This document shows, one piece after another, positions 1-64,000 of a DNA stretch of 64,000 nt (within the stretch, counting starts at the first letter, position 1; every line of letters starts with the position of its first letter). The notes beneath the pieces are model-generated. The model was not told the origin of the DNA, made no database searches, and worked only from the letters and a program-made list of their open reading frames with translations. Where the stretch lies: positions 2,170,001 through 2,234,000 of the forward strand of contig NZ_JADPMV010000001.1 of NCBI RefSeq assembly GCF_018398425.1, written 5' to 3'. A program made the position numbers and the translations under genes. Source of the stretch: Pseudomonas lalucatii. Its GTDB lineage: Bacteria > Pseudomonadota > Gammaproteobacteria > Pseudomonadales > Pseudomonadaceae.

Positions 1-2
1 AC

Positions 3-599
3 GCGGTGGCCAGCTACCAGAAGGGCGACAACGACAGCCTCGGTTTCAGCAACAGCAGCGCCAGCGCCGCCACCTTCAGCGGCGACGTCGAGCAGCGCTC
101 GATCGGCCTGCAGCTGAACATCCCGCTGTACAGCGGCGGCCTGACCAGCTCCCAGGTGCGCGAGGCCTACCAGCGCCTGACCCAGAGCGAGCAGCTGCGC
201 GAGAGCCGGCGCCGCCAGGTGGTGCAGGACACCCGCAACCTGCACCGCGCGGTGAACACCGACGTGGAGACCGTGCAGGCGCGCAAGCAGTCGATCATCT
301 CCAACCAGAGCGCCCTGGAGGCCACCGAGATCGGCTACCAGGTCGGCACCCGCAACATCGTCGACGTGCTCGACGCCCAGCGCCAGCTGTACAACTCGGT
401 GCGCACCTACAACGATGCGCGCTACGACTACATCCTCAACAACCTGCGCCTCAAGCAGGCCGCCGGCACCCTCAGCCCGGCCGACCTGGAGGCCCTGGGC
501 GACTTCCTCAAGCCCGACTACGACCCGGATCGCGACTTCCTCCCGCCGGACCTGGCCAAGGCCGCCGAAGCGCAGCTGCGCGGCGCCCAGGACTACTGA
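3..599 (+). CDS. tolC: TolC-family outer membrane channel protein, C-terminal part (5' end outside window)
   Basis: This is the last ~199 codons of a TolC-type outer membrane factor, the trimeric exit duct used by type I secretion and tripartite efflux pumps. The reading frame is open to the left edge, so the GTG at 6 is not a real start. Visible family features are the second-repeat beta-strand/helix region (LNIPLYSGGL, then long amphipathic helices rich in Q, R and E) and the NIVDVLDAQRQLYNSVR helix typical of the TolC second repeat. The tail is acidic and Pro-rich. In Pseudomonas a TolC/OpmH gene lies near waaA, which fits. A strong bidirectional hairpin follows the stop. Confidence 0.85.
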   Translation, partial: AVASYQKGDNDSLGFSNSSASAATFSGDVEQRSIGLQLNIPLYSGGLTSSQVREAYQRLTQSEQLRESRRRQVVQDTRNLHRAVNTDVETVQARKQSIISNQSALEATEIGYQVGTRNIVDVLDAQRQLYNSVRTYNDARYDYILNNLRLKQAAGTLSPADLEALGDFLKPDYDPDRDFLPPDLAKAAEAQLRGAQDY

Positions 600-607
600 G
601 CCGCCGC

Positions 608-643
608 CATGAAAAAGCCCGACGCGAGTCGGGCTTTTTCATG
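608..643. terminator. Bidirectional rho-independent terminator between tolC and waaA
   Basis: A perfect 16-bp stem (608-623 with 628-643) closes a GCGA loop. The outer arms are A-rich on the left and T-rich on the right (AAAAAGCCCGAC / GTCGGGCTTTTT), so it can terminate transcripts from both directions between the convergent tolC and waaA genes. Confidence 0.85.
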
Positions 644-665
644 GGCCGCGCAGCGACAAGCGAGC

Positions 666-1949
666 CTAGGCGAGCAGGCGCCCCACCCCGGCGAGCAGGC
701 GCTGCAGCGCCCCCTGGTTGGCCCGCATCACCGCCACCCCGGCCTGGCTCATCCGCTGCGCCCGCTGCGGCTCGCGCCACAGCCCGGCCACCTCTGCGGC
801 CAGCTGCTCGCCATCGGCGACCTCGCCGAGCGCCCCGGCCTCGCGCAGCTGCGCGGCTATCTCGAGGAAATTGAACAGGTGCGGCCCGCTGAGTACCGGC
901 TTGCCCAGGGCCGCCGGCTCCAGCAGGTTATGCCCGCCGTTGGCCACCAGGCTGCCGCCGACGAAGGCGCAGTCGGCCAGGGCATAGAGGAACAGCAGCT
1001 CGCCCATGGTGTCGCCGAGCAGCACCTGGTCGGCGGCGTCCGGGGCCTCGCCGCTGGAGCGACGACGGGTGGCGAACCCCTGCCGGCGGCACAGTTCGAA
1101 TACCGCGGCGAAGTGCTCGGGATGGCGCGGCACCAGGAGCAGCAGCGCGTCGGGCTGGTCCGCCAGCAGCCGGCGGTGGGCGGCGAGGACGATCTCGTCC
1201 TCGCCGGCGTGGGTGCTGGCGGCGATCCACAGCGGCCGCCGCTGCGCGCCCCACTGCGCCCGCAGCGCGGCGGCACGCTGCGCCAGCGCCGGGTCGAGGT
1301 GCAGGTCGTACTTGATCGAGCCGGTCACCTCGACGCATTCGGGCCGCGCCCCCAGGTCGCGGAAGCGCTCGGCCTCGGCGGCGGTCTGCACGGCGATCAG
1401 GCTCAACTCGGCGAGCATCGGCGCGGTCAAGCGGGCGAAGCGGGCATAGCCACGGGCCGAGCGTGCGGACAGGCGCGCATTGGCCAGGACCACGGGAATG
1501 CCGCGGCGCGCGCACTGATGGATATGGTTGGGCCACAGCTCGGTTTCCATGATCAGCGCCAGGCGCGGCTGCACCCGCTCGAGGAAGCGCGCGGCGGCCC
1601 AGGGCAGGTCATAGGGCAGGTAGCAATGCTGCACCCGTCCGGCGTACTCCGGCGTACCGAACAACGCGCGGATGCGCTCCGAGCCGGTCGGGGTCATGCA
1701 GGTCACGGTGATCGGCAGCTGCGGGTAACGCTCCAGCAGCTCGCGGATCAACGGCGCGGCGGCGATGCTCTCGCCGAGCGAAACGGCATGCAGCCAGATG
1801 CCGCCGGGCTTCAGCGGCGGCAGCCCGAGGGCGAAGCGCTCGCCGAGACGCCGGGCATAGGCCGGGGCGCGCCAGGCACGGTAGGCCAGGCGCAGGACGA
1901 TAAGGGGCAAGGCCAGGTGCAGCAGCAGGGAATACAGGGGTCGATTCAT
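666..1949 (-). CDS. waaA: 3-deoxy-D-manno-octulosonic acid (Kdo) transferase
   Basis: WaaA transfers Kdo residues from CMP-Kdo to the lipid A precursor at the cytoplasmic face of the inner membrane, the first step of LPS core assembly. The 427-residue protein has the family's usual length. An N-terminal hydrophobic anchor spans residues ~5-24. The SLGE motif puts the presumed catalytic base at Glu60, as in E. coli WaaA. The C-terminal GT-B lobe carries GGSLVANGGHNLLEPA, the CMP-sugar-binding Glycine-rich loop. The ATG at 1949 gives the conserved N-terminus MNRPLYSLLL. It lies 33 bp downstream of the LysR gene on the same strand and converges on tolC. Confidence 0.96.
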   Translation of the reverse strand: MNRPLYSLLLHLALPLIVLRLAYRAWRAPAYARRLGERFALGLPPLKPGGIWLHAVSLGESIAAAPLIRELLERYPQLPITVTCMTPTGSERIRALFGTPEYAGRVQHCYLPYDLPWAAARFLERVQPRLALIMETELWPNHIHQCARRGIPVVLANARLSARSARGYARFARLTAPMLAELSLIAVQTAAEAERFRDLGARPECVEVTGSIKYDLHLDPALAQRAAALRAQWGAQRRPLWIAASTHAGEDEIVLAAHRRLLADQPDALLLLVPRHPEHFAAVFELCRRQGFATRRRSSGEAPDAADQVLLGDTMGELLFLYALADCAFVGGSLVANGGHNLLEPAALGKPVLSGPHLFNFLEIAAQLREAGALGEVADGEQLAAEVAGLWREPQRAQRMSQAGVAVMRANQGALQRLLAGVGRLLA

Positions 1950-1982
1950 GGGCGCGCAGCTTAGCAGAGCGACCGCCGCCGA

Positions 1983-2867
1983 TCAGCCGATGGCGCGCAG
2001 GTGTTCGGCGAATCGCTCGCCCAGCCAGCGTGCCGCGGGCCCCAGGGCCTCGTCGCGGCGGCAGACCAGCTCCACCACCAGCGGCGGCGGCGTCCAGTCG
2101 CTGCGCAGCTCCACCAGCTGCCCCTGGTAGGTGGGGTACTGCACCACATGACGCGGCAGCCAGGCCCAGCCCAGGTTGCGCGCCAGCAACTCGGCCATGG
2201 CGTAGAAGCTGTCGGCCCGCCACACCTGGGGGCTGATCTGCTCGCCCCCGGGGTAGGTGCTGTCCTGCGGCGCCATCAGCAGCTGCCGGTGCCGCGCCAG
2301 CTCGCGCCGATCGGCATGCGCCTGGCCGGCCAGGGAATGCCCGGCACCACACACCGTGACCATCTCGATGGTGCCCAGGCGCTGGCGCTCCAGGGCCTCG
2401 GGCATGCCTTCGTGATGAAACAGCAGGCCGAGATCGGCGCGGCGCTCCAGCAGCTTGCGCGCGACATCGCCCTGGGCACCGCTGGCGACCTGCACCTCCA
2501 GCCGGGGAAAGCGCTGCGCCAGCGCCTCCAGGCTGTCGAGTACCGGCTGGTAGGGCATGGCTTCGTCCTGGGCCAGGCGCAACCGCGCCTCCTCGCCGTG
2601 CACCAGGCCCAGGGCGCGGCCCTCCAGACGCTGGCACTGGCGCAGCACCTCGCGCGCCTCGGTCAACAGGGCCTCGCCGGCGACGGTCAGGCGCGGCTGG
2701 CGGCCGCTGCTGCGCTCGAACAGCAGCACGCCGAGGTCGGTTTCCAGCAAGGCGATCGCGCTGCTGACCGCCGACTGCACGCGCCCCAGGCGCCGCGCCG
2801 CCGCGGAAAACGACTGGCACTCGGCCACGCTGACGAACAGGCGTATCTGTTCCAGACTCCACTGCAT
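1983..2867 (-). CDS. LysR-family transcriptional regulator
   Basis: A 294-residue LTTR: winged helix-turn-helix at residues ~1-60 (LRLFVSVAECQSFSAAA-type, seen here as IRLFVSVAECQSFSAAARR), then a periplasmic-binding-protein-like effector domain. It is transcribed divergently from the SMR pump gene at 2962, and a perfect T-N11-A dyad lies just upstream of its own start (2875-2897). Autorepression and control of the pump are therefore the obvious inference, consistent with usual LTTR behaviour. The effector cannot be read from sequence. The P. aeruginosa equivalent position also holds a LysR gene beside an SMR gene. Confidence 0.92.
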   Translation of the reverse strand: MQWSLEQIRLFVSVAECQSFSAAARRLGRVQSAVSSAIALLETDLGVLLFERSSGRQPRLTVAGEALLTEAREVLRQCQRLEGRALGLVHGEEARLRLAQDEAMPYQPVLDSLEALAQRFPRLEVQVASGAQGDVARKLLERRADLGLLFHHEGMPEALERQRLGTIEMVTVCGAGHSLAGQAHADRRELARHRQLLMAPQDSTYPGGEQISPQVWRADSFYAMAELLARNLGWAWLPRHVVQYPTYQGQLVELRSDWTPPPLVVELVCRRDEALGPAARWLGERFAEHLRAIG

Positions 2868-2874
2868 CGCCGCA

Positions 2875-2897
2875 ACCTATCTTCAACTACGATAGGT
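2875..2897. promoter_or_regulatory. Predicted LysR operator (perfect T-N11-A dyad)
   Basis: ACCTATC and GATAGGT form a perfect 7-bp inverted repeat with a 9-bp spacer. The T at 2880 and A at 2892 give the T-N11-A spacing expected of LTTR sites. It begins 7 bp upstream of the LysR ATG and sits in the 94-bp divergent region shared with the SMR gene. Confidence 0.7.
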
Positions 2898-2961
2898 AAT
2901 GACTTTATCCCATCGCACGAGCGCTTAGAATCCCTCCCATACCCACAGGAGGGACCTTTCC

Positions 2962-3294
2962 ATGACCGGCTATCTCTACCTCGGCATCGCCATCGCCGCC
3001 GAAGTCGTCGCCACCGCCTCGATGAAGGCCCTGGACGGTTTCAACCGCCCCCTGCCGCTGCTGCTGGTGGTGTGCGGTTATGCGCTGTCCTTCTGGATGC
3101 TCAGCCTGGTGGTCAAGACCATCCCGGTGGGCGTCGCCTACGCGGTCTGGGCCGGCCTGGGCATCGTCCTGGTGAGCGTCGCCGCGACCTTCCTCTACCA
3201 GCAGCGCCTGGACCTGCCGGCGCTGCTGGGCATGGCCCTGATCGTCGCCGGCGTGGTGGTGATCCAGCTGTTCTCGCAAAGCGTCGGCCACTGA
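2962..3294 (+). CDS. Small multidrug resistance (SMR/EmrE-type) efflux protein
   Basis: A 110-residue inner-membrane protein with four hydrophobic segments and the SMR hallmark glutamate at position 14 (IAAEVVATASMKA), the residue that alternately binds protons and drug cations. GVAYAVWAGLG in TM3 and the TM4 GVVVIQLFS pattern are typical of the EmrE/QacE branch rather than the Gdx (SugE) branch. It probably works as an antiparallel dimer exporting quaternary ammonium or other cationic compounds. A Shine-Dalgarno (GGAGGGA) lies at ~2948-2954. It is divergent from the LysR gene and likely its target. Confidence 0.92.
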   Translation: MTGYLYLGIAIAAEVVATASMKALDGFNRPLPLLLVVCGYALSFWMLSLVVKTIPVGVAYAVWAGLGIVLVSVAATFLYQQRLDLPALLGMALIVAGVVVIQLFSQSVGH

Positions 3295-3316
3295 TCGCGG
3301 CAGCCGGGGCGGCACC

Positions 3317-3326
3317 GCGGGTTATA
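3317..3326 (+). promoter_or_regulatory. Possible -10 element upstream of the FAD oxidoreductase
   Basis: GGTTATACT in the 64-bp gap before the gene at 3359 resembles a sigma-70 -10 hexamer (TATACT). I see no convincing -35, so this is weak. A similar GATATACT lies upstream of the HD-GYP gene at ~39570. Confidence 0.3.
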
Positions 3327-3358
3327 CTGCGCGCCTGGTTTTCCATCGAGGCGCGCCC

Positions 3359-4531
3359 ATGCCCCAAGCTCTGAGTACGGACATTCTGATCGTCGGCGGC
3401 GGCATCGCCGGCCTCTGGCTGAACGCGCGCCTGCGTCGCCAGGGTTTCGCCACCCTGCTGGTGGAAAACGCCAGCCTCGGCGGCGGGCAGAGCGTCAAGT
3501 CCCAGGGGATCATCCACGGCGGCGCCAAGTACGCCCTGCACGGCGCCCTGACCGGCGCCTCGGAGGCCATCGCCGACATGCCGCGGCGCTGGCGCGAGGC
3601 GCTGGCCGGCAGCGGCGAGCTGGACCTGTCCGGCGTGCGCCTGCTGTCCGAGGCCCACTACCTGTGGTCCCCCGGCAGCCTGGCCGGCAACCTGACCAGC
3701 TTCTTCGCCAGCAAGGCGGTGCGCGGCCGGGTCGACCAGGTCAAGGGCGAGCAGCTGCCGCCGGCGCTGCAGCATCCCAGGTTCAAGGGCAAGGTCTATC
3801 GCCTGGCCGAGCTGGTGCTCGACGTGCCCAGCCTGATCGCCCGCCTGGCCGAACTGGCCGGCGACGGCCTGCTGGCCGCCGAGCGCATCGAGCCGCTGCG
3901 CGAGCAGGGCGAGCTGGCCGGCCTGCGCGTCGACGGCCGGGATATTCGCGCCCAGCGCATCGTGCTCAGCGCCGGCCGCGGCAACGCCGAGCTGCTCGCC
4001 GCCCTGGGCCTCGAACAGCCCGCCCAGCAGCTGCGCCCGCTGCACATGGTGCTGGTCAAGGGGCCGAGCCTCAAACCGCTGTATGCCCACTGCCTGGGCG
4101 GCGGGCCGAAGCCGCGGGTCACCGTCACCAGCCACCCGGCGGCCGATGGCCAATGGGTCTGGTACCTGGGCGGCGACCTGGCCGAGGCCGACGGCGTGGC
4201 CCGCGACGAGGCCGCGCAGATCCGGGCGGCGCAGCAGGAACTCGGCAACCTGCTGCCCTGGCTCGACCTCGGCAGCGCGCAGTGGGCCACCCTGCGGGTC
4301 GAACGCGCCGAGCCCGCGCAATCCGGCCTGGTGCGCCCGGACAACGCCTTCCTCGCCGAACAGCAGCGCCTGCTGGTCGGCTGGCCGACTAAACTGGCCT
4401 TGGCACCGGACTTCGCCGACCGCGTGCTGGCGACCCTGGCGCGGGACGGCATCCGCCCCGCCGAGCATCCGCCGCTGCCGGCGCTGCCGCGCCCGGCCAT
4501 CGCCCACCCCGCCTGGGAGGACCTGTTCTGA
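3359..4531 (+). CDS. FAD-dependent oxidoreductase, DAO (glycine oxidase-like) family
   Basis: A 390-residue protein starting with a Rossmann FAD-binding motif (ILIVGGGIAGLWLNARL, residues ~10-26) followed by GGGQSVKSQGIIHGG, the second FAD contact region of the D-amino acid oxidase superfamily. The family oxidises amines or amino acids to imines, but no specific substrate can be assigned. The stop overlaps the next start (TGATG), so it is translationally coupled to the aldo/keto reductase. The same oxidoreductase-reductase pair is found at this place in P. aeruginosa. Confidence 0.85.
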   Translation: MPQALSTDILIVGGGIAGLWLNARLRRQGFATLLVENASLGGGQSVKSQGIIHGGAKYALHGALTGASEAIADMPRRWREALAGSGELDLSGVRLLSEAHYLWSPGSLAGNLTSFFASKAVRGRVDQVKGEQLPPALQHPRFKGKVYRLAELVLDVPSLIARLAELAGDGLLAAERIEPLREQGELAGLRVDGRDIRAQRIVLSAGRGNAELLAALGLEQPAQQLRPLHMVLVKGPSLKPLYAHCLGGGPKPRVTVTSHPAADGQWVWYLGGDLAEADGVARDEAAQIRAAQQELGNLLPWLDLGSAQWATLRVERAEPAQSGLVRPDNAFLAEQQRLLVGWPTKLALAPDFADRVLATLARDGIRPAEHPPLPALPRPAIAHPAWEDLF

Positions 4532-5340
4532 TGCACACCCTGCACAACCTCCATCGCCCACTGGGCGCGACCGAACTGCTGGTCTCGCCGCTGGGCCTGG
4601 GCACCGTCAAGCTGGGCCGCGACCAGGGCGTCAAGTACCCCAGCGGCTTCCGCATCCCGGACGACGCCGAGGCCCGCCGGCTGCTGGCCCAGGCCCATGA
4701 GCTGGGCATCAACCTGATCGACACGGCCCCGGCCTACGGCACCAGCGAGGCGCGCCTCGGCCCGCTGCTGCGCGGCCAGCGCGAGCAGTGGGTGATCGTC
4801 AGCAAGAGCGGCGAGGAGTTCGAAGACGGCCAGTCGCGCTTCGACTTCTCCCCCGCCCACACCCGCCGCTCGGTGGAGCGCAGCCTCAAGCGCCTGGAGA
4901 CCGACTTCATCGACCTGCTGCTGGTCCACTCGGACGGCAACGATGTCGCCATCCTGCGCGACAGCGGCGTCTACGAGGTCCTCGCCGAACTCAAGCGCGA
5001 GGGCAAGATCCGCGCCTTCGGCCTGTCCGGCAAGACCGTCGAGGGCGGCCTGCTGGCCCTGCAGCAGGGCGACTGCGCCATGGTCACCTACAACCTCGAC
5101 GAGCAGGGCGAACTGCCGGTGCTGGACTACGCCGAACAGCACGGCAAGGGCATCCTGGTGAAGAAGGCCCTGGCCAGCGGCCACGCCTGCCTGCAGCCGG
5201 GCGAGGACCCGGTGCGCGCCAGCTTCGAGCTGATCTTCGGCCACCCGGCGGTGAGCAGCGCGATCATCGGCACCATCAATCCGGACCACCTGGCCCATAA
5301 TGTGGCGACGGCCGCGGCGGTGATCCAGGACATCGCCTGA
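4531..5340 (+). CDS. Aldo/keto reductase
   Basis: A 269-residue (beta/alpha)8-barrel NADPH-dependent aldo/keto reductase. The catalytic tetrad can be placed at Asp64, Tyr69 (NLIDTAPAYG), Lys92 (VIVSKSG) and His133 (LLLVHSDG). The C-terminal AIIGTINPDHLAHN segment matches the cofactor-binding helix of the family. The substrate is unknown. Its ATG shares one base with the stop of the FAD oxidoreductase, suggesting the two act in one pathway, for example on a carbonyl produced by the oxidase. That last point is inference. Confidence 0.9.
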   Translation: MHTLHNLHRPLGATELLVSPLGLGTVKLGRDQGVKYPSGFRIPDDAEARRLLAQAHELGINLIDTAPAYGTSEARLGPLLRGQREQWVIVSKSGEEFEDGQSRFDFSPAHTRRSVERSLKRLETDFIDLLLVHSDGNDVAILRDSGVYEVLAELKREGKIRAFGLSGKTVEGGLLALQQGDCAMVTYNLDEQGELPVLDYAEQHGKGILVKKALASGHACLQPGEDPVRASFELIFGHPAVSSAIIGTINPDHLAHNVATAAAVIQDIA

Positions 5341-5374
5341 GCCGCTACGACGACCAATCGCGAGAGGAGCCGAG

Positions 5375-6442
5375 ATGGCGCGTACCCTGATCCGCAAGAA
5401 CCCCGGCGCATTCAAGACCCTGCCGCTGTTCGTCGAGGCCGGCGCGGAACGGCTCAGCTACCAGGGCATCGGCCAGGCACTGAACTTCGCCCAGGTCCTG
5501 GAACGACGCCGGGCGATCGAGGTCGGCGACAGCCAGCGCTTCGCCGTGGAACTGGCCAACCTGGGGGTCTCGGTGCGCCTGACCCTCGGCTGGCACGGCC
5601 GCGAGTACTGGCTGCTGGTGCGCCAGCGGCGCCTGGACCGCGGCGACGTGGTGCTCAAGCTGATCTCCGGCTATGTCCCCGCCCATGAGCTGAACCTGCC
5701 GCTGCACACGGCGATCCAGGAGGTGGCCGAGGAGTGCCTGGTGGAGACCCCGGAAGGCTGGCTGTACGGCCGCTTCGGCGACACCTGGCTGCCGGCGCCC
5801 TATCAGGGCGCGCTGCACTACCGCGAGGCCGTGCACTTTCGCCTCAGCCCGCTGTCCGGGGCGGCGCGCCCCGTGCAATGCGGCAACCTGACCCTGCTGG
5901 AGCGGCCGCGGGCCTATGTGCACCTGCCGACGGCCTCGCTGCAACTGGTCTACGACCTGCGCCTGGAACTGCCGAAAGAGGCCAGGCAACCCAGCCTGTT
6001 CCACGTCGACGAGCACCTGGAAGACGGCCAGCTGGTCGCCCGCCTCGACCGCACGCGCCCGGACCTGTACCTGATTCCCCTGAAGAACGGCAAGCCGACC
6101 GCCGAGTTGCTGACCCTGAAGAACGGCCTGCTGACCGCCAGCAGCACCCGCGGCCTGTGGCTGGCGGAGAGTTTCGCGCCCCAGGACGGCTGGCTGGTGC
6201 GCGAGGAGCGCATCCGCTGGAAGGACTGGCTGGAATTGCAGGGGCTCAAGGCCGCGCCGACCGGCGGCGGCAAGTCGTCGCCCCGGCGCCGCCGCCCGAG
6301 CTGGACGCCGCCCGGCGCGGCTGAGCAGGCGCGCCGCCCCGGCGCCCAGCGGCCGGGCGACTACTTGCTGCGGATCTTCTCGACTATGGCCGTGGTCGAG
6401 CTGTTCTCCACCAGGCCGAGCACCCGCACCTCGCCGCCATAG
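5375..6442 (+). CDS. Conserved Pseudomonas protein of unknown function (often labelled 'metal ABC transporter ATPase')
   Basis: A 355-residue protein preceded by a good Shine-Dalgarno (GAGAGGAG, ~5360). No Walker A or Walker B motif is visible, so the label 'ABC transporter ATPase' carried by homologs looks unsupported. The body (to ~residue 300) is a regular mixed alpha/beta sequence. The last ~50 residues are Arg/Pro-rich ([14 protein letters not shown]) and the final 27 codons run antisense over the 3' end of hldE. That tail may come from a frameshift or lost stop, because a stop is available in another frame near 6322. It is the third gene of a probable operon with the two oxidoreductases. 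Confidence 0.65.
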
Positions 6443-7782
6443 GCGGTGACGATCTCCGCGCCGACCACCTGGTCGATGCCGTAGTCGCCGCCCTTGACCA
6501 GCACGTCAGGCTGCACCTGCTCGAGCAGGCGCTCCGGGGTGTCCTCGGCGAAGCTCACCACCCAGTCCACCGCGCCGAGGCCGGCGAGCACGGCCATGCG
6601 CCGGTCCACCGAGTTGATCGGCCGGCCGGGGCCCTTGAGGCGACTGACCGAGGCGTCGTCGTTGACCGCCAGCACCAGGCGGTCGCCCTGGGCCCGGGCC
6701 TGCTCCAGATAGGTCACGTGGCCGGCGTGGAGGATGTCGAAGCAGCCGTTGGTGAAGACGATCTTCTCGCCATGGGCGCGGGCGTCCTCGATGGCCAGCA
6801 GCAGCTGGTCCAGGCTCAGCACGCCGCGCTCGGAGCCCTGCTCGCGCTGCACCGCACGGCGCAGCTCGGGAGCGCTGATCGCCGCGGTACCGAGCTTGCC
6901 GACCACGATGCCGGCGGCCAGGTTGGCCAGAGCCACCGCCTGCGGCAGCTCCTCGCCGGCGGCCAGGCTGGCGGCCAGGGTGGAGATCACCGTGTCGCCG
7001 GCACCGGTGACATCGAACACCTCGCGGGCCCGGGCCGGCAGGTGCAGCGGCGCGTGGTCCGGGCGCAGCAGGGTCATGCCGTGCTCGCCGCGGGTCACCA
7101 GCAGCGCGCCGAGGTCCAGCTCACGCATCAGCGCCGCGCCCTTGGCGACCAGCTCGGCCTCGTCGGCGCAGCGACCGACTATGGTCTCGAACTCGCTGAG
7201 GTTGGGGGTGATCAGGCTGGCGCCGCGGTAGATGGAGAAATCCTTGCCCTTGGGATCGGCCAGCACCGGGATGCCGCGGGCACGGGCGGCCTGCACCAGC
7301 ACCTGGTGGTTCTGCAGCGCGCCCTTGCCGTAGTCCGACAGCACCAGCACCTTGACGCCCTCGAGCAGCGCCTCGACCTCGCGGGCGATGGCGCCGGCGT
7401 CGGTGCTGAAGGCCTCCTCGAAGTCCAGGCGCAACAGCTGCTGGTGGCGGCTCAGGACCCGCAACTTGACGATGGTCGGCTGGTGCTCGATGCGCTGGAA
7501 ACGGGTCTTCACGCCCACCGCCTGCAGGCTGTTGCTCAGGCTGTCGGCGGCCTCGTCGGCGCCGGTCACGCCGACCAGCACGGCCGGCGCGCCGAGGGCG
7601 GCGATGTTCAGGGCGACGTTGGCCGCGCCGCCGGGGCGGTCCTCGATCTGCTCGACCTTGACCACCGGCACCGGCGCCTCCGGGGAGATCCGCGAGGTGC
7701 CGCCATGCCAGTAGCGGTCGAGCATGACATCGCCCACCACCAGGACGGGGGCTTGGTCGAAACGGGGCATGGACAACTTCAT
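6361..7782 (-). CDS. hldE: Bifunctional D-glycero-beta-D-manno-heptose-7-phosphate kinase / heptose-1-phosphate adenylyltransferase
   Basis: HldE makes ADP-heptose for the inner core: the N-terminal ribokinase-fold domain phosphorylates C1 and the C-terminal nucleotidyltransferase adds AMP. The kinase domain has the PfkB signature [14 protein letters not shown], and the second domain has [15 protein letters not shown] with the HxGH motif. I choose the ATG at 7782 ([10 protein letters not shown], 473 residues), which matches the usual length and has GGAG upstream. The open frame reaches farther upstream but without family sequence. It is the last gene of the msbA operon, and its 3' end overlaps the convergent gene 5375-6442. 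Confidence 0.96.
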
Positions 7783-7870
7783 GGGGACTCCGGGGCGGCA
7801 AAATCGCCGCAGATCATAGCATGTCGATGTAGGCCAGCCGCGGCGCGCTGGCGTCGGGTGTGCGGCCCCG

Positions 7871-9265
7871 CTACAGGGGACGCACCCAGAACAGTTCGTG
7901 GCGGCGCACCGCCTTGCGGAAGAACTCGTCCTCGCCACTGGCCGGCCAGCGGCGCCCGGCGAGCAGGCGCTGGATCAGCCGGCGGGCGCGCTTCTTCGCC
8001 GGCAAGCGGCCCTGCAGGTCGTGCTGCATGGCCAGGGCCATGGTCTTGTCCAGCTGCGCCTCGGCGCTCAGGCCCGGGCTCCACAGGCCGTCGGCCGGCA
8101 GGGGCTCGATGGCCGGCGGCAGGGCGATGCCCTGGCCGGCCGGGCCCATGGGCCAGCGGTCGTTGTCGTGCAGGTGGTTGGCGTAGAGCAGCAGGGTCTG
8201 CGGCTTCCAGGCACTGGCCGCGATCGCCTCGTGCAGGGCGCGGGTCGCCGCGACATGGTCGCTGTGCGGGTCCAGCTGCGGGTGCGGGGTGACCAGCACC
8301 TCGGGGCGGAAATGCTCGAGCAGCGCCGCCAGGTCCGCCACCAGGTTGTCCCAGCTGGCGACGCCATCGGCGTCGCCGGGCAGCGGCAGCGGATTGTGCC
8401 GGCGCGCGCTGCGGATATCGTCGTCGCCGGACTCGCGGGAGCCGAAGCCCTGCTGCGGCCGCTCGGCCATCGCCGGCAATTGCAGGCAGTAGTAGCCGAG
8501 CTGCACGCAGCGCGCCTGGGGGACACCGCCCCACAGCGGCACCGCCAGGCTGTCCCAGCTGCGCAGGCGGCCCTTGAGACGCGCCGCCGCGGCGCGATCC
8601 AGGCCCAGGGGTTGGTAGACCTCGGCCTCGATCTCGCCCTGGGTCAGGGTGACGATGCTCGCCTCGGCTGCAGCGCTGTACAGGCCGAAGGCAGCCAGTT
8701 CGGCGTCGTCGGCGTGGGGGGCGATGACCATCAGCCGCCGGCGGGCATAGTCTGGGTTGCTCAGCGCGTACAGCGTGGCGCCGGCACCGAGACGACAGAA
8801 GCGTCCGCGGATTGGCAGGCCGGACTCGGCCAGCGCCGCGCCCTGGCCGGACAGGTTGAGGTAGCGCCGCCCGCGCACGCCGCGCTCGAAGTCCTGACGA
8901 TCGCCGCCGACCAGCACCCGGGGATCGAGCCAGCGCCCCAGCCAGTCGGCGCGGATGTCCAGCTGCAGGATCAGCGTGTCGGCGCCGGCGAAATCGCCGT
9001 CCACCCTCAACACGCCATCGACCACCTGCGCGGGCAACTGCCGGGTATCCGGCGGAAACGCGTAGCGGTAGTCATCACCGGGGGAATAGAACAGGTGATC
9101 GGCGAACCAGGCCTCGTGGGCGACCCAGCCCAGCACCAGTAACAGCGGCACCAGCCACCAGGCCAGCAGCACGCCGAGCAGGGCCAGGACCAGCAAGCCG
9201 ACCAGCAGGGCGGTGCGCTTGTGCCGACGGTGACGCTCGAGCAGCTGCTGCTTGCGACCGGCCAT
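7871..9265 (-). CDS. dnpA: DnpA-type PIG-L de-N-acetylase, membrane-anchored
   Basis: A 464-residue protein with a basic N-terminus, one long hydrophobic segment (~residues 18-48) and a PIG-L/LmbE domain. The zinc motif appears as PHADDAEL (183-190), with [13 protein letters not shown] as the distal metal/catalytic motif. In P. aeruginosa DnpA is a putative LPS-locus de-N-acetylase reported to affect fluoroquinolone tolerance. Its sugar substrate is not established. The start at 9265 is two bases after the mig-14 stop. The open frame continues into mig-14 in a different frame and should not be extended. An 88-bp gap separates it from hldE. Confidence 0.85.
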
Positions 9266-9267
9266 GC

Positions 9268-10163
9268 TCACACCTGATAGACCGGCACGCGATTGCACCA
9301 GCGGTCCTTGTATTCGCGGTCGGCGCGGCCGAAGGAGTAGCGCAGCGGCTTGCCCAGGGCCCGGGCCTCGGCCCAGGCGGCCTGGGTGTTGACGAAGCTG
9401 AGCACGCTGCCGGGACTGAACTCGCGGTTCTGCGGGTCGACGCCGCCGTTGATGTACTCCAGGCTGACCCACTGCGGCGCCTCGACCCGGTAGAGCACCT
9501 GGATGGCCACCGGCTCGTCGTTGAGGTAGATCAGCGAGCCGGTCATGAACTCGCGCAGCAGGGCGAAGACCTCGGCCAGGTGGGCCTTGCCGGTGGCCTC
9601 GAAGCCCCAGCGGCGCTGGAACAGCTCGGCATAGATCGCCGCCTGTTCGCCGGCGCTCAGCTCCAGCATGGGCCGGATCACCCCGCCCGCCTCCTCCAGC
9701 AGGCGCTGCTCGCGGCGCTGGTTGTAGCGGAATTTCTTGCTGTACTGCTCGGGCTCGCGGGCCAGGGCCAGGCCCTCGGCCTGCTCGCGCAGGGAGCTGA
9801 TGTGTTCGGCGTGCAGATCGGAGAGGTAGCGCGCCTTGTGCCGCAGCGCCAGCCGCGCCTGCGGCGCCATCGGCAGGATGATCTCGGCATTGCCCAGGTC
9901 GAACAGGCCGCGCTTGCCCTGGCGCTTGAGCACGTCCTTGGACAGTGCCAGGTGGCGTCCCCAGGTCGGTAGCGCCGCCCTCAGCTCGCCCTGCGCCTGC
10001 CACCCCAGGTAGCGCACCGGGATGCCCGCCAGGCCGGCCAGGCGCTCGACCACCTGCGGATGGGTGGCCACGCTGCCGCCGAAGCGCTGCCAGAGTTCGG
10101 CATAGGTGACGGCATCGATCGGGGTCCAGCCCTGCTCGCGCCACAGGCGCAGATGACTCAGCA

Positions 10164-10164
<1 letters not shown>
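9268..10164 (-). CDS. mig-14: Mig-14 family antimicrobial-peptide resistance protein
   Basis: A 298-residue GNAT/FemAB-like protein of the Mig-14 family, first described in Salmonella, where it promotes survival against cationic antimicrobial peptides. Homologs sit in the Pseudomonas LPS locus. Matching stretches include PRYLGWQ-like VRYLGWQAQGELRA, the SKKFRYNQRREQRLL basic helix and the C-terminal LRYSFGRADREYKDRWCNRVPVYQV region. The ATG at 10164 shares a base with the msbA stop (TGATG), so I prefer it to the TTG three bases upstream. It lies between msbA and dnpA in one minus-strand operon. Confidence 0.88.
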
Positions 10165-11981
<1,817 letters not shown>

Positions 11982-12038
11982 CGGGTGGGGCCTTGGATCG
12001 TATAAAAGCGGGATACTATCACAGCGCCGAAGCCTGGG

Positions 12039-12061
12039 ATTGAGGGGACAAGTGTCTCAAT
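12039..12061. promoter_or_regulatory. Interrupted inverted repeat in the msbA/waaL divergent region
   Basis: ATTGAG (12039-12044) and CTCAAT (12056-12061) form a 6-bp dyad, with an inner ACA/TGT pairing. It lies mid-way in the 147-bp divergent promoter region, where base composition drops below its surroundings. It could be an operator or a leader hairpin. No known motif is matched. Confidence 0.3.
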
Positions 12062-12128
12062 CCGCAAGAAATTCACCGCCTGTTCCAGTAGAATCGCCGC
12101 CTCCTAGCCAGCTCGAAAGCAGAGGCAG

Positions 12129-13313
12129 ATGCACTCAACCACCGCCAACCTGCGCCAGCGCAGCTTCACGTTCATCTGCAACTGGCTGCTGCCACTGGGG
12201 CTACTTTGTCTGCTGATCGGCCTGCCCCTGCTGCCCGACCGCAGTATCTATCACAAGCTGTTTTACGCACTGATCGCGGCGCCTGCCCTGGTGGCCTTGC
12301 TGCTCCGCCCGCAGGAACTCAGGCTGTTGCTGCGGGAACCCATCGTCCTTGCGTTTCTCGCCTATGCCGCCTGGGCGCTGCTGAGCATCAGTTGGTCCGA
12401 TACCGACGCCTCCATCGGCAGCCTGTTCAAGCGCCCGGTGTATATCTTCATGCTGATGGCCGGCTGCTGCCTGCTGGCCCACCAGAATCGACGGCGCTTT
12501 GCCCACAGCATGCTTATCGCCGCCCTGGCGGTGCTCCCAATCGTCTTCTACGCCCTCGCCGAGGTCGCCACAACGTGGAAGCCCGGCCACAGACTGATCG
12601 GCACGGGCGCACTGGACAACCCGCTGCTGAGCTCACACCTGTTCGGCTTCTTCTGCATTCTCTGGCTCGGCCTTGGCATGACGCTGCCGCGCCGGTTGGG
12701 CTGGCTCGCTGCACTCCCTGCGCTGGCATTGGCGGCCACGCTGCTGGCCACCGGCTCCCGCACCCCCCTCCTGGCCGCCTCGCTGGCCGGCGCCTGGCTG
12801 GCCCTGGCCTGCTGGAACAAGCGCTCGCTAGTACTGATCCTGATCGGCCTCTCCGGCCTGAGCGCCCTGTTGCTGCTTTATCCCGAGGCGCTGCTAGCCC
12901 GCGGAACCTCCTATCGACTCGAACTCTGGCAAGACACGCTGAGCAGGATCAGCCAGAGGCCCTGGCTGGGATTTGGCTTCGATGCCCACCTGGCCATTCA
13001 GCTCCCGGGATTCCCAGTACCCTTCAGCGAACCACACAGCTTCGCCATCGGCGTGCTCTATTACACCGGCATAGTCGGCCTGTGCCTCTGGCTCGCCATG
13101 CACCTGGTGGCGCTGCGCCAGTGCTGGGTGAACCGGGCCAACTACCTGTTCGTGATCGCCGGCGCCTTGCTGGTCTATGGCCTCGGTGGCGGCCTGGCCG
13201 AAGGCGGTGGCATCCTCGCGCGGCCCAAGGAGCACTGGTTTCTGACCTGGATCCCCCTGGCACTGATTGCTGCACTCAGTCTTTCTCAACGGACATCCGG
13301 GGCGCGGACCTGA
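12129..13313 (+). CDS. waaL: O-antigen ligase
   Basis: WaaL joins the undecaprenyl-linked O-polysaccharide to core-lipid A on the periplasmic face. The 394-residue protein is highly hydrophobic with about 10-12 membrane segments and a larger periplasmic loop near residues 255-310 containing ARGTSYRLELWQDT and SEPHSFAIGVLYYTG, the Arg/His-bearing region of Wzy/WaaL ligases. Third-position G+C is lower than in neighbouring housekeeping genes, as is common for strain-variable O-antigen functions. The stop overlaps the next start (TGATG). Confidence 0.88.
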   Translation: MHSTTANLRQRSFTFICNWLLPLGLLCLLIGLPLLPDRSIYHKLFYALIAAPALVALLLRPQELRLLLREPIVLAFLAYAAWALLSISWSDTDASIGSLFKRPVYIFMLMAGCCLLAHQNRRRFAHSMLIAALAVLPIVFYALAEVATTWKPGHRLIGTGALDNPLLSSHLFGFFCILWLGLGMTLPRRLGWLAALPALALAATLLATGSRTPLLAASLAGAWLALACWNKRSLVLILIGLSGLSALLLLYPEALLARGTSYRLELWQDTLSRISQRPWLGFGFDAHLAIQLPGFPVPFSEPHSFAIGVLYYTGIVGLCLWLAMHLVALRQCWVNRANYLFVIAGALLVYGLGGGLAEGGGILARPKEHWFLTWIPLALIAALSLSQRTSGART

Positions 13314-13951
13314 TGCAGCGACTGTCGCAGCAAGAACTCGAAGGACTCTCCGACAACGCCGAAGTACTGGAGAGTGACGGGCTGGGCGCCAAGGTACTGA
13401 AGCTGCACGACGGCAGCTTTCTCAAGCTCTTTCGCAAACGCTCACGCTGGTCCAGCGAAACGCTTCGCCCCTATGCCAGGCGCTTCGCCGAGAACGCCAG
13501 GGACCTGCAGCGCCTCGGGTTTATCAGCCCGCAGATCATTCAGGTCTATGCCCTTCCCGGACCGGTCAACGCGACCGCCGTGCACTACTGGCCGCTGCCA
13601 GGCAAGACCCTGCGCCAGGCGCTCAGTCAGGGCTCGGCCGAGCAACGCGAAAGACTGGTGGAGCGCTTCGGGGAGCTGCTGGCGAAGCTGCATGAAGCGG
13701 GCGTGTACTTCCGCTCGGTGCACCTGGGCAATGTACTGCTGCTGCCCGATGACCAGCTCGGCCTGATCGACCTGGCGGACATGCGCATCGGTCGCTTCGC
13801 GCTCAGCCTGGGGAAGCGTCGGCGCAACCTGAAGCACATGCGCCGCTACGCCGAGGACAGCCGCTGGCTTTTCGAGGAATACCGCCATGCATTGCGCAGC
13901 GGGTATGGCCGGCTCGCGGGCAGAACGGCGCAACAGCTCTTCCCCGGCTGA
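13313..13951 (+). CDS. LPS kinase-like protein lacking the catalytic Asp (PA4998-type)
   Basis: A 212-residue protein of the LPS kinase/InaA fold coupled to waaL by a 1-base overlap. The N-lobe has KVLKLHDGSFLKLFRKR. The expected HxDxxxxN catalytic loop reads FRSVHLGNVLL, so Ser stands where the catalytic Asp should be while the metal-binding Asn is kept. The DFG-equivalent is LIDLADMR, retaining an Asp. It may be a pseudokinase or an atypical phosphotransferase. In P. aeruginosa the equivalent gene also lies beside waaL. Its stop is 11 bp from the convergent acetyltransferase stop, around a small GCTAG-CGCT-CTAGC hairpin. Confidence 0.8.
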   Translation: MQRLSQQELEGLSDNAEVLESDGLGAKVLKLHDGSFLKLFRKRSRWSSETLRPYARRFAENARDLQRLGFISPQIIQVYALPGPVNATAVHYWPLPGKTLRQALSQGSAEQRERLVERFGELLAKLHEAGVYFRSVHLGNVLLLPDDQLGLIDLADMRIGRFALSLGKRRRNLKHMRRYAEDSRWLFEEYRHALRSGYGRLAGRTAQQLFPG

Positions 13952-13962
13952 CGGCTAGCGCT

Positions 13963-14604
13963 CTAGCGCCTGGCCGCTGCCGCACCCGACTCGCGTTGCC
14001 GGGCATACTCGAGAAACTCGCTGAGCCGATCGCTGCATAGCAACCTGGCAACGCTGCGCACTTCCGCCTCCGGCCATTCCCACCAGGCGCTTTCCAGCAA
14101 GGCGGCGCGCGACTCCTCGGGGAAGCGCCAGCGCACGTGCCGGGCCGGATTGCCGGCGACCACCGAGTAAGGCGCCACATCCCGGCTGACCACAGCCCCC
14201 GCCGCCACCACGGCGCCGTGTCCCACCGTGACCCCCGACAGGATGATCGCGTGGGTACACAGCCAGACGTCGCTGCCGATCACGACATCTCCGCGACTCA
14301 CCGCGTAACCGGGGACGTCCGCCACCTCGGGGATCATCGCCGGAAACGGATAGGTGCTGACCCAGTCGGCCCGATGATGACCGCCGAGGAAGATCTCCAC
14401 CTGCTCGGCTATGGAGCAGTAGCTGCCAATCCTCAGGGTCGCGCCCTCCTGCCAGTCATGCACGATGGGCAGGCCGTAGCTGCCCACCCCCATCTGGTAC
14501 TGCGGATAGCGGCGCAAGAACTTGGCCTGCCCCTGGTGCAGCTTGGGCAAGGCGCGGATCCGCTTCTTGGCACGCTTCTCCCGGTAACGAGCCCAGAAAC
14601 CCAC
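13963..14604 (-). CDS. CatB-related hexapeptide-repeat O-acetyltransferase
   Basis: A 213-residue left-handed beta-helix acyltransferase. The XAT/CatB hallmarks are IGSYCSIAEQVEIFLGGHHRADW (catalytic His in GGHH), STYPF, and the hexapeptide run DVVIGSDVWLCTHAIILSGV ending in YSVVAGNPARHVRWRF. Such enzymes transfer acetyl from acetyl-CoA to sugars or small acceptors, and here an LPS-core or O-antigen sugar is the likely acceptor by context. The start is GTG at 14604, six bases after the upstream GT2 stop. I do not recall it in the P. aeruginosa PAO1 core locus, so it may be a strain-specific decoration gene. Confidence 0.82.
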   Translation of the reverse strand: MGFWARYREKRAKKRIRALPKLHQGQAKFLRRYPQYQMGVGSYGLPIVHDWQEGATLRIGSYCSIAEQVEIFLGGHHRADWVSTYPFPAMIPEVADVPGYAVSRGDVVIGSDVWLCTHAIILSGVTVGHGAVVAAGAVVSRDVAPYSVVAGNPARHVRWRFPEESRAALLESAWWEWPEAEVRSVARLLCSDRLSEFLEYARQRESGAAAARR

Positions 14605-14610
14605 GGCGAA

Positions 14611-15495
14611 TCAGCTCTTTTCCAGGGGCGAGAAGTACAGGCGCATCAGGCCCCGCCAGGTCTTCTTCGACCAGCTCTTGAAGGGAATCTGCGCCAGCAG
14701 CTCACGGGCCAGGGCCCGATCGCGGTTCGAGCACTTGAGGAACATCGAGCTGAGAAAGCGCGTGCGCACGAACTCGTACTGTGGGTGATCGCTGAACAGC
14801 GCGTAGGTGCGCAGGATGCTGTCGATCATGAAACGGTGGTTCTTGTAGGAGTTGCTGGCATGCTTGCGATAGCGCGCCAGGACCTCGCCCAGGCAGTCGA
14901 TGTAGTAACCGGCATGGGTGATCTTCAGTTCGATCAGCAGGTCCTCCAGGCGGATCTGCGGGTCGAAGCCGCCGACCTTCTCCAGGGCCTCCTTGCGAAA
15001 CATCAGGGTCGGCGCAGGAGGATAGGGCTTGCGCTCCATGAACACGTCGTCGAAATCCAGGCGGCGAAACGGCACATCACGGCGCTGGCGCTTCTCCGGG
15101 AAGAGCTCGCCGTCGGCGTCGATCAGTTCGATATTGCCCGCACAGATCCCGACCTCCGGCTTGCCCTCCATATAGGCGACCTGCTTGGCCAGACGCTCCT
15201 CGAGCATGATGTCGTCCGAGCCGAAGGGCACGACCAGGCTGCCCTTGGCACGCTCGATCGCCGCATTGAGCGTGTGGGTCAGTCCCTGATTCTGCTGCAC
15301 CTGGAAATCGAAGCCATGTTCACCCTGGAGGCGGCGGATGCGCTCGACGCTGTCGTCCTTGGAGCCATCGTCGATGACCAGCAGCTCGACATTCGGGTAG
15401 GTCTGACGCAGCACGCTCTGGATGCACGCCTCGATATACGGAGCATGGTTGTATGACGCGATGATCACCGTGACCAACGGCTGATGTTCACTCAT
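14611..15495 (-). CDS. Family 2 glycosyltransferase (WapR-like position)
   Basis: A 294-residue GT-A inverting glycosyltransferase: VTVIIASYNHAPYIEACIQS at the N-terminus, ELLVIDDGSKDDS, and a DxD-type motif in VPFGSDDIMLEE. It probably adds a sugar such as rhamnose to the outer core or a cap. The P. aeruginosa rhamnosyltransferase WapR is a GT2 next to a GT4 in the same locus, but donor and linkage cannot be read here. The ATG at 15495 overlaps the upstream GT4 stop by four bases (ATGA). Confidence 0.85.
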   Translation of the reverse strand: MSEHQPLVTVIIASYNHAPYIEACIQSVLRQTYPNVELLVIDDGSKDDSVERIRRLQGEHGFDFQVQQNQGLTHTLNAAIERAKGSLVVPFGSDDIMLEERLAKQVAYMEGKPEVGICAGNIELIDADGELFPEKRQRRDVPFRRLDFDDVFMERKPYPPAPTLMFRKEALEKVGGFDPQIRLEDLLIELKITHAGYYIDCLGEVLARYRKHASNSYKNHRFMIDSILRTYALFSDHPQYEFVRTRFLSSMFLKCSNRDRALARELLAQIPFKSWSKKTWRGLMRLYFSPLEKS

Positions 15496-16643
15496 GATGC
15501 TTGGCTCACCTGATTCAGCGACTCGTCGATGAGACGCAAGTACTGCTGTCGGAAGGATTCGATATCGTGATGGGACTGCAGGTAACGGTACGCCTGCTCC
15601 CCCTTGGCCCGCAGCTGCTCGTCACTGAGCGCCAGGTAGCTGTCCAGCGCGGCAGTCAGGCCGTCGACATCCGCGGGCGGTACGGCCAGGCCTCCGGCCC
15701 CCTCGATCAGGGGCAGCATGGCCGGCACGTTCGAGGCGATGACCGGAAGGTGCCCGCTCATGCCCTCGAGCAGCGCCAGGCCCAGCCCCTCGGCCAGCGA
15801 CGGCATGGTCCAGAGGTCGAAGGCGCGCACGTACTGCAAGGCGTTCTCACGAAAGCCCAGCAGATGCACGCGGCCTTCGAGCCCGAGCTTGCCGGCCTCG
15901 GCCCTGAGCCTCGCCTCCTCGCGGCCCTTGCCGATGATGGCGAGCTGCACCCCGGGGTACTTGTCCTTGAGGCGGGCGAAGGCGCGCAGCAGATAGACGT
16001 GTCCCTTGACGGGCACCAGGCGACCCAGGGCGCCGATCAGCCTGGCCTCGGGGTCGAGCCCCAGCTGCCGCCGTGCCTCATCGCGCTGCAGCTGCAGCGC
16101 CTCGGCCTGCTCGATATCGATGGCATTGGTGATCGCCACCGTATTCTCGGCGGTGAAGCCGCAGGCGCAATCCAGCAAGTATTGCTTCACCGCCGGGGAG
16201 ACCCCGACGAAGCGCCAGGCGGAATCAATCAACCCTCGCGCCTGGCGCCGCCGGTAGAAGCGATCGTACTCACCGAAGCCATGGGAAATGCCGATGCACA
16301 GCGGCACCTTCAGCCAGCGGTTCAGCTGCAACAGCATGTTGACCGGCTTGAAGCGGTTGCAGATCACCACATCGAAGCGCTCTTCTCGGCAGAAGCGATA
16401 GAGCTGCCACATGGCCCGCAGCCGCAGCCCCTTGAGCTGTTTGTCGGCAAAATTGAAGTACACCGAACGATCGGCTCGACTCACCGGTTCCCCAGGCGCC
16501 GGCTCGCCCCGCAGAAAAGCGGCGACCACCTCATAACGCGCGTAGGGTAATGCCTTGACGATCTGCTCGGCCAGGTCGGCGAAGTCGTGGGCCTTGACGT
16601 TGTAGTCCGGCTGCAGCTGCAGCACCTTGATCCGCCTGCTCAT
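15492..16643 (-). CDS. Family 4 glycosyltransferase (Ssg-like)
   Basis: A 383-residue GT-B retaining glycosyltransferase. The GT4 C-terminal domain is clear: GALGRLVPVKGHVYLLRAF, LAIIGKGREEARLR and the E-x7-E donor site in MPSLAEGLGLALLEGMSGH. It lies between the DUF6625-like gene and the GT2 with ATGA overlaps on both sides, so these form a translationally coupled set. The equivalent P. aeruginosa gene (ssg) affects LPS/exopolysaccharide and phage sensitivity. Sugar specificity is unknown. Confidence 0.85.
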   Translation of the reverse strand: MSRRIKVLQLQPDYNVKAHDFADLAEQIVKALPYARYEVVAAFLRGEPAPGEPVSRADRSVYFNFADKQLKGLRLRAMWQLYRFCREERFDVVICNRFKPVNMLLQLNRWLKVPLCIGISHGFGEYDRFYRRRQARGLIDSAWRFVGVSPAVKQYLLDCACGFTAENTVAITNAIDIEQAEALQLQRDEARRQLGLDPEARLIGALGRLVPVKGHVYLLRAFARLKDKYPGVQLAIIGKGREEARLRAEAGKLGLEGRVHLLGFRENALQYVRAFDLWTMPSLAEGLGLALLEGMSGHLPVIASNVPAMLPLIEGAGGLAVPPADVDGLTAALDSYLALSDEQLRAKGEQAYRYLQSHHDIESFRQQYLRLIDESLNQVSQAS

Positions 16644-17521
16644 GACTCACCCTGCTGGAATCCCTGGGCGCTGATCTGCCATACCGGCTCGCGCGCCAGG
16701 CGCTCGACCGCTTCGGCAGACGGCAGCTCGAGCGCCGGCCAGGCGTCGCGCTTCCACACCACGAAGTGGAAGTAGGGAAACTCCCGCCCCGAGTCCAGAT
16801 CGTTGCTCAGGCGGCCTTCATGCCAGAACCAGCGGGTGGGAAACACGAAGCCGCCATCGGTCCATGGAATGCACCCGCTTGGGGTACTGAACGCTTCGCG
16901 GAACTCACTGCGGCGGCGCCAGGGATTGAACAGCCCGACCAGCTTGAACAACGGACGGGGGAAGTTCTTGCGCCAGAGAAATATCCGGCTGAAGGCCCCC
17001 TCGTCCAGGGCATGATGCTGCTGATCGCAGAAGCGCGCCTGCCAGTGCGGCATGCGCATGAAGGCCTCACGCATCCGCTGCGTATTGCGCATCAGGCACA
17101 GATGGCCGGAGACCCGTCGCTCATGGGTGGAGAACAGGTCGCGACGCGCCAGGCGTTCGGCCGTGAAGTAGTCACGCAGCCTGCCGAACACCAGGTCGAT
17201 GTCGCCGAACGCCCAGAAGTCGTAGCCGGCCAGGCGGTCCGCATGGATAAAGCCCAGGGCCGGCTTGATGTCGCACAGCTTGTAGGCATTCTCCGGCGCG
17301 AACGGAATGTTCAGGCGCTGGGCGACCAGGGCGCAATAATCGGCATAGGAGATGCTCTCGACGCGCACGTTCTCCGGCAGATCGGCCGGCACCCCGCAGT
17401 CGCTGAACAGCAACCAGTCGACATCCGGATTGCGCCGGCAGCTCTCCAGAAAGAACGGCATCCAGAAGGGCCAGCGGCCGAAATACGGGATCACGAAACA
17501 AATACTCGGCTGAGCCGTCAT
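16640..17521 (-). CDS. DUF6625-like protein of the LPS/exopolysaccharide locus
   Basis: A 293-residue cytosolic protein resembling DUF6625 proteins found in polysaccharide clusters. It begins ICFVIPYFGRWPFWMPFFLES, a GT-A-like first strand, and has WAFGDIDLVFGRL with an acidic FGDIDLVFG motif in the position of a DxD metal site, followed by FSTHERRVSGHLCLMRN. This suggests a divergent glycosyltransferase (inference). I choose the ATG at 17521 because AGGGGGAA is spaced correctly from it, rather than the in-frame ATG at 17539. It overlaps the next GT4 by four bases and follows the WapH-like gene by 42 bp. Confidence 0.75.
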   Translation of the reverse strand: MTAQPSICFVIPYFGRWPFWMPFFLESCRRNPDVDWLLFSDCGVPADLPENVRVESISYADYCALVAQRLNIPFAPENAYKLCDIKPALGFIHADRLAGYDFWAFGDIDLVFGRLRDYFTAERLARRDLFSTHERRVSGHLCLMRNTQRMREAFMRMPHWQARFCDQQHHALDEGAFSRIFLWRKNFPRPLFKLVGLFNPWRRRSEFREAFSTPSGCIPWTDGGFVFPTRWFWHEGRLSNDLDSGREFPYFHFVVWKRDAWPALELPSAEAVERLAREPVWQISAQGFQQGES

Positions 17522-17563
17522 GGCGCATTCCCCCTGCACTGAGTTCGGCTGGTCATCTGCTGC

Positions 17564-18679
17564 TCACCTGACGGCCATGGCATCGAGCTGCCAGAAGGCT
17601 TCACGCACGGCCCGATCGGAGAAGCGCGTCTCGACCCGCTGCTGCATGAGCCTGGCGCACAGCTCGCGCTGCTGGTCGTCGAGCCCGGCCATGTGGCGCA
17701 GGGCGGCGGCCAGGGCAGCCGTATCGGCCAGGGGAAACAGCACGCCGACGCCTTCTACCACTTCCCGCCCGCCGCCGCAGTCGCTGCCGATCACCGGCAC
17801 GCCCGCCGCCATCGCCTCCAGCAGCACCATGCCGAAGGGCTCATGGTCGGAGGTCAGGGCGAAGACGTCGAAGGCGCGAAAGAAGCGGCGGCCTCCCGGC
17901 ACCTGGCCGAGGAACAGCACCGAGCCGGCGACATTCAGCTCCCGCGCCAGCTCCTTGAGGGACGCTTCCAGGCGTCCGCTGCCCATGATCGCCAGCAGGC
18001 TGCCGGCCGGCAGTTGCGGCAGGGCCTGGGCGAAGCCGCGGATCAGGGTGGCCTGATCCTTGTCCGGGTGCAGGCGGCCGACGTTGCCGACCACCCAGGC
18101 GTCACGCGGCAGCCCCAGGGCCTGGCGCGCGGCGTCGCGCTCGAGCAGTTCGGCCTGCACCGCGCCGATGTCGATGCGGTTGTAGAGGGTCTCGATGCGC
18201 GCGGCCGGCCAGCTTGGCAGGCTTTCGCGCATCTCGTCGCGCACCGCATTGGACACCCCGAGCAGCGCCAGGCGCCGCTTGAAGAGGCCGGCGAACAGCC
18301 TGCGCGACAGCCGCCGGTAGTCGCCGAAGGCGTGGTGCACGCCGATCACCGGCAGGCCGGTGCCGAGCAGGGCGACATAGACCGGCTTGAAGCGGTGGGC
18401 GATGCACAGCTTGAAGTCGCCGCTGGCGGCGATCCGCCGGATGTCGCGGATCGCCTTGAGCTTGAGGCCGCGCACCTCGCGGCTCGAGTAGTTCAGGAAG
18501 ATCACCTCGTCGGAGGCCGAGCCGGCCTCGACCTCGGCACTCGGCGCCCCGGTCAGGTACACCGTGGTGACCTTGTACGGGGTGTCGGCGAACAGCGCGG
18601 CATACTGCCGGGCACAGTCGAGGAAGGGCCCGTCGTAGCCGTGGCAGAACTGCAGGATGCGCGGCTCAGGCCTGCTCAT
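17564..18679 (-). CDS. wapH: Family 4 glycosyltransferase (WapH-like)
   Basis: A 371-residue GT-B glycosyltransferase placed directly after the carbamoyltransferase, the position of WapH (core glucosyltransferase) in P. aeruginosa. Key stretches are IAHRFKPVYVALLG and HHAFGDYRRLSRR in the N-lobe, VVGNVGRLHPDKDQATLIRG, and SDHEPFGMVLLEAMAAGVPV (E-x7-E donor site). The start overlaps the carbamoyltransferase 3' end by 14 bases, so translation is probably coupled. The exact donor is inferred from context only. Confidence 0.82.
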   Translation of the reverse strand: MSRPEPRILQFCHGYDGPFLDCARQYAALFADTPYKVTTVYLTGAPSAEVEAGSASDEVIFLNYSSREVRGLKLKAIRDIRRIAASGDFKLCIAHRFKPVYVALLGTGLPVIGVHHAFGDYRRLSRRLFAGLFKRRLALLGVSNAVRDEMRESLPSWPAARIETLYNRIDIGAVQAELLERDAARQALGLPRDAWVVGNVGRLHPDKDQATLIRGFAQALPQLPAGSLLAIMGSGRLEASLKELARELNVAGSVLFLGQVPGGRRFFRAFDVFALTSDHEPFGMVLLEAMAAGVPVIGSDCGGGREVVEGVGVLFPLADTAALAAALRHMAGLDDQQRELCARLMQQRVETRFSDRAVREAFWQLDAMAVR

Positions 18680-20420
18680 ACCAGTCCTTGCCGTCCTTGA
18701 CCACGAGGATGTCCTCCATGATCAGGTACTGCAGGTCGGAGCCGTAGAACATGTTCAAGGCATCGGTCGGCGAGCAGATCATCGGCTCGCCGCGGCGGTT
18801 CAGCGAGGTGTTCAGCGACACGCCGTTGCCGGTGAGCTTCTCCAGCTCCAGCATCATGTCGTAGTAGCGCGGGTTGTACTCGCGCTTGAGCACCTGGGCG
18901 CGGGAGGTGCCGTCCTCGTGCACCACTTCGCTGACGCGGGTCTTCCACTCATCAACGACCTCGAAGGTGAAGGTCATGAATGGGCTCGGGTGGTCGACCT
19001 TGAGCATCTGCGGGCCGACTGTGTCGAGCATCGACGGGCAGAAGGGGCGCCAGCGCTCGCGGAACTTGATCTGCTCGTTGATGCGGTCGGCCACCCCGGG
19101 AATGCTCGGGCAGCCGATGATCGAACGGCCGCCGAGGGCGCGCGGGCCGAACTCCATGCGCCCCTGGAACCAGGCCACCGGGTTGCCGTCGACCATGATC
19201 CTGGCGATGCGCTGCGGCATGTCGGCGATCTGCTTGAACACCGGCTTGCTCGGGTGGCGGGCGCAGGCGGCGATGACGTCCTCGTTGGAGTAGGACGGGC
19301 CGAGGTAGACGTGCTCCATCTTCTCCACCGGCACGCCGCGCTGGTGCGACACGTAGGCGGCGGCGCCCACCGCGGTGCCGGCGTCGCCGGAGGCCGGCTG
19401 GACGAACAGTTCCTTGACCTCGGGGCGGGCGATGATCTTCTGGTTGAGCTTGACGTTCAGCGCACAGCCGCCGGCGAAGGCGATCTTGCCGGTCTGCTTG
19501 ATGATGTCGCCGAGGTAGTGGTCCATCATCTGCAGCGCCAGTTTCTCGAACAGCGCCTGCATGCTGGCCGCATAGTGGATATAGGGGTCGTCGGCGATAT
19601 CGCCTTCGCGCTTGGGCCCCAGCCACTCGATCAGCTTCTTGGAGAAGTAGAAACCCTTGCCCTTCTCCTTGTAGCGGCGCAGGCCGATGACGTTGGCGTA
19701 CTCGGTGTTGATCACCAGCTGGCCGTTCTCGAAGGTCGCCAGACGCGAGAAATCGTACTTGCCGGCGTCGCCGTAGGGCGCCATGCCCATGACCTTGAAC
19801 TCGCCGTCGAGCATCTCGAAGCCGAGGAACTCGGTGATCGCGCCGTACAGGCCGCCGAGCGAGTCCGGGTCGTAGAACTCCTTGATCTTGTGGATCTTGC
19901 CGTGCTCGCCGTAGCCGAAGAAGGTGGTGGCGTACTCGCCCTTGCCGTCGATGCCGAGGATCGCGGTCTTCTCGCTGAAACCCGAGCAATGGTAGGCGCT
20001 GGAGGCGTGGGCCAGGTGGTGCTCGACCGGCTCGAGCTTGACCTTCTTGGCGTCGAAGCCCAGCTGCTCCAGGCACCAGAGGATCTTGTTGCGGTAGCGC
20101 TTGTAGCGCCGGTTGCCCATCAGGATGGCATCCAGGGCGCGGTCCGGGGCGTACCAGTAGCGCTTGGCGTAGTGCCAGCGGGCCTCGCCGAACAGGCTGA
20201 TGGGGGCGAAGGGAATGGCCACCACGTCGACATCGGCGGGCGTGATGCCGGCCTGCTCCAGGCAGAACTTGGCCGACTCGTAGGGCATGCGGTTCTTCGC
20301 GTGCTTGTCGCGCACGAAGCGCTCTTCTTCGGCGGCCGCGATCAGCTTGCCGTCGATATACAGGGCGGCGGAAGGGTCATGGCTGAGGGCGCCGGAAAGG
20401 CCGAGAACGGTCAATGCCAC
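18666..20420 (-). CDS. Heptose carbamoyltransferase of the LPS core (NodU/CmcH family)
   Basis: A 584-residue carbamoyltransferase. In Pseudomonas cores the 7-O-carbamoyl group sits on heptose II, and this gene (sometimes called wapO) occupies the matching place. The N-terminal Kae1-like domain carries the metal motif HHLAHA (134-139), with ILGIDGKGEYATT and GGCALNVKLNQ as nucleotide-binding loops. The C-terminal YrdC-like part includes EFGPRALGGRSI and RINEQIKFRERWRPFCPS. The start is GTG at 20420 with AGAGG upstream, 11 bases after the kinase stop. Confidence 0.93.
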   Translation of the reverse strand: MALTVLGLSGALSHDPSAALYIDGKLIAAAEEERFVRDKHAKNRMPYESAKFCLEQAGITPADVDVVAIPFAPISLFGEARWHYAKRYWYAPDRALDAILMGNRRYKRYRNKILWCLEQLGFDAKKVKLEPVEHHLAHASSAYHCSGFSEKTAILGIDGKGEYATTFFGYGEHGKIHKIKEFYDPDSLGGLYGAITEFLGFEMLDGEFKVMGMAPYGDAGKYDFSRLATFENGQLVINTEYANVIGLRRYKEKGKGFYFSKKLIEWLGPKREGDIADDPYIHYAASMQALFEKLALQMMDHYLGDIIKQTGKIAFAGGCALNVKLNQKIIARPEVKELFVQPASGDAGTAVGAAAYVSHQRGVPVEKMEHVYLGPSYSNEDVIAACARHPSKPVFKQIADMPQRIARIMVDGNPVAWFQGRMEFGPRALGGRSIIGCPSIPGVADRINEQIKFRERWRPFCPSMLDTVGPQMLKVDHPSPFMTFTFEVVDEWKTRVSEVVHEDGTSRAQVLKREYNPRYYDMMLELEKLTGNGVSLNTSLNRRGEPMICSPTDALNMFYGSDLQYLIMEDILVVKDGKDWYEQA

Positions 20421-20431
20421 TGGTTTTGCCT

Positions 20432-21901
20432 CTATTCAGGGCAGGTGCCGGGCACCTGCGGTAAACGTTTGTCGAGCAGTTGGTGGAGCGCCGAGTCGGT
20501 CGGCCAGTTGCGCAGGAAGCGCGCGCGGTCGCGGGCATAGGCCTTGGCGAAGCTGCGCTGGCCGCGGTGCTGGCGCATGGCATCGAGGTCGATCAGCGAC
20601 CAGCTTTGCTGCGGCTCGTCCCAGAACAGGTTGTGGCCCTTGAAGTCGCCATGGCTGATGCGCTCGCGCAGCAAGGCGGCGAACAAGCGATCCAGCGCCA
20701 GCAACTCGGCTTCCGGGGGTGAAATCTGGCCTTCTTCGGCCGAGCAGGGCCGAAAACGCGCGATTATATCCTGGCCGCCGCAGTATTCGGTAATCAGGTA
20801 GGCGCGCCCGCGCAGCCAGCACCAGCGCCGCTCCAGCACCGCCAGCGGCCGCGGGGTGGCGATGCCCAGCAGCTCCAGGCGCTGGCCCTCGACCCAGCTG
20901 TGCCAGGCCCGGCTGGGCCGCCAGAAGCGCTTGAGCCAGTGCAGAGGGCCCTTGACGTTGTAGCGCTTGACCACCAGCGGCCGGCCGGCCAACTCGACCC
21001 GCGCCACGGTGGCCGCGCCGCCGGTCTTGTAGACGTGGCCCAGCTCGGTGCGCCGGTCGAGGTCGCTCAGCAGCGGCTGCAACGCGTCCTGCTGGTCACG
21101 CCGCACCACGCGCAGGCCGAAGGCGCCGACCTCGGCGCTGAACAGGCTGCAATCGCGGGCGACCTTGCGCAGGTAATCACGCAGGCGCCAGCGCCGCACC
21201 CTGGCGACCTGCTCGAGCAGGGCCTCCAGCGGCAAGGCATGCTCGCCGTTGACCAACAGGTAGTGCACCAGCAATTCTTCGATAAAGGGCTCCAGCTCCA
21301 CCGGGAGCTGGGCGAACAGCACGCCGAGGTTCTCCAGCACCCGCTCCCGCGACAGGGGCTGCCCCGGCGTCTGCGCCTGCACCCCGCCGCCGTCGATCAG
21401 CCACAGCCGGCCGCCCTGGCGCAGCAGGTTGTCCAGGTGCAGGTCGGCCTGCCACAGGCCCTTGGCATGCAGCCGGGCGACCGCGGCCAGGGCCTCGCCC
21501 AGCACCGCCTGCTGCGCGGCGCTGAGCAGGGGCTCACGCTCGACCTCGCGCCAGGCGCCCCCCAGGCTCTCGGCGCCGTCCAGGTAGTCGAACAGCAGCC
21601 AGCCGCCCTCGCCTTCGCGCAGGCCGTCGGCCAGCAACGCCGGCGTGGTCAGCCCCTGCCCGGCGAGCAGCCGCGCACCATCCAGCTCGCGACGGAAATG
21701 CCGCGCCGCCTTGGCACCGACCAGCAGCTTGGCCAGCACCTTGCGCCCACGCCACTGGGCCAGGCCGACGTAGCGCTGCCCCGGCAGCACGCGCAGCAGC
21801 TTGAGCAGGATCAGCGGCGCCGGGCCGGCGGCATCCGCCAGTTCGATGTGCAGCGGCAGCTCCAGGCTACGCCCGGCCCGGCCGAGTTCGATCAGGGTCA
21901 T
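20432..21901 (-). CDS. Two-domain LPS kinase-like protein (PA5006-type)
   Basis: A 489-residue protein with two kinase folds in tandem. The first domain has KVLAKLLVGAKAARHFRRE and a catalytic-loop-like QADLHLDNLL with WLIDGGGV. The second has VVKRYNVKGPLHWLKRF, the canonical HGDFKGHNLFW loop and LIDLDAMRQH. Both domains keep an Asp in the loop, but the first lacks the preceding His. It may add a phosphate to core heptose, or the first domain may be regulatory. The ATG at 21901 overlaps the previous stop by four bases. The much longer open frame upstream is a shadow of the neighbouring gene. Confidence 0.85.
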   Translation of the reverse strand: MTLIELGRAGRSLELPLHIELADAAGPAPLILLKLLRVLPGQRYVGLAQWRGRKVLAKLLVGAKAARHFRRELDGARLLAGQGLTTPALLADGLREGEGGWLLFDYLDGAESLGGAWREVEREPLLSAAQQAVLGEALAAVARLHAKGLWQADLHLDNLLRQGGRLWLIDGGGVQAQTPGQPLSRERVLENLGVLFAQLPVELEPFIEELLVHYLLVNGEHALPLEALLEQVARVRRWRLRDYLRKVARDCSLFSAEVGAFGLRVVRRDQQDALQPLLSDLDRRTELGHVYKTGGAATVARVELAGRPLVVKRYNVKGPLHWLKRFWRPSRAWHSWVEGQRLELLGIATPRPLAVLERRWCWLRGRAYLITEYCGGQDIIARFRPCSAEEGQISPPEAELLALDRLFAALLRERISHGDFKGHNLFWDEPQQSWSLIDLDAMRQHRGQRSFAKAYARDRARFLRNWPTDSALHQLLDKRLPQVPGTCPE

Positions 21902-22644
21902 CGGCCCGCCTCCTTGTGCCGCCGGCGCGCGCCCAGGCGCCGCCACCAGCGCTCGAGGTCGGCGGCCGAGGCCAGGTAGGCGGCCAGCAGCACGCGCACC
22001 TCGGCCTCGCGCCAGACCCCGGCACGGCGCAGCAGCGGCTCCAGGTCCTTGACCCGGTCGCGCTCGCCCAGCAGCAACGGCCGGGTCTTCTCCAGGTCGA
22101 TCAGCCGGGCCGCGAAGCCGCCGGGGACCTCGCGCAGGAAGATATGCTTGGGGTAGAAGCAGCCGTGCATCTGCCCGGCCCGGTGCAGGCGCCGGGCCAA
22201 CTCGCCGCAGGCCCGCAGGATGGCCATGCGCTGCGCCTCGGCCAGGCGGGGCCAGCCTTGCAGCCAGTGGTCCAGGTCCTGCCAACCGTCCAGAGCGCGG
22301 GTCAGCAACACGGCGCGCTGCTCGCCCGGCAGCCGCCGCGCGGCGAAGAAGCTGGCCTGCAGGGCGGGAATCTGCAGCCGCCGATAGCGCTGGATGTTGC
22401 GAAACTCGCGGGCGAAGGTCGGCTCGCCCAGGGGATGCAGCAGGCTGCGGCTCAGGTGGTTGCTCTGGCGCTTGAGGTAGAAGGCGGCGCCGTCCAGTTC
22501 CAGGCGATAGACGCTGCTCCAACCACCGCGCTCGGTGTTGGGCTCGTCCACCGCCTCCAGCTGCAGGGCCCACAGGGCGTCGAAGTCGGCCAGGCCGTGG
22601 CGCTCGAGTCGTGCCCGGTCCTCGGCGGCGATGAAGTCCGTCAT
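21898..22644 (-). CDS. wapQ: InaA/WapQ-like LPS kinase family protein with altered catalytic loop
   Basis: A 248-residue kinase-fold protein. The N-lobe shows FYLKRQSNHLSRSLLHP and FAREFRNIQRY. The catalytic loop reads MHGCFYPKHIFL, so Cys replaces the catalytic Asp and the loop Asn is not in its usual place, while the DFG-equivalent Asp remains in ARLIDLEKTRP. The position matches the gene called wapQ in P. aeruginosa. It could be a pseudokinase or use a different mechanism. ATGA overlaps join it to both neighbours, arguing for stoichiometric expression with the active kinases. Confidence 0.78.
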   Translation of the reverse strand: MTDFIAAEDRARLERHGLADFDALWALQLEAVDEPNTERGGWSSVYRLELDGAAFYLKRQSNHLSRSLLHPLGEPTFAREFRNIQRYRRLQIPALQASFFAARRLPGEQRAVLLTRALDGWQDLDHWLQGWPRLAEAQRMAILRACGELARRLHRAGQMHGCFYPKHIFLREVPGGFAARLIDLEKTRPLLLGERDRVKDLEPLLRRAGVWREAEVRVLLAAYLASAADLERWWRRLGARRRHKEAGR

Positions 22645-23375
22645 TCCCGGCCCTCGAAGAAACCCACGATGCGGCGGATGCAGCGCTTGTCCCCGGGACC
22701 TAGATGGCGACGCCCGCGGTACTGCAGGTAGAAGCGCAGGCGCTGGCTGCGCGTCAGCTGGTACTTGGCCACCTTGTCCAGGCAGGCCAGGTCCTTGACG
22801 ATGCGGTAACGCAGCAGCGGTCCCCACCAGAAGGCCCCGGTCGGGCAGTCGATGAAGAACAGCTCGGCCTGGTCGTTGACCAGCAGGTTGCGCCACTTCA
22901 GGTCGTTGTGGGTGAAGTGGTGGTCATGCAGGCGCCGCGTGGCGGTGGCCAGCTGGCGGCTGATCCGCTCGACCCAGTGGCGGTCGTGCAGCCAGGGGTG
23001 GTCGTTGTCGGCCAGATGACTCAGGTCCAGGGTGTCGGGCAGCTCGCGGGTGACCAGGGCGCCGCGGACGAAGGCGCCGAGCTTGCGCTCCAGGCCGTAG
23101 GCGACGATCGGCGCGGTGGGAATGCCCCACTTGGCGAAGTGCTTGAGGTTCTGCCACTCGGCCTTGACCCGCGGCCGGCCGATATAACGGCGCAGGCCCT
23201 TGCCGGCGCCCCAGTAGCGTTTGACGTAGTAGCGCACCCCGTCGCGCTCGATGCGGATCACCTCGGACAGCGGGTCCTTGGTGATCCGCTCGCCCTCGAG
23301 GGCGAACACCGCCTCCAGGCTGCCGAACTCGGCGACCCGCCCGGCGAACCCGGGCAACAGCGTCCAGCCGGCCAT
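22641..23375 (-). CDS. wapP: LPS core heptose kinase (WapP-like)
   Basis: A 244-residue protein of the Kdo/WaaP kinase family, placed where wapP lies in P. aeruginosa. N-lobe lysine candidate in RYYVKRYWGAGKG. The catalytic loop is intact (THNDLKWRNLLV: Asp plus Asn) and the metal Asp follows in FFIDCPTGAFWW. It is expected to phosphorylate heptose in the inner core, increasing outer-membrane cross-bridging. Its start shares one base with the waaP stop, and its stop overlaps the next gene by four. Confidence 0.88.
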   Translation of the reverse strand: MAGWTLLPGFAGRVAEFGSLEAVFALEGERITKDPLSEVIRIERDGVRYYVKRYWGAGKGLRRYIGRPRVKAEWQNLKHFAKWGIPTAPIVAYGLERKLGAFVRGALVTRELPDTLDLSHLADNDHPWLHDRHWVERISRQLATATRRLHDHHFTHNDLKWRNLLVNDQAELFFIDCPTGAFWWGPLLRYRIVKDLACLDKVAKYQLTRSQRLRFYLQYRGRRHLGPGDKRCIRRIVGFFEGRE

Positions 23376-24181
23376 CAGAGGGCATCCCCGTAGCGCTGCT
23401 TGCGGGCGTATAGCTTGTCGGCGCGGCGCGCCAGCCAGGCGAGCAGGCGCTGTTCCTCGCGCAGGATCTGGCGCAGCGGCAGGCCGAAGTAGCCCCTGAG
23501 GAAGCGCAGCTCGTCGCGCCGGGTCAGGCCGATGTCCAGGGCGGAGAAGTACAGCCCGGCCAGGTCCTTGTTGCGCCAGCGCCGCGGCACCGCGTCACGG
23601 GTCTGGGCGCGGTGCAGGTCGATCAGCGACAGGCGGAAATCACCCGCGGTCACCGCCCGGTCGGTGTGCAGCAGGAAGTGGCAGATGTAGCAGTCGCGGT
23701 GGTTGACCCCGGCGCGGTGCATGGTGCCGGTCATCTTCGCCACCTCGGCGAGCAGTGCGCGCTTGAGCGCCGGGGCCGGCGGGTTGCGCGTCCAGTCCAG
23801 GCTGAAGTCTTCCAGGCTGACGGTCGGCGCCAGCTCCTCGGTGACGATAAAGGAGTGCTGGGTTGCCGGATTGCCGCCGCGCTCACCGTAGGCCACCGCG
23901 GTCATGGTCGGCACGCCGGCCTGGTGCAGGCGCTCGAGCGCCCGCCACTCCTGGCCGGCGCCGAGCACCGGCAGCTTGGCGCTGAGCAGGTTCTTGAGGA
24001 TCTCGCCCCAGCCGATGCCACGGTGGATCTTGACGAAATAGCCACGCCCCTCGATCTCGGTGCGCAGGGTGCGCCGGCCTTCCAGCTCGCGGTAGACCTG
24101 GCCCTGCAGGGCCTCCACCTCGGCGAAGGGGTCCTTGCCGGCCCACAGGGACCTGAACGGCTCATTGAGCAGCAACTTCAT
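23375..24181 (-). CDS. waaP: Lipopolysaccharide core heptose(I) kinase
   Basis: WaaP phosphorylates O4 of heptose I, a modification essential for P. aeruginosa LPS transport and viability. The 268-residue protein has the ATP lysine at 51 (GYFVKIHRG), the catalytic HRD at 161-163 followed by CYICHFLL (Asp163, the residue shown catalytic in P. aeruginosa WaaP), and SLIDLHRAQ as the metal site. Length and landmarks match the family closely. The ATG at 24181 overlaps waaG by four bases. Confidence 0.96.
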   Translation of the reverse strand: MKLLLNEPFRSLWAGKDPFAEVEALQGQVYRELEGRRTLRTEIEGRGYFVKIHRGIGWGEILKNLLSAKLPVLGAGQEWRALERLHQAGVPTMTAVAYGERGGNPATQHSFIVTEELAPTVSLEDFSLDWTRNPPAPALKRALLAEVAKMTGTMHRAGVNHRDCYICHFLLHTDRAVTAGDFRLSLIDLHRAQTRDAVPRRWRNKDLAGLYFSALDIGLTRRDELRFLRGYFGLPLRQILREEQRLLAWLARRADKLYARKQRYGDAL

Positions 24182-25299
24182 GGACGCTCCGCCAGAATCA
24201 CGTCGGCCGCGCGCTGCGGCATGGAGTAGAGGTCGGCGCTGTCGGCAAAGGCCAGGCCATTGCGCCGCCAGCGGGCGCGCTGCGCGTCATCGCCGAGCAT
24301 CTCGACCAGCAGGCGATTGAGCCGCTGCTGCTCGAAGGGGCTGGGCAGCACCCGGCCGGCGTCGGCCTCGGCGATGTAGTGGGCGTAGCCGCAGACATCG
24401 CTGACCAGCACCGGCAGGCCGGCGACCAGGGCCTCCAGCAGCACGGTGCCGGTGTTCTCGTTGTAGGCCGGGTGGATCAGCAGGTCGGCGCCGAGCAGGA
24501 AGCGCGGGATGTCGTTGCGCCCCTTGAGGATCTGCACCTGCTCGGAGATGCCCAGGGCCTTGACCTGCAACAGGAAGGGCTTGGGATCGTCCTGGCCGAT
24601 GACGATCAGGCGGGTACGCCGGCGCAGCTCACGGGGCAGCGCGGCGACGGCCTTGAGGCTGCGGTCCAGGCCCTTGGTCTTGAACCCCGAACCGATCTGC
24701 ACCAGCAGCAGCTGGTCGTCGGCCAGCTGGAACTCGGTGCGGAACTCGGCGCGGATCGCGGCGGCGTTGGCCGGTGCCCGGCGGTCCTGGGCGATGCCCG
24801 GCGGCAGCAGGTGGAAGCGCGCGGCCGGGGTGGCATAGTGCTTGACGAACAGCGGCTGCTGCACCTCGGAGATCATCAGGATTTCGGTCTTCGACTCCGG
24901 GGCGAATACCGCCCGCTCGTAGTCGGCGAAATGCCTGTAGCGGCCCCAGCGGCGGTACAGCGGATTGCGCAGGGTCTGCGCCTTGTCCTCGTAGCAGCCG
25001 TCGGCGGCGTAGTAGACGTCCAGCCCCGGCATCTTGTTGAAGCCGACCACCCGCTCGACCGGGCGCCTGGCCAGGTCGGCCGCGACCCAGGCGGTCAGTT
25101 TCTCGTTGCGCCTGTGGTTGAACAGCGCCTTGACCGGCACCACCACCACCTCGAAGCCGGCGGGCACCTCGCCCTCCCAGATCGGCGTGTAGACGCGGAT
25201 GGCATGGCCGCGCCGCTGGCACTCCAGGGCGATGCGCAGGAAGTCGCGCTGCAGGCCGCCGTACGGAAAATACTTGTAGAGGATGAAGGCCAGCCGCAT
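24178..25299 (-). CDS. waaG: UDP-glucose:(heptosyl) LPS alpha-1,3-glucosyltransferase family protein
   Basis: A 373-residue GT4 enzyme adding the first outer-core hexose (GalN in Pseudomonas, glucose in enterics) to heptose II at the inner membrane. N-terminal LAFILYKYFPYGGLQRDFLR is characteristic. The C-lobe has IGSGFKTKGLDRSLKA, LIHPAYNENTGTVLLEAL (E-x7-E) and VCGYAHYI. The family start is the ATG at 25299, which shares a base with the waaC stop. The longer upstream open frame overlaps waaC and is a shadow. Confidence 0.96.
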   Translation of the reverse strand: MRLAFILYKYFPYGGLQRDFLRIALECQRRGHAIRVYTPIWEGEVPAGFEVVVVPVKALFNHRRNEKLTAWVAADLARRPVERVVGFNKMPGLDVYYAADGCYEDKAQTLRNPLYRRWGRYRHFADYERAVFAPESKTEILMISEVQQPLFVKHYATPAARFHLLPPGIAQDRRAPANAAAIRAEFRTEFQLADDQLLLVQIGSGFKTKGLDRSLKAVAALPRELRRRTRLIVIGQDDPKPFLLQVKALGISEQVQILKGRNDIPRFLLGADLLIHPAYNENTGTVLLEALVAGLPVLVSDVCGYAHYIAEADAGRVLPSPFEQQRLNRLLVEMLGDDAQRARWRRNGLAFADSADLYSMPQRAADVILAERP

Positions 25300-26300
25300 C
25301 AGACGATCTCCTCGGCCAGCAGCAGCGCCTGCAACTCGGTGGCCACCCGCTCGGGGTGCAGCGTGTCGAGGCAGGGCTTGTGCCGATCGCCCAGGCCGGC
25401 GTTGGGGCCGCTGGCGCACAGGTGGATCTGCGCCCGGCCATAGGCGCCGACCCGCCCCGGCAGGGTCGGGCCGTACAGGGAGATACTCGGCACGTCCAGG
25501 GCCGCGGCCAGGTGGCCGAGACCGGTGTCCACCGCCACGCAGGCCTGGGCGCCGGCGATCACCTTGGCCACCCCGGCCAGGTTCAGCTTCGGCAGCACCG
25601 CGGCATTGTCCAGGCCGGCGGCGATACGCCCGGCCCGCGCCCGCTCCTGCTCGTTGCCCCAGGGCAGGCGGATCGCCCAGCCCTGCTCGCTCATCTGCTC
25701 GGCCAGCTCGCGCCAGTAGGCCTCCGGCCAATGCTTGCTCGGCCAGGTGGTGCCGTGCAGGAACAACAGGTAGGGCTGCGCCGCCGGCGCGGCCAGCTGG
25801 GCCCGGTTCAGGCCGTAGTCGCCGAGGCCGCTCGGCAGCGGATAATCCAGGGCCTGGGCGAACAGCTGGCGTACCCGCTCCAGCGCGTGCTGCTCGCGCG
25901 GCACGCGGTAGCGGCGGTCGTAGAAGCGGCTGGCGATGGGCTCGCGCGCAGAAAAGCGGTCCAGGCCGGCCACCGGCGCCTTGACGTAGCGGGTCAGCCA
26001 GGCGCTCTTGAGCAGGCCCTGGGCGTCTATCACCAGGTCGTAGCGGGTCTCGCCCAGGCGCGCCTTGCAGCGCCGCCATTCACCGGATTGCAGGGTCTGC
26101 CAGGGGTTCTTGCGCCAGCGGCGGATCGCCACCGGGATGACCTTGGCCACCGCCGGATGCCAGGCGGGAATCTCGGCGAAGCCCTCCTCCACCACCCAGT
26201 CGAACTGGATGCCGGGGATCACCCGTGCCGCGTCGGTCAGCGCCGGCAGGCTGTGTACCACGTCGCCCAGGGAGGACGTCTTGATCAGCAGCACCCGCAT
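25299..26300 (-). CDS. waaC: ADP-heptose:LPS heptosyltransferase I
   Basis: A 333-residue GT9 enzyme that adds heptose I to Kdo. N-terminal RVLLIKTSSLGDVVHSLPAL and C-terminal VAVDTGLGHLAAAL are diagnostic. Residues around LFLHGTTWPSKHW bind ADP-heptose. The start at 26300 shares a base with the waaF stop (TGATG), so waaF-waaC-waaG are tightly coupled. Confidence 0.97.
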   Translation of the reverse strand: MRVLLIKTSSLGDVVHSLPALTDAARVIPGIQFDWVVEEGFAEIPAWHPAVAKVIPVAIRRWRKNPWQTLQSGEWRRCKARLGETRYDLVIDAQGLLKSAWLTRYVKAPVAGLDRFSAREPIASRFYDRRYRVPREQHALERVRQLFAQALDYPLPSGLGDYGLNRAQLAAPAAQPYLLFLHGTTWPSKHWPEAYWRELAEQMSEQGWAIRLPWGNEQERARAGRIAAGLDNAAVLPKLNLAGVAKVIAGAQACVAVDTGLGHLAAALDVPSISLYGPTLPGRVGAYGRAQIHLCASGPNAGLGDRHKPCLDTLHPERVATELQALLLAEEIV

Positions 26301-27334
26301 CAATCGACCTCGACCGGATCGCCGACCAGGCGCTCGAGGGCCTCGAGCACCGGCTGCGGGGCCAGCTCGCGCAGGCAGTTGTAGTGGCCGTAGCGGCAGG
26401 TGCGCTCGAAACAGGGACTGCACTCCAGGTCCAGGCGGACGATCTCCACCTGCTCGGCAAGCGGCGGGGTGAACTGCGGCGAGGTCGAACCATAGACCGC
26501 CACCAGCGGGCGGTTCAGCGCCGCGGCCACGTGCATCAGCCCCGAGTCGTTGGACACCACCGCGGCGGCGCAGGACAAGAGATCGATGGCCTCGGCCAGG
26601 CTGGTATCGCCGGCCAGGTTGACCGCCTCCTCGCGCAGCCCGGGGATCAGGCGGGCGCGGATGTCCTCGCCGACCGGGTGATCGTTCTTCGAGCCGAACA
26701 GCCAGACCTGCCAGCCGGCGCGGATCTTCGCCTCGGCGACCCGCGCATAGTGCTCGCTGGGCCAGCGCTTGGCCTCGCCGAACTCGGCGCCGGGACAGAG
26801 CGCCAGCACCGGCCGGTCCAGGCTCAGGCCGAAGCGGGCCAGGGCCGCGGCGCGGCTGGCCGCCTCGATGCGCAAGGCCGGACGGGGATAGGGCCGGGGC
26901 AGTTCGGCGTCCGGCTCGTAGGCCAGGGCCATGAAACGCTCGATCATCAGCGGGTAGCGCTGCTCGTCCAGACGACGCAGGTCGTTGAGCAGGCCGTAGC
27001 GCATCTCGCCCTTCCAGCCGGTGCGCTTAGGCGTGCCGGCGAAGAAGGGCACCAGGGCGGACTTGAGGGAGTTGGGCAGCAGAATCGCCTGATCGTACTG
27101 GCCGGCCAGGGACTTGCCGATGCGCCGGCGGGTCGCCAGCTGCAGCACGCCATGGCCGAGCGGGAAGCTCAGGGCGCGGCGCACCTCGGGCATGCGCTCG
27201 AGGATCGGCCGGCTCCACTCGGGCGCCAGCACGTCGATCTGGCAGCCGGGATGGCGCTGTTGCAGACACTGGAACAGCGTCTGCGCCATCACCATGTCAC
27301 CGACCCAACTGGGCCCAACGATCAGTATTCTCAT
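26300..27334 (-). CDS. waaF: ADP-heptose:LPS heptosyltransferase II
   Basis: A 344-residue GT9 enzyme adding heptose II. It starts RILIVGPSWVGDMVMAQTLF and carries LCPGAEFGEAKRWP and VSNDSGLMHVAAAL, the GT9 donor-binding loops, with the Cys-rich LECSPCFERTCRYGHYNCL tail seen in WaaF. It is the first heptosyltransferase of the run, 108 bp downstream of ilvE. Confidence 0.97.
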   Translation of the reverse strand: MRILIVGPSWVGDMVMAQTLFQCLQQRHPGCQIDVLAPEWSRPILERMPEVRRALSFPLGHGVLQLATRRRIGKSLAGQYDQAILLPNSLKSALVPFFAGTPKRTGWKGEMRYGLLNDLRRLDEQRYPLMIERFMALAYEPDAELPRPYPRPALRIEAASRAAALARFGLSLDRPVLALCPGAEFGEAKRWPSEHYARVAEAKIRAGWQVWLFGSKNDHPVGEDIRARLIPGLREEAVNLAGDTSLAEAIDLLSCAAAVVSNDSGLMHVAAALNRPLVAVYGSTSPQFTPPLAEQVEIVRLDLECSPCFERTCRYGHYNCLRELAPQPVLEALERLVGDPVEVD

Positions 27335-27354
27335 GCCTATTCCAGAAACGACCA

Positions 27355-27372
27355 GGGAGGCTTGCGCCTCCC
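27355..27372. terminator. Stem-loop between ilvE and waaF
   Basis: GGGAGGC (27355-27361), TTGC loop, GCCTCCC (27366-27372): a perfect 7-bp hairpin in the 108-bp gap. On the minus strand it is followed by TGGTCGTTTC, not a real T-run, so it may be a weak or rho-assisted terminator or a processing site rather than a strong stop between ilvE and the LPS genes. Confidence 0.45.
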
Positions 27373-27442
27373 GGTTATACCTTGCCCCAGCGCTCGGCTC
27401 GAGCCGCCTGCAGCATCGGCGGGCGGCGCCCGCCCCGCGACC

Positions 27443-28366
27443 TTACTTGACCAGGGTGCGCCACTCGGCGTGGGCGCTGGTCTTGCCGGTCACCAGATCG
27501 AAGTAGGCGGCCTGCAGCTTCTCGGTCACCGGGCCGCGGCGGCCGGCGCCGATCTGCCGGCCGTCCACTTCGCGGATCGGCGTGACTTCGGCGGCGGTGC
27601 CGGTGAAGAAGGCCTCGTCGGCGATGTACACCTCGTCGCGGGTGATGCGCTTCTCGACCACCTCGATGCCCCGCTCCGCGGCCAGGGTGAGGATGGTGCT
27701 ACGGGTGATGCCGTTGAGGCAGGAGGTGACTTCCGGGGTGTACACCACGCCGTCCTTGACCAGGAAGATGTTCTCCCCCGAGCCTTCGGCCACGTAGCCT
27801 TCCGGGTCCAGCAGCATGGCCTCGTCGGCGCCGCCGGAGACGGCCTCCTGCAGGGCCAGCATGGAGTTGATGTAGTTGCCGTTGGCCTTGGCCCGGGTCA
27901 TCGAGATGTTGACGTGATGGCGGGTGAAGGAACTGGTGCGCACCTTGATGCCGACCTGCAGGGCCTCGTCGCCCATGTAGGCGCCCCAGCTCCAGGCCGC
28001 CACTATCACCTGGACCTTCAGGCCGCTGGCGCGCAGGCCCATGGCTTCCGATCCGTAGAACACCATCGGGCGGATGTAGGCGCTTTCCAGGTTGTTCTCG
28101 CGCACCGCGGCGCGGGTCGCCTCGTTGATCTCGTCTTTGCCGAAGGGGATCTTCATGCCCATGATGTGGGCCGAGTCGAACAGGCGGTCGGTGTGCGCCT
28201 GCAGGCGGAAGATCGCCGTGCCGTCGGGGGTGTTGTAGGCGCGTACGCCCTCGAACACGCCCATGCCGTAGTGCAGGGTGTGGGTCAGCACGTGGGTGGT
28301 GGCGTCGCGCCACGGCACCAGCTTGCCGTCATACCAAATCACGCCATCACGATCGGCCATCGACAT
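27443..28366 (-). CDS. ilvE: Branched-chain amino acid aminotransferase
   Basis: A 307-residue fold-type IV PLP transaminase performing the last step of Leu/Ile/Val synthesis. Family landmarks are HTLHYGMGVFEGVRAY, the PLP-lysine region KANGNYINSMLA (SxxKxxxNY...), EGSGENIFLVKDG and GITRSTILTLA. I choose the ATG at 28366 (MSMADRDGVIWYDG), which has AGGAG eight bases upstream. The frame extends 17 codons farther without family sequence. Confidence 0.97.
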   Translation of the reverse strand: MSMADRDGVIWYDGKLVPWRDATTHVLTHTLHYGMGVFEGVRAYNTPDGTAIFRLQAHTDRLFDSAHIMGMKIPFGKDEINEATRAAVRENNLESAYIRPMVFYGSEAMGLRASGLKVQVIVAAWSWGAYMGDEALQVGIKVRTSSFTRHHVNISMTRAKANGNYINSMLALQEAVSGGADEAMLLDPEGYVAEGSGENIFLVKDGVVYTPEVTSCLNGITRSTILTLAAERGIEVVEKRITRDEVYIADEAFFTGTAAEVTPIREVDGRQIGAGRRGPVTEKLQAAYFDLVTGKTSAHAEWRTLVK

Positions 28367-28400
28367 AGTTGCCTGCTCCTCAAATTCGATTCGTACGCTG

Positions 28401-28429
28401 CGAACGGCAGGCGACACGCCTGCCGTTCG
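28401..28429. terminator. Perfect 13-bp hairpin between glnE and ilvE
   Basis: CGAACGGCAGGCG (28401-28413), ACA loop, CGCCTGCCGTTCG (28417-28429). This is an uninterrupted 13-bp stem in the 72-bp gap. No T-run follows on the minus strand, and the ilvE Shine-Dalgarno is only ~20 bases farther on. It may protect or separate the glnE and ilvE message segments, or be a single REP-like element. Confidence 0.6.
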
Positions 28430-28438
28430 ATACTCAAT

Positions 28439-31384
28439 TCAGCTCAAGCCCAGGGCCTGCCAGATGCGCAGCACGCTGCGCCGTTCGGCATGGAACTGAT
28501 CGCCACTGACCACCCCGGGCTGCTTCTGCAGCGCCTGGCGGTGGGCCGCCGAACGATAGGCCTTGTAGACCTCCTGCAGCAGCAAGGCATCTTCGCCGGG
28601 CAGCAAGCCGACCCGCTCCAACCCTTCCAGAATGCGGATGTTGTCGGTGAACTCGAGCAACTCCGGGTACTGCCGCGACCAGGCCAGGGCCGCGTATTGC
28701 ACCATAAATTCAATATCGACGATACCTCCGGCATCCTGCTTGAGGTCGAAGGGCGCCGCGGCCTCGAAGGCATTGGCCGCAGTGCCGGCCGCCGTGGCCT
28801 TGCTGCCGAGGTTGTCGCGCATCTTCGCGCGCATCTCGCTGACCTCCGCGCGCAGCTTGTCGAGATCGCGCTCGCGCCCCAGCACCCCGGCGCGCACGGC
28901 CTCGAAGGCCTTGGCCACACGCGGACAACCGACCAGCACGCGGGCGCGCACCAGCGCCTGATGCTCCCAGGTCCAGGCCTCGTTCTGCTGATAGCGCGCG
29001 AAGGCACCGAGGGAGCTGACTAGCAGGCCCGCCGCGCCGGAGGGGCGCAGACGCATGTCCACCTCGTAGAGCTGGCCGGAGTTGGTCTGGGTGGTCAGCA
29101 GGTGGATGATGCGCTGCCCCAGGCGGGTGAAGAACTGCGCGCCGTCGATGGGCTTGGCGCCATCGGTCTCGGCCTGGGGATCGCCGTCGTGGATGAACAC
29201 CAGGTCCAGGTCCGAGCCGTGCCCCAGTTCGATGCCGCCGACCTTGCCATAGCCGACGATGATGAAGTCGGGGTCGCAGGCGCTGCCGTCGGCGCGGCGC
29301 GGCGTGCCGTGCCTGGCCACGGTATGACGCCAGGCCAGGGCCAGCACCTGCTCGAGAATGGCCTCGGCCAGCCAGGTCAGGTAGTCGCTGACCTTCATCA
29401 GCGGCAGGGTGCCGGCGATCTCCGAGGCCGCCACGCGCAGGCCATGGGCCAGCTTGAAGTGGCGCAGCGCCTCCATCTGCTGCTCCAGGTCCTCCTCGGG
29501 AATGCGCAGCAGCCGCTCGCGCAGCTCGGCGGCCAGCTCCGGCGCCTGCGGCGGCTTGAACAGCCGCCCTTCGTTGAGCAGCTCGTCGAGCAGCAGCGGA
29601 AAGCGGGCGATCTGCTCGGCGATCCAGGGACTGGCGGCGCACAGGGTCAGCAGGCGCTGCAGGGCGCCGGGGTTCTCGGTCAGCAGCACCAGGTAGGCCG
29701 AACGCCGCGCCACCGCCTCGACCAGCGGCAGCACCCTTTCCAGCACCAGGTCCGGGTCATCATGCTCCACGGCCTGAGCCAGCAATCGCGGAATGAAGGC
29801 ATCCAGGCGTTCGCGACCGAGACGCTGCATGGCCCGCACCTGGTTGCCGTTGCGCAGGCCGGCCAGGCGCTGGCGCGCCGCCTGGGCATCGGCGAAGCCG
29901 GCATCGCCGAGCTGGCGACAGGCGGCCGCCTCGTCCTGCTCGTCCTCCCACAGCGGCAGCCACTCGCCGCCGATCACCTCGTCGGCCTCACCCTCCTGGT
30001 CCTCGTCGGGGTCGGCGATCACCTGGCGGAAGTGCCAGTCGACCCGTCCGCGCCAGTGCATCAGGCGCTCATGGAAGGCGTCCCAGCTGGCGAAGCCGAG
30101 GATAAAGGCCACCCGCGCCCGGCCCTGCGCGTCATCCGGCAGCATCTGCGTCTGCCGGTCGTCGATCGCCTGCAGGGCGTGCTCGGTGTAGCGCAGGAAC
30201 TCGTAGCCCTCGCGCAGTTCCTCGACCACCGCCTCCGGCAGGTAGCCCTGCCCCGCCAGCGTGGCCAGCACCTTCAACAGCGGCCGCTGCTGCAGGCTGA
30301 GGTCGCGCCCGCCATGGATCAGCTGGAAGGCCTGGGCGATGAACTCCACCTCGCGGATGCCGCCGGCACCGAGCTTGATGTTGTCGGCCATGCCCTTGCG
30401 CCGCACCTCCTGCTGGATCAGCAGTTTCATGCTGCGCAGCGCCTCGATGGCGGAGAAGTCCAGGTAGCGCCGATAGACGAAGGGCCGCAGCATCTCCAGC
30501 AGCTGCTCGCCGGCCTGCGGATCGCCGCCGACCACCCGCGCCTTGATCATGGCGTAGCGTTCCCAGTCGCGGCCCTGGTCCTGGTAGTACTGCTCCAGCG
30601 CATTGAAGCTGAACACCAGGGCGCCGGAGGAGCCGTAGGGGCGCAGGCGCATGTCGGTGCGGAAGACGAAGCCCTCGACGGTGATCGCATCCAGCGCCTT
30701 GATCAGCCGCTGACCGAGGCGGATGAAGAACTCCTGATTGTCCAGCGGTCGCTTCACCCCCTCGGTCTCGCCTCCCTCCGGATAACCGAAGATCAGGTCG
30801 ATGTCCGAGGACAGGTTCAGCTCGAAGGCCCCCAGCTTGCCCATGCCGAGGATCACCATGTGCTGGGGCTGGCCGCTGCGCCGGCCGATGGGCGTGCCGA
30901 ACTGCGCGCAGTGGCGGGGATAGAGCCAGTGATAGGCCAGGTCGATGCAGGCATCGGCCAGCGCCGAGAGGTCGCGGCAGGTTTCCGTCAGGTCGGCCTG
31001 GCGGCCGATGTCGCGCCAGATGATGCGCAGCTGCTGGCGATTGCGGAAGCGGCGCAGGCGGCGCCCCAGCTCGTCCTCGTCGGCGCATTCGGCCAGCTGC
31101 AGCGCCAGCTGCGCGCGCAGTTCGTCGGCGCCGAGGCTGCGCTCCAGCTCGCCCGACTCGGCCAGCTCCAGCAGCACGAGCGGATCGCGCAGGGCCTGCT
31201 GCAGCACGAAGTCGCTGGCCGCGGCGACTCGCCGCCAGGCGTCGCGGCGCGCCGGCGGCCAGGCCGCGAAGCGGGCGACGGCGGCGCCGTCGAGATCGCC
31301 CAGGAGCGTCCGCAAGGACTGCTCCGCGCGGCTGGCAAGGGGGTCTAGGGCGACGGGTAAAGAGACCAGCACCGGCAAGCTCAT
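28439..31384 (-). CDS. glnE: Bifunctional glutamine synthetase adenylyltransferase/deadenylase
   Basis: A 981-residue enzyme that adenylylates (inactivates) and deadenylylates glutamine synthetase in response to PII and glutamine. Two nucleotidyltransferase domains are visible: ILGMGKLGAFELNLSSDIDL (N-terminal, adenylyl-removing) and IVGYGKVGGIELGHGSDLDL (C-terminal, adenylylating), with GAGGIREVEFIAQ and DAGGIVDIEFMVQY after each. Length matches Pseudomonas GlnE. It heads the long minus-strand run and is divergent from aceE. Confidence 0.97.
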   Translation of the reverse strand: MSLPVLVSLPVALDPLASRAEQSLRTLLGDLDGAAVARFAAWPPARRDAWRRVAAASDFVLQQALRDPLVLLELAESGELERSLGADELRAQLALQLAECADEDELGRRLRRFRNRQQLRIIWRDIGRQADLTETCRDLSALADACIDLAYHWLYPRHCAQFGTPIGRRSGQPQHMVILGMGKLGAFELNLSSDIDLIFGYPEGGETEGVKRPLDNQEFFIRLGQRLIKALDAITVEGFVFRTDMRLRPYGSSGALVFSFNALEQYYQDQGRDWERYAMIKARVVGGDPQAGEQLLEMLRPFVYRRYLDFSAIEALRSMKLLIQQEVRRKGMADNIKLGAGGIREVEFIAQAFQLIHGGRDLSLQQRPLLKVLATLAGQGYLPEAVVEELREGYEFLRYTEHALQAIDDRQTQMLPDDAQGRARVAFILGFASWDAFHERLMHWRGRVDWHFRQVIADPDEDQEGEADEVIGGEWLPLWEDEQDEAAACRQLGDAGFADAQAARQRLAGLRNGNQVRAMQRLGRERLDAFIPRLLAQAVEHDDPDLVLERVLPLVEAVARRSAYLVLLTENPGALQRLLTLCAASPWIAEQIARFPLLLDELLNEGRLFKPPQAPELAAELRERLLRIPEEDLEQQMEALRHFKLAHGLRVAASEIAGTLPLMKVSDYLTWLAEAILEQVLALAWRHTVARHGTPRRADGSACDPDFIIVGYGKVGGIELGHGSDLDLVFIHDGDPQAETDGAKPIDGAQFFTRLGQRIIHLLTTQTNSGQLYEVDMRLRPSGAAGLLVSSLGAFARYQQNEAWTWEHQALVRARVLVGCPRVAKAFEAVRAGVLGRERDLDKLRAEVSEMRAKMRDNLGSKATAAGTAANAFEAAAPFDLKQDAGGIVDIEFMVQYAALAWSRQYPELLEFTDNIRILEGLERVGLLPGEDALLLQEVYKAYRSAAHRQALQKQPGVVSGDQFHAERRSVLRIWQALGLS

Positions 31385-31478
31385 GGTCTATCCTTTTCGG
31401 CGGACTGCGGGCAGCGCACGGAACGCCCGCAAACCAGGCGCATCGGTGCAGGGCAGGTGGCCAGCCGCAAAATTAATT

Positions 31479-31491
31479 GTAGTTTTGCTAC
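31479..31491. promoter_or_regulatory. FadR/PdhR-like half-symmetric operator site 1 upstream of aceE
   Basis: GTAGTTTTGCTAC is a near-palindrome whose core TAGTTTTGCTA matches the FadR-subfamily GntR consensus TnGTnnnACnA except for one base. It lies in the A+T-rich part of the 270-bp glnE/aceE divergent region. Confidence 0.5.
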
Positions 31492-31529
31492 TAAAAATTG
31501 TATCCAAAGGGCTGAAATTACCGCCCGCA

Positions 31530-31544
31530 TGTAGTAAAACTACA
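31530..31544. promoter_or_regulatory. FadR/PdhR-like operator site 2 upstream of aceE
   Basis: TGTAGT-AAA-ACTACA is a perfect 6-3-6 palindrome, and its core TAGTAAAACTA fits TnGTnnnACnA exactly. Its centre (31537) is 52 bp from the centre of site 1, about five helical turns, so both sites face the same side of DNA. E. coli PdhR, a GntR/FadR-type regulator, represses the pdh operon in the same way; the regulator here is inferred. Confidence 0.55.
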
Positions 31545-31654
31545 CGAGGCCGGTCCTACCCCCGGTAAATCCAAGAACTCACGTAGCCCGCTCACGAAGC
31601 CGGGCACGAACCCTGGCTTCCGATTCTGGAAGCCTTTCCGCCCTGGAGCAAGCC

Positions 31655-34300
31655 ATGCAAGACCTCGATCCGATCGAAACCCAGGAATGGCTGGACGCCC
31701 TTGAGTCCGTCCTCGACCGTGAGGGTGAAGACCGTGCGCACTACCTGATGACCCGCATGGGCGAGCTGGCCACCCGCAGTGGTTCCCAGTTGCCCTACGC
31801 CATCACCACGCCCTATCGCAACACCATCCCGGTGACCCACGAAGCCCGCATGCCCGGCGACCTGTTCATGGAACGCCGCATCCGCTCGCTGGTGCGCTGG
31901 AACGCCCTGGCCATGGTGATGCGCACCAACCTGCAGGACCCGGACCTGGGCGGCCACATCTCCAGCTTCGCCTCCTCGGCGACGCTGTACGACATCGGCT
32001 TCAACTACTTCTTCCAGGCCCCGACCGAGGAACACGGCGGCGACCTGATCTTCTACCAGGGCCACGCCTCGCCCGGCATCTACGCCCGCGCCTTCATGGA
32101 AGGCCGCATCAGCGAAGACCAGCTCAACAACTTCCGCCAGGAAGTGGACGGCCAGGGCCTGTCGTCCTATCCGCACCCCTGGCTGATGCCGGACTTCTGG
32201 CAGTTCCCCACCGTGTCCATGGGCCTGGGCCCGATCCAGGCGATCTACCAGGCACGCTTCATGAAGTACCTGGAGCACCGCGGCTTCATCCCGGCGGGCA
32301 AGCAGAAGGTCTGGTGCTTCCTCGGCGACGGCGAGTGCGACGAGCCGGAATCCCTCGGCGCCATTTCCCTGGCCGGTCGCGAGAAGCTGGACAACCTGAT
32401 CTTCGTCATCAACTGCAACCTGCAGCGCCTGGACGGCCCGGTGCGCGGCAACGGCAAGATCATCCAGGAACTCGAGGGCGTGTTCCGCGGCGCTCAGTGG
32501 AACGTCAACAAGGTGGTCTGGGGCCGTTTCTGGGACCCGCTGCTGGCCAAGGACACCGACGGCATCCTGCAGCGCCGGATGGACGAGGTGGTCGACGGCG
32601 ACTACCAGAACTACAAGGCCAAAGACGGCGCCTTCGTCCGCGAGCACTTCTTCAACAGCCCGGAACTCAAGGAGATGGTCAAGGACCTCTCCGACGAGGA
32701 AATCTGGAAGCTCAACCGTGGCGGCCACGACCCCTACAAGGTCTATGCGGCCTATCACGACGCGGTCAACCACCAGGGTCAGCCGACCGTGGTCCTGGCC
32801 AAGACCATCAAGGGTTACGGCACCGGTGCCGGCGAGGCGAAGAACATCGCCCACAACACCAAGAAGGTCGACGTCGACAGCCTGAAGAAATTCCGCGACC
32901 GCTTCGACATCCCGGTGAAGGACGACGAACTGGAGAACCTGCCGTTCTTCAAGCCTGAGCCCGACAGCGCCGAAGGCAAGTACCTGCGCAAGAAGCGCGA
33001 GGCCCTGGGTGGTTTCGTGCCGCAGCGCCGCGCCAACAGCTTCGCCGTGCCGACCCCGCCGCTGGACACCCTCAAGGCCATCCTCGACGGCTCCGGCGAC
33101 CGCGAAATCTCCACCACCATGGCCTTCGTGCGCATCCTCGCGCAGCTGGTCAAGGACAAGGAGCTGGGCCAGCGCATCGTGCCGATCATCCCGGACGAGG
33201 CGCGCACCTTCGGCATGGAGGGCATGTTCCGCCAGCTCGGCATCTACTCCTCGGTGGGCCAGCTGTACGAGCCGGTCGACAAGGACCAGGTGATGTTCTA
33301 CCGCGAGGACAAGAAGGGCCAAATCCTCGAGGAAGGCATCAACGAAGCCGGCGCCATGAGCTCGTTCATCGCCGCGGGCACCAGCTACAGCTGCCACAAC
33401 CAGCCGATGCTGCCGTTCTACATCTTCTACTCGATGTTCGGCTTCCAGCGCATCGGTGACCTGGCCTGGGCCGCCGGCGACAGCCGCACCCGCGGCTTCC
33501 TGATCGGCGGCACCGCCGGGCGCACCACGCTGAACGGCGAAGGCCTGCAGCACGAGGACGGCCACAGCCACCTGATGGCCGCGACCATCCCCAACTGCCG
33601 CACCTACGATCCGACCTACGGCTACGAGCTGGCGGTGATCATTCGCGAAGGCACCCGGCGGATGATGGAGGAGCAGGAAAACGTCTTCTACTACATCACC
33701 GTGATGAACGAGGCCTACCAGCAGCCGGCCATGCCCGAAGGCGTCGAGGACGGCATCATCAAGGGCATGTACCTGCTCGAAGAGGACAAGAAGGAGGCCG
33801 CCCACCACGTGCAGCTGCTGGGCAGCGGCACCATCCTGCGCGAAGTGCGCGCCGCGGCGAAGATCCTCCGCGACGAGTACAACATCGGCGCCGATGTGTG
33901 GAGCGTCACCAGCTTCAACGAGCTGCGTCGCGAAGGCCTGGCCGTGGAGCGCCACAACCGCCTGCACCCGGAGCAGAAGCCGCAGCTGACCTATGTCGAG
34001 CAGTGCCTGAAGGGCCGCCAGGGCCCGGTCATCGCCAGCACCGACTACATGAAGCTGTTCGCCGACCAGATCCGCCAGTGGGTCCCGTGCAAGGAATACA
34101 AGGTACTGGGCACCGACGGCTTCGGCCGCAGCGACAGCCGCCAGAAGCTGCGTCACTTCTTCGAAGTGGACCGCAACTGGGTGGTCCTGGCCGCCCTGGA
34201 AGCCCTCGCCGACCGTGGCGATATCGAACCCAAGGTAGTGGCCGAGGCCATCGCCAAGTTCGGCATCGACCCGGAAAAACGCAACCCGCTGGACTGCTAA
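31655..34300 (+). CDS. aceE: Pyruvate dehydrogenase E1 component, homodimeric type
   Basis: An 881-residue thiamine-diphosphate enzyme that decarboxylates pyruvate and acetylates the E2 lipoyl group. The ThDP motif is GDGECDEPESLGAIS...NCN (~residues 230-262). N-terminal QDLDPIETQEWLDALESVL is the E2-binding segment. HGFLIGGTAGRTTLNGEGLQ-type sequence lies in the pyrimidine domain (seen as FLIGGTAGRTTLNGEGLQHE). The ATG at 31655 is preceded by GGAGCAAGCC. It is 11 bases upstream of aceF and its leader holds two GntR-type dyads. Confidence 0.98.
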   Translation: MQDLDPIETQEWLDALESVLDREGEDRAHYLMTRMGELATRSGSQLPYAITTPYRNTIPVTHEARMPGDLFMERRIRSLVRWNALAMVMRTNLQDPDLGGHISSFASSATLYDIGFNYFFQAPTEEHGGDLIFYQGHASPGIYARAFMEGRISEDQLNNFRQEVDGQGLSSYPHPWLMPDFWQFPTVSMGLGPIQAIYQARFMKYLEHRGFIPAGKQKVWCFLGDGECDEPESLGAISLAGREKLDNLIFVINCNLQRLDGPVRGNGKIIQELEGVFRGAQWNVNKVVWGRFWDPLLAKDTDGILQRRMDEVVDGDYQNYKAKDGAFVREHFFNSPELKEMVKDLSDEEIWKLNRGGHDPYKVYAAYHDAVNHQGQPTVVLAKTIKGYGTGAGEAKNIAHNTKKVDVDSLKKFRDRFDIPVKDDELENLPFFKPEPDSAEGKYLRKKREALGGFVPQRRANSFAVPTPPLDTLKAILDGSGDREISTTMAFVRILAQLVKDKELGQRIVPIIPDEARTFGMEGMFRQLGIYSSVGQLYEPVDKDQVMFYREDKKGQILEEGINEAGAMSSFIAAGTSYSCHNQPMLPFYIFYSMFGFQRIGDLAWAAGDSRTRGFLIGGTAGRTTLNGEGLQHEDGHSHLMAATIPNCRTYDPTYGYELAVIIREGTRRMMEEQENVFYYITVMNEAYQQPAMPEGVEDGIIKGMYLLEEDKKEAAHHVQLLGSGTILREVRAAAKILRDEYNIGADVWSVTSFNELRREGLAVERHNRLHPEQKPQLTYVEQCLKGRQGPVIASTDYMKLFADQIRQWVPCKEYKVLGTDGFGRSDSRQKLRHFFEVDRNWVVLAALEALADRGDIEPKVVAEAIAKFGIDPEKRNPLDC

Positions 34301-34311
34301 GGAGACGCACC

Positions 34312-35955
34312 GTGAGCGAACTAATCCGCGTACCCGATATCGGCAGTGGCGAAGGCGAAGTCATCGAGCTGATGGTCAAGGTCGGCGACCGTATCGAGGC
34401 CGACCAGAGCCTGCTGACCCTGGAGTCGGACAAGGCCAGCATGGAGATCCCGGCGCCCAAGGCCGGGGTCATCAAGAGCCTCAAGGTCAAGCTGGGCGAC
34501 CGCCTGAAAGAAGGCGACGAACTGCTCGAGCTGGAAGTCGAAGGCGGCGCAGCCGCCGCCCCGGCAGCGCCTGCTGCACAGCCGGCCGCCGCCGAGGAAG
34601 CCAAAGCCGCGCCCGCTGCCAAAGCGGCGCCGGTCGCTGCAACCGCCAGCAGCGTGCAGGACGTGCTTGTCCCGGATATCGGCACGGACGGCAAGGTCAA
34701 GGTCATCGAAGTCCTGGTCAAGGCCGGTGACACCGTCGAGGCCGACCAGTCGCTGATCACCCTGGAGTCCGACAAGGCCAGCATGGAGATCCCCTCGCCG
34801 GCCGCCGGCGTGGTGGAAAGCGTGGTGGTCCAGTTGGACGCCGAGGTCGGCACCGGCGACCTGATCCTCAAGCTCAAGGTCGCCGGCGCCGCTGCGCCTG
34901 CCGCCGCTCCGGCTCCGGCCGCTGCCCCGGCGGTGCACAGCACGCCACCCGGCGCCTCGCCGGAGGTGGCCGCCGAGGTCAGCGCCATCGCCAAGCTGGC
35001 GGCGGCCGCCGCCAATGCCGGCGCCGTGCCCAAGCGTGACGGTGCCAGGGTGCATGCCGGCCCGGCCGTGCGCCAGCTGGCCCGCGAGATGGGTGTCGAA
35101 CTCGGCGCCCTCAACGGCAGCGGCCCCAAGGGCCGGATCCTCAAGGAGGACGTGCAGGCCTACGTCAAGGCGATGCTGCAGAAGGCCAAGGAAGCGCCGG
35201 CCGGCGCCACCGGCGGCGCCGGCATCCCGCCGATCCCAGCCGTGGACTTCAGCAAGTTCGGCGAAGTGGAAGAGGTGGCGATGAGCCGCCTGATGCAGGT
35301 CGGCGCCGCCAACCTGCACCGCAGCTGGCTCAACGTGCCCCACGTGACCCAGTTCGATTCGGCCGACATCACCGAGCTGGAAGCCTTCCGCGTGGCGCAG
35401 AAGGCGGTGGCCGAGAAGGCCGGGGTCAAGCTGACCGTGCTGCCCCTGCTGCTCAAGGCCTGCGCCCACCTGCTCAAGGAACTGCCGGACTTCAACAGTT
35501 CGCTGGCCCCCAGCGGCAAGGCGGTGATCCGCAAGAAATACGTGCACATCGGCTTCGCCGTGGACACCCCGGACGGCCTGCTGGTACCGGTGATCAAGAA
35601 CGTCGACCAGAAGAGCCTGCTGCAGCTGGCCGCCGAGGCCGCCGCGCTGGCGGAGAAGGCGCGCACCAAGAAGCTTTCGGCGGACGACATGCAGGGGGCC
35701 TGCTTCACCATCTCCAGCCTCGGCCACATCGGCGGCACCGGCTTCACGCCGATCGTCAATGCGCCGGAAGTGGCGATCCTCGGCGTCAGCAAGGCGACCA
35801 TCCAGCCGGTCTGGGACGGCAAGGCCTTCCAGCCCAAGCTGATGCTGCCGCTGTCGCTGTCCTACGACCACCGGGTGATCAACGGCGCCGCCGCGGCACG
35901 CTTCACCAAGCGCCTGGGCGAAGTGCTGGGAGACATCCGCACCCTGCTGCTGTAA
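34312..35955 (+). CDS. aceF: Dihydrolipoamide acetyltransferase (pyruvate dehydrogenase E2)
   Basis: A 547-residue E2 core with two lipoyl domains (residues ~2-75 and ~118-192), each with the lipoylation motif ESDKASMEIP. They are joined by Ala/Pro-rich flexible linkers, then a peripheral-subunit-binding domain (HAGPAVRQLAREMGVELGAL) and the catalytic domain ending in SYDHRVINGAAAARF with the active-site His. Two lipoyl domains match Pseudomonas rather than the three of E. coli. The start is GTG at 34312 with GGAGA upstream. The longer upstream frame lies inside aceE and is rejected. Confidence 0.97.
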   Translation: MSELIRVPDIGSGEGEVIELMVKVGDRIEADQSLLTLESDKASMEIPAPKAGVIKSLKVKLGDRLKEGDELLELEVEGGAAAAPAAPAAQPAAAEEAKAAPAAKAAPVAATASSVQDVLVPDIGTDGKVKVIEVLVKAGDTVEADQSLITLESDKASMEIPSPAAGVVESVVVQLDAEVGTGDLILKLKVAGAAAPAAAPAPAAAPAVHSTPPGASPEVAAEVSAIAKLAAAAANAGAVPKRDGARVHAGPAVRQLAREMGVELGALNGSGPKGRILKEDVQAYVKAMLQKAKEAPAGATGGAGIPPIPAVDFSKFGEVEEVAMSRLMQVGAANLHRSWLNVPHVTQFDSADITELEAFRVAQKAVAEKAGVKLTVLPLLLKACAHLLKELPDFNSSLAPSGKAVIRKKYVHIGFAVDTPDGLLVPVIKNVDQKSLLQLAAEAAALAEKARTKKLSADDMQGACFTISSLGHIGGTGFTPIVNAPEVAILGVSKATIQPVWDGKAFQPKLMLPLSLSYDHRVINGAAAARFTKRLGEVLGDIRTLLL

Positions 35956-35998
35956 GCCCCGGCTACACCTTTCGAGCACGCCACGCTCGTACCCTCGA

Positions 35999-36024
35999 CC
36001 CCGCCTCCAGGCGGGGTTTTTTTT
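35999..36024 (+). terminator. Rho-independent terminator of aceEF
   Basis: CCCCGCC, TCCA loop, GGCGGGG followed by eight T residues (36017-36024), 44 bases after the aceF stop and just before the convergent stop at 36036. Confidence 0.92.
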
Positions 36025-36035
36025 GCCTCGTCGCC

Positions 36036-36566
36036 CTAGCCCTTCTGCAGGTTGCGGATCAGGAAGCTCAGGGCCTTGGCCAGCTCTGCAGCGCCCCGGT
36101 GATCGCGCACGATGCTCAGCAGCGGACTGCCGTCCGCCGGGCTGAACAGCACGCAGCTGATGCCCGCCGGTGGGCAGTCGTAGCGGATGAAGGGATCGAC
36201 GCCGAACAGCGCGAGGCGCTGGTTGCGCACGGCGAGATCGCTGCCCTGGGCGCCACGGGTCTCCTCGCGCAGCAACAGCTCGCCGGGTGCCCCCAGGCGC
36301 AGCTGGTAGCGCAGATCCTGGCGCTGTGCCTGGCCGACCTGGTAGGCGGCGCTCAGCGCATAGGTCTCGAGCAGGCCGTTGCTGTGGGCGAGCAGGGCCT
36401 GACGCTCATCCTGGGTCAGGTAAAGGCGCTTGAGCTCGCTCAGATAACGTTCCTGCTCGGCGCCACTGAGCACGGCAGCGGGCTCGGCGGCGGACAGCGG
36501 CCCGGCCAGCAGACCGCCGGCCAGGAGCAGCCCGGCGATTAGATTTCTTGTCAGTCGTAATTGCAT
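36036..36566 (-). CDS. Predicted secreted/periplasmic conserved hypothetical protein
   Basis: A 176-residue protein with a clear Sec signal peptide (basic start, hydrophobic LIAGLLLAGGLLAG, cleavage after PLSAA, ~residue 27). The mature part is mostly helical then beta-rich, with two cysteines (YDCPPAGISCVLF) that could form a disulfide, and VLFSPADGSPLLSIVRD near the C-terminus. No recognised domain. It converges on aceEF and is divergent from the c-di-GMP phosphodiesterase gene with 76 bp between starts. Confidence 0.7.
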   Translation of the reverse strand: MQLRLTRNLIAGLLLAGGLLAGPLSAAEPAAVLSGAEQERYLSELKRLYLTQDERQALLAHSNGLLETYALSAAYQVGQAQRQDLRYQLRLGAPGELLLREETRGAQGSDLAVRNQRLALFGVDPFIRYDCPPAGISCVLFSPADGSPLLSIVRDHRGAAELAKALSFLIRNLQKG

Positions 36567-36642
36567 GATGCACCCTTACCGACGCGATAGTGAAGTGGGC
36601 CGAAACCCCGACTCGGTCAGCATACTGGAAGCCAGCCGCCCA

Positions 36643-38808
36643 ATGAAAAGCCATACCGATGCCGCGAGCCTGCTAGCGGCCGAGGCTGTGATGCAGTTGC
36701 CAGTGCCTGCGCGCCTGGGCCTGCTGCGTTTCGAGCGACTCAACGAGGCGAGCTGGACGCTGCTGTTTCTCGACCCGGACTGCGAGCAGCGCCTGGGCAT
36801 TGCCGCCAGCGAACTCTGCGCCCTGATCGACGCCCCCTATGCCAGCCTGATGGAACCCGAGGCGCGCCATCGCCAGCACGACGCCATCCAGCAGCAACTG
36901 GCGCGACATTCACGCTACCTGGTGCACTACACCCTGCACACCCCCCGCGGCCCGCTGCGGCTGACCGAGTTGGGCGAGCCGTTCAAGCAACGCCAGCGCC
37001 AGCTGCTGCGCGGCTACCTGCTGGTCGCCGAAGACGAGGCGGCGCCGCACCTGCTGCCGACGCTCGACGGCCTGGCGCCGCTCGAGCAGCCGCCGGCCGG
37101 CCGGCTATCCGAACCGCGGCCACGCCACGCCGTCGGCGCCCTGCATTTGTTCCAGCGCGCGGTCGAGCAGAGCGCCAGCGCCTTTATCCTGCTCGACCGC
37201 GACGGCCTGGTGGAGTATGTCAACCCGAGCTTCACCGCCATCACCCAGTACAGCGCCGAGGAAGTCCAGGGCCGCCGCCTGTCCGAGTTGCCGGCCCTGG
37301 AAAACCTCGGCGAGCTGCTGTTCGACGCCCACTCCGGGCTGGCCGAGCAGAACAACTGGCAGGGCGAGTTCAAGAGCCGGCGCAAGAACTTCGAGCCCTA
37401 CTGGAGCCAGCTGTCGCTCTCCAAGGTGCATGGCGAGGACGGCCGCCTGACCCACTACATCGGCATCTACGAGGACATCACCGCCAACAAGCAGGCGCAG
37501 CAGCGCATCGAGCGCCTGGCCTTCAGCGACAACCTCACCGGCCTGGGCAACCGCTACGCCTTCATTCGCGCCCTGGAAGAGCGTTTCGCCCTGGCCGAGG
37601 GCAAGCCCCTGAGCCTGCTGCTGGTGGACATCGACAACTTCAAGCGGATCAACGACAGCCTCGGCCACCAGACCGGCGACAAGTTGCTGAGCAGCCTCGC
37701 CCGCCGCCTGCGCAACAGCCTCGCGCCGACCAGCGTGCTGGCGCGCTTCGCCAGCAACGAGTTCGCCATCCTGCTGGAGGGCCTGGGCGTCGAGGAGGGC
37801 CAGCGCATCGCCCTGCAGGTACTGCAGACCCTGGACAAGCCCCTGTTCGTCGACAACCAGCTGATCAGCGTCACCGCCTCGGTGGGCCTGGCCTGCGCGC
37901 CGCAGCACGGCCGTGACCCGCAGACCCTGATGAAGCATGCCGGCCTGGCCCTGCACAAGGCCAAGGCCAACGGCAAGCACCAGCTGCAGCTGTTCACCGA
38001 GGCGCTGAATGCCGAGGCCGACTACAAGCTGTTCGTCGAGAGCAACCTGCGCCGCGCCCTGACCCAGAACGAGCTGGAGGTCTATTACCAACCCAAGCTG
38101 TGCCTCAAGAGCGGCCAGCTGCTCGGCCTGGAGGCGCTGCTACGCTGGCAGCACCCGGAGAAGGGCATGATCCGCCCGGACCAGTTCATCGCCGTGGCCG
38201 AGGAGACCGGCCTGATCATCCCCATCGGCAAGTGGGTGGCACGCCAGGCCTGCCGCATGAGCAAGCAGCTGAGCACGCTGGGCATCGGCGCCCTGCAGGT
38301 GGCGATCAACCTGTCGCCCAAGCAGTTCTCCGACCCGGACCTGGTCGGCTCGATCGCCGCGATCCTGGAGGAGGAGCAGCTGCCCCCGGCGCTGCTCGAG
38401 CTGGAGCTGACCGAGGGCCTGCTGCTGGAGGCCTCCGAGGACACCCGCGACCAGCTCAACCGCCTCAAGAGCCTGGGCCTGACCCTGGCGATGGACGACT
38501 TCGGCACCGGTTACTCCTCGCTGAGCTACCTGAAGAAGTTCCCCATCGACGTGATCAAGATCGATCGCAGCTTCATCAAGGACATCCCGGAGAACCAGGA
38601 CGACATGGAAATCACCTCGGCGGTGGTCGCCATGGCCCACAACCTGAAACTCAAGGTGGTCGCCGAGGGCATCGAGACCGCCGCCCAGCTGGGCTTCCTG
38701 CGCCGCCAGCAGTGCGACATCGGCCAGGGCTACCTGTTCGACCGGCCGATCGCCGGACGCGAGCTGGTCGAGCGCCTCAAGCGCTACCCCACCCGCCCGC
38801 CCGCCTGA
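36643..38808 (+). CDS. dipA: c-di-GMP phosphodiesterase with PAS, degenerate GGDEF and EAL domains (DipA-like)
   Basis: A 721-residue protein. An N-terminal sensory region is followed by a PAS domain (FILLDRDGLVEYVNPSFTAI, ~residues 170-280), a GGDEF domain whose active-site loop reads RFASNEFAIL instead of GGDEF, and an EAL domain with LLGLEALLRW, DDFGTGYSS and KIDRSFI. It should hydrolyse c-di-GMP, with the degenerate cyclase domain possibly a GTP sensor. P. aeruginosa DipA, needed for biofilm dispersal, sits next to msrA just as here. I use the ATG at 36643 (MKSHTDAASL); an in-frame ATG 26 codons upstream abuts the divergent gene's start. Confidence 0.92.
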   Translation: MKSHTDAASLLAAEAVMQLPVPARLGLLRFERLNEASWTLLFLDPDCEQRLGIAASELCALIDAPYASLMEPEARHRQHDAIQQQLARHSRYLVHYTLHTPRGPLRLTELGEPFKQRQRQLLRGYLLVAEDEAAPHLLPTLDGLAPLEQPPAGRLSEPRPRHAVGALHLFQRAVEQSASAFILLDRDGLVEYVNPSFTAITQYSAEEVQGRRLSELPALENLGELLFDAHSGLAEQNNWQGEFKSRRKNFEPYWSQLSLSKVHGEDGRLTHYIGIYEDITANKQAQQRIERLAFSDNLTGLGNRYAFIRALEERFALAEGKPLSLLLVDIDNFKRINDSLGHQTGDKLLSSLARRLRNSLAPTSVLARFASNEFAILLEGLGVEEGQRIALQVLQTLDKPLFVDNQLISVTASVGLACAPQHGRDPQTLMKHAGLALHKAKANGKHQLQLFTEALNAEADYKLFVESNLRRALTQNELEVYYQPKLCLKSGQLLGLEALLRWQHPEKGMIRPDQFIAVAEETGLIIPIGKWVARQACRMSKQLSTLGIGALQVAINLSPKQFSDPDLVGSIAAILEEEQLPPALLELELTEGLLLEASEDTRDQLNRLKSLGLTLAMDDFGTGYSSLSYLKKFPIDVIKIDRSFIKDIPENQDDMEITSAVVAMAHNLKLKVVAEGIETAAQLGFLRRQQCDIGQGYLFDRPIAGRELVERLKRYPTRPPA

Positions 38809-38876
38809 GCGGCCTGTAACGGCGCGGCCGGCTGGCGGTCTATCTGCACACAGACTCTTCCTTGAGGACACGGCAC

Positions 38877-39524
38877 ATGGTTCTACGTTCGCACATACTC
38901 GCCCACAAGCTGGAGTTGCCCAGCGCCGCACAGGCCCTGCCGGGGCGCACCACGCCGCTGCCGGTGCCGGACGCCCACTATGTCAACGGCAATCCGTTGC
39001 GAGGCCCTTTTCCGGCGGGCCTGCAACAGGCGGTATTCGGCCTCGGCTGCTTCTGGGGGGCCGAGCGGCGCTTCTGGCAGCAGCCCGGCGTCTGGACCAC
39101 CGCGGTCGGCTATGCCGGCGGCCATACCCCCAACCCCACCTACGAGGAAACCTGCTCGGGCCTGACCGGCCATAGCGAGGTGGTGCTGGTGGTGTTCGAC
39201 CCGCAACTGACCAGCTACGCGGCGCTGCTGAAGGTGTTCTGGGAGGCGCACAACCCGACCCAGGGCATGCGCCAGGGCAACGACGTCGGCAGCCAGTACC
39301 GCTCGGTGATCTACTGCTACGGAGCCGCGCAACTGGCCGCGGCCCGGGCCAGCCAGGCGGCGTTCCAGGGCGAGCTGGACAAGGCCGGCCTCGGCGCCAT
39401 CACCACCGAGATCGCCGAAGCGCCGCCCTTCTACTACGCCGAGGCCTACCACCAGCAGTACCTGGCGAAGAATCCCGGCGGCTATTGCGGCCTCGGCGGC
39501 ACCGGGGTGTGCCTGCCGGCCTGA
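38877..39524 (+). CDS. msrA: Peptide methionine (S)-S-oxide reductase
   Basis: A 215-residue MsrA that repairs oxidised methionine. The catalytic Cys lies in [14 protein letters not shown], with [22 protein letters not shown] and [13 protein letters not shown] as substrate-pocket motifs. C-terminal [14 protein letters not shown] supplies the resolving cysteines. The ATG at 38877 gives the usual length and has GAGGA upstream. A TTG 15 bases earlier is in frame but less likely. Confidence 0.96.
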
Positions 39525-39611
39525 GGGCGCACGACGACAGGGCGACGGAATCGGCGCGGGACAACGGGATATACTCTGGCCCCTGGCCACCATAGCGTCC
39601 CGCGAGCGCCC

Positions 39612-40862
39612 ATGCCCGACGACCATCTCATCCACCCCGACCAGCTGTGCATCGGCCTGTTCATCCAGCTCGAGCTGAGCTGGTGGAAACACGGCTTCGC
39701 CCGCAACAGTTTCAAGCTCAAGGATCAGGGCCAGATCGACGCCCTGCGGGCCCTGGGCCTGAAACAGCTGCGCTACGACCCGGCGCGCAGCGACTGCCCG
39801 CCGCTGCCGCGGCCAGCGCTCGCTCCGCCCCCGCCCAGCGCACCGCTGCCGCTCGACCCCGAGGCGCTGGCGCGCCAGGCCCGGGCCGACACCCTCAGGG
39901 CCCTGCGCAAACGCCTGGCCGAGGTGGACCGCAGCTTCCTCAAGGCCGGCCAGCGGGTCAAGACCCTCAACCAGACCCTGCGCGGCCAGCCCGAGCATGC
40001 CGTCCAGCAGGCCGGCGAGGTGGTGCGCGGCCTGGTCGAGGCCCTGTGCGGCGATCACCAGGTGGTGCTGCACAACATCACCGGCAAGGCCGCCGAGGAT
40101 GCCCACTCCCACGCCCTCAACGTCACGGTGCTGGCCATGCTGCTGGGGCGCCAGCTCGGCCTGGACGCCGAGGCCATCCACATCCTCGGCCTCGGAGCGC
40201 TGCTGCACGACATCGGCAAGCTCGAGGTGCCGAGCAAGGTGCTGCTCAAGAGCGAGCCGCTGACCCGCCCCGAGCAACAGCTGCTGCAGCTGCACACCGA
40301 GTTCGGCCTGCGCATGGGCCAGCGCCTGATGCTCGACGACGAGGTGCTGCGCATCGTCAACGAACACCACGAGTACTGCGACGGCAGCGGCTACCCGCGG
40401 CAGCTGCGCGAAGCGGCGATCGGCCGCCTCAGCCGCCTGGTGTGCATCGCCAATAGGTTCGACAATCTGTGCAACCCGCTACGGGCCGAGGACGCCCTCA
40501 GCCCCCACGAGGCCCTGTCGCGGATGTTCGCCCAGGAGCGCGCGCGCTTCGACGAGGTGGCGCTCAAGGCCTTCATCCGCTGCCTGGGGGTCTACCCGCC
40601 CGGCAGCCTGGTGCAGCTGGACGACCAACGCTACGGCCTGGTGCTGGGCATGAACCCCGGCCGGCCGCTCAGGCCCACGCTGATCCTGTACGACGAGCAG
40701 TTGCCCAAGACCGAGGCGCCGATCCTCGACCTGCTGGAGGAGCCGGGCCTGGCGATCGCCCGCAGCCTGCGCCGCGGCGAGCTGCCCGGCGCGGTGTACG
40801 CCTACCTCAGCCCGCACCGGCAGCTGAGCTACTACGTGGAGCCGCAGACGGCGGGGCGCTAG
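39612..40862 (+). CDS. HD-GYP domain protein (DUF3391 + HD-GYP), predicted c-di-GMP phosphodiesterase
   Basis: A 416-residue protein with an N-terminal DUF3391-type region (LIHPDQLCIGLFIQLELSWWKH) and an HD-GYP domain: HALNVTVLAML, ALLHDIGKLEVPSKVL (the HD pair), HHEYCDGSGYP and LVCIANRFDNL. The metal ligands and the GYP signature are kept, so it is probably active against c-di-GMP. It adds a second c-di-GMP-degrading protein 0.8 kb from the dipA-like gene. Its stop codon shares CTAG with the convergent rlmJ stop. A TATACT-like -10 lies ~40 bases upstream. Confidence 0.9.
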   Translation: MPDDHLIHPDQLCIGLFIQLELSWWKHGFARNSFKLKDQGQIDALRALGLKQLRYDPARSDCPPLPRPALAPPPPSAPLPLDPEALARQARADTLRALRKRLAEVDRSFLKAGQRVKTLNQTLRGQPEHAVQQAGEVVRGLVEALCGDHQVVLHNITGKAAEDAHSHALNVTVLAMLLGRQLGLDAEAIHILGLGALLHDIGKLEVPSKVLLKSEPLTRPEQQLLQLHTEFGLRMGQRLMLDDEVLRIVNEHHEYCDGSGYPRQLREAAIGRLSRLVCIANRFDNLCNPLRAEDALSPHEALSRMFAQERARFDEVALKAFIRCLGVYPPGSLVQLDDQRYGLVLGMNPGRPLRPTLILYDEQLPKTEAPILDLLEEPGLAIARSLRRGELPGAVYAYLSPHRQLSYYVEPQTAGR

Positions 40863-41707
40863 CCAGCGCCCCGCTCCGGCACCGGCCAGTCCAGCCGCCA
40901 GCCGCCCTCGCCCTGGGCCAGGTGCTCGGCCAGCCAGGGCAGCAGCTGGCGGAGTTCGTCCTCCAGGCCCCAGGGCGGATTGGCGATGGCCAGGCCGGAG
41001 CCGGCCAGGCGCGCGGGGTCGTCCGGGCTGTGCACCAACAGCTCGGCGCGCAGCAGCTTGGGCGCGCCGCTGCGCTGCAGTCCGGCATAGAAGCGCTTGA
41101 GCTGCTGCTCGTCCTTGATCGGGTACCAGATCGCCACGATGGCCTGGCGCATCCGCCCCAGGGCCTCGCCGAGCGCCTGCAGGCAGCGCTCCAGCTCGTC
41201 GGCCTGTTCGAACGGCGGATCGATCAGCAACAGCACGCGCTTCTCCCGGGTCGGCAGCAGCGCCCGCGGCACATGCCAGCCCTCGCCCCGGTGCACCGCC
41301 ACGCGGCGGTCGCCGCGCATGTTGTCCTTGAGCAACGCGCCGTCCTCGGGGTGCTTCTCGTTGAGCTGCAGGCGGTCCTGCTCGCGGCTGAGCAGCCGCG
41401 CCAGCTCCGGCGAGCCGGGGTAGTAGCGCAGCTGGCCGTCCGGGTTCATGGCGCGGATCACCTCGAGGTAGTCCTGCAGCAGGTCCGGCACCGCCTCGGC
41501 CTGCCACAGGCGGCCGATGCCCTGCTGCCACTCGCCGGTACGGCTGGCCTGGTCGCCCGCCAGGTCGTAGAGGCCGACGCCGGCATGGCTGTCGAGGTAG
41601 GCGAAGGGCGCCTCCTTGCGCCCCAGCAGGGCGAGCAGGCGGCTCAGGACCAGGTGTTTGAGCACGTCGGCATGGTTGCCGGCGTGGAAGGCATGGCGGT
41701 AGTTCAT
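40859..41707 (-). CDS. rlmJ: 23S rRNA (adenine(2030)-N6)-methyltransferase
   Basis: A 282-residue SAM-dependent rRNA methyltransferase. N-terminal NYRHAFHAGNHADVLKH is highly characteristic, YLDSHAGVGLYDL is the SAM region, and LLIDPPFEQADEL is the N6-adenine DPPY/F motif. I use the ATG at 41707; the longer open frame overlaps the divergent gene. It lies 114 bp from the start of the nitronate monooxygenase pseudogene. Confidence 0.94.
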   Translation of the reverse strand: MNYRHAFHAGNHADVLKHLVLSRLLALLGRKEAPFAYLDSHAGVGLYDLAGDQASRTGEWQQGIGRLWQAEAVPDLLQDYLEVIRAMNPDGQLRYYPGSPELARLLSREQDRLQLNEKHPEDGALLKDNMRGDRRVAVHRGEGWHVPRALLPTREKRVLLLIDPPFEQADELERCLQALGEALGRMRQAIVAIWYPIKDEQQLKRFYAGLQRSGAPKLLRAELLVHSPDDPARLAGSGLAIANPPWGLEDELRQLLPWLAEHLAQGEGGWRLDWPVPERGAG

Positions 41708-42347
41708 CGGGACTCCCTCGGGACGAGGGCGCAGTGTAACCGCCCGCGGCCGCGGGCGACGACCCGAAACACCAACTGTGGCATGCTCGTGGCCCCGCCA
41801 CACTGCGGCCAAGGAGGCCCCATGAGCCTGCCAGAATTGCTCGGCTGCGAACTGCCCATCATCCAGGCGCCCATGGCCGGCGCCCAGGACCAGCGCCTGG
41901 CCAGCGCCGTGTGCCAGGCCGGCGGCCTCGGCTCGCTGCCGGCCGCCATGCTCGACGCCGCCGGCCTGCGCACGCAGCTGCTGGCCCTGCGCGAGGCGAC
42001 CGACCAGCCGTGCAACCTGAACTTCTTCTGCCATGCCCAGCCGCCGGCGGATGCGGCCCGCGAGGCGACCTGGCGCGAGCGGCTGGCGCCCTTCTACGCC
42101 GAGTTCGGCGTCGACCCCGCCAGCATCCCCGCCGGCCCCGGGCGCCAGCCATTCGACGCGGCCATGGCCGAGTTGGTGGAGGAACTGCGCCCGGAGGTGG
42201 TCAGCTTCCACTTCGGCCTGCCACAGGCCGCGCTGCTGGAGCGGGTACGGGCCAGCGGGGCGAAGATCCTCGGCTGCGCCACCACGGTGGCCGAGGCCCT
42301 GTGGCTGGAGGCCCGCGGCGTCGACGCGATCATCGCCCAGGGCCAGG

Positions 42348-42430
42348 GCGGCCGGGGTGCAGGTCGGCAGCGCCTACCTGCTGTGCCCCGAGGCCGGCAC
42401 CAGCGCGGTGCATCGCGCCGCCCTGCAGAG
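42348..42430 (+). repeat. Copy 1 of an exact 83-bp direct repeat inside the nitronate monooxygenase gene
   Basis: Begins GCGGCCGGGGTGCAG and ends GCCGCCCTGCAGAG. It is identical over all 83 bases to 42514-42596. This copy replaces the expected EAGGHRG-encoding segment and causes the frameshift. Confidence 0.97.
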
Positions 42431-42513
42431 TGGCGGCGGCGGTGCGCCTGCCGGTGATCGCCGCCGGCGGCATCGCCGACGCCCGCGGCGTGGCGGCCGC
42501 CCTGGCCCTGGGC

Positions 42514-42596
42514 GCGGCCGGGGTGCAGGTCGGCAGCGCCTACCTGCTGTGCCCCGAGGCCGGCACCAGCGCGGTGCATCGCGCCGCCCTGCAGAG
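42514..42596 (+). repeat. Copy 2 of the 83-bp direct repeat (native position)
   Basis: In-frame native copy encoding AAGVQVGSAYLLCPEAGTSA and the following HRAALQS. The two copies are separated by exactly 83 bp (42431-42513), so the repeat period is 166 bp. Confidence 0.97.
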
Positions 42597-42898
42597 CGAG
42601 GCGGCCCGGCACACGGCGCTGACCACCCTGTTCAGCGGCCGGCCGGCACGGGGCATCGTCAACCGCCTGATGCGCAGCCTCGGCGCCATGCCCGCCGAAG
42701 TGCCGGCCTTCCCCCTGGCCGCGGCCGCCATCGCGCCCCTGCGCGCCGCCGCCGAACGCCAGGGCCTGGGCGACTGCTCGCCGCTCTGGGCCGGGCAGAA
42801 CCTGGCCGGCTGCCGGCCCGTCGGCGCCGCCCAGCTGACCCGCGAACTGGCCGCCGGGCTGGCCATGTGAACCTCCATCACGGCCATGGATAGTGCTG

Positions 42899-42919
42899 GG
42901 CAGCCGCAAACCGGCTGCC
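42899..42919. terminator. Stem-loop between the nitronate monooxygenase remnant and the acyl-CoA dehydrogenase
   Basis: GGCAGCCG, CAAAC loop, CGGCTGCC: a perfect 8-bp hairpin 29 bases after the remnant's stop and 32 before the next ATG. No T-run, so termination would be inefficient or rho-dependent. Confidence 0.5.
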
Positions 42920-42951
42920 TAGACTCGCCCCCATCATCTGGAGGCCCGCCC

Positions 42952-44754
42952 ATGTCCGAGACCCTGCTCAGCTCCCGCAACCTGGCGTTCGAACTCTACG
43001 AGGTGCTGGACGCCGAAGCCCTGACCCGCCGCGAACGCTTCGCCGAACACAACCGCGAGACCTTCGACGCCGCCCTGACCACCGCCCGCGGCATCGCCGA
43101 GACGCTGTTCGCCCCGCACAACCGCAAGAACGACGAGCACGAGCCGCAGTACGTCGACGGCGCGGCGCAGCTGATCCCGGAGGTGAAGCCGGCGGTGGAC
43201 GCCTTCCTCGCGGCCGGCTTCCTCAATGCCACCCGCGACTTCGAGGCCGGCGGCATGCAGCTGCCCAACCTGCTGTCGCAGGCCTGCTTCGCCCACTTCC
43301 AGGCGGCCAACGCGGCGACCAGCTCCTACCCCTTCCTGACCATGGGCGCGGCCAACCTGATCGAGAGCTTCGGCAGTGCGGAGCAGAAGCGCCGCTTCCT
43401 GCAGCCGATGATCGAGGGCCGCTGCTTCGGCACCATGGCCCTGACCGAGCCCCACGCCGGCTCCTCCCTGGCGGACATCCGCACCCGCGCCGAGCCGGCG
43501 GCCGACGGCAGCTATCGCCTCCGCGGCAACAAGATCTTCATCTCCGCCGGCGACCACCCCCTGAGCGAGAACATCGTGCACATGGTGCTGGCCAAGCTGC
43601 CGGACGCGCCGCCCGGGGTGAAGGGCATCAGCCTGTTCATCGTGCCCAAGTTCCTGGTGGACGAGGACGGCAACCTGGGCCCGCGCAACGACGTGACCCT
43701 GGCCGGGCTGTTCCACAAGATGGGCTGGCGCGGCACCACCTCCACCGCGCTGAACTTCGGCGACAACGGCCAGTGCGTCGGCTACCTGGTGGGCCAGCCG
43801 CACCAGGGCCTGTCCTACATGTTCCAGATGATGAACGAGGCGCGCATCGGCGTCGGCATGGGCGCGGTGATGCTCGGCTACGCCGGCTACCTCTACTCCC
43901 TGGACTACGCCCGCAACCGCCCCCAGGGCCGCCAGCCCGACGGCAAGAACCCGAGCAGCCCGCAGGTGGCGATCGTCGAGCACGCCGACGTGCGGCGCAT
44001 GCTGCTGGCGCAGAAGGCCTACGTCGAGGGCGCCTTCGACCTCGGCCTGTACGCCGCGCGCCTGTTCGACGACACCCAGACCCTGGCGAGCGCAGCTGAA
44101 CGGGCGCAGGCGCTGGAGCTGCTCGACCTGCTCACCCCGATCGTCAAGTCCTGGCCCTCGGAGTTCTGCCTCAAGGCCAACGAACTGGCCGTGCAGATCC
44201 TCGGCGGCCACGGCTACACCCGCGACTACCCGGTGGAGCAGTACTACCGCGACAACCGCCTCAACCCCATCCACGAGGGCACCCACGGTATCCAGTCGCT
44301 GGACCTGCTCGGGCGCAAGGTGGCGATGAACGGCGGCGCCGCGCTCAAGCGATTGCTCAGGCTGATCCTCGACTGCTGCCAGCGGGCCGCCGCGTTCGAG
44401 TCGCTGAGCGCGCTGCGTCAACCGCTGGAACAGCTGCTGGCGCGCCTGCAGGCGGTGACCCTGGCCCTGCTGGGCGACCTGATGAGCGGCAAGGTCAATC
44501 GGGGCCTGGCCAACTCGGCGCTGTACCTCAAGGTGTTCGGCCACACGGTGATCGGCTGGCGCTGGCTGGAACAGGCGATTCGCGCCGAGCAGGGCCTGGC
44601 CGGCGGCCAGGCGGCCGACCGCGACTTCTACCAGGGCAAGCTGCAGGCCGCGCGCTACTTCCTGACCTGGGAGGTGCCGGCCTGCCAGCACGAACTGGCC
44701 CTGCTCGAGGCCCGCGACGCGACCTGCCTGGACATGCGGGACGCCTGGTTCTGA
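42952..44754 (+). CDS. Acyl-CoA dehydrogenase with C-terminal extension
   Basis: A 600-residue flavoprotein of the long acyl-CoA dehydrogenase type used in fatty-acid or dicarboxylate beta-oxidation. [23 protein letters not shown] FAD/substrate contacts are seen as [17 protein letters not shown], with [16 protein letters not shown] and the catalytic Glu region [19 protein letters not shown]. The ~200 residues after the core form the helical extension found in this subfamily. Substrate chain length is not readable. The ATG at 42952 has GGAG at 42940-42943. Confidence 0.92.
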
Positions 44755-44773
44755 GGCCCCCCGGTTCGGCGCC

Positions 44774-44801
44774 ATGCCCCGCTTGCGCGGGGCATTTTTT
44801 T
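44774..44801 (+). terminator. Rho-independent terminator after the acyl-CoA dehydrogenase
   Basis: ATGCCCCGC, TTGC loop, GCGGGGCAT running into seven T residues (44795-44801), 20 bases after the stop. Confidence 0.9.
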
Positions 44802-44884
44802 GCCCGCCGGCCGGGGCCTGCGGTTAGAATCGCTGGCACGCGCCATGCATGAAGGCGCCCTCTCCCCTCGGCCGGAGTACGCCC

Positions 44885-46630
<1,746 letters not shown>

Positions 46631-46663
46631 ACTCACTGCCTTTCGAGCCGCACGATCGCGACC

Positions 46664-50011
<3,348 letters not shown>

Positions 50012-50016
50012 ACGAC

Positions 50017-52277
<2,261 letters not shown>

Positions 52278-52365
52278 GCTCCGCCCTCCCCGAGTAAACC
52301 CCGAGCCTAGCCCCAACGGGGCCTGCGGGCACAGGCACAGTGCGTCGCGCAGGCGCCGGTACAGC

Positions 52366-52424
52366 CTTATCGAATAAGCCGAAAAGGCATATAAACCTTC
52401 TCAAACATTCTTAGACTATCTAAG
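52366..52424. promoter_or_regulatory. A+T-rich region with two dyads upstream of the SLC13 transporter
   Basis: The 232-bp divergent gap holds a marked A+T-rich stretch (~52360-52440). Within it CTTAT-CGA-ATAAG (52366-52378) and CTTAG-ACTAT-CTAAG (52410-52424) are perfect 5-bp dyads about 45 bp apart. Promoter and operator functions for the transporter or the divergent racemase are plausible. No known motif is identified. Confidence 0.45.
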
Positions 52425-52509
52425 CAAAGGCCACTATCTTGGCGACCTTGCGCGGCCGCCGCCGGGCGCGCCCGTCACCTCATACGAGATTCGCACGCTA
52501 AGGACGCTT

Positions 52510-54300
52510 ATGTTCTGGGACTCCCTGCCATTGCTCTTCGTCGGCGCGCTGCTGATCTGGCTGCTGGTGGCTTTCGTCCGCGAAAAGTGGAGCCCGGACG
52601 TGGTCGCGGCGATCGCCGTGGCCGCCCTGCTGGTGGCCCAGCTGCTGGAACCCAAGGAAGTGCTCAGCGTGCTGAGCAACTCGGCGCCGGTGACCATCGC
52701 CTGCATGTTCGTGCTGTCCGCCGCCCTGGAGCGCACCGGCTGCATCGACGCCCTGGGCAACTGGCTGGGCAACCTGGTCGGCACCAGCCCGATCCGCGTG
52801 CTCACCGGCCTGACCCTCACCGCCCTGGTGATCTCCGCCTGCCTGAACAACACCCCGGTGGTGGCCATCCTCACCCCGGTGGCCATCTCCCTGGCGCGCC
52901 GCGCCGGCACCCAGCCGTCCAAGCTGCTGATCCCGCTGTCCTACGCCACCATCCTCGGCGGCACCCTGACCCTGATCGGCACCTCGACCAACATCCTGGT
53001 CGACGGCGTGGCGCGCAAGGCCGGCCTGGAGCCCTTCGGCATCTTCGAGATCACCGGCGCCGGGCTGATCCTCGCCACGGTCGGCATGCTCTACCTGCTG
53101 ACCATCGGCCGCCACCTGCTGCCGGAGCGCGAGACCCTGTCCCGGCAGCTGCGCCCCGACCTGGACCGCACCTTCATGACCGAACTGCTGGTGCCCCAGG
53201 CATCGCCGGTGATCGGCAAGACCCTGGCCGAGGCCAACCTCAATGGCGGCAGCGGCCTGCAGGTGCTCAAGCTGTTCCGCGAGGACCAGGAACTCACCGA
53301 GCCCGGCCACGACACCCTGCTGGCCAGCGGCGACCGCCTGGTGCTGCACGGCCAGGTGAAGAACGTGGTGGAGCTGCGCGAGAGCGGCCACCTGTCGTTC
53401 AACCGCGGCGACGCCTTCGAGACCATCAGCAGCCACGACGTGATCCTCGCCGAGGCCATAGTCGGGCGCAATTCGCGCTACAGCCACCGGCCCATGCGCG
53501 ACCTCGACCTGACCGCGCGCTACGGCATCGCCGTGCTCGCCGTGCACCGCCAGGACGAGAACATCCAGGGCAACCTCGACGACTTCGAGCTGCAGTTCGG
53601 CGACGTCATGCTGGTCGAGGGCACCCCGGCGCAGATCAAGCGCTTCGCCGACAACGGCGAGCTGATCAGCCTCAACGCCGTGCAGGAGCGTGCCTTCCGC
53701 CGCGACAAGGCGCCGATCGCCATCGTCGCCACCCTGGCGGTGATGCTCCTGGCCGCCCTCGGCCTGATGCCCATCGAGGGCCTGGCGATCATCGGCGCGG
53801 TGACCGTGCTGGCGACCCGCTGCCTGGACGTGGAAGACGCCTACAAGGCGGTGGACTGGAAGATCCTCAGCCTGATCTTCGGCATGCTGGCGATCAGCAT
53901 CGCCATGGACAAGGTCGGCCTGGTCAGGCTCCTGGTGGAGAACGTCATGGGCTGGCTGCCCTGGGCCGGGCCGCTGCTGATGCTGTCGTTCATCTACCTG
54001 TTCACCTCGATCCTCACCGAGATGCTGTCGAACAACGCCGTGGCGGTGCTGGTCACCCCCATCGCCATCGGCCTCGCCCAGCACCTGGGCGTCGACCCGC
54101 GGGCCTTCGTGGTGGCGGTGATGTTCGCCGCCAGCGCCAGCTTCGCCACGCCGATCGGCTACCAGACCAACACCTTCGTCTACAACGCCGGCGGCTACCG
54201 CTTCACCGACTTCATGAGGGTGGGCATCCCGCTCAACCTGCTGCTGTGGCTGGTGGCGACCCTGGTCATTCCGCTGTTCTGGCCGTTGACGCCGATCTGA
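52510..54300 (+). CDS. SLC13-family anion/dicarboxylate-sulfate transporter with RCK-C domains
   Basis: A 596-residue inner-membrane transporter with roughly 11 membrane segments split by a cytosolic middle part. Signature loops are CLNNTPVVAILTPVAISLA and ATILGGTLTLIGTSTNILV in the first half and EMLSNNAVAVLVTPIAIGLA and SASFATPIGYQTNTFVYN in the second, the SNT-type Na+/anion sites of the DASS family. Two TrkA-C-like stretches lie between (e.g. VIGKTLAEANLNGGSGLQVL and DVMLVEGTPAQIKRF). It may move sulfate, silicate or dicarboxylates; specificity is unknown. AAGGA precedes the ATG. Confidence 0.88.
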   Translation: MFWDSLPLLFVGALLIWLLVAFVREKWSPDVVAAIAVAALLVAQLLEPKEVLSVLSNSAPVTIACMFVLSAALERTGCIDALGNWLGNLVGTSPIRVLTGLTLTALVISACLNNTPVVAILTPVAISLARRAGTQPSKLLIPLSYATILGGTLTLIGTSTNILVDGVARKAGLEPFGIFEITGAGLILATVGMLYLLTIGRHLLPERETLSRQLRPDLDRTFMTELLVPQASPVIGKTLAEANLNGGSGLQVLKLFREDQELTEPGHDTLLASGDRLVLHGQVKNVVELRESGHLSFNRGDAFETISSHDVILAEAIVGRNSRYSHRPMRDLDLTARYGIAVLAVHRQDENIQGNLDDFELQFGDVMLVEGTPAQIKRFADNGELISLNAVQERAFRRDKAPIAIVATLAVMLLAALGLMPIEGLAIIGAVTVLATRCLDVEDAYKAVDWKILSLIFGMLAISIAMDKVGLVRLLVENVMGWLPWAGPLLMLSFIYLFTSILTEMLSNNAVAVLVTPIAIGLAQHLGVDPRAFVVAVMFAASASFATPIGYQTNTFVYNAGGYRFTDFMRVGIPLNLLLWLVATLVIPLFWPLTPI

Positions 54301-54332
54301 TCACCCACGCCCAGCTAGCGGCGACCGCGGCT

Positions 54333-54404
54333 GTCGGTCGGCATGGCGCTAACCGACGCCAGCCTCGGCGAGCCGGATCCGCTGCGAACGAGCCCTCGAG
54401 GCTG
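54333..54404. terminator. Stem-loops in the convergent gap after the SLC13 gene
   Basis: GTCGGT (54333-54338) with ACCGAC (54352-54357), then CAGCCTCG (54360-54367) with CGAGGCTG (54397-54404). They fill the 122-bp convergent gap. No T-run is seen, so any termination is probably weak or rho-dependent. Confidence 0.4.
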
Positions 54405-54422
54405 AGGCCCGGACCGCCGCGC

Positions 54423-55295
54423 TCAGGCCACCGCGCGGGCAGGCGCCAGGCCGAGGGCGTGCTCCAACCAGGCCAGCTGCTCATCCCACAGCCCGCGCGG
54501 GGTATCGCGGCGGAAGAAGCCGAAGTGCCCGAGTCCGCTCAGCCCCCAGTGCGCCGGCGCGACCACCCGCACCTCGCGGCGTGCCGCCGGGTAGAACGCG
54601 GCCAGCGCCTCCACCGCCTGGCGCGGGGCGAAGGCCAGGTCATCGTCGATCACCAGAAACCGCGCCGGCCCTAGCAGCTCGGCGAAGTGCGGGCGCCAGG
54701 CACGGCCGTCCGGCGTGGCGATGAAGGCCGGCGTGCGGCACCAGCGCGCCCACTCCAGCGCCACCTCCCGCGGCAGCGCCTCGCCGCCCATGACCCAGCC
54801 CGGCAGCCGGCCGCAGGCGCGAGTGAGCAGCGGAATCAGCGCATACCAGTTGAGCGCCAGGCGCCACTGCCGGCGCGCCGGCCACAGGCGCCAGTAGCCG
54901 GACTGGGCGGCCACGCCGAGCAGCGCCCGGATGCGCCCGGCGTTGTCGGCCAGGCCCGGCAACTGCCCGCCCACCGAGTGGCCGAGTACCGCCAGCGGCA
55001 GGTCGGCGGGCAGGTGGTCGAGCAGGCTCGCCAGATCGATGCGCCCCCAGTCGGCCATGCACGGGGCCGGCCCCTGCCAGGTCGCCGAGCGGCTGGCGCC
55101 GATGCCGCGGTAGTCGTAGGTGAATACCCAGGCGCCGCGCTCGGCCGCGTGCTCGGCAAAGCTGCGGTAGAAACGCTGGGCGACGCCGGTGGCGCCGTTC
55201 AGCAACAGGCAGTAGCGCGGCAGTGCCGGGCGGAAGGCGCTGACGGCGAGCGGGTGACCATCGCGGGCGGGCAAGGTGTAGCTGTCGAAACGCAT
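54423..55295 (-). CDS. Alpha/beta hydrolase
   Basis: A 290-residue alpha/beta-hydrolase-fold protein. The nucleophile elbow is LAVLGHSVGGQLPG (Ser in GHSVG), the oxyanion region is LLLNGATGVAQRFYRSFA, and FTYDYRGIGAS is typical of the fold. A C-terminal acid/His pair is plausible in PAHWGLSGLGHFGFFRR. Likely an esterase, lipase or dienelactone-like hydrolase; no substrate can be named. The ATG at 55295 has GGAGGAG upstream. It lies 63 bp downstream of the same-strand LysR gene. Confidence 0.85.
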   Translation of the reverse strand: MRFDSYTLPARDGHPLAVSAFRPALPRYCLLLNGATGVAQRFYRSFAEHAAERGAWVFTYDYRGIGASRSATWQGPAPCMADWGRIDLASLLDHLPADLPLAVLGHSVGGQLPGLADNAGRIRALLGVAAQSGYWRLWPARRQWRLALNWYALIPLLTRACGRLPGWVMGGEALPREVALEWARWCRTPAFIATPDGRAWRPHFAELLGPARFLVIDDDLAFAPRQAVEALAAFYPAARREVRVVAPAHWGLSGLGHFGFFRRDTPRGLWDEQLAWLEHALGLAPARAVA

Positions 55296-55358
55296 GGCGG
55301 ACTCCTCCTGTGCAGGCCGCCACTCTTGCCGGCCGTCGCCGAGGAGAAAAGCGAGATT

Positions 55359-56249
55359 TCAGCCCTCCAGGGCTGAGAAAAACTCAGCGCTACGAGTCTC
55401 CATCCCGGCCAGGCGCGCCTCCAGCCAGTCGACCACCCGCAGCAGCGCCGGGCTCTGCGCCGTGGCCGGCCAGACCGCCCACAGCGCCCCGCCGCTGACC
55501 CGCCGCCCCGGCCACAGCGGCCGCAGGCCGCCGCCCTGCAACGCGTCGATGCACAGCGGCAGAAAGCCGATGGCCACCCCCAGCCCCTGCTCGGCGGCGC
55601 TCAGCACCGCCGCGTAGCTGTCCAGCTCCAGGCCGTCGGCCGCCGGTTGCCAACCGTACGCCGCGGCCCACTGCTCCCAGCTGTGCCGCTCCTGGCTCAG
55701 GCGGATCGGCAGCAGATCGTCCGGCGGCGGCCAGGACACCTCCGGAAAGCCCGCGGCCACCAGCGGCGCCAGTTGAAAACCGCTCAGGCGCCGGGCGCAC
55801 AGCGCGCCCCAGTCCGCCGGATCGACGGCGAAGCGCAGGCCGAGGTCGATGCCATGGCCTTCCAGGTCGAGGATTTCGCGGCGGGTGTCGAGGCTCAGCA
55901 GGCGCTCGCCGAGCAGCCCCTGCAGTTCCCCCAGCGCAGGCAGCACCACGGCCTGGGCGAGGAAGGGAAAGCTGGATAGGCGGAACGGCCGCCGCACCTG
56001 GCGCGCCCGGGTGGCGCTCTCCAGCTGGCGAATCGCCGGCGCCACCTCGGCCCAGAACGAGCGCCCGGCGTCGGTCAGCGCCAGGCCGCGGGGCAGGCGC
56101 TGGAACAGCTTGCAGTCCAGCGCCGCCTCCAGCTCGCGCAACTGGTGGCTGACCGCCGTCGGTGTGACATGCAGCCGTTCGGCGGCGCGCTTGACGCTGA
56201 GGGTGTCGCCGAGCACGGCGAAGGTGCGCAGTAGATTCAACGATGCCAT
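55359..56249 (-). CDS. LysR-family transcriptional regulator (GcvA-like)
   Basis: A 296-residue LTTR. The helix-turn-helix is LLRTFAVLGDTLSVKRAAERL...VTPTAVSHQLRELE (residues ~5-50), resembling the GcvA/AmpR branch. The remaining effector domain is ordinary in length. The ATG at 56249 (MASLNLLRTF) has GGAGG just upstream; the frame continues seven codons farther. It is divergent from trxC across 79 bp and upstream of the hydrolase, so either could be a target. Confidence 0.9.
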   Translation of the reverse strand: MASLNLLRTFAVLGDTLSVKRAAERLHVTPTAVSHQLRELEAALDCKLFQRLPRGLALTDAGRSFWAEVAPAIRQLESATRARQVRRPFRLSSFPFLAQAVVLPALGELQGLLGERLLSLDTRREILDLEGHGIDLGLRFAVDPADWGALCARRLSGFQLAPLVAAGFPEVSWPPPDDLLPIRLSQERHSWEQWAAAYGWQPAADGLELDSYAAVLSAAEQGLGVAIGFLPLCIDALQGGGLRPLWPGRRVSGGALWAVWPATAQSPALLRVVDWLEARLAGMETRSAEFFSALEG

Positions 56250-56328
56250 GGGTCCTCCGGTGCCGCTCACTCTAACCTTGTTTTATCGCCCTCCCGCCAC
56301 CACCTTGAAGGCAACCCAGGAGTACCCC

Positions 56329-56763
56329 ATGTCGCCACCCATGCTGATCCCCTGCCCCCACTGTGGCGGCCTCAACCGCATCCCCGCCCAGCGCCTGGGC
56401 GACAACCCGGTGTGCGGGCGCTGCAAGCACACGCTGTTGCCCGCCGCCCCCTTCGAGCTGAACCAGGCCAGCTTCGCCAGCCAGCTGCAGGGCGACCTGC
56501 CCTTGCTGGTCGACGTCTGGGCCGACTGGTGCGGCCCCTGCAAGGCCTTCGCGCCGACCTTCGCCCAGGCCGCGCACCAGCTGCAGGGCCGCGTGCGCCT
56601 GGGCAAACTGGACAGCGAGGCCAACCGCCAGCTGGCCGGACAACTGGGCGTCCGCTCGATTCCCAGCCTGATCCTGTTCCGGGGCGGCGCCGAAGTGGCC
56701 CGGCAGAGCGGCGCGCTACCGCTGCCGCAGCTGCTCGCCTGGCTCGCCGGCCAGGGCATCTGA
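56329..56763 (+). CDS. trxC: Thioredoxin TrxC (thioredoxin 2)
   Basis: A 144-residue thioredoxin with the N-terminal zinc-binding extension of TrxC (CPHCGGLNR and CGRCKHTL supply four cysteines) and the active site VWADWCGPCKAF. It reduces protein disulfides and is often induced by peroxide through OxyR. The cis-Pro loop is RSIPSLILF. AGGAG precedes the ATG. It is followed after 122 bp by the stress-protein gene. Confidence 0.95.
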   Translation: MSPPMLIPCPHCGGLNRIPAQRLGDNPVCGRCKHTLLPAAPFELNQASFASQLQGDLPLLVDVWADWCGPCKAFAPTFAQAAHQLQGRVRLGKLDSEANRQLAGQLGVRSIPSLILFRGGAEVARQSGALPLPQLLAWLAGQGI

Positions 56764-56806
56764 GCGGCGCCGCGACCGACGGGGGCGCACGGCCTGACGC
56801 CTGACC

Positions 56807-56820
56807 TTGCGGTAGATCAA
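56807..56820 (+). promoter_or_regulatory. Predicted ANR/FNR box
   Basis: TTGCGGTAGATCAA matches TTGATnnnnATCAA with a perfect right half-site and 3/5 in the left. Its centre (56813.5) is 31 bp upstream of the centre of the -10 hexamer GATAAT at 56842-56847, the class II FNR spacing (-41.5 to -10). The downstream gene is a universal stress protein, a known class of ANR targets in Pseudomonas. Confidence 0.65.
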
Positions 56821-56841
56821 TACAACGGCTAAGCCTGTGGG

Positions 56842-56847
56842 GATAAT
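56842..56847 (+). promoter_or_regulatory. -10 element of the universal stress protein promoter
   Basis: GATAAT (5/6 to TATAAT), placed for a start site near 56854. No -35 is evident at the expected distance, which is normal for an activator-dependent ANR promoter. Confidence 0.55.
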
Positions 56848-56885
56848 AAATTTCCGAGCCCCCCGACGGCTGGAGTGCCTGTCCC

Positions 56886-57683
56886 ATGTTCAGCCACATC
56901 CTCATCGCCCATGACCTGCGCGACACCGCCGACCTGGCCCTGTGCCGGGCCGCCCAGCTGGCCCGGCAGCACAATGCCCGGCTGACCATCCTGCATGTCC
57001 TCGACCCCGGCCTCGACGGGGCGCAACAGGAGCAGGCGCAACAGGCCCTGGATCGCAGCCTGACCCGCCACGCCCCGCCCGGCAGCGAGCTGTGCCTGCG
57101 CAGCGGCAAGCCGTCCGAAGTGGTGCTGCAGCAGCTGCAGGCCCTGGGCTGCGACCTGCTGGTGCTCGGCGCCCACCACCAGCGTCACGACTTCTTCTCC
57201 GGCACCAGCCTGGACCGTATCGCCCGCCAGTGCCCGGTGCCCCTGCTGCTGGTCGCCCACAACGACTTCCAGCCCTACCAGCGCGCCCTGGCCGCCATCG
57301 ACTTCTCCCTGTGCGCCTGCAGTGCCCTGGGCCAGGCCTACCGCCTGCTGCCGAGCAGCGCCGGGCTGCACGCCCTGCATGTATTCGAGGCGGACAAGGG
57401 CACGCCGCGCCAGGTCGAGGCCCAGCTGCAGATCCAGCAGGCGCTGATCGACCAGCTGCTCGAGGACGAGAGCCGCAACCTGCCCAGCGACGGCCCGAGC
57501 CTGAGCCACGAAGTTATCCAGGGCGGCATCCTGCGCTGCCTGCAGGAGCAACTGAAGGCCCGTCGCAGCGAACTCCTGGTGCTTGGCAGCCACGGCCGCA
57601 GCGCCCTGTCCCAGGCCCTGCTCGGCAGCCTGGCCCAGCACTTCCTGCACCGCGCGCCCTGCGACATCTTCGTGGTCCGCTAG
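56886..57683 (+). CDS. Tandem-domain universal stress protein
   Basis: A 265-residue protein with two Usp domains. The first (~1-140) has ILIAHDLRDTADLALCRAA and LLVLGAHHQRHDFFSGTSLD. The second (~140-265) ends in LVLGSHGRSALSQALLGSLA with the G-2x-G-9x-G(S/T) nucleotide-binding pattern. Two-domain Usps in P. aeruginosa are induced by oxygen limitation and support anaerobic energy-stress survival. An ANR box and matching -10 lie upstream, consistent with that. It is convergent with parA. Confidence 0.92.
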   Translation: MFSHILIAHDLRDTADLALCRAAQLARQHNARLTILHVLDPGLDGAQQEQAQQALDRSLTRHAPPGSELCLRSGKPSEVVLQQLQALGCDLLVLGAHHQRHDFFSGTSLDRIARQCPVPLLLVAHNDFQPYQRALAAIDFSLCACSALGQAYRLLPSSAGLHALHVFEADKGTPRQVEAQLQIQQALIDQLLEDESRNLPSDGPSLSHEVIQGGILRCLQEQLKARRSELLVLGSHGRSALSQALLGSLAQHFLHRAPCDIFVVR

Positions 57684-57754
57684 ACGCGGCCACTCAGCAT
57701 ACAACCGCAAACGCACGAGGCGCCCATGGCGCCGCGTACGTCTAGCCTGTCGCT

Positions 57755-58528
57755 CTAGACGCCGGCATCGAGCAGGTCGTGCAGCTCGACGAACTGCTGG
57801 GTCAGCTTGTGCCGCGCATCCAGATGGATCAGCGGCGTACAGGCCTGGTGCGATTCGCGCATCTTCACCGAGCTCATCAGGTTCACCGGCAGCACCGGCA
57901 ACCCCTCGCCGAGCAACTCGTCGAGCAGCAGTTGCGGCAGGGACGCCCGCGGCTGGAACTGGTTGACCACGATGCCCTCCACCGCCAGGGCCTCGTTGTG
58001 GTCCTCGCGCAGCTCCTCGATCTCCTGCAGCAGGCCGTACAGGGCATTGCGCGAGAAGCTGTCGCAGTCGAAGGGTATCAGGCAGCGATCGGCGGCGATC
58101 AGCGCGGAAACCGTGTAGAAGTTCAGAGCCGGCGGAGTATCCAGGTAGATCCTGTCGTAGTCCTCGCCCAGCTCGTCCAGCAGTTTGCGCAGCTTGTTGA
58201 TCTTGTGCTTGGCCTCGAGCTTGGGCTGCAGATCGGCCAGCTCCGCGGTGGCGGTGATCACGTGCAGGTTGGCGAACGGCGTCTCGTAGATGTCGACCCG
58301 GCCCTTCTTGGCGAAGGGCCCGCTGGCCAGGGTCTGCTTGAAGAACTCGGCGATCCCGGTGGGAATCTCGGCGCCGGTCAGGCCGGTCAGGTAGTGGGTG
58401 GAATTGGCCTGGGCATCCAGGTCCACCAACAGGGTGCGATAGCCCTGCGCCGCACTCACCGCCGCCAGGTTGCAGGCGATGCTGGACTTGCCCACGCCGC
58501 CCTTCTGATTGAACACCACACGCCGCAT
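57755..58528 (-). CDS. ParA/Soj-family ATPase, orphan (no ParB beside it)
   Basis: A 257-residue ParA-type ATPase. The deviant Walker A is FNQKGGVGKSSIACNL, the A' region LVDLDAQANST, and the Walker B-like site YDRIYLDTPPALNF. No ParB gene or parS-like cluster is visible nearby, so it is probably a positioning or regulatory ATPase rather than the chromosome segregation protein. The ATG at 58528 has GGAGGTG just upstream and removes 44 non-family codons. A CGTCTAG...CTAGACG hairpin (57739-57761) overlaps its stop. Confidence 0.9.
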   Translation of the reverse strand: MRRVVFNQKGGVGKSSIACNLAAVSAAQGYRTLLVDLDAQANSTHYLTGLTGAEIPTGIAEFFKQTLASGPFAKKGRVDIYETPFANLHVITATAELADLQPKLEAKHKINKLRKLLDELGEDYDRIYLDTPPALNFYTVSALIAADRCLIPFDCDSFSRNALYGLLQEIEELREDHNEALAVEGIVVNQFQPRASLPQLLLDELLGEGLPVLPVNLMSSVKMRESHQACTPLIHLDARHKLTQQFVELHDLLDAGV

Positions 58529-58640
58529 CGCACACCTCCCTGAGCCCGGAATGGACCTGGATTCTATGCAAAGCACGTGACAAGCGCGAGGTTGCCAGGC
58601 AAGAAGGGCCGCCCGCCGATCCGGAGCGGCCTCGCAACAA

Positions 58641-58669
58641 TTGCGCAGAATGCGCGCCATCTAGATAAT
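58641..58669 (+). promoter_or_regulatory. Possible sigma-70 promoter of the aryl-polyene-type operon
   Basis: TTGCGC (58641-58646), 17-bp spacer, GATAAT (58664-58669): a good -10 and a partial -35, about 100 bases upstream of the first gene's ATG at 58767. A second TTGACA-like element at 58726 has no matching -10. Confidence 0.4.
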
Positions 58670-58766
58670 GCCGCCACTTCGCCATGGACCGTCCACGCCC
58701 CAGAGGCAGAACGGGACGGCCGCAGTTGACAAGGATGCCCGAACGGGCCGGGAAACTTTCCGTGTG

Positions 58767-59480
58767 ATGCATTTCAGGATCGAACAATGGCGTGCCTGGG
58801 CCCCCGGCCTGGATAGCACAGATGACTGGCGTGCCTGGTGCAGGACCCCTGTGCCCCTGGAAGACGCCCAGCAGCAGCCGGATGTCGGCTTCCTCCCCGC
58901 CCTGCAACGCCGCCGCCTCAGCCGCCTGGCGCGGATGATGTTCCATGTCGCCTGGCCCCTGGCCGAAGGCCACAGGGCGCTGCCCCTGGTGTTCGCCTCG
59001 CGCCACGGCGACGCCCCGCGCACCCTGGCGCTGCTCGAGCAGCTGGCCAGTGGCGAGCCGCTGTCGCCGACCCAGTTCAGCCTTTCGGTGCACAACGCGA
59101 CCATCGGCCTGTGGTCGATCCTGCGCGGCGACACCAGCGAAATGAGCGCCCTGGCGGCCGCCGGCGACGGCCTGGAGCAGGCCCTGCTGGAGGCCTGCAG
59201 CCTGCTCGGCGACGGCGCCCCGGCCGTGCTGCTGGTCCTCGCCGAAGAGATGCCACCGCCGCTCTACGCGGCCCAGGTCGACGACGTGCCCTTTCCCTAT
59301 GCCGTCGCCCTGCTGCTGACCCCGGGCCAGGACTGGCGCCTGCAGCTGCACGCCGGCAGCGGCCCGCGCGCCGACTGGCCCCACGCCCTCAACCTGCTGC
59401 GCGCCCTGTGCGGCGAACGGCACAGCCTCGAGCACCACTGGAAGAATCGTCGATGGATCTGGTCACCCACCACGGCCTGA
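58767..59480 (+). CDS. Beta-ketoacyl synthase-like chain length factor (first gene of aryl-polyene-type cluster)
   Basis: A 237-residue protein resembling the short Ketoacyl-synt_2 chain-length-factor partner (ApeC-type) of aryl polyene synthases. It has LSRLARMMFHVAW and SPTQFSLSVHNATIGLWSI, the latter matching thiolase-fold KS sequence but with no catalytic Cys. It should pair with a full ketosynthase, which would lie beyond the right edge. I take the ATG at 58767 (MHFRIEQWRAWAPG); the frame is open 33 codons farther without family sequence. Its 3' end overlaps the next gene by 28 bases. Confidence 0.78.
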   Translation: MHFRIEQWRAWAPGLDSTDDWRAWCRTPVPLEDAQQQPDVGFLPALQRRRLSRLARMMFHVAWPLAEGHRALPLVFASRHGDAPRTLALLEQLASGEPLSPTQFSLSVHNATIGLWSILRGDTSEMSALAAAGDGLEQALLEACSLLGDGAPAVLLVLAEEMPPPLYAAQVDDVPFPYAVALLLTPGQDWRLQLHAGSGPRADWPHALNLLRALCGERHSLEHHWKNRRWIWSPTTA

Positions 59481-60262
59481 GCCGCCACAGCGCCCCCTAC
59501 GGGTGGCGTCTGCTCGCCACCGCCCTGAGCTTCGCCCTGTTCGGCCTCGGTGGCGTGCTCCTGCGCCTGCTGGTCTTCCCGGCGCTGGCCCTGCTGCCCG
59601 GCGACGCGCTGGCACGCCGCAGCCGCGCCCGGGCCACCGTGAGCCGGGCCTTCCGCCTGTTCGTGCAGTTCATGTTCAGGACCGGGGTGCTGACCTACGA
59701 GGTCGAGGGCGTCGAGCGCCTGGGCCGCCCCGGGCAGATGATCATCGCCAATCACCCCTCGCTGATCGACGTGGTGGTACTGATCGCCTTCATCCGCGAC
59801 GCCAACTGCGTGGTCAAGCAGAGCCTGTGGGACAACCCCTGCATGCGCGGGCCGATCCGCGCCGCCGGCTATATCAGCAACAGCGGCAGCCTGGACATGC
59901 TCGACGAGGCCGCCGCCGCACTGCTGGGCGGCCAGACCCTGATCGTCTTTCCCGAGGGCACCCGCACCACCCCCGGCCAGCCGCCGCAGTTCCACCGCGG
60001 TGCCGCCGCCATCGCCGTGCGTGGGGCGCGCATCGTCACCCCGGTGGTGATCAGCGTGACGCCCACCACCCTGACCAAGGCCGAGCCCTGGTACAGCATT
60101 CCACCGCGGCGCTTCCACTTCCGCCTGCGCGTCGGCCAGGACATAGACCCGCGGCAGTTCCAGGGTCCGCACCCGGTCGCCTCGCGCAAGCTCAACGAAC
60201 ACCTGCACCAGCACTTCATCAAGGAGCTCGCCGAAGATGAGCGATCTGCACACAGAGATTAA
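59453..60262 (+). CDS. 1-acyl-sn-glycerol-3-phosphate acyltransferase-like (PlsC family)
   Basis: A 269-residue membrane-associated acyltransferase with an N-terminal hydrophobic segment (LLATALSFALFGLGGVLLRL) and the PlsC motifs NHPSLIDVV (HX4D) and VFPEGTRTTPGQ. In aryl-polyene and flexirubin clusters such enzymes are thought to attach the polyene or a fatty acid to a glycerolipid; the acceptor is unproven. It overlaps the ACP gene by 26 bases, so translation is coupled. Confidence 0.88.
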   Translation: MDLVTHHGLSRHSAPYGWRLLATALSFALFGLGGVLLRLLVFPALALLPGDALARRSRARATVSRAFRLFVQFMFRTGVLTYEVEGVERLGRPGQMIIANHPSLIDVVVLIAFIRDANCVVKQSLWDNPCMRGPIRAAGYISNSGSLDMLDEAAAALLGGQTLIVFPEGTRTTPGQPPQFHRGAAAIAVRGARIVTPVVISVTPTTLTKAEPWYSIPPRRFHFRLRVGQDIDPRQFQGPHPVASRKLNEHLHQHFIKELAEDERSAHRD

Positions 60263-60497
60263 GCACCTGATCATCGACTCCCTGGGCCTCGAGGACATGA
60301 GCGCCGAGGACATCGCCGCCGACCTGACCCTGTTCGGCGAAGGCCTGGGCCTGGACTCGGTGGATGCCCTGGAGCTGGGCCTGGCGATCCAGAAGCGCTT
60401 CGGCATCAAGATCGACGCCGAGGCCAAGGACACCCGCACCCATTTCGCCAACGTGGCCAGCCTGGCGGCCTTCGTTTCCGCCCACCAGGCCGCCTGA
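60237..60497 (+). CDS. Acyl carrier protein (first of two)
   Basis: An 86-residue ACP. The 4'-phosphopantetheine serine is in GLGLDSVDALELGLA (DSV motif), in the usual three-helix context. It carries the growing acyl chain. It starts inside the acyltransferase 3' end and is followed after 10 bases by a second ACP gene. Paired ACPs are a feature of aryl-polyene clusters. Confidence 0.93.
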   Translation: MSDLHTEIKHLIIDSLGLEDMSAEDIAADLTLFGEGLGLDSVDALELGLAIQKRFGIKIDAEAKDTRTHFANVASLAAFVSAHQAA

Positions 60498-60507
60498 GGA
60501 CGCCCCC

Positions 60508-60765
60508 ATGCAGAACCGCGACGAGATTTTCACCACCCTGCGCGATGCCATGGTCGAACTGTTCGAGCTGGACGCCGAACGCATCACTCTCGAGGCCAAC
60601 CTCTATCAGGACCTGGAGATCGACAGCATCGACGCCGTCGACCTGATCGACCACATCAAGCGCCAGACCGGCAAGAAGATCGCCGCCGAGGAATTCAAGT
60701 CGGTGCGCACCGTCGGCGACGTGGTCGAGGCCGTACACCGCCTGGTCAACGCCGCAGCGGAATGA
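60508..60765 (+). CDS. Acyl carrier protein (second)
   Basis: An 85-residue ACP with the phosphopantetheine site DLEIDSIDAVDLIDH. It is more like type II FAS-related ACPs than the first copy (EIDSID instead of GLDSVD), so the two may load different partners. GAGGA lies upstream of the ATG. The stop overlaps the next start by four bases. Confidence 0.93.
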   Translation: MQNRDEIFTTLRDAMVELFELDAERITLEANLYQDLEIDSIDAVDLIDHIKRQTGKKIAAEEFKSVRTVGDVVEAVHRLVNAAAE

Positions 60766-61310
60766 GAGGCCGCCTGATCGGCCTGCTGCTGGTGATCGCC
60801 GGCCTGGCCTACCCCTTTGCCGTGTACTTCGGCATCGAGCGGTTGCCACCGCAGGCCTTCGCCGCCCTGCTCGGCGGCCTCTGGCTGGGGCGCCTGCTGC
60901 TCGGCGAGCAGCGCCCCGGCAGCCGCTGGATGGCCCTGGCCGCCCTGGCCTTCTGCCTGTTGCTGGGCCTGGCCGGCGAGCCGGCGCTGCTGCGCTGGTA
61001 CCCGGTGCTGCTCAGCGCCCTGCTGCTGGGCCTGTTCGGCCTCAGCCTGAGGTTCGGCCCGCCACTGGTGGAGCGCCTGGCGCGCCTGCGCGAGCCGCAA
61101 CTGCCGGAGGTGGCGGTGGGCTACACGCGCAAGGTGACCCAGGTCTGGGCCCTGTTCTTCCTCGCTAACGGCCTGGTGGCCGCCGCCCTGACCCTGTGGG
61201 CGCCGCTGGCCTGGTGGACCCTGTACAACGGCCTGATCGCCTACGCCCTGATGGGCCTGCTGTTCGCCGGCGAGTGGCTGCTGCGCCAGCGCGTGCGGAG
61301 GAGCGCATGA
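60762..61310 (+). CDS. Polytopic membrane protein of aryl-polyene-type cluster (COG4648-like)
   Basis: A 182-residue hydrophobic protein with about five membrane segments (LIGLLLVIAGLAYPFAVYFG, ALAFCLLLGLAG, LLSALLLGLFGLSL, VWALFFLANGLVAAAL and LIAYALMGLLFAGEWLL). The conserved YTRKVTQVWALFFLANG stretch is typical of a small membrane protein found in these clusters. Its biochemical role is unknown. ATGA overlaps join it to both neighbours. Confidence 0.85.
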   Translation: MRGRLIGLLLVIAGLAYPFAVYFGIERLPPQAFAALLGGLWLGRLLLGEQRPGSRWMALAALAFCLLLGLAGEPALLRWYPVLLSALLLGLFGLSLRFGPPLVERLARLREPQLPEVAVGYTRKVTQVWALFFLANGLVAAALTLWAPLAWWTLYNGLIAYALMGLLFAGEWLLRQRVRRSA

Positions 61311-62971
61311 ACTGGATCGCCCCCTCCCGGCTGCTGCTGCCTGCCGATGCCCCACGCCCGGTCTGCCCCGACCTCGACCACGCCGAGCTGTGCCGGCGCG
61401 CCCTGGGCCTGGCGGCCTGGCTGCGCGAACGCGACGTCCGCCGCGTCGCCCTGTACCTGGACGACGCCGCCTACCTGGCCATCGCCCTGCTCGCCGCCTG
61501 GCGCGCCGGCGCCCAGGTGCTGCTGCCGGCCGACGCCCAGGCGCAGACCCGCCGGCGCCTGGCCGGGCAGCTTGACCTGTGGCTCGATGCGCTGGACCCC
61601 GCCGCCACCGCCGCACCCCTGCCCGCCGCGGCCCTGGACCCCGAGCGCTGCCGCCTGACCCTGTGCACCTCCGGCTCCAGCGGCGAGGCCAAGCCGATCG
61701 ACAAGTCCCTGGGCCAGCTGGCCAACGAGGTCGAGGCGCTGGAGCGGCTGTGGGGCGCCAGCCTCGGCGCGGCGACCATTATCGGCAGCGTCGCCGCCCA
61801 GCATATCTACGGCCTGCTGTTCCGCGTGCTCTGGCCGCTGTGCGCCGGCCGCCCGTTCCTGCGGCGCGCCCTGCCGTTCCCCGAGGACCTGCAGCGCGCC
61901 AGCCTGGAGGCGCCGTCCGGCTTCGCCTGGGTGGCCAGCCCGGCCCTGCTCAAGCGCATGGGCGACAACCTCGACTGGCCCGCCCTGGCCCCGGTGCGCC
62001 GGGTCTTTTCCTCCGGCGGCGCGCTGCCGGCGGAGGCCGCCGCCACGCTGCAGACCCGCCTGGGGCAGTGGCCCACGGAAATCTACGGCAGCTCGGAAAC
62101 CGGCGGCGTCGCCTGGCGCCAGGGCAGCGAACCCTGGCACCCCTTCGCCGGGGTCGAACCGAGCCTGAACGCCGACGGCGCCCTGCGTATCGCCTCGCCC
62201 TATTTACCGGGCGGACACCGCGAACAGACGGCCGACGCCGCCGAGCTGCTGGCCGACGGCCGTTTCATCCTGCGCGGGCGCCTCGACCGCATCGTCAAGC
62301 TGGAGGAAAAGCGCATCGCCCTGCCCAGCCTCGAGCAGGCCCTGCTGGACCACGCCTGGGTCGCCGACGTCCGCCTCGGCGTGGTCCAGCAGGGCCGCGC
62401 CTACCTCGGCGCCCTGGTCGCCCTGAGCCCGGCCGGCGTGCATGCGCTGCGCAACCAGGGCCGGCGCGCCCTCACCGAGGCGCTGCGCCGGCACCTGTCC
62501 GGACACTGCGAAACCATCGCCCTGCCGCGGCGCTGGCGCCTGCTGCGCGAACTGCCCTACAACAGCCAGGGCAAGCTGGTCCAGACAAGCGTCGATGCCC
62601 TGATCGCCGCGCCCAGGCCGACCCGGGTCGAACCCCAGTCGGCGCTCGAGCAGGACGGCGAGTGGCGCCTGGAGCTGGAGGTGCCGCTGGACCTGGCGCA
62701 CTTCTCCGGCCACTTCCCGCAGACCCCGGTGCTGCCCGGCGTGGTGCAGATCGACTGGGCCCAGCAGCTGGCGCGCCGCCTCATCCCCGGGCTGCCGCCG
62801 CGCTTCGTCGGCATGGAGGTGCTGAAGTTCCAGCAGCTGGTGCGTCCCGGCGACCGGGTGCAGCTGGCCCTGCGTTTCGACGCCGAGCGCGGCAAGCTGT
62901 ATTTCGCTTTCCGCAACGGCGAGGCGGCCTGCGCCTCCGGCCGCATCCTGCTGCAGGCCGCCCATGCATAG
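61307..62971 (+). CDS. AMP-dependent acyl/aryl-ACP ligase fused to a hotdog dehydratase domain
   Basis: A 554-residue two-domain protein. Residues ~1-445 are an ANL adenylating enzyme: [16 protein letters not shown] (phosphate loop), [13 protein letters not shown], and the catalytic Lys in [14 protein letters not shown]. The last ~100 residues form a FabZ/ApeI-like hotdog dehydratase with [19 protein letters not shown]. It would load the aromatic starter (for example 4-hydroxybenzoate) onto the ACP and dehydrate intermediates. In E. coli ApeH and ApeI are separate proteins. I use the ATG at 61307; the longer frame is a shadow. Confidence 0.9.
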
Positions 62972-63698
62972 GCCCTGCGCGGTGATCCCGGTGTACAACC
63001 ACGAGCACCCCCTGCCGCAGGTGGTCGCGGCGCTGCGCGACGCCGGCCTGCCCTGCGTGCTGGTGGACGATGCCTCCGGCCCGGCCTGCGCCGCGGTGAT
63101 CGACGAACTGGCGCGGCAGCCCGATTGCTTTTTGCTGCGCCTGGCGGCCAACCAGGGCAAGGGCGGCGCGGTCATGGCCGGGCTGCGCGAGGCGGCGCGC
63201 CTGGGTTTCAGCCATGCGCTGCAGGTGGACGCCGACGGCCAGCACGACCTGAGCGATGTCGAGCGCTTCCTCGCCCGCTCGCAAGAACAGCCCCAGGCGC
63301 TGATCTGCGGCTACCCGCAGTACGACGCCAGCGTGCCCAAGGGCCGCCTCTACGCCCGCTACCTGACCCATGTCTGGGTGTGGATCAACAGCCTGTCGCT
63401 GTCGATCCGCGACGCCATGTGCGGCTTCCGCGTCTACCCGCTGGCGGCCACGGTGGCGCTGCTCGACTCGACCCGGCTCGGCCGGCGCATGGACTTCGAC
63501 CCGGAGATCCTGGTGCGCCTGGCCTGGCGCAACCAGCCGATGCACTGGCTGCCCACCAAGGTGCATTACCCGCTGGACGGCCTCTCGCACTTTCGCCTGC
63601 TGCACGACAACGCGCTGATCTCCAAGATGCACGCCAAGCTGTTCTTCGGCATGCTGCTGCGCGCGCCGCTGATCCTCTGGCGGCGGTGGCGCGGATGA
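62964..63698 (+). CDS. Family 2 glycosyltransferase (dolichol-phosphate mannosyltransferase-like) of the cluster
   Basis: A 244-residue GT-A enzyme: AVIPVYNHEHPLPQVV, LVDDASGPACAAV, NQGKGGAVMAGL and the DxD region LQVDADGQHDLSD, followed by DAMCGFRVYPL and RMDFDPEILVRL. It resembles polyisoprenyl-phosphate glycosyltransferases and may attach a sugar to the polyene-lipid. It overlaps the ligase by eight bases and the next gene by four. Confidence 0.88.
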   Translation: MHRPCAVIPVYNHEHPLPQVVAALRDAGLPCVLVDDASGPACAAVIDELARQPDCFLLRLAANQGKGGAVMAGLREAARLGFSHALQVDADGQHDLSDVERFLARSQEQPQALICGYPQYDASVPKGRLYARYLTHVWVWINSLSLSIRDAMCGFRVYPLAATVALLDSTRLGRRMDFDPEILVRLAWRNQPMHWLPTKVHYPLDGLSHFRLLHDNALISKMHAKLFFGMLLRAPLILWRRWRG

Positions 63699-64000
63699 AC
63701 GAGCAGGCGAAGAGCGGCCACTGGGCCGGCCAGCGCGAGCGCGGCAGCCTCCTGCTGATGAGACTCACCGCCCTGGCCGCCCGCCATCTAGGCCGCCGCG
63801 CCCTGAGCCCATTGCTGCATGCCATAGTGCTGTACTTCTTCCTGTTCGGCGGCCAGGCGCGGCGCAGCATCCGCGACTACCAGCGCCACCTGGCCGCCTG
63901 GAGCGGGCGCGCCGAGCTGCAGCCGACCCGGCGCTCGGTGTTCCGCCAGTTCATGGCCTTCGCCGACGCCCTGCTCGACAAGCTGGACATCTGGCGCGGC
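63695..64000 (+). CDS. LpxL-like lipid acyltransferase, N-terminal part (3' end outside window)
   Basis: The first 102 codons of a protein starting MNEQAKSGHWAGQRERGSLL, then a membrane segment (LLHAIVLYFFLFGG) and RRSIRDYQRHLAAW. This is the N-terminus of the LpxL/HtrB-like acyltransferases that accompany aryl-polyene ligases. The HX4D active site would lie beyond the right edge. The start overlaps the glycosyltransferase stop (ATGA). Confidence 0.85.
   Translation, partial: MNEQAKSGHWAGQRERGSLLLMRLTALAARHLGRRALSPLLHAIVLYFFLFGGQARRSIRDYQRHLAAWSGRAELQPTRRSVFRQFMAFADALLDKLDIWRG

Follow-up and report, generated by a model that had tools for sequence, protein, structure and literature searches.

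The class of mutation to which the present case would belong is already known, and the case would be a further example of it. Its closest described relative is the quasipalindrome-associated template-switch mutation, presented in PMC7202029 with Ripley (1982) and the thyA hotspot of E. coli; in such an event, one arm of an imperfect local inverted repeat serves as the template for the other, so that the repeat becomes perfect and longer. The four-point model of short-range template switching of Loytynoja and Goldman, as presented in PMC7954356, which is concerned with great apes and not with bacteria, places a reverse-complement segment between two switches. In FoSTeS/MMBIR, serial switches with short homology give duplications mixed with deletions and inverted pieces, and the joints of lac amplification in E. 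coli measure 2-15 bp, both according to the description in PMC2621351. In addition, the inverted repeats involved in the template switching of yeast have, in the cases given in PMC8604942, shorter spacers than the one reported below.

The locus compared here with these systems is a gene for nitronate monooxygenase of Pseudomonas lalucatii, and it lies in the window, i.e. the whole 64,000-nt stretch of DNA that was analysed. The species description is reportedly that of Busquets 2021, and a literature search at the level of titles found no paper on this locus.

Results

The assignment of the gene to nitronate monooxygenase and its inactivation, both put forward in the sequence-only reading, were borne out by the profile search. 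PF03060 scores 100.2 bits over residues 5-177 of the 211-aa frame (Table 1), while the gene as a whole is matched in two pieces lying in two frames (profile positions 6-167 and 188-329), the frame of the start codon being stopped at 42455-42457. In a functional PF03060 gene, a single open frame would cover the entire profile and include EAGGHRG; here, no such frame was found and the segment is absent. The intact 347-aa nitronate monooxygenase of P. lalucatii, designated P0001, agrees with the window at 174 + 146 = 320 of the 320 comparable residues, an identity that would place the window in this species, and its middle 27 residues, LEAGGHRGLFLDAELSTQLGTFALLPQ (81 nt), stand against 86 nt in the window (42344-42429). 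The net difference is +5 nt, which is +2 in frame. The earlier reading had therefore been right in proposing a replacement instead of a simple tandem insertion and a frame shift of +2, and its figure of about 26 lost codons including EAGGHRG only needs to be corrected to 27. Among solved structures, P0001 is best matched by PDB 5lsm, an FMN-dependent nitronate monooxygenase, over residues 3-344 (451 bits, EAGGHRG included), whereas the gene of the window lacks both this segment and the in-frame C-terminal half. A 211-aa product was not found among the 120 proteins listed of the 7998 scored under the threshold.

Table 1. Features of the altered nitronate monooxygenase gene (positions in the window)
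Feature	Positions	Strand	Remarks
Broken nitronate monooxygenase frame, 211 aa (174 native + 37 out-of-frame residues)	41822..42457	+	ATG 41822, TGA 42455-42457; PF03060
Intact N-terminal part, 174 aa	41822..42343	+	Identical to P. lalucatii P0001
Left arm of the 21-nt inverted repeat	42334..42354	+	42334-42343 native; 42344 (C) taken as native
10 nt, reverse complement of 42494-42503	42345..42354	+	Initial AGG matches neither X nor native L120 sequence
Ectopic copy X (83 nt)	42348..42430	+	Replaces 27 native codons LEAGGHRG...LLPQ
C-terminal part, 146 aa + stop	42430..42870	+	Identical to P0001; frame differs from that of the start
Native spacer Y	42431..42513	+	From comparison with relatives
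Right arm of the inverted repeat	42494..42514	+	Pairs with left arm
Native copy of X, the donor	42514..42596	+	Register as in relatives

Direct sequence comparison gave two copies of X (42348-42430 and 42514-42596) identical at 83 of 83 nt, with 83 nt between them and 166 nt from start to start, in agreement with what had been read from the letters. The equality of repeat length and spacer length (83 = 83) looks accidental, since it depends on how the shared bases, 7 nt at the upstream joint and 1 nt at the downstream joint, are assigned; in fact, the donor must supply just 76 nt (42355-42430) once the inverted step described below has been accounted for. The upstream copy is the new one, since the downstream copy stands in the native register. 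Tandem duplication by slippage leaves head-to-tail copies and loses nothing, while here 83 nt lie between the copies and 81 nt have been lost. The donor of X is local. A paralogue was also considered as the source and was rejected, the rest of the genome giving partial matches of 71-90% only.

X is the sole direct repeat family of at least 40 nt found in the 64-kb window (24-nt seeds) and the sole exact repeat of at least 28 nt within 2 kb across 384 kb, i.e. the window and 16 other 20-kb stretches of the same genome. No exact repeat of this kind was found in four 20-kb stretches of a relative, and 2 of 40 loci from other genomes of the genus (L002-L030 and L120-L130, about 149 kb) have one. 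Beside the homologous gene, local exact repeats of 28 nt (L004, 2548/2806) and of 32 nt (L011, 1095/1294) were observed, both outside the matched gene stretch, so that the genus does have local repeats of lesser length.

A total of 398 genomes of the genus were searched, and 34 of them, including the window's own, matched the first half of the gene at E 1e-60 or better. From these 34, 12 loci were fetched, namely the window and 11 others (L120-L130); of the other 22 matching genomes, G008 and G014 were covered through the set L002-L030. Alignment with the orthologous gene of close relatives, which had been suggested as a check on the pseudogene, showed the EAGGHRG segment present and in frame in 11 of the 11 closest fetched relatives, and none of these has the X-Y-X arrangement. 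The segment was also present in 29 of 29 further loci from other genomes (L002-L030), a set drawn partly from the same genomes as the closest one and in which many genes are more distant relatives. Moreover, among the 120 homologous proteins listed, 119 have QGxEAGGH and none has the doubled segment; in P0090, a homologue of 300 aa, the EAGGHRG segment is missing through an independent plain internal deletion. At the level of retained loci (80 kept of 484 confirmed), the EAGGH segment was found in 79 of 80. The strict test, which asks for QGxEAGGH within an open frame no shorter than 300 residues, was passed by 58; of the other 22, 21 have a looser motif within an open stretch of 200 residues or more, two of these 21 being cut by contig ends. 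The event, seen in this genome alone, appears to be recent, since both copies are identical and all flanking residues are identical to those of P0001.

A perfect 21-nt inverted repeat spans the upstream joint, and the last base of its right arm is also the first of the donor copy. The left arm is composed of 11 nt that fit the native gene (42334-42344), 7 nt that fit X (42348-42354) and, between them, AGG (42345-42347), which fits the inverted template only; the last of the 11 bases, the C at 42344, is taken as native because it agrees with the Leu codon that P0001 and the 11 relatives have here. At this joint, the closest relative, L120, reads CAGGGC CTGGAGGCCGGCGG and the window CAGGGC CAGGGCGGCCGGGG. 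The sequence-only reading had proposed template switching or non-reciprocal conversion at GGCCGG. Template switching stands as the leading idea, and what has to be given up is the direct join at GGCCGG, which would keep the L120-type bases CTGGAGGCCGG before that motif, where the window has C-AGGGC-GGCCGG. A strand switch at the inverted repeat, which is absent from that reading, would be the better account, because AGGGCGGCCG is the reverse complement of 42494-42503.

Only AGG among the 64 possible trinucleotides gives 21 nt at the joint, and when joints were placed at random in the gene and given three random bases, an inverted match of at least 21 nt arose in 1 of 5,000 and in 0 of 20,000 trials, in a randomisation test designed after the repeat had been seen. 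As in quasipalindrome mutations, the bases gained match a neighbouring stretch in reverse complement and turn an imperfect repeat into a perfect one, the ancestral 11-nt state being reconstructed from the P0001 protein and from the DNA of L120 (94% identical over the first half), not from conspecific DNA. The arms are now 139 nt apart, and would have been about 154 nt apart in this ancestor. Folded as single-stranded DNA, the present and not the ancestral sequence of 42325-42524 has a z of -4.36, with 0 of 200 shuffles as stable. Apart from this repeat, perfect inverted matches of at least 18 nt within 400 nt occur at one place only in the window, at 62339 and 62378. The downstream joint has 1 shared base; an inverted source was tried for it as well and rejected, since no inverted match spans this joint.

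Discussion

Starting from the two copies, the 81-nt replacement and the 21-nt inverted repeat, which are observed, we infer the following path of switching. Synthesis would have reached the end of native CGCCCAGGGCC (42334-42344), where the growing strand would have paired with the 11-nt inverted match at 42504-42514, and about 10 nt of the opposite strand would have been copied (42345-42354 from 42503-42494). The next switch would have taken place at GCGGCCG, in which the palindrome CGGCCG is embedded, and would have led to 42514-42520, where the sequence has the same sense. From there, 76 nt would have been copied (42521-42596 into 42355-42430) before a return, with a 1-nt overlap, to the GTG codon of the native gene at 42430, from where copying would have gone on through Y and X. 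The 27 intervening codons would thus have been lost and the frame moved by +2. This three-switch account explains every base, and the joints of 11 nt (inverted), 7 nt (inverted) and 1 nt would suit template switching. We further infer that the steps occurred in replication, and as one event. That a compound template switch (a change of strand, forward copying from an ectopic site and a return) made the nitronate monooxygenase gene a pseudogene, recently and in this genome alone, is the reading that we hold, with a confidence slightly above even.

Each of the described systems may resemble this path in part. Quasipalindrome mutations arise in replication, with the nascent or the sister strand as template. 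Such a mutation returns beside its point of departure, whereas here there is no return in place: the strand would have come back at 42514-42520, which in the window lies 166 nt further downstream, and 76 nt of same-sense sequence would have been copied there before a second jump back. The four-point model has a reverse-complement segment between two switches in common with this path, and would have to be extended by a same-sense jump back. The serial character of the proposed path may recall FoSTeS/MMBIR as described in PMC2621351, the putative joints being of 11 (inverted), 7 (inverted) and 1 nt, but the whole event here lies within about 260 nt and the last joint has 1 nt only.

A simpler real event can also be considered: the strand would have broken somewhere from 42344 to 42430, a single patch copied from the downstream segment would have closed the break, three bases at the left joint would have had no template, and the inverted match would be accidental. 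It takes fewer steps than a compound switch, the inverted template is needed for 3 bases only (42345-42347), the rest of the 21 nt being common to the native sequence or to X, and the downstream joint, where there is no inverted match, speaks for the patch and against the compound switch alike. A further point against the compound switch is that the 11-nt arms of the reconstructed ancestor, some 154 nt apart, are widely spaced in comparison with the yeast cases of PMC8604942. Nevertheless, the single trinucleotide that gives 21 nt, together with the outcome of the random joints, makes the patch improbable. As for the altered gene being still useful, for example through a truncated or recoded product, this is very unlikely: 37 foreign residues are followed by the stop at 42457, EAGGHRG and the in-frame C-terminal half are lost, the doubled segment is in none of the homologues listed, and no evidence for continued use was found. 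Elsewhere the gene shows no mutation with respect to P0001, which fits recency equally.

More weight has to be given to a sequencing or assembly artefact, which the sequence-only reading had with good reason raised as a misassembly, i.e. a chimeric read or a local gap-fill in a hairpin-capable region of 80% G+C, with an intact gene in the cell; this is a possible explanation, though a doubtful one. The genome is a two-contig draft, G+C is 80% at 42300-42620 vs 69% for the window, and polymerase strand switching is also shown by library amplification. Furthermore, a P. lalucatii contig of 4,619,889 nt encodes the intact protein, identical elsewhere, and is so close that it could even be from the same strain; being intact at the site, this record, the only other one of the species that was seen, also counts against the compound switch. 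For MscK, all 1115 residues of the window's protein are matched identically by the entry P0121. This entry represents a cluster with 4 member sequences and 2 contigs, of which the longest has 4,619,889 nt, so that this contig likely carries the identical MscK. For the sugar transferase, the best entries reach 90-91% under other names, and entries are clustered at 90%, hence they are uninformative on the strain.

Joints sharing only 11 (inverted), 7 and 1 nt are far below assembler word sizes and have too few bases for overlap joining, which argues against an artefact, and so does the lack of a second such repeat in the 384 kb. The reading frames point in the same direction. When all open frames were compared, 9 of 143 proved multi-frame, many of which were judged to be antisense or alternative frames. 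The coding-filtered check started from 58 coding frames in 80 kb of the syntenic relative; 14 of them had no sufficient match in the 64-kb window and were not counted, and 41 of the 44 with a match proved single-frame. The 3 multi-frame cases are this gene, a frame antisense to the frame at 3359-4531 and an upstream extension of the opposite frame (break at 41788-41797), and the latter two were judged by their position to be breaks outside genes. Apart from this question, about 1.9 kb of the window at 54301-56218 gives no alignment above 300 nt at the syntenic place of the relative G206, where some 1.4 kb of different sequence is found.

Conclusions

The enzyme from this gene is probably lost. 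Its loss is probably minor, since the PF03060 cut-off is passed without stops at four other places of the genome (five hits in the profile search of the genome). One of these places is an open frame with EAGGH at C2:1420885-1421868, and some redundancy may be provided by the other PF03060 genes, judging by family membership. Downstream of the broken gene (at 42871-42951) and in the same direction comes a long frame, 42886-44754, which from its appearance we take to be an acyl-CoA dehydrogenase, and the early stop might lower its expression.

If the event is not real, the locus would serve as a warning on pseudogene calls in G+C-rich drafts. As a far more speculative idea, which we regard as rather unlikely, short inverted matches in G+C-rich bacterial genes might seed compound X-Y-X overwrites, a recurrent route to fresh pseudogenes that pipelines enter as frameshifts or assembly errors. 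If the event is real, it would represent a well-resolved compound template switch that took place naturally in a bacterium and is recent enough for the donor, the joints and the inverted repeat to be read from the sequence, and it would supply a search pattern for further cases.
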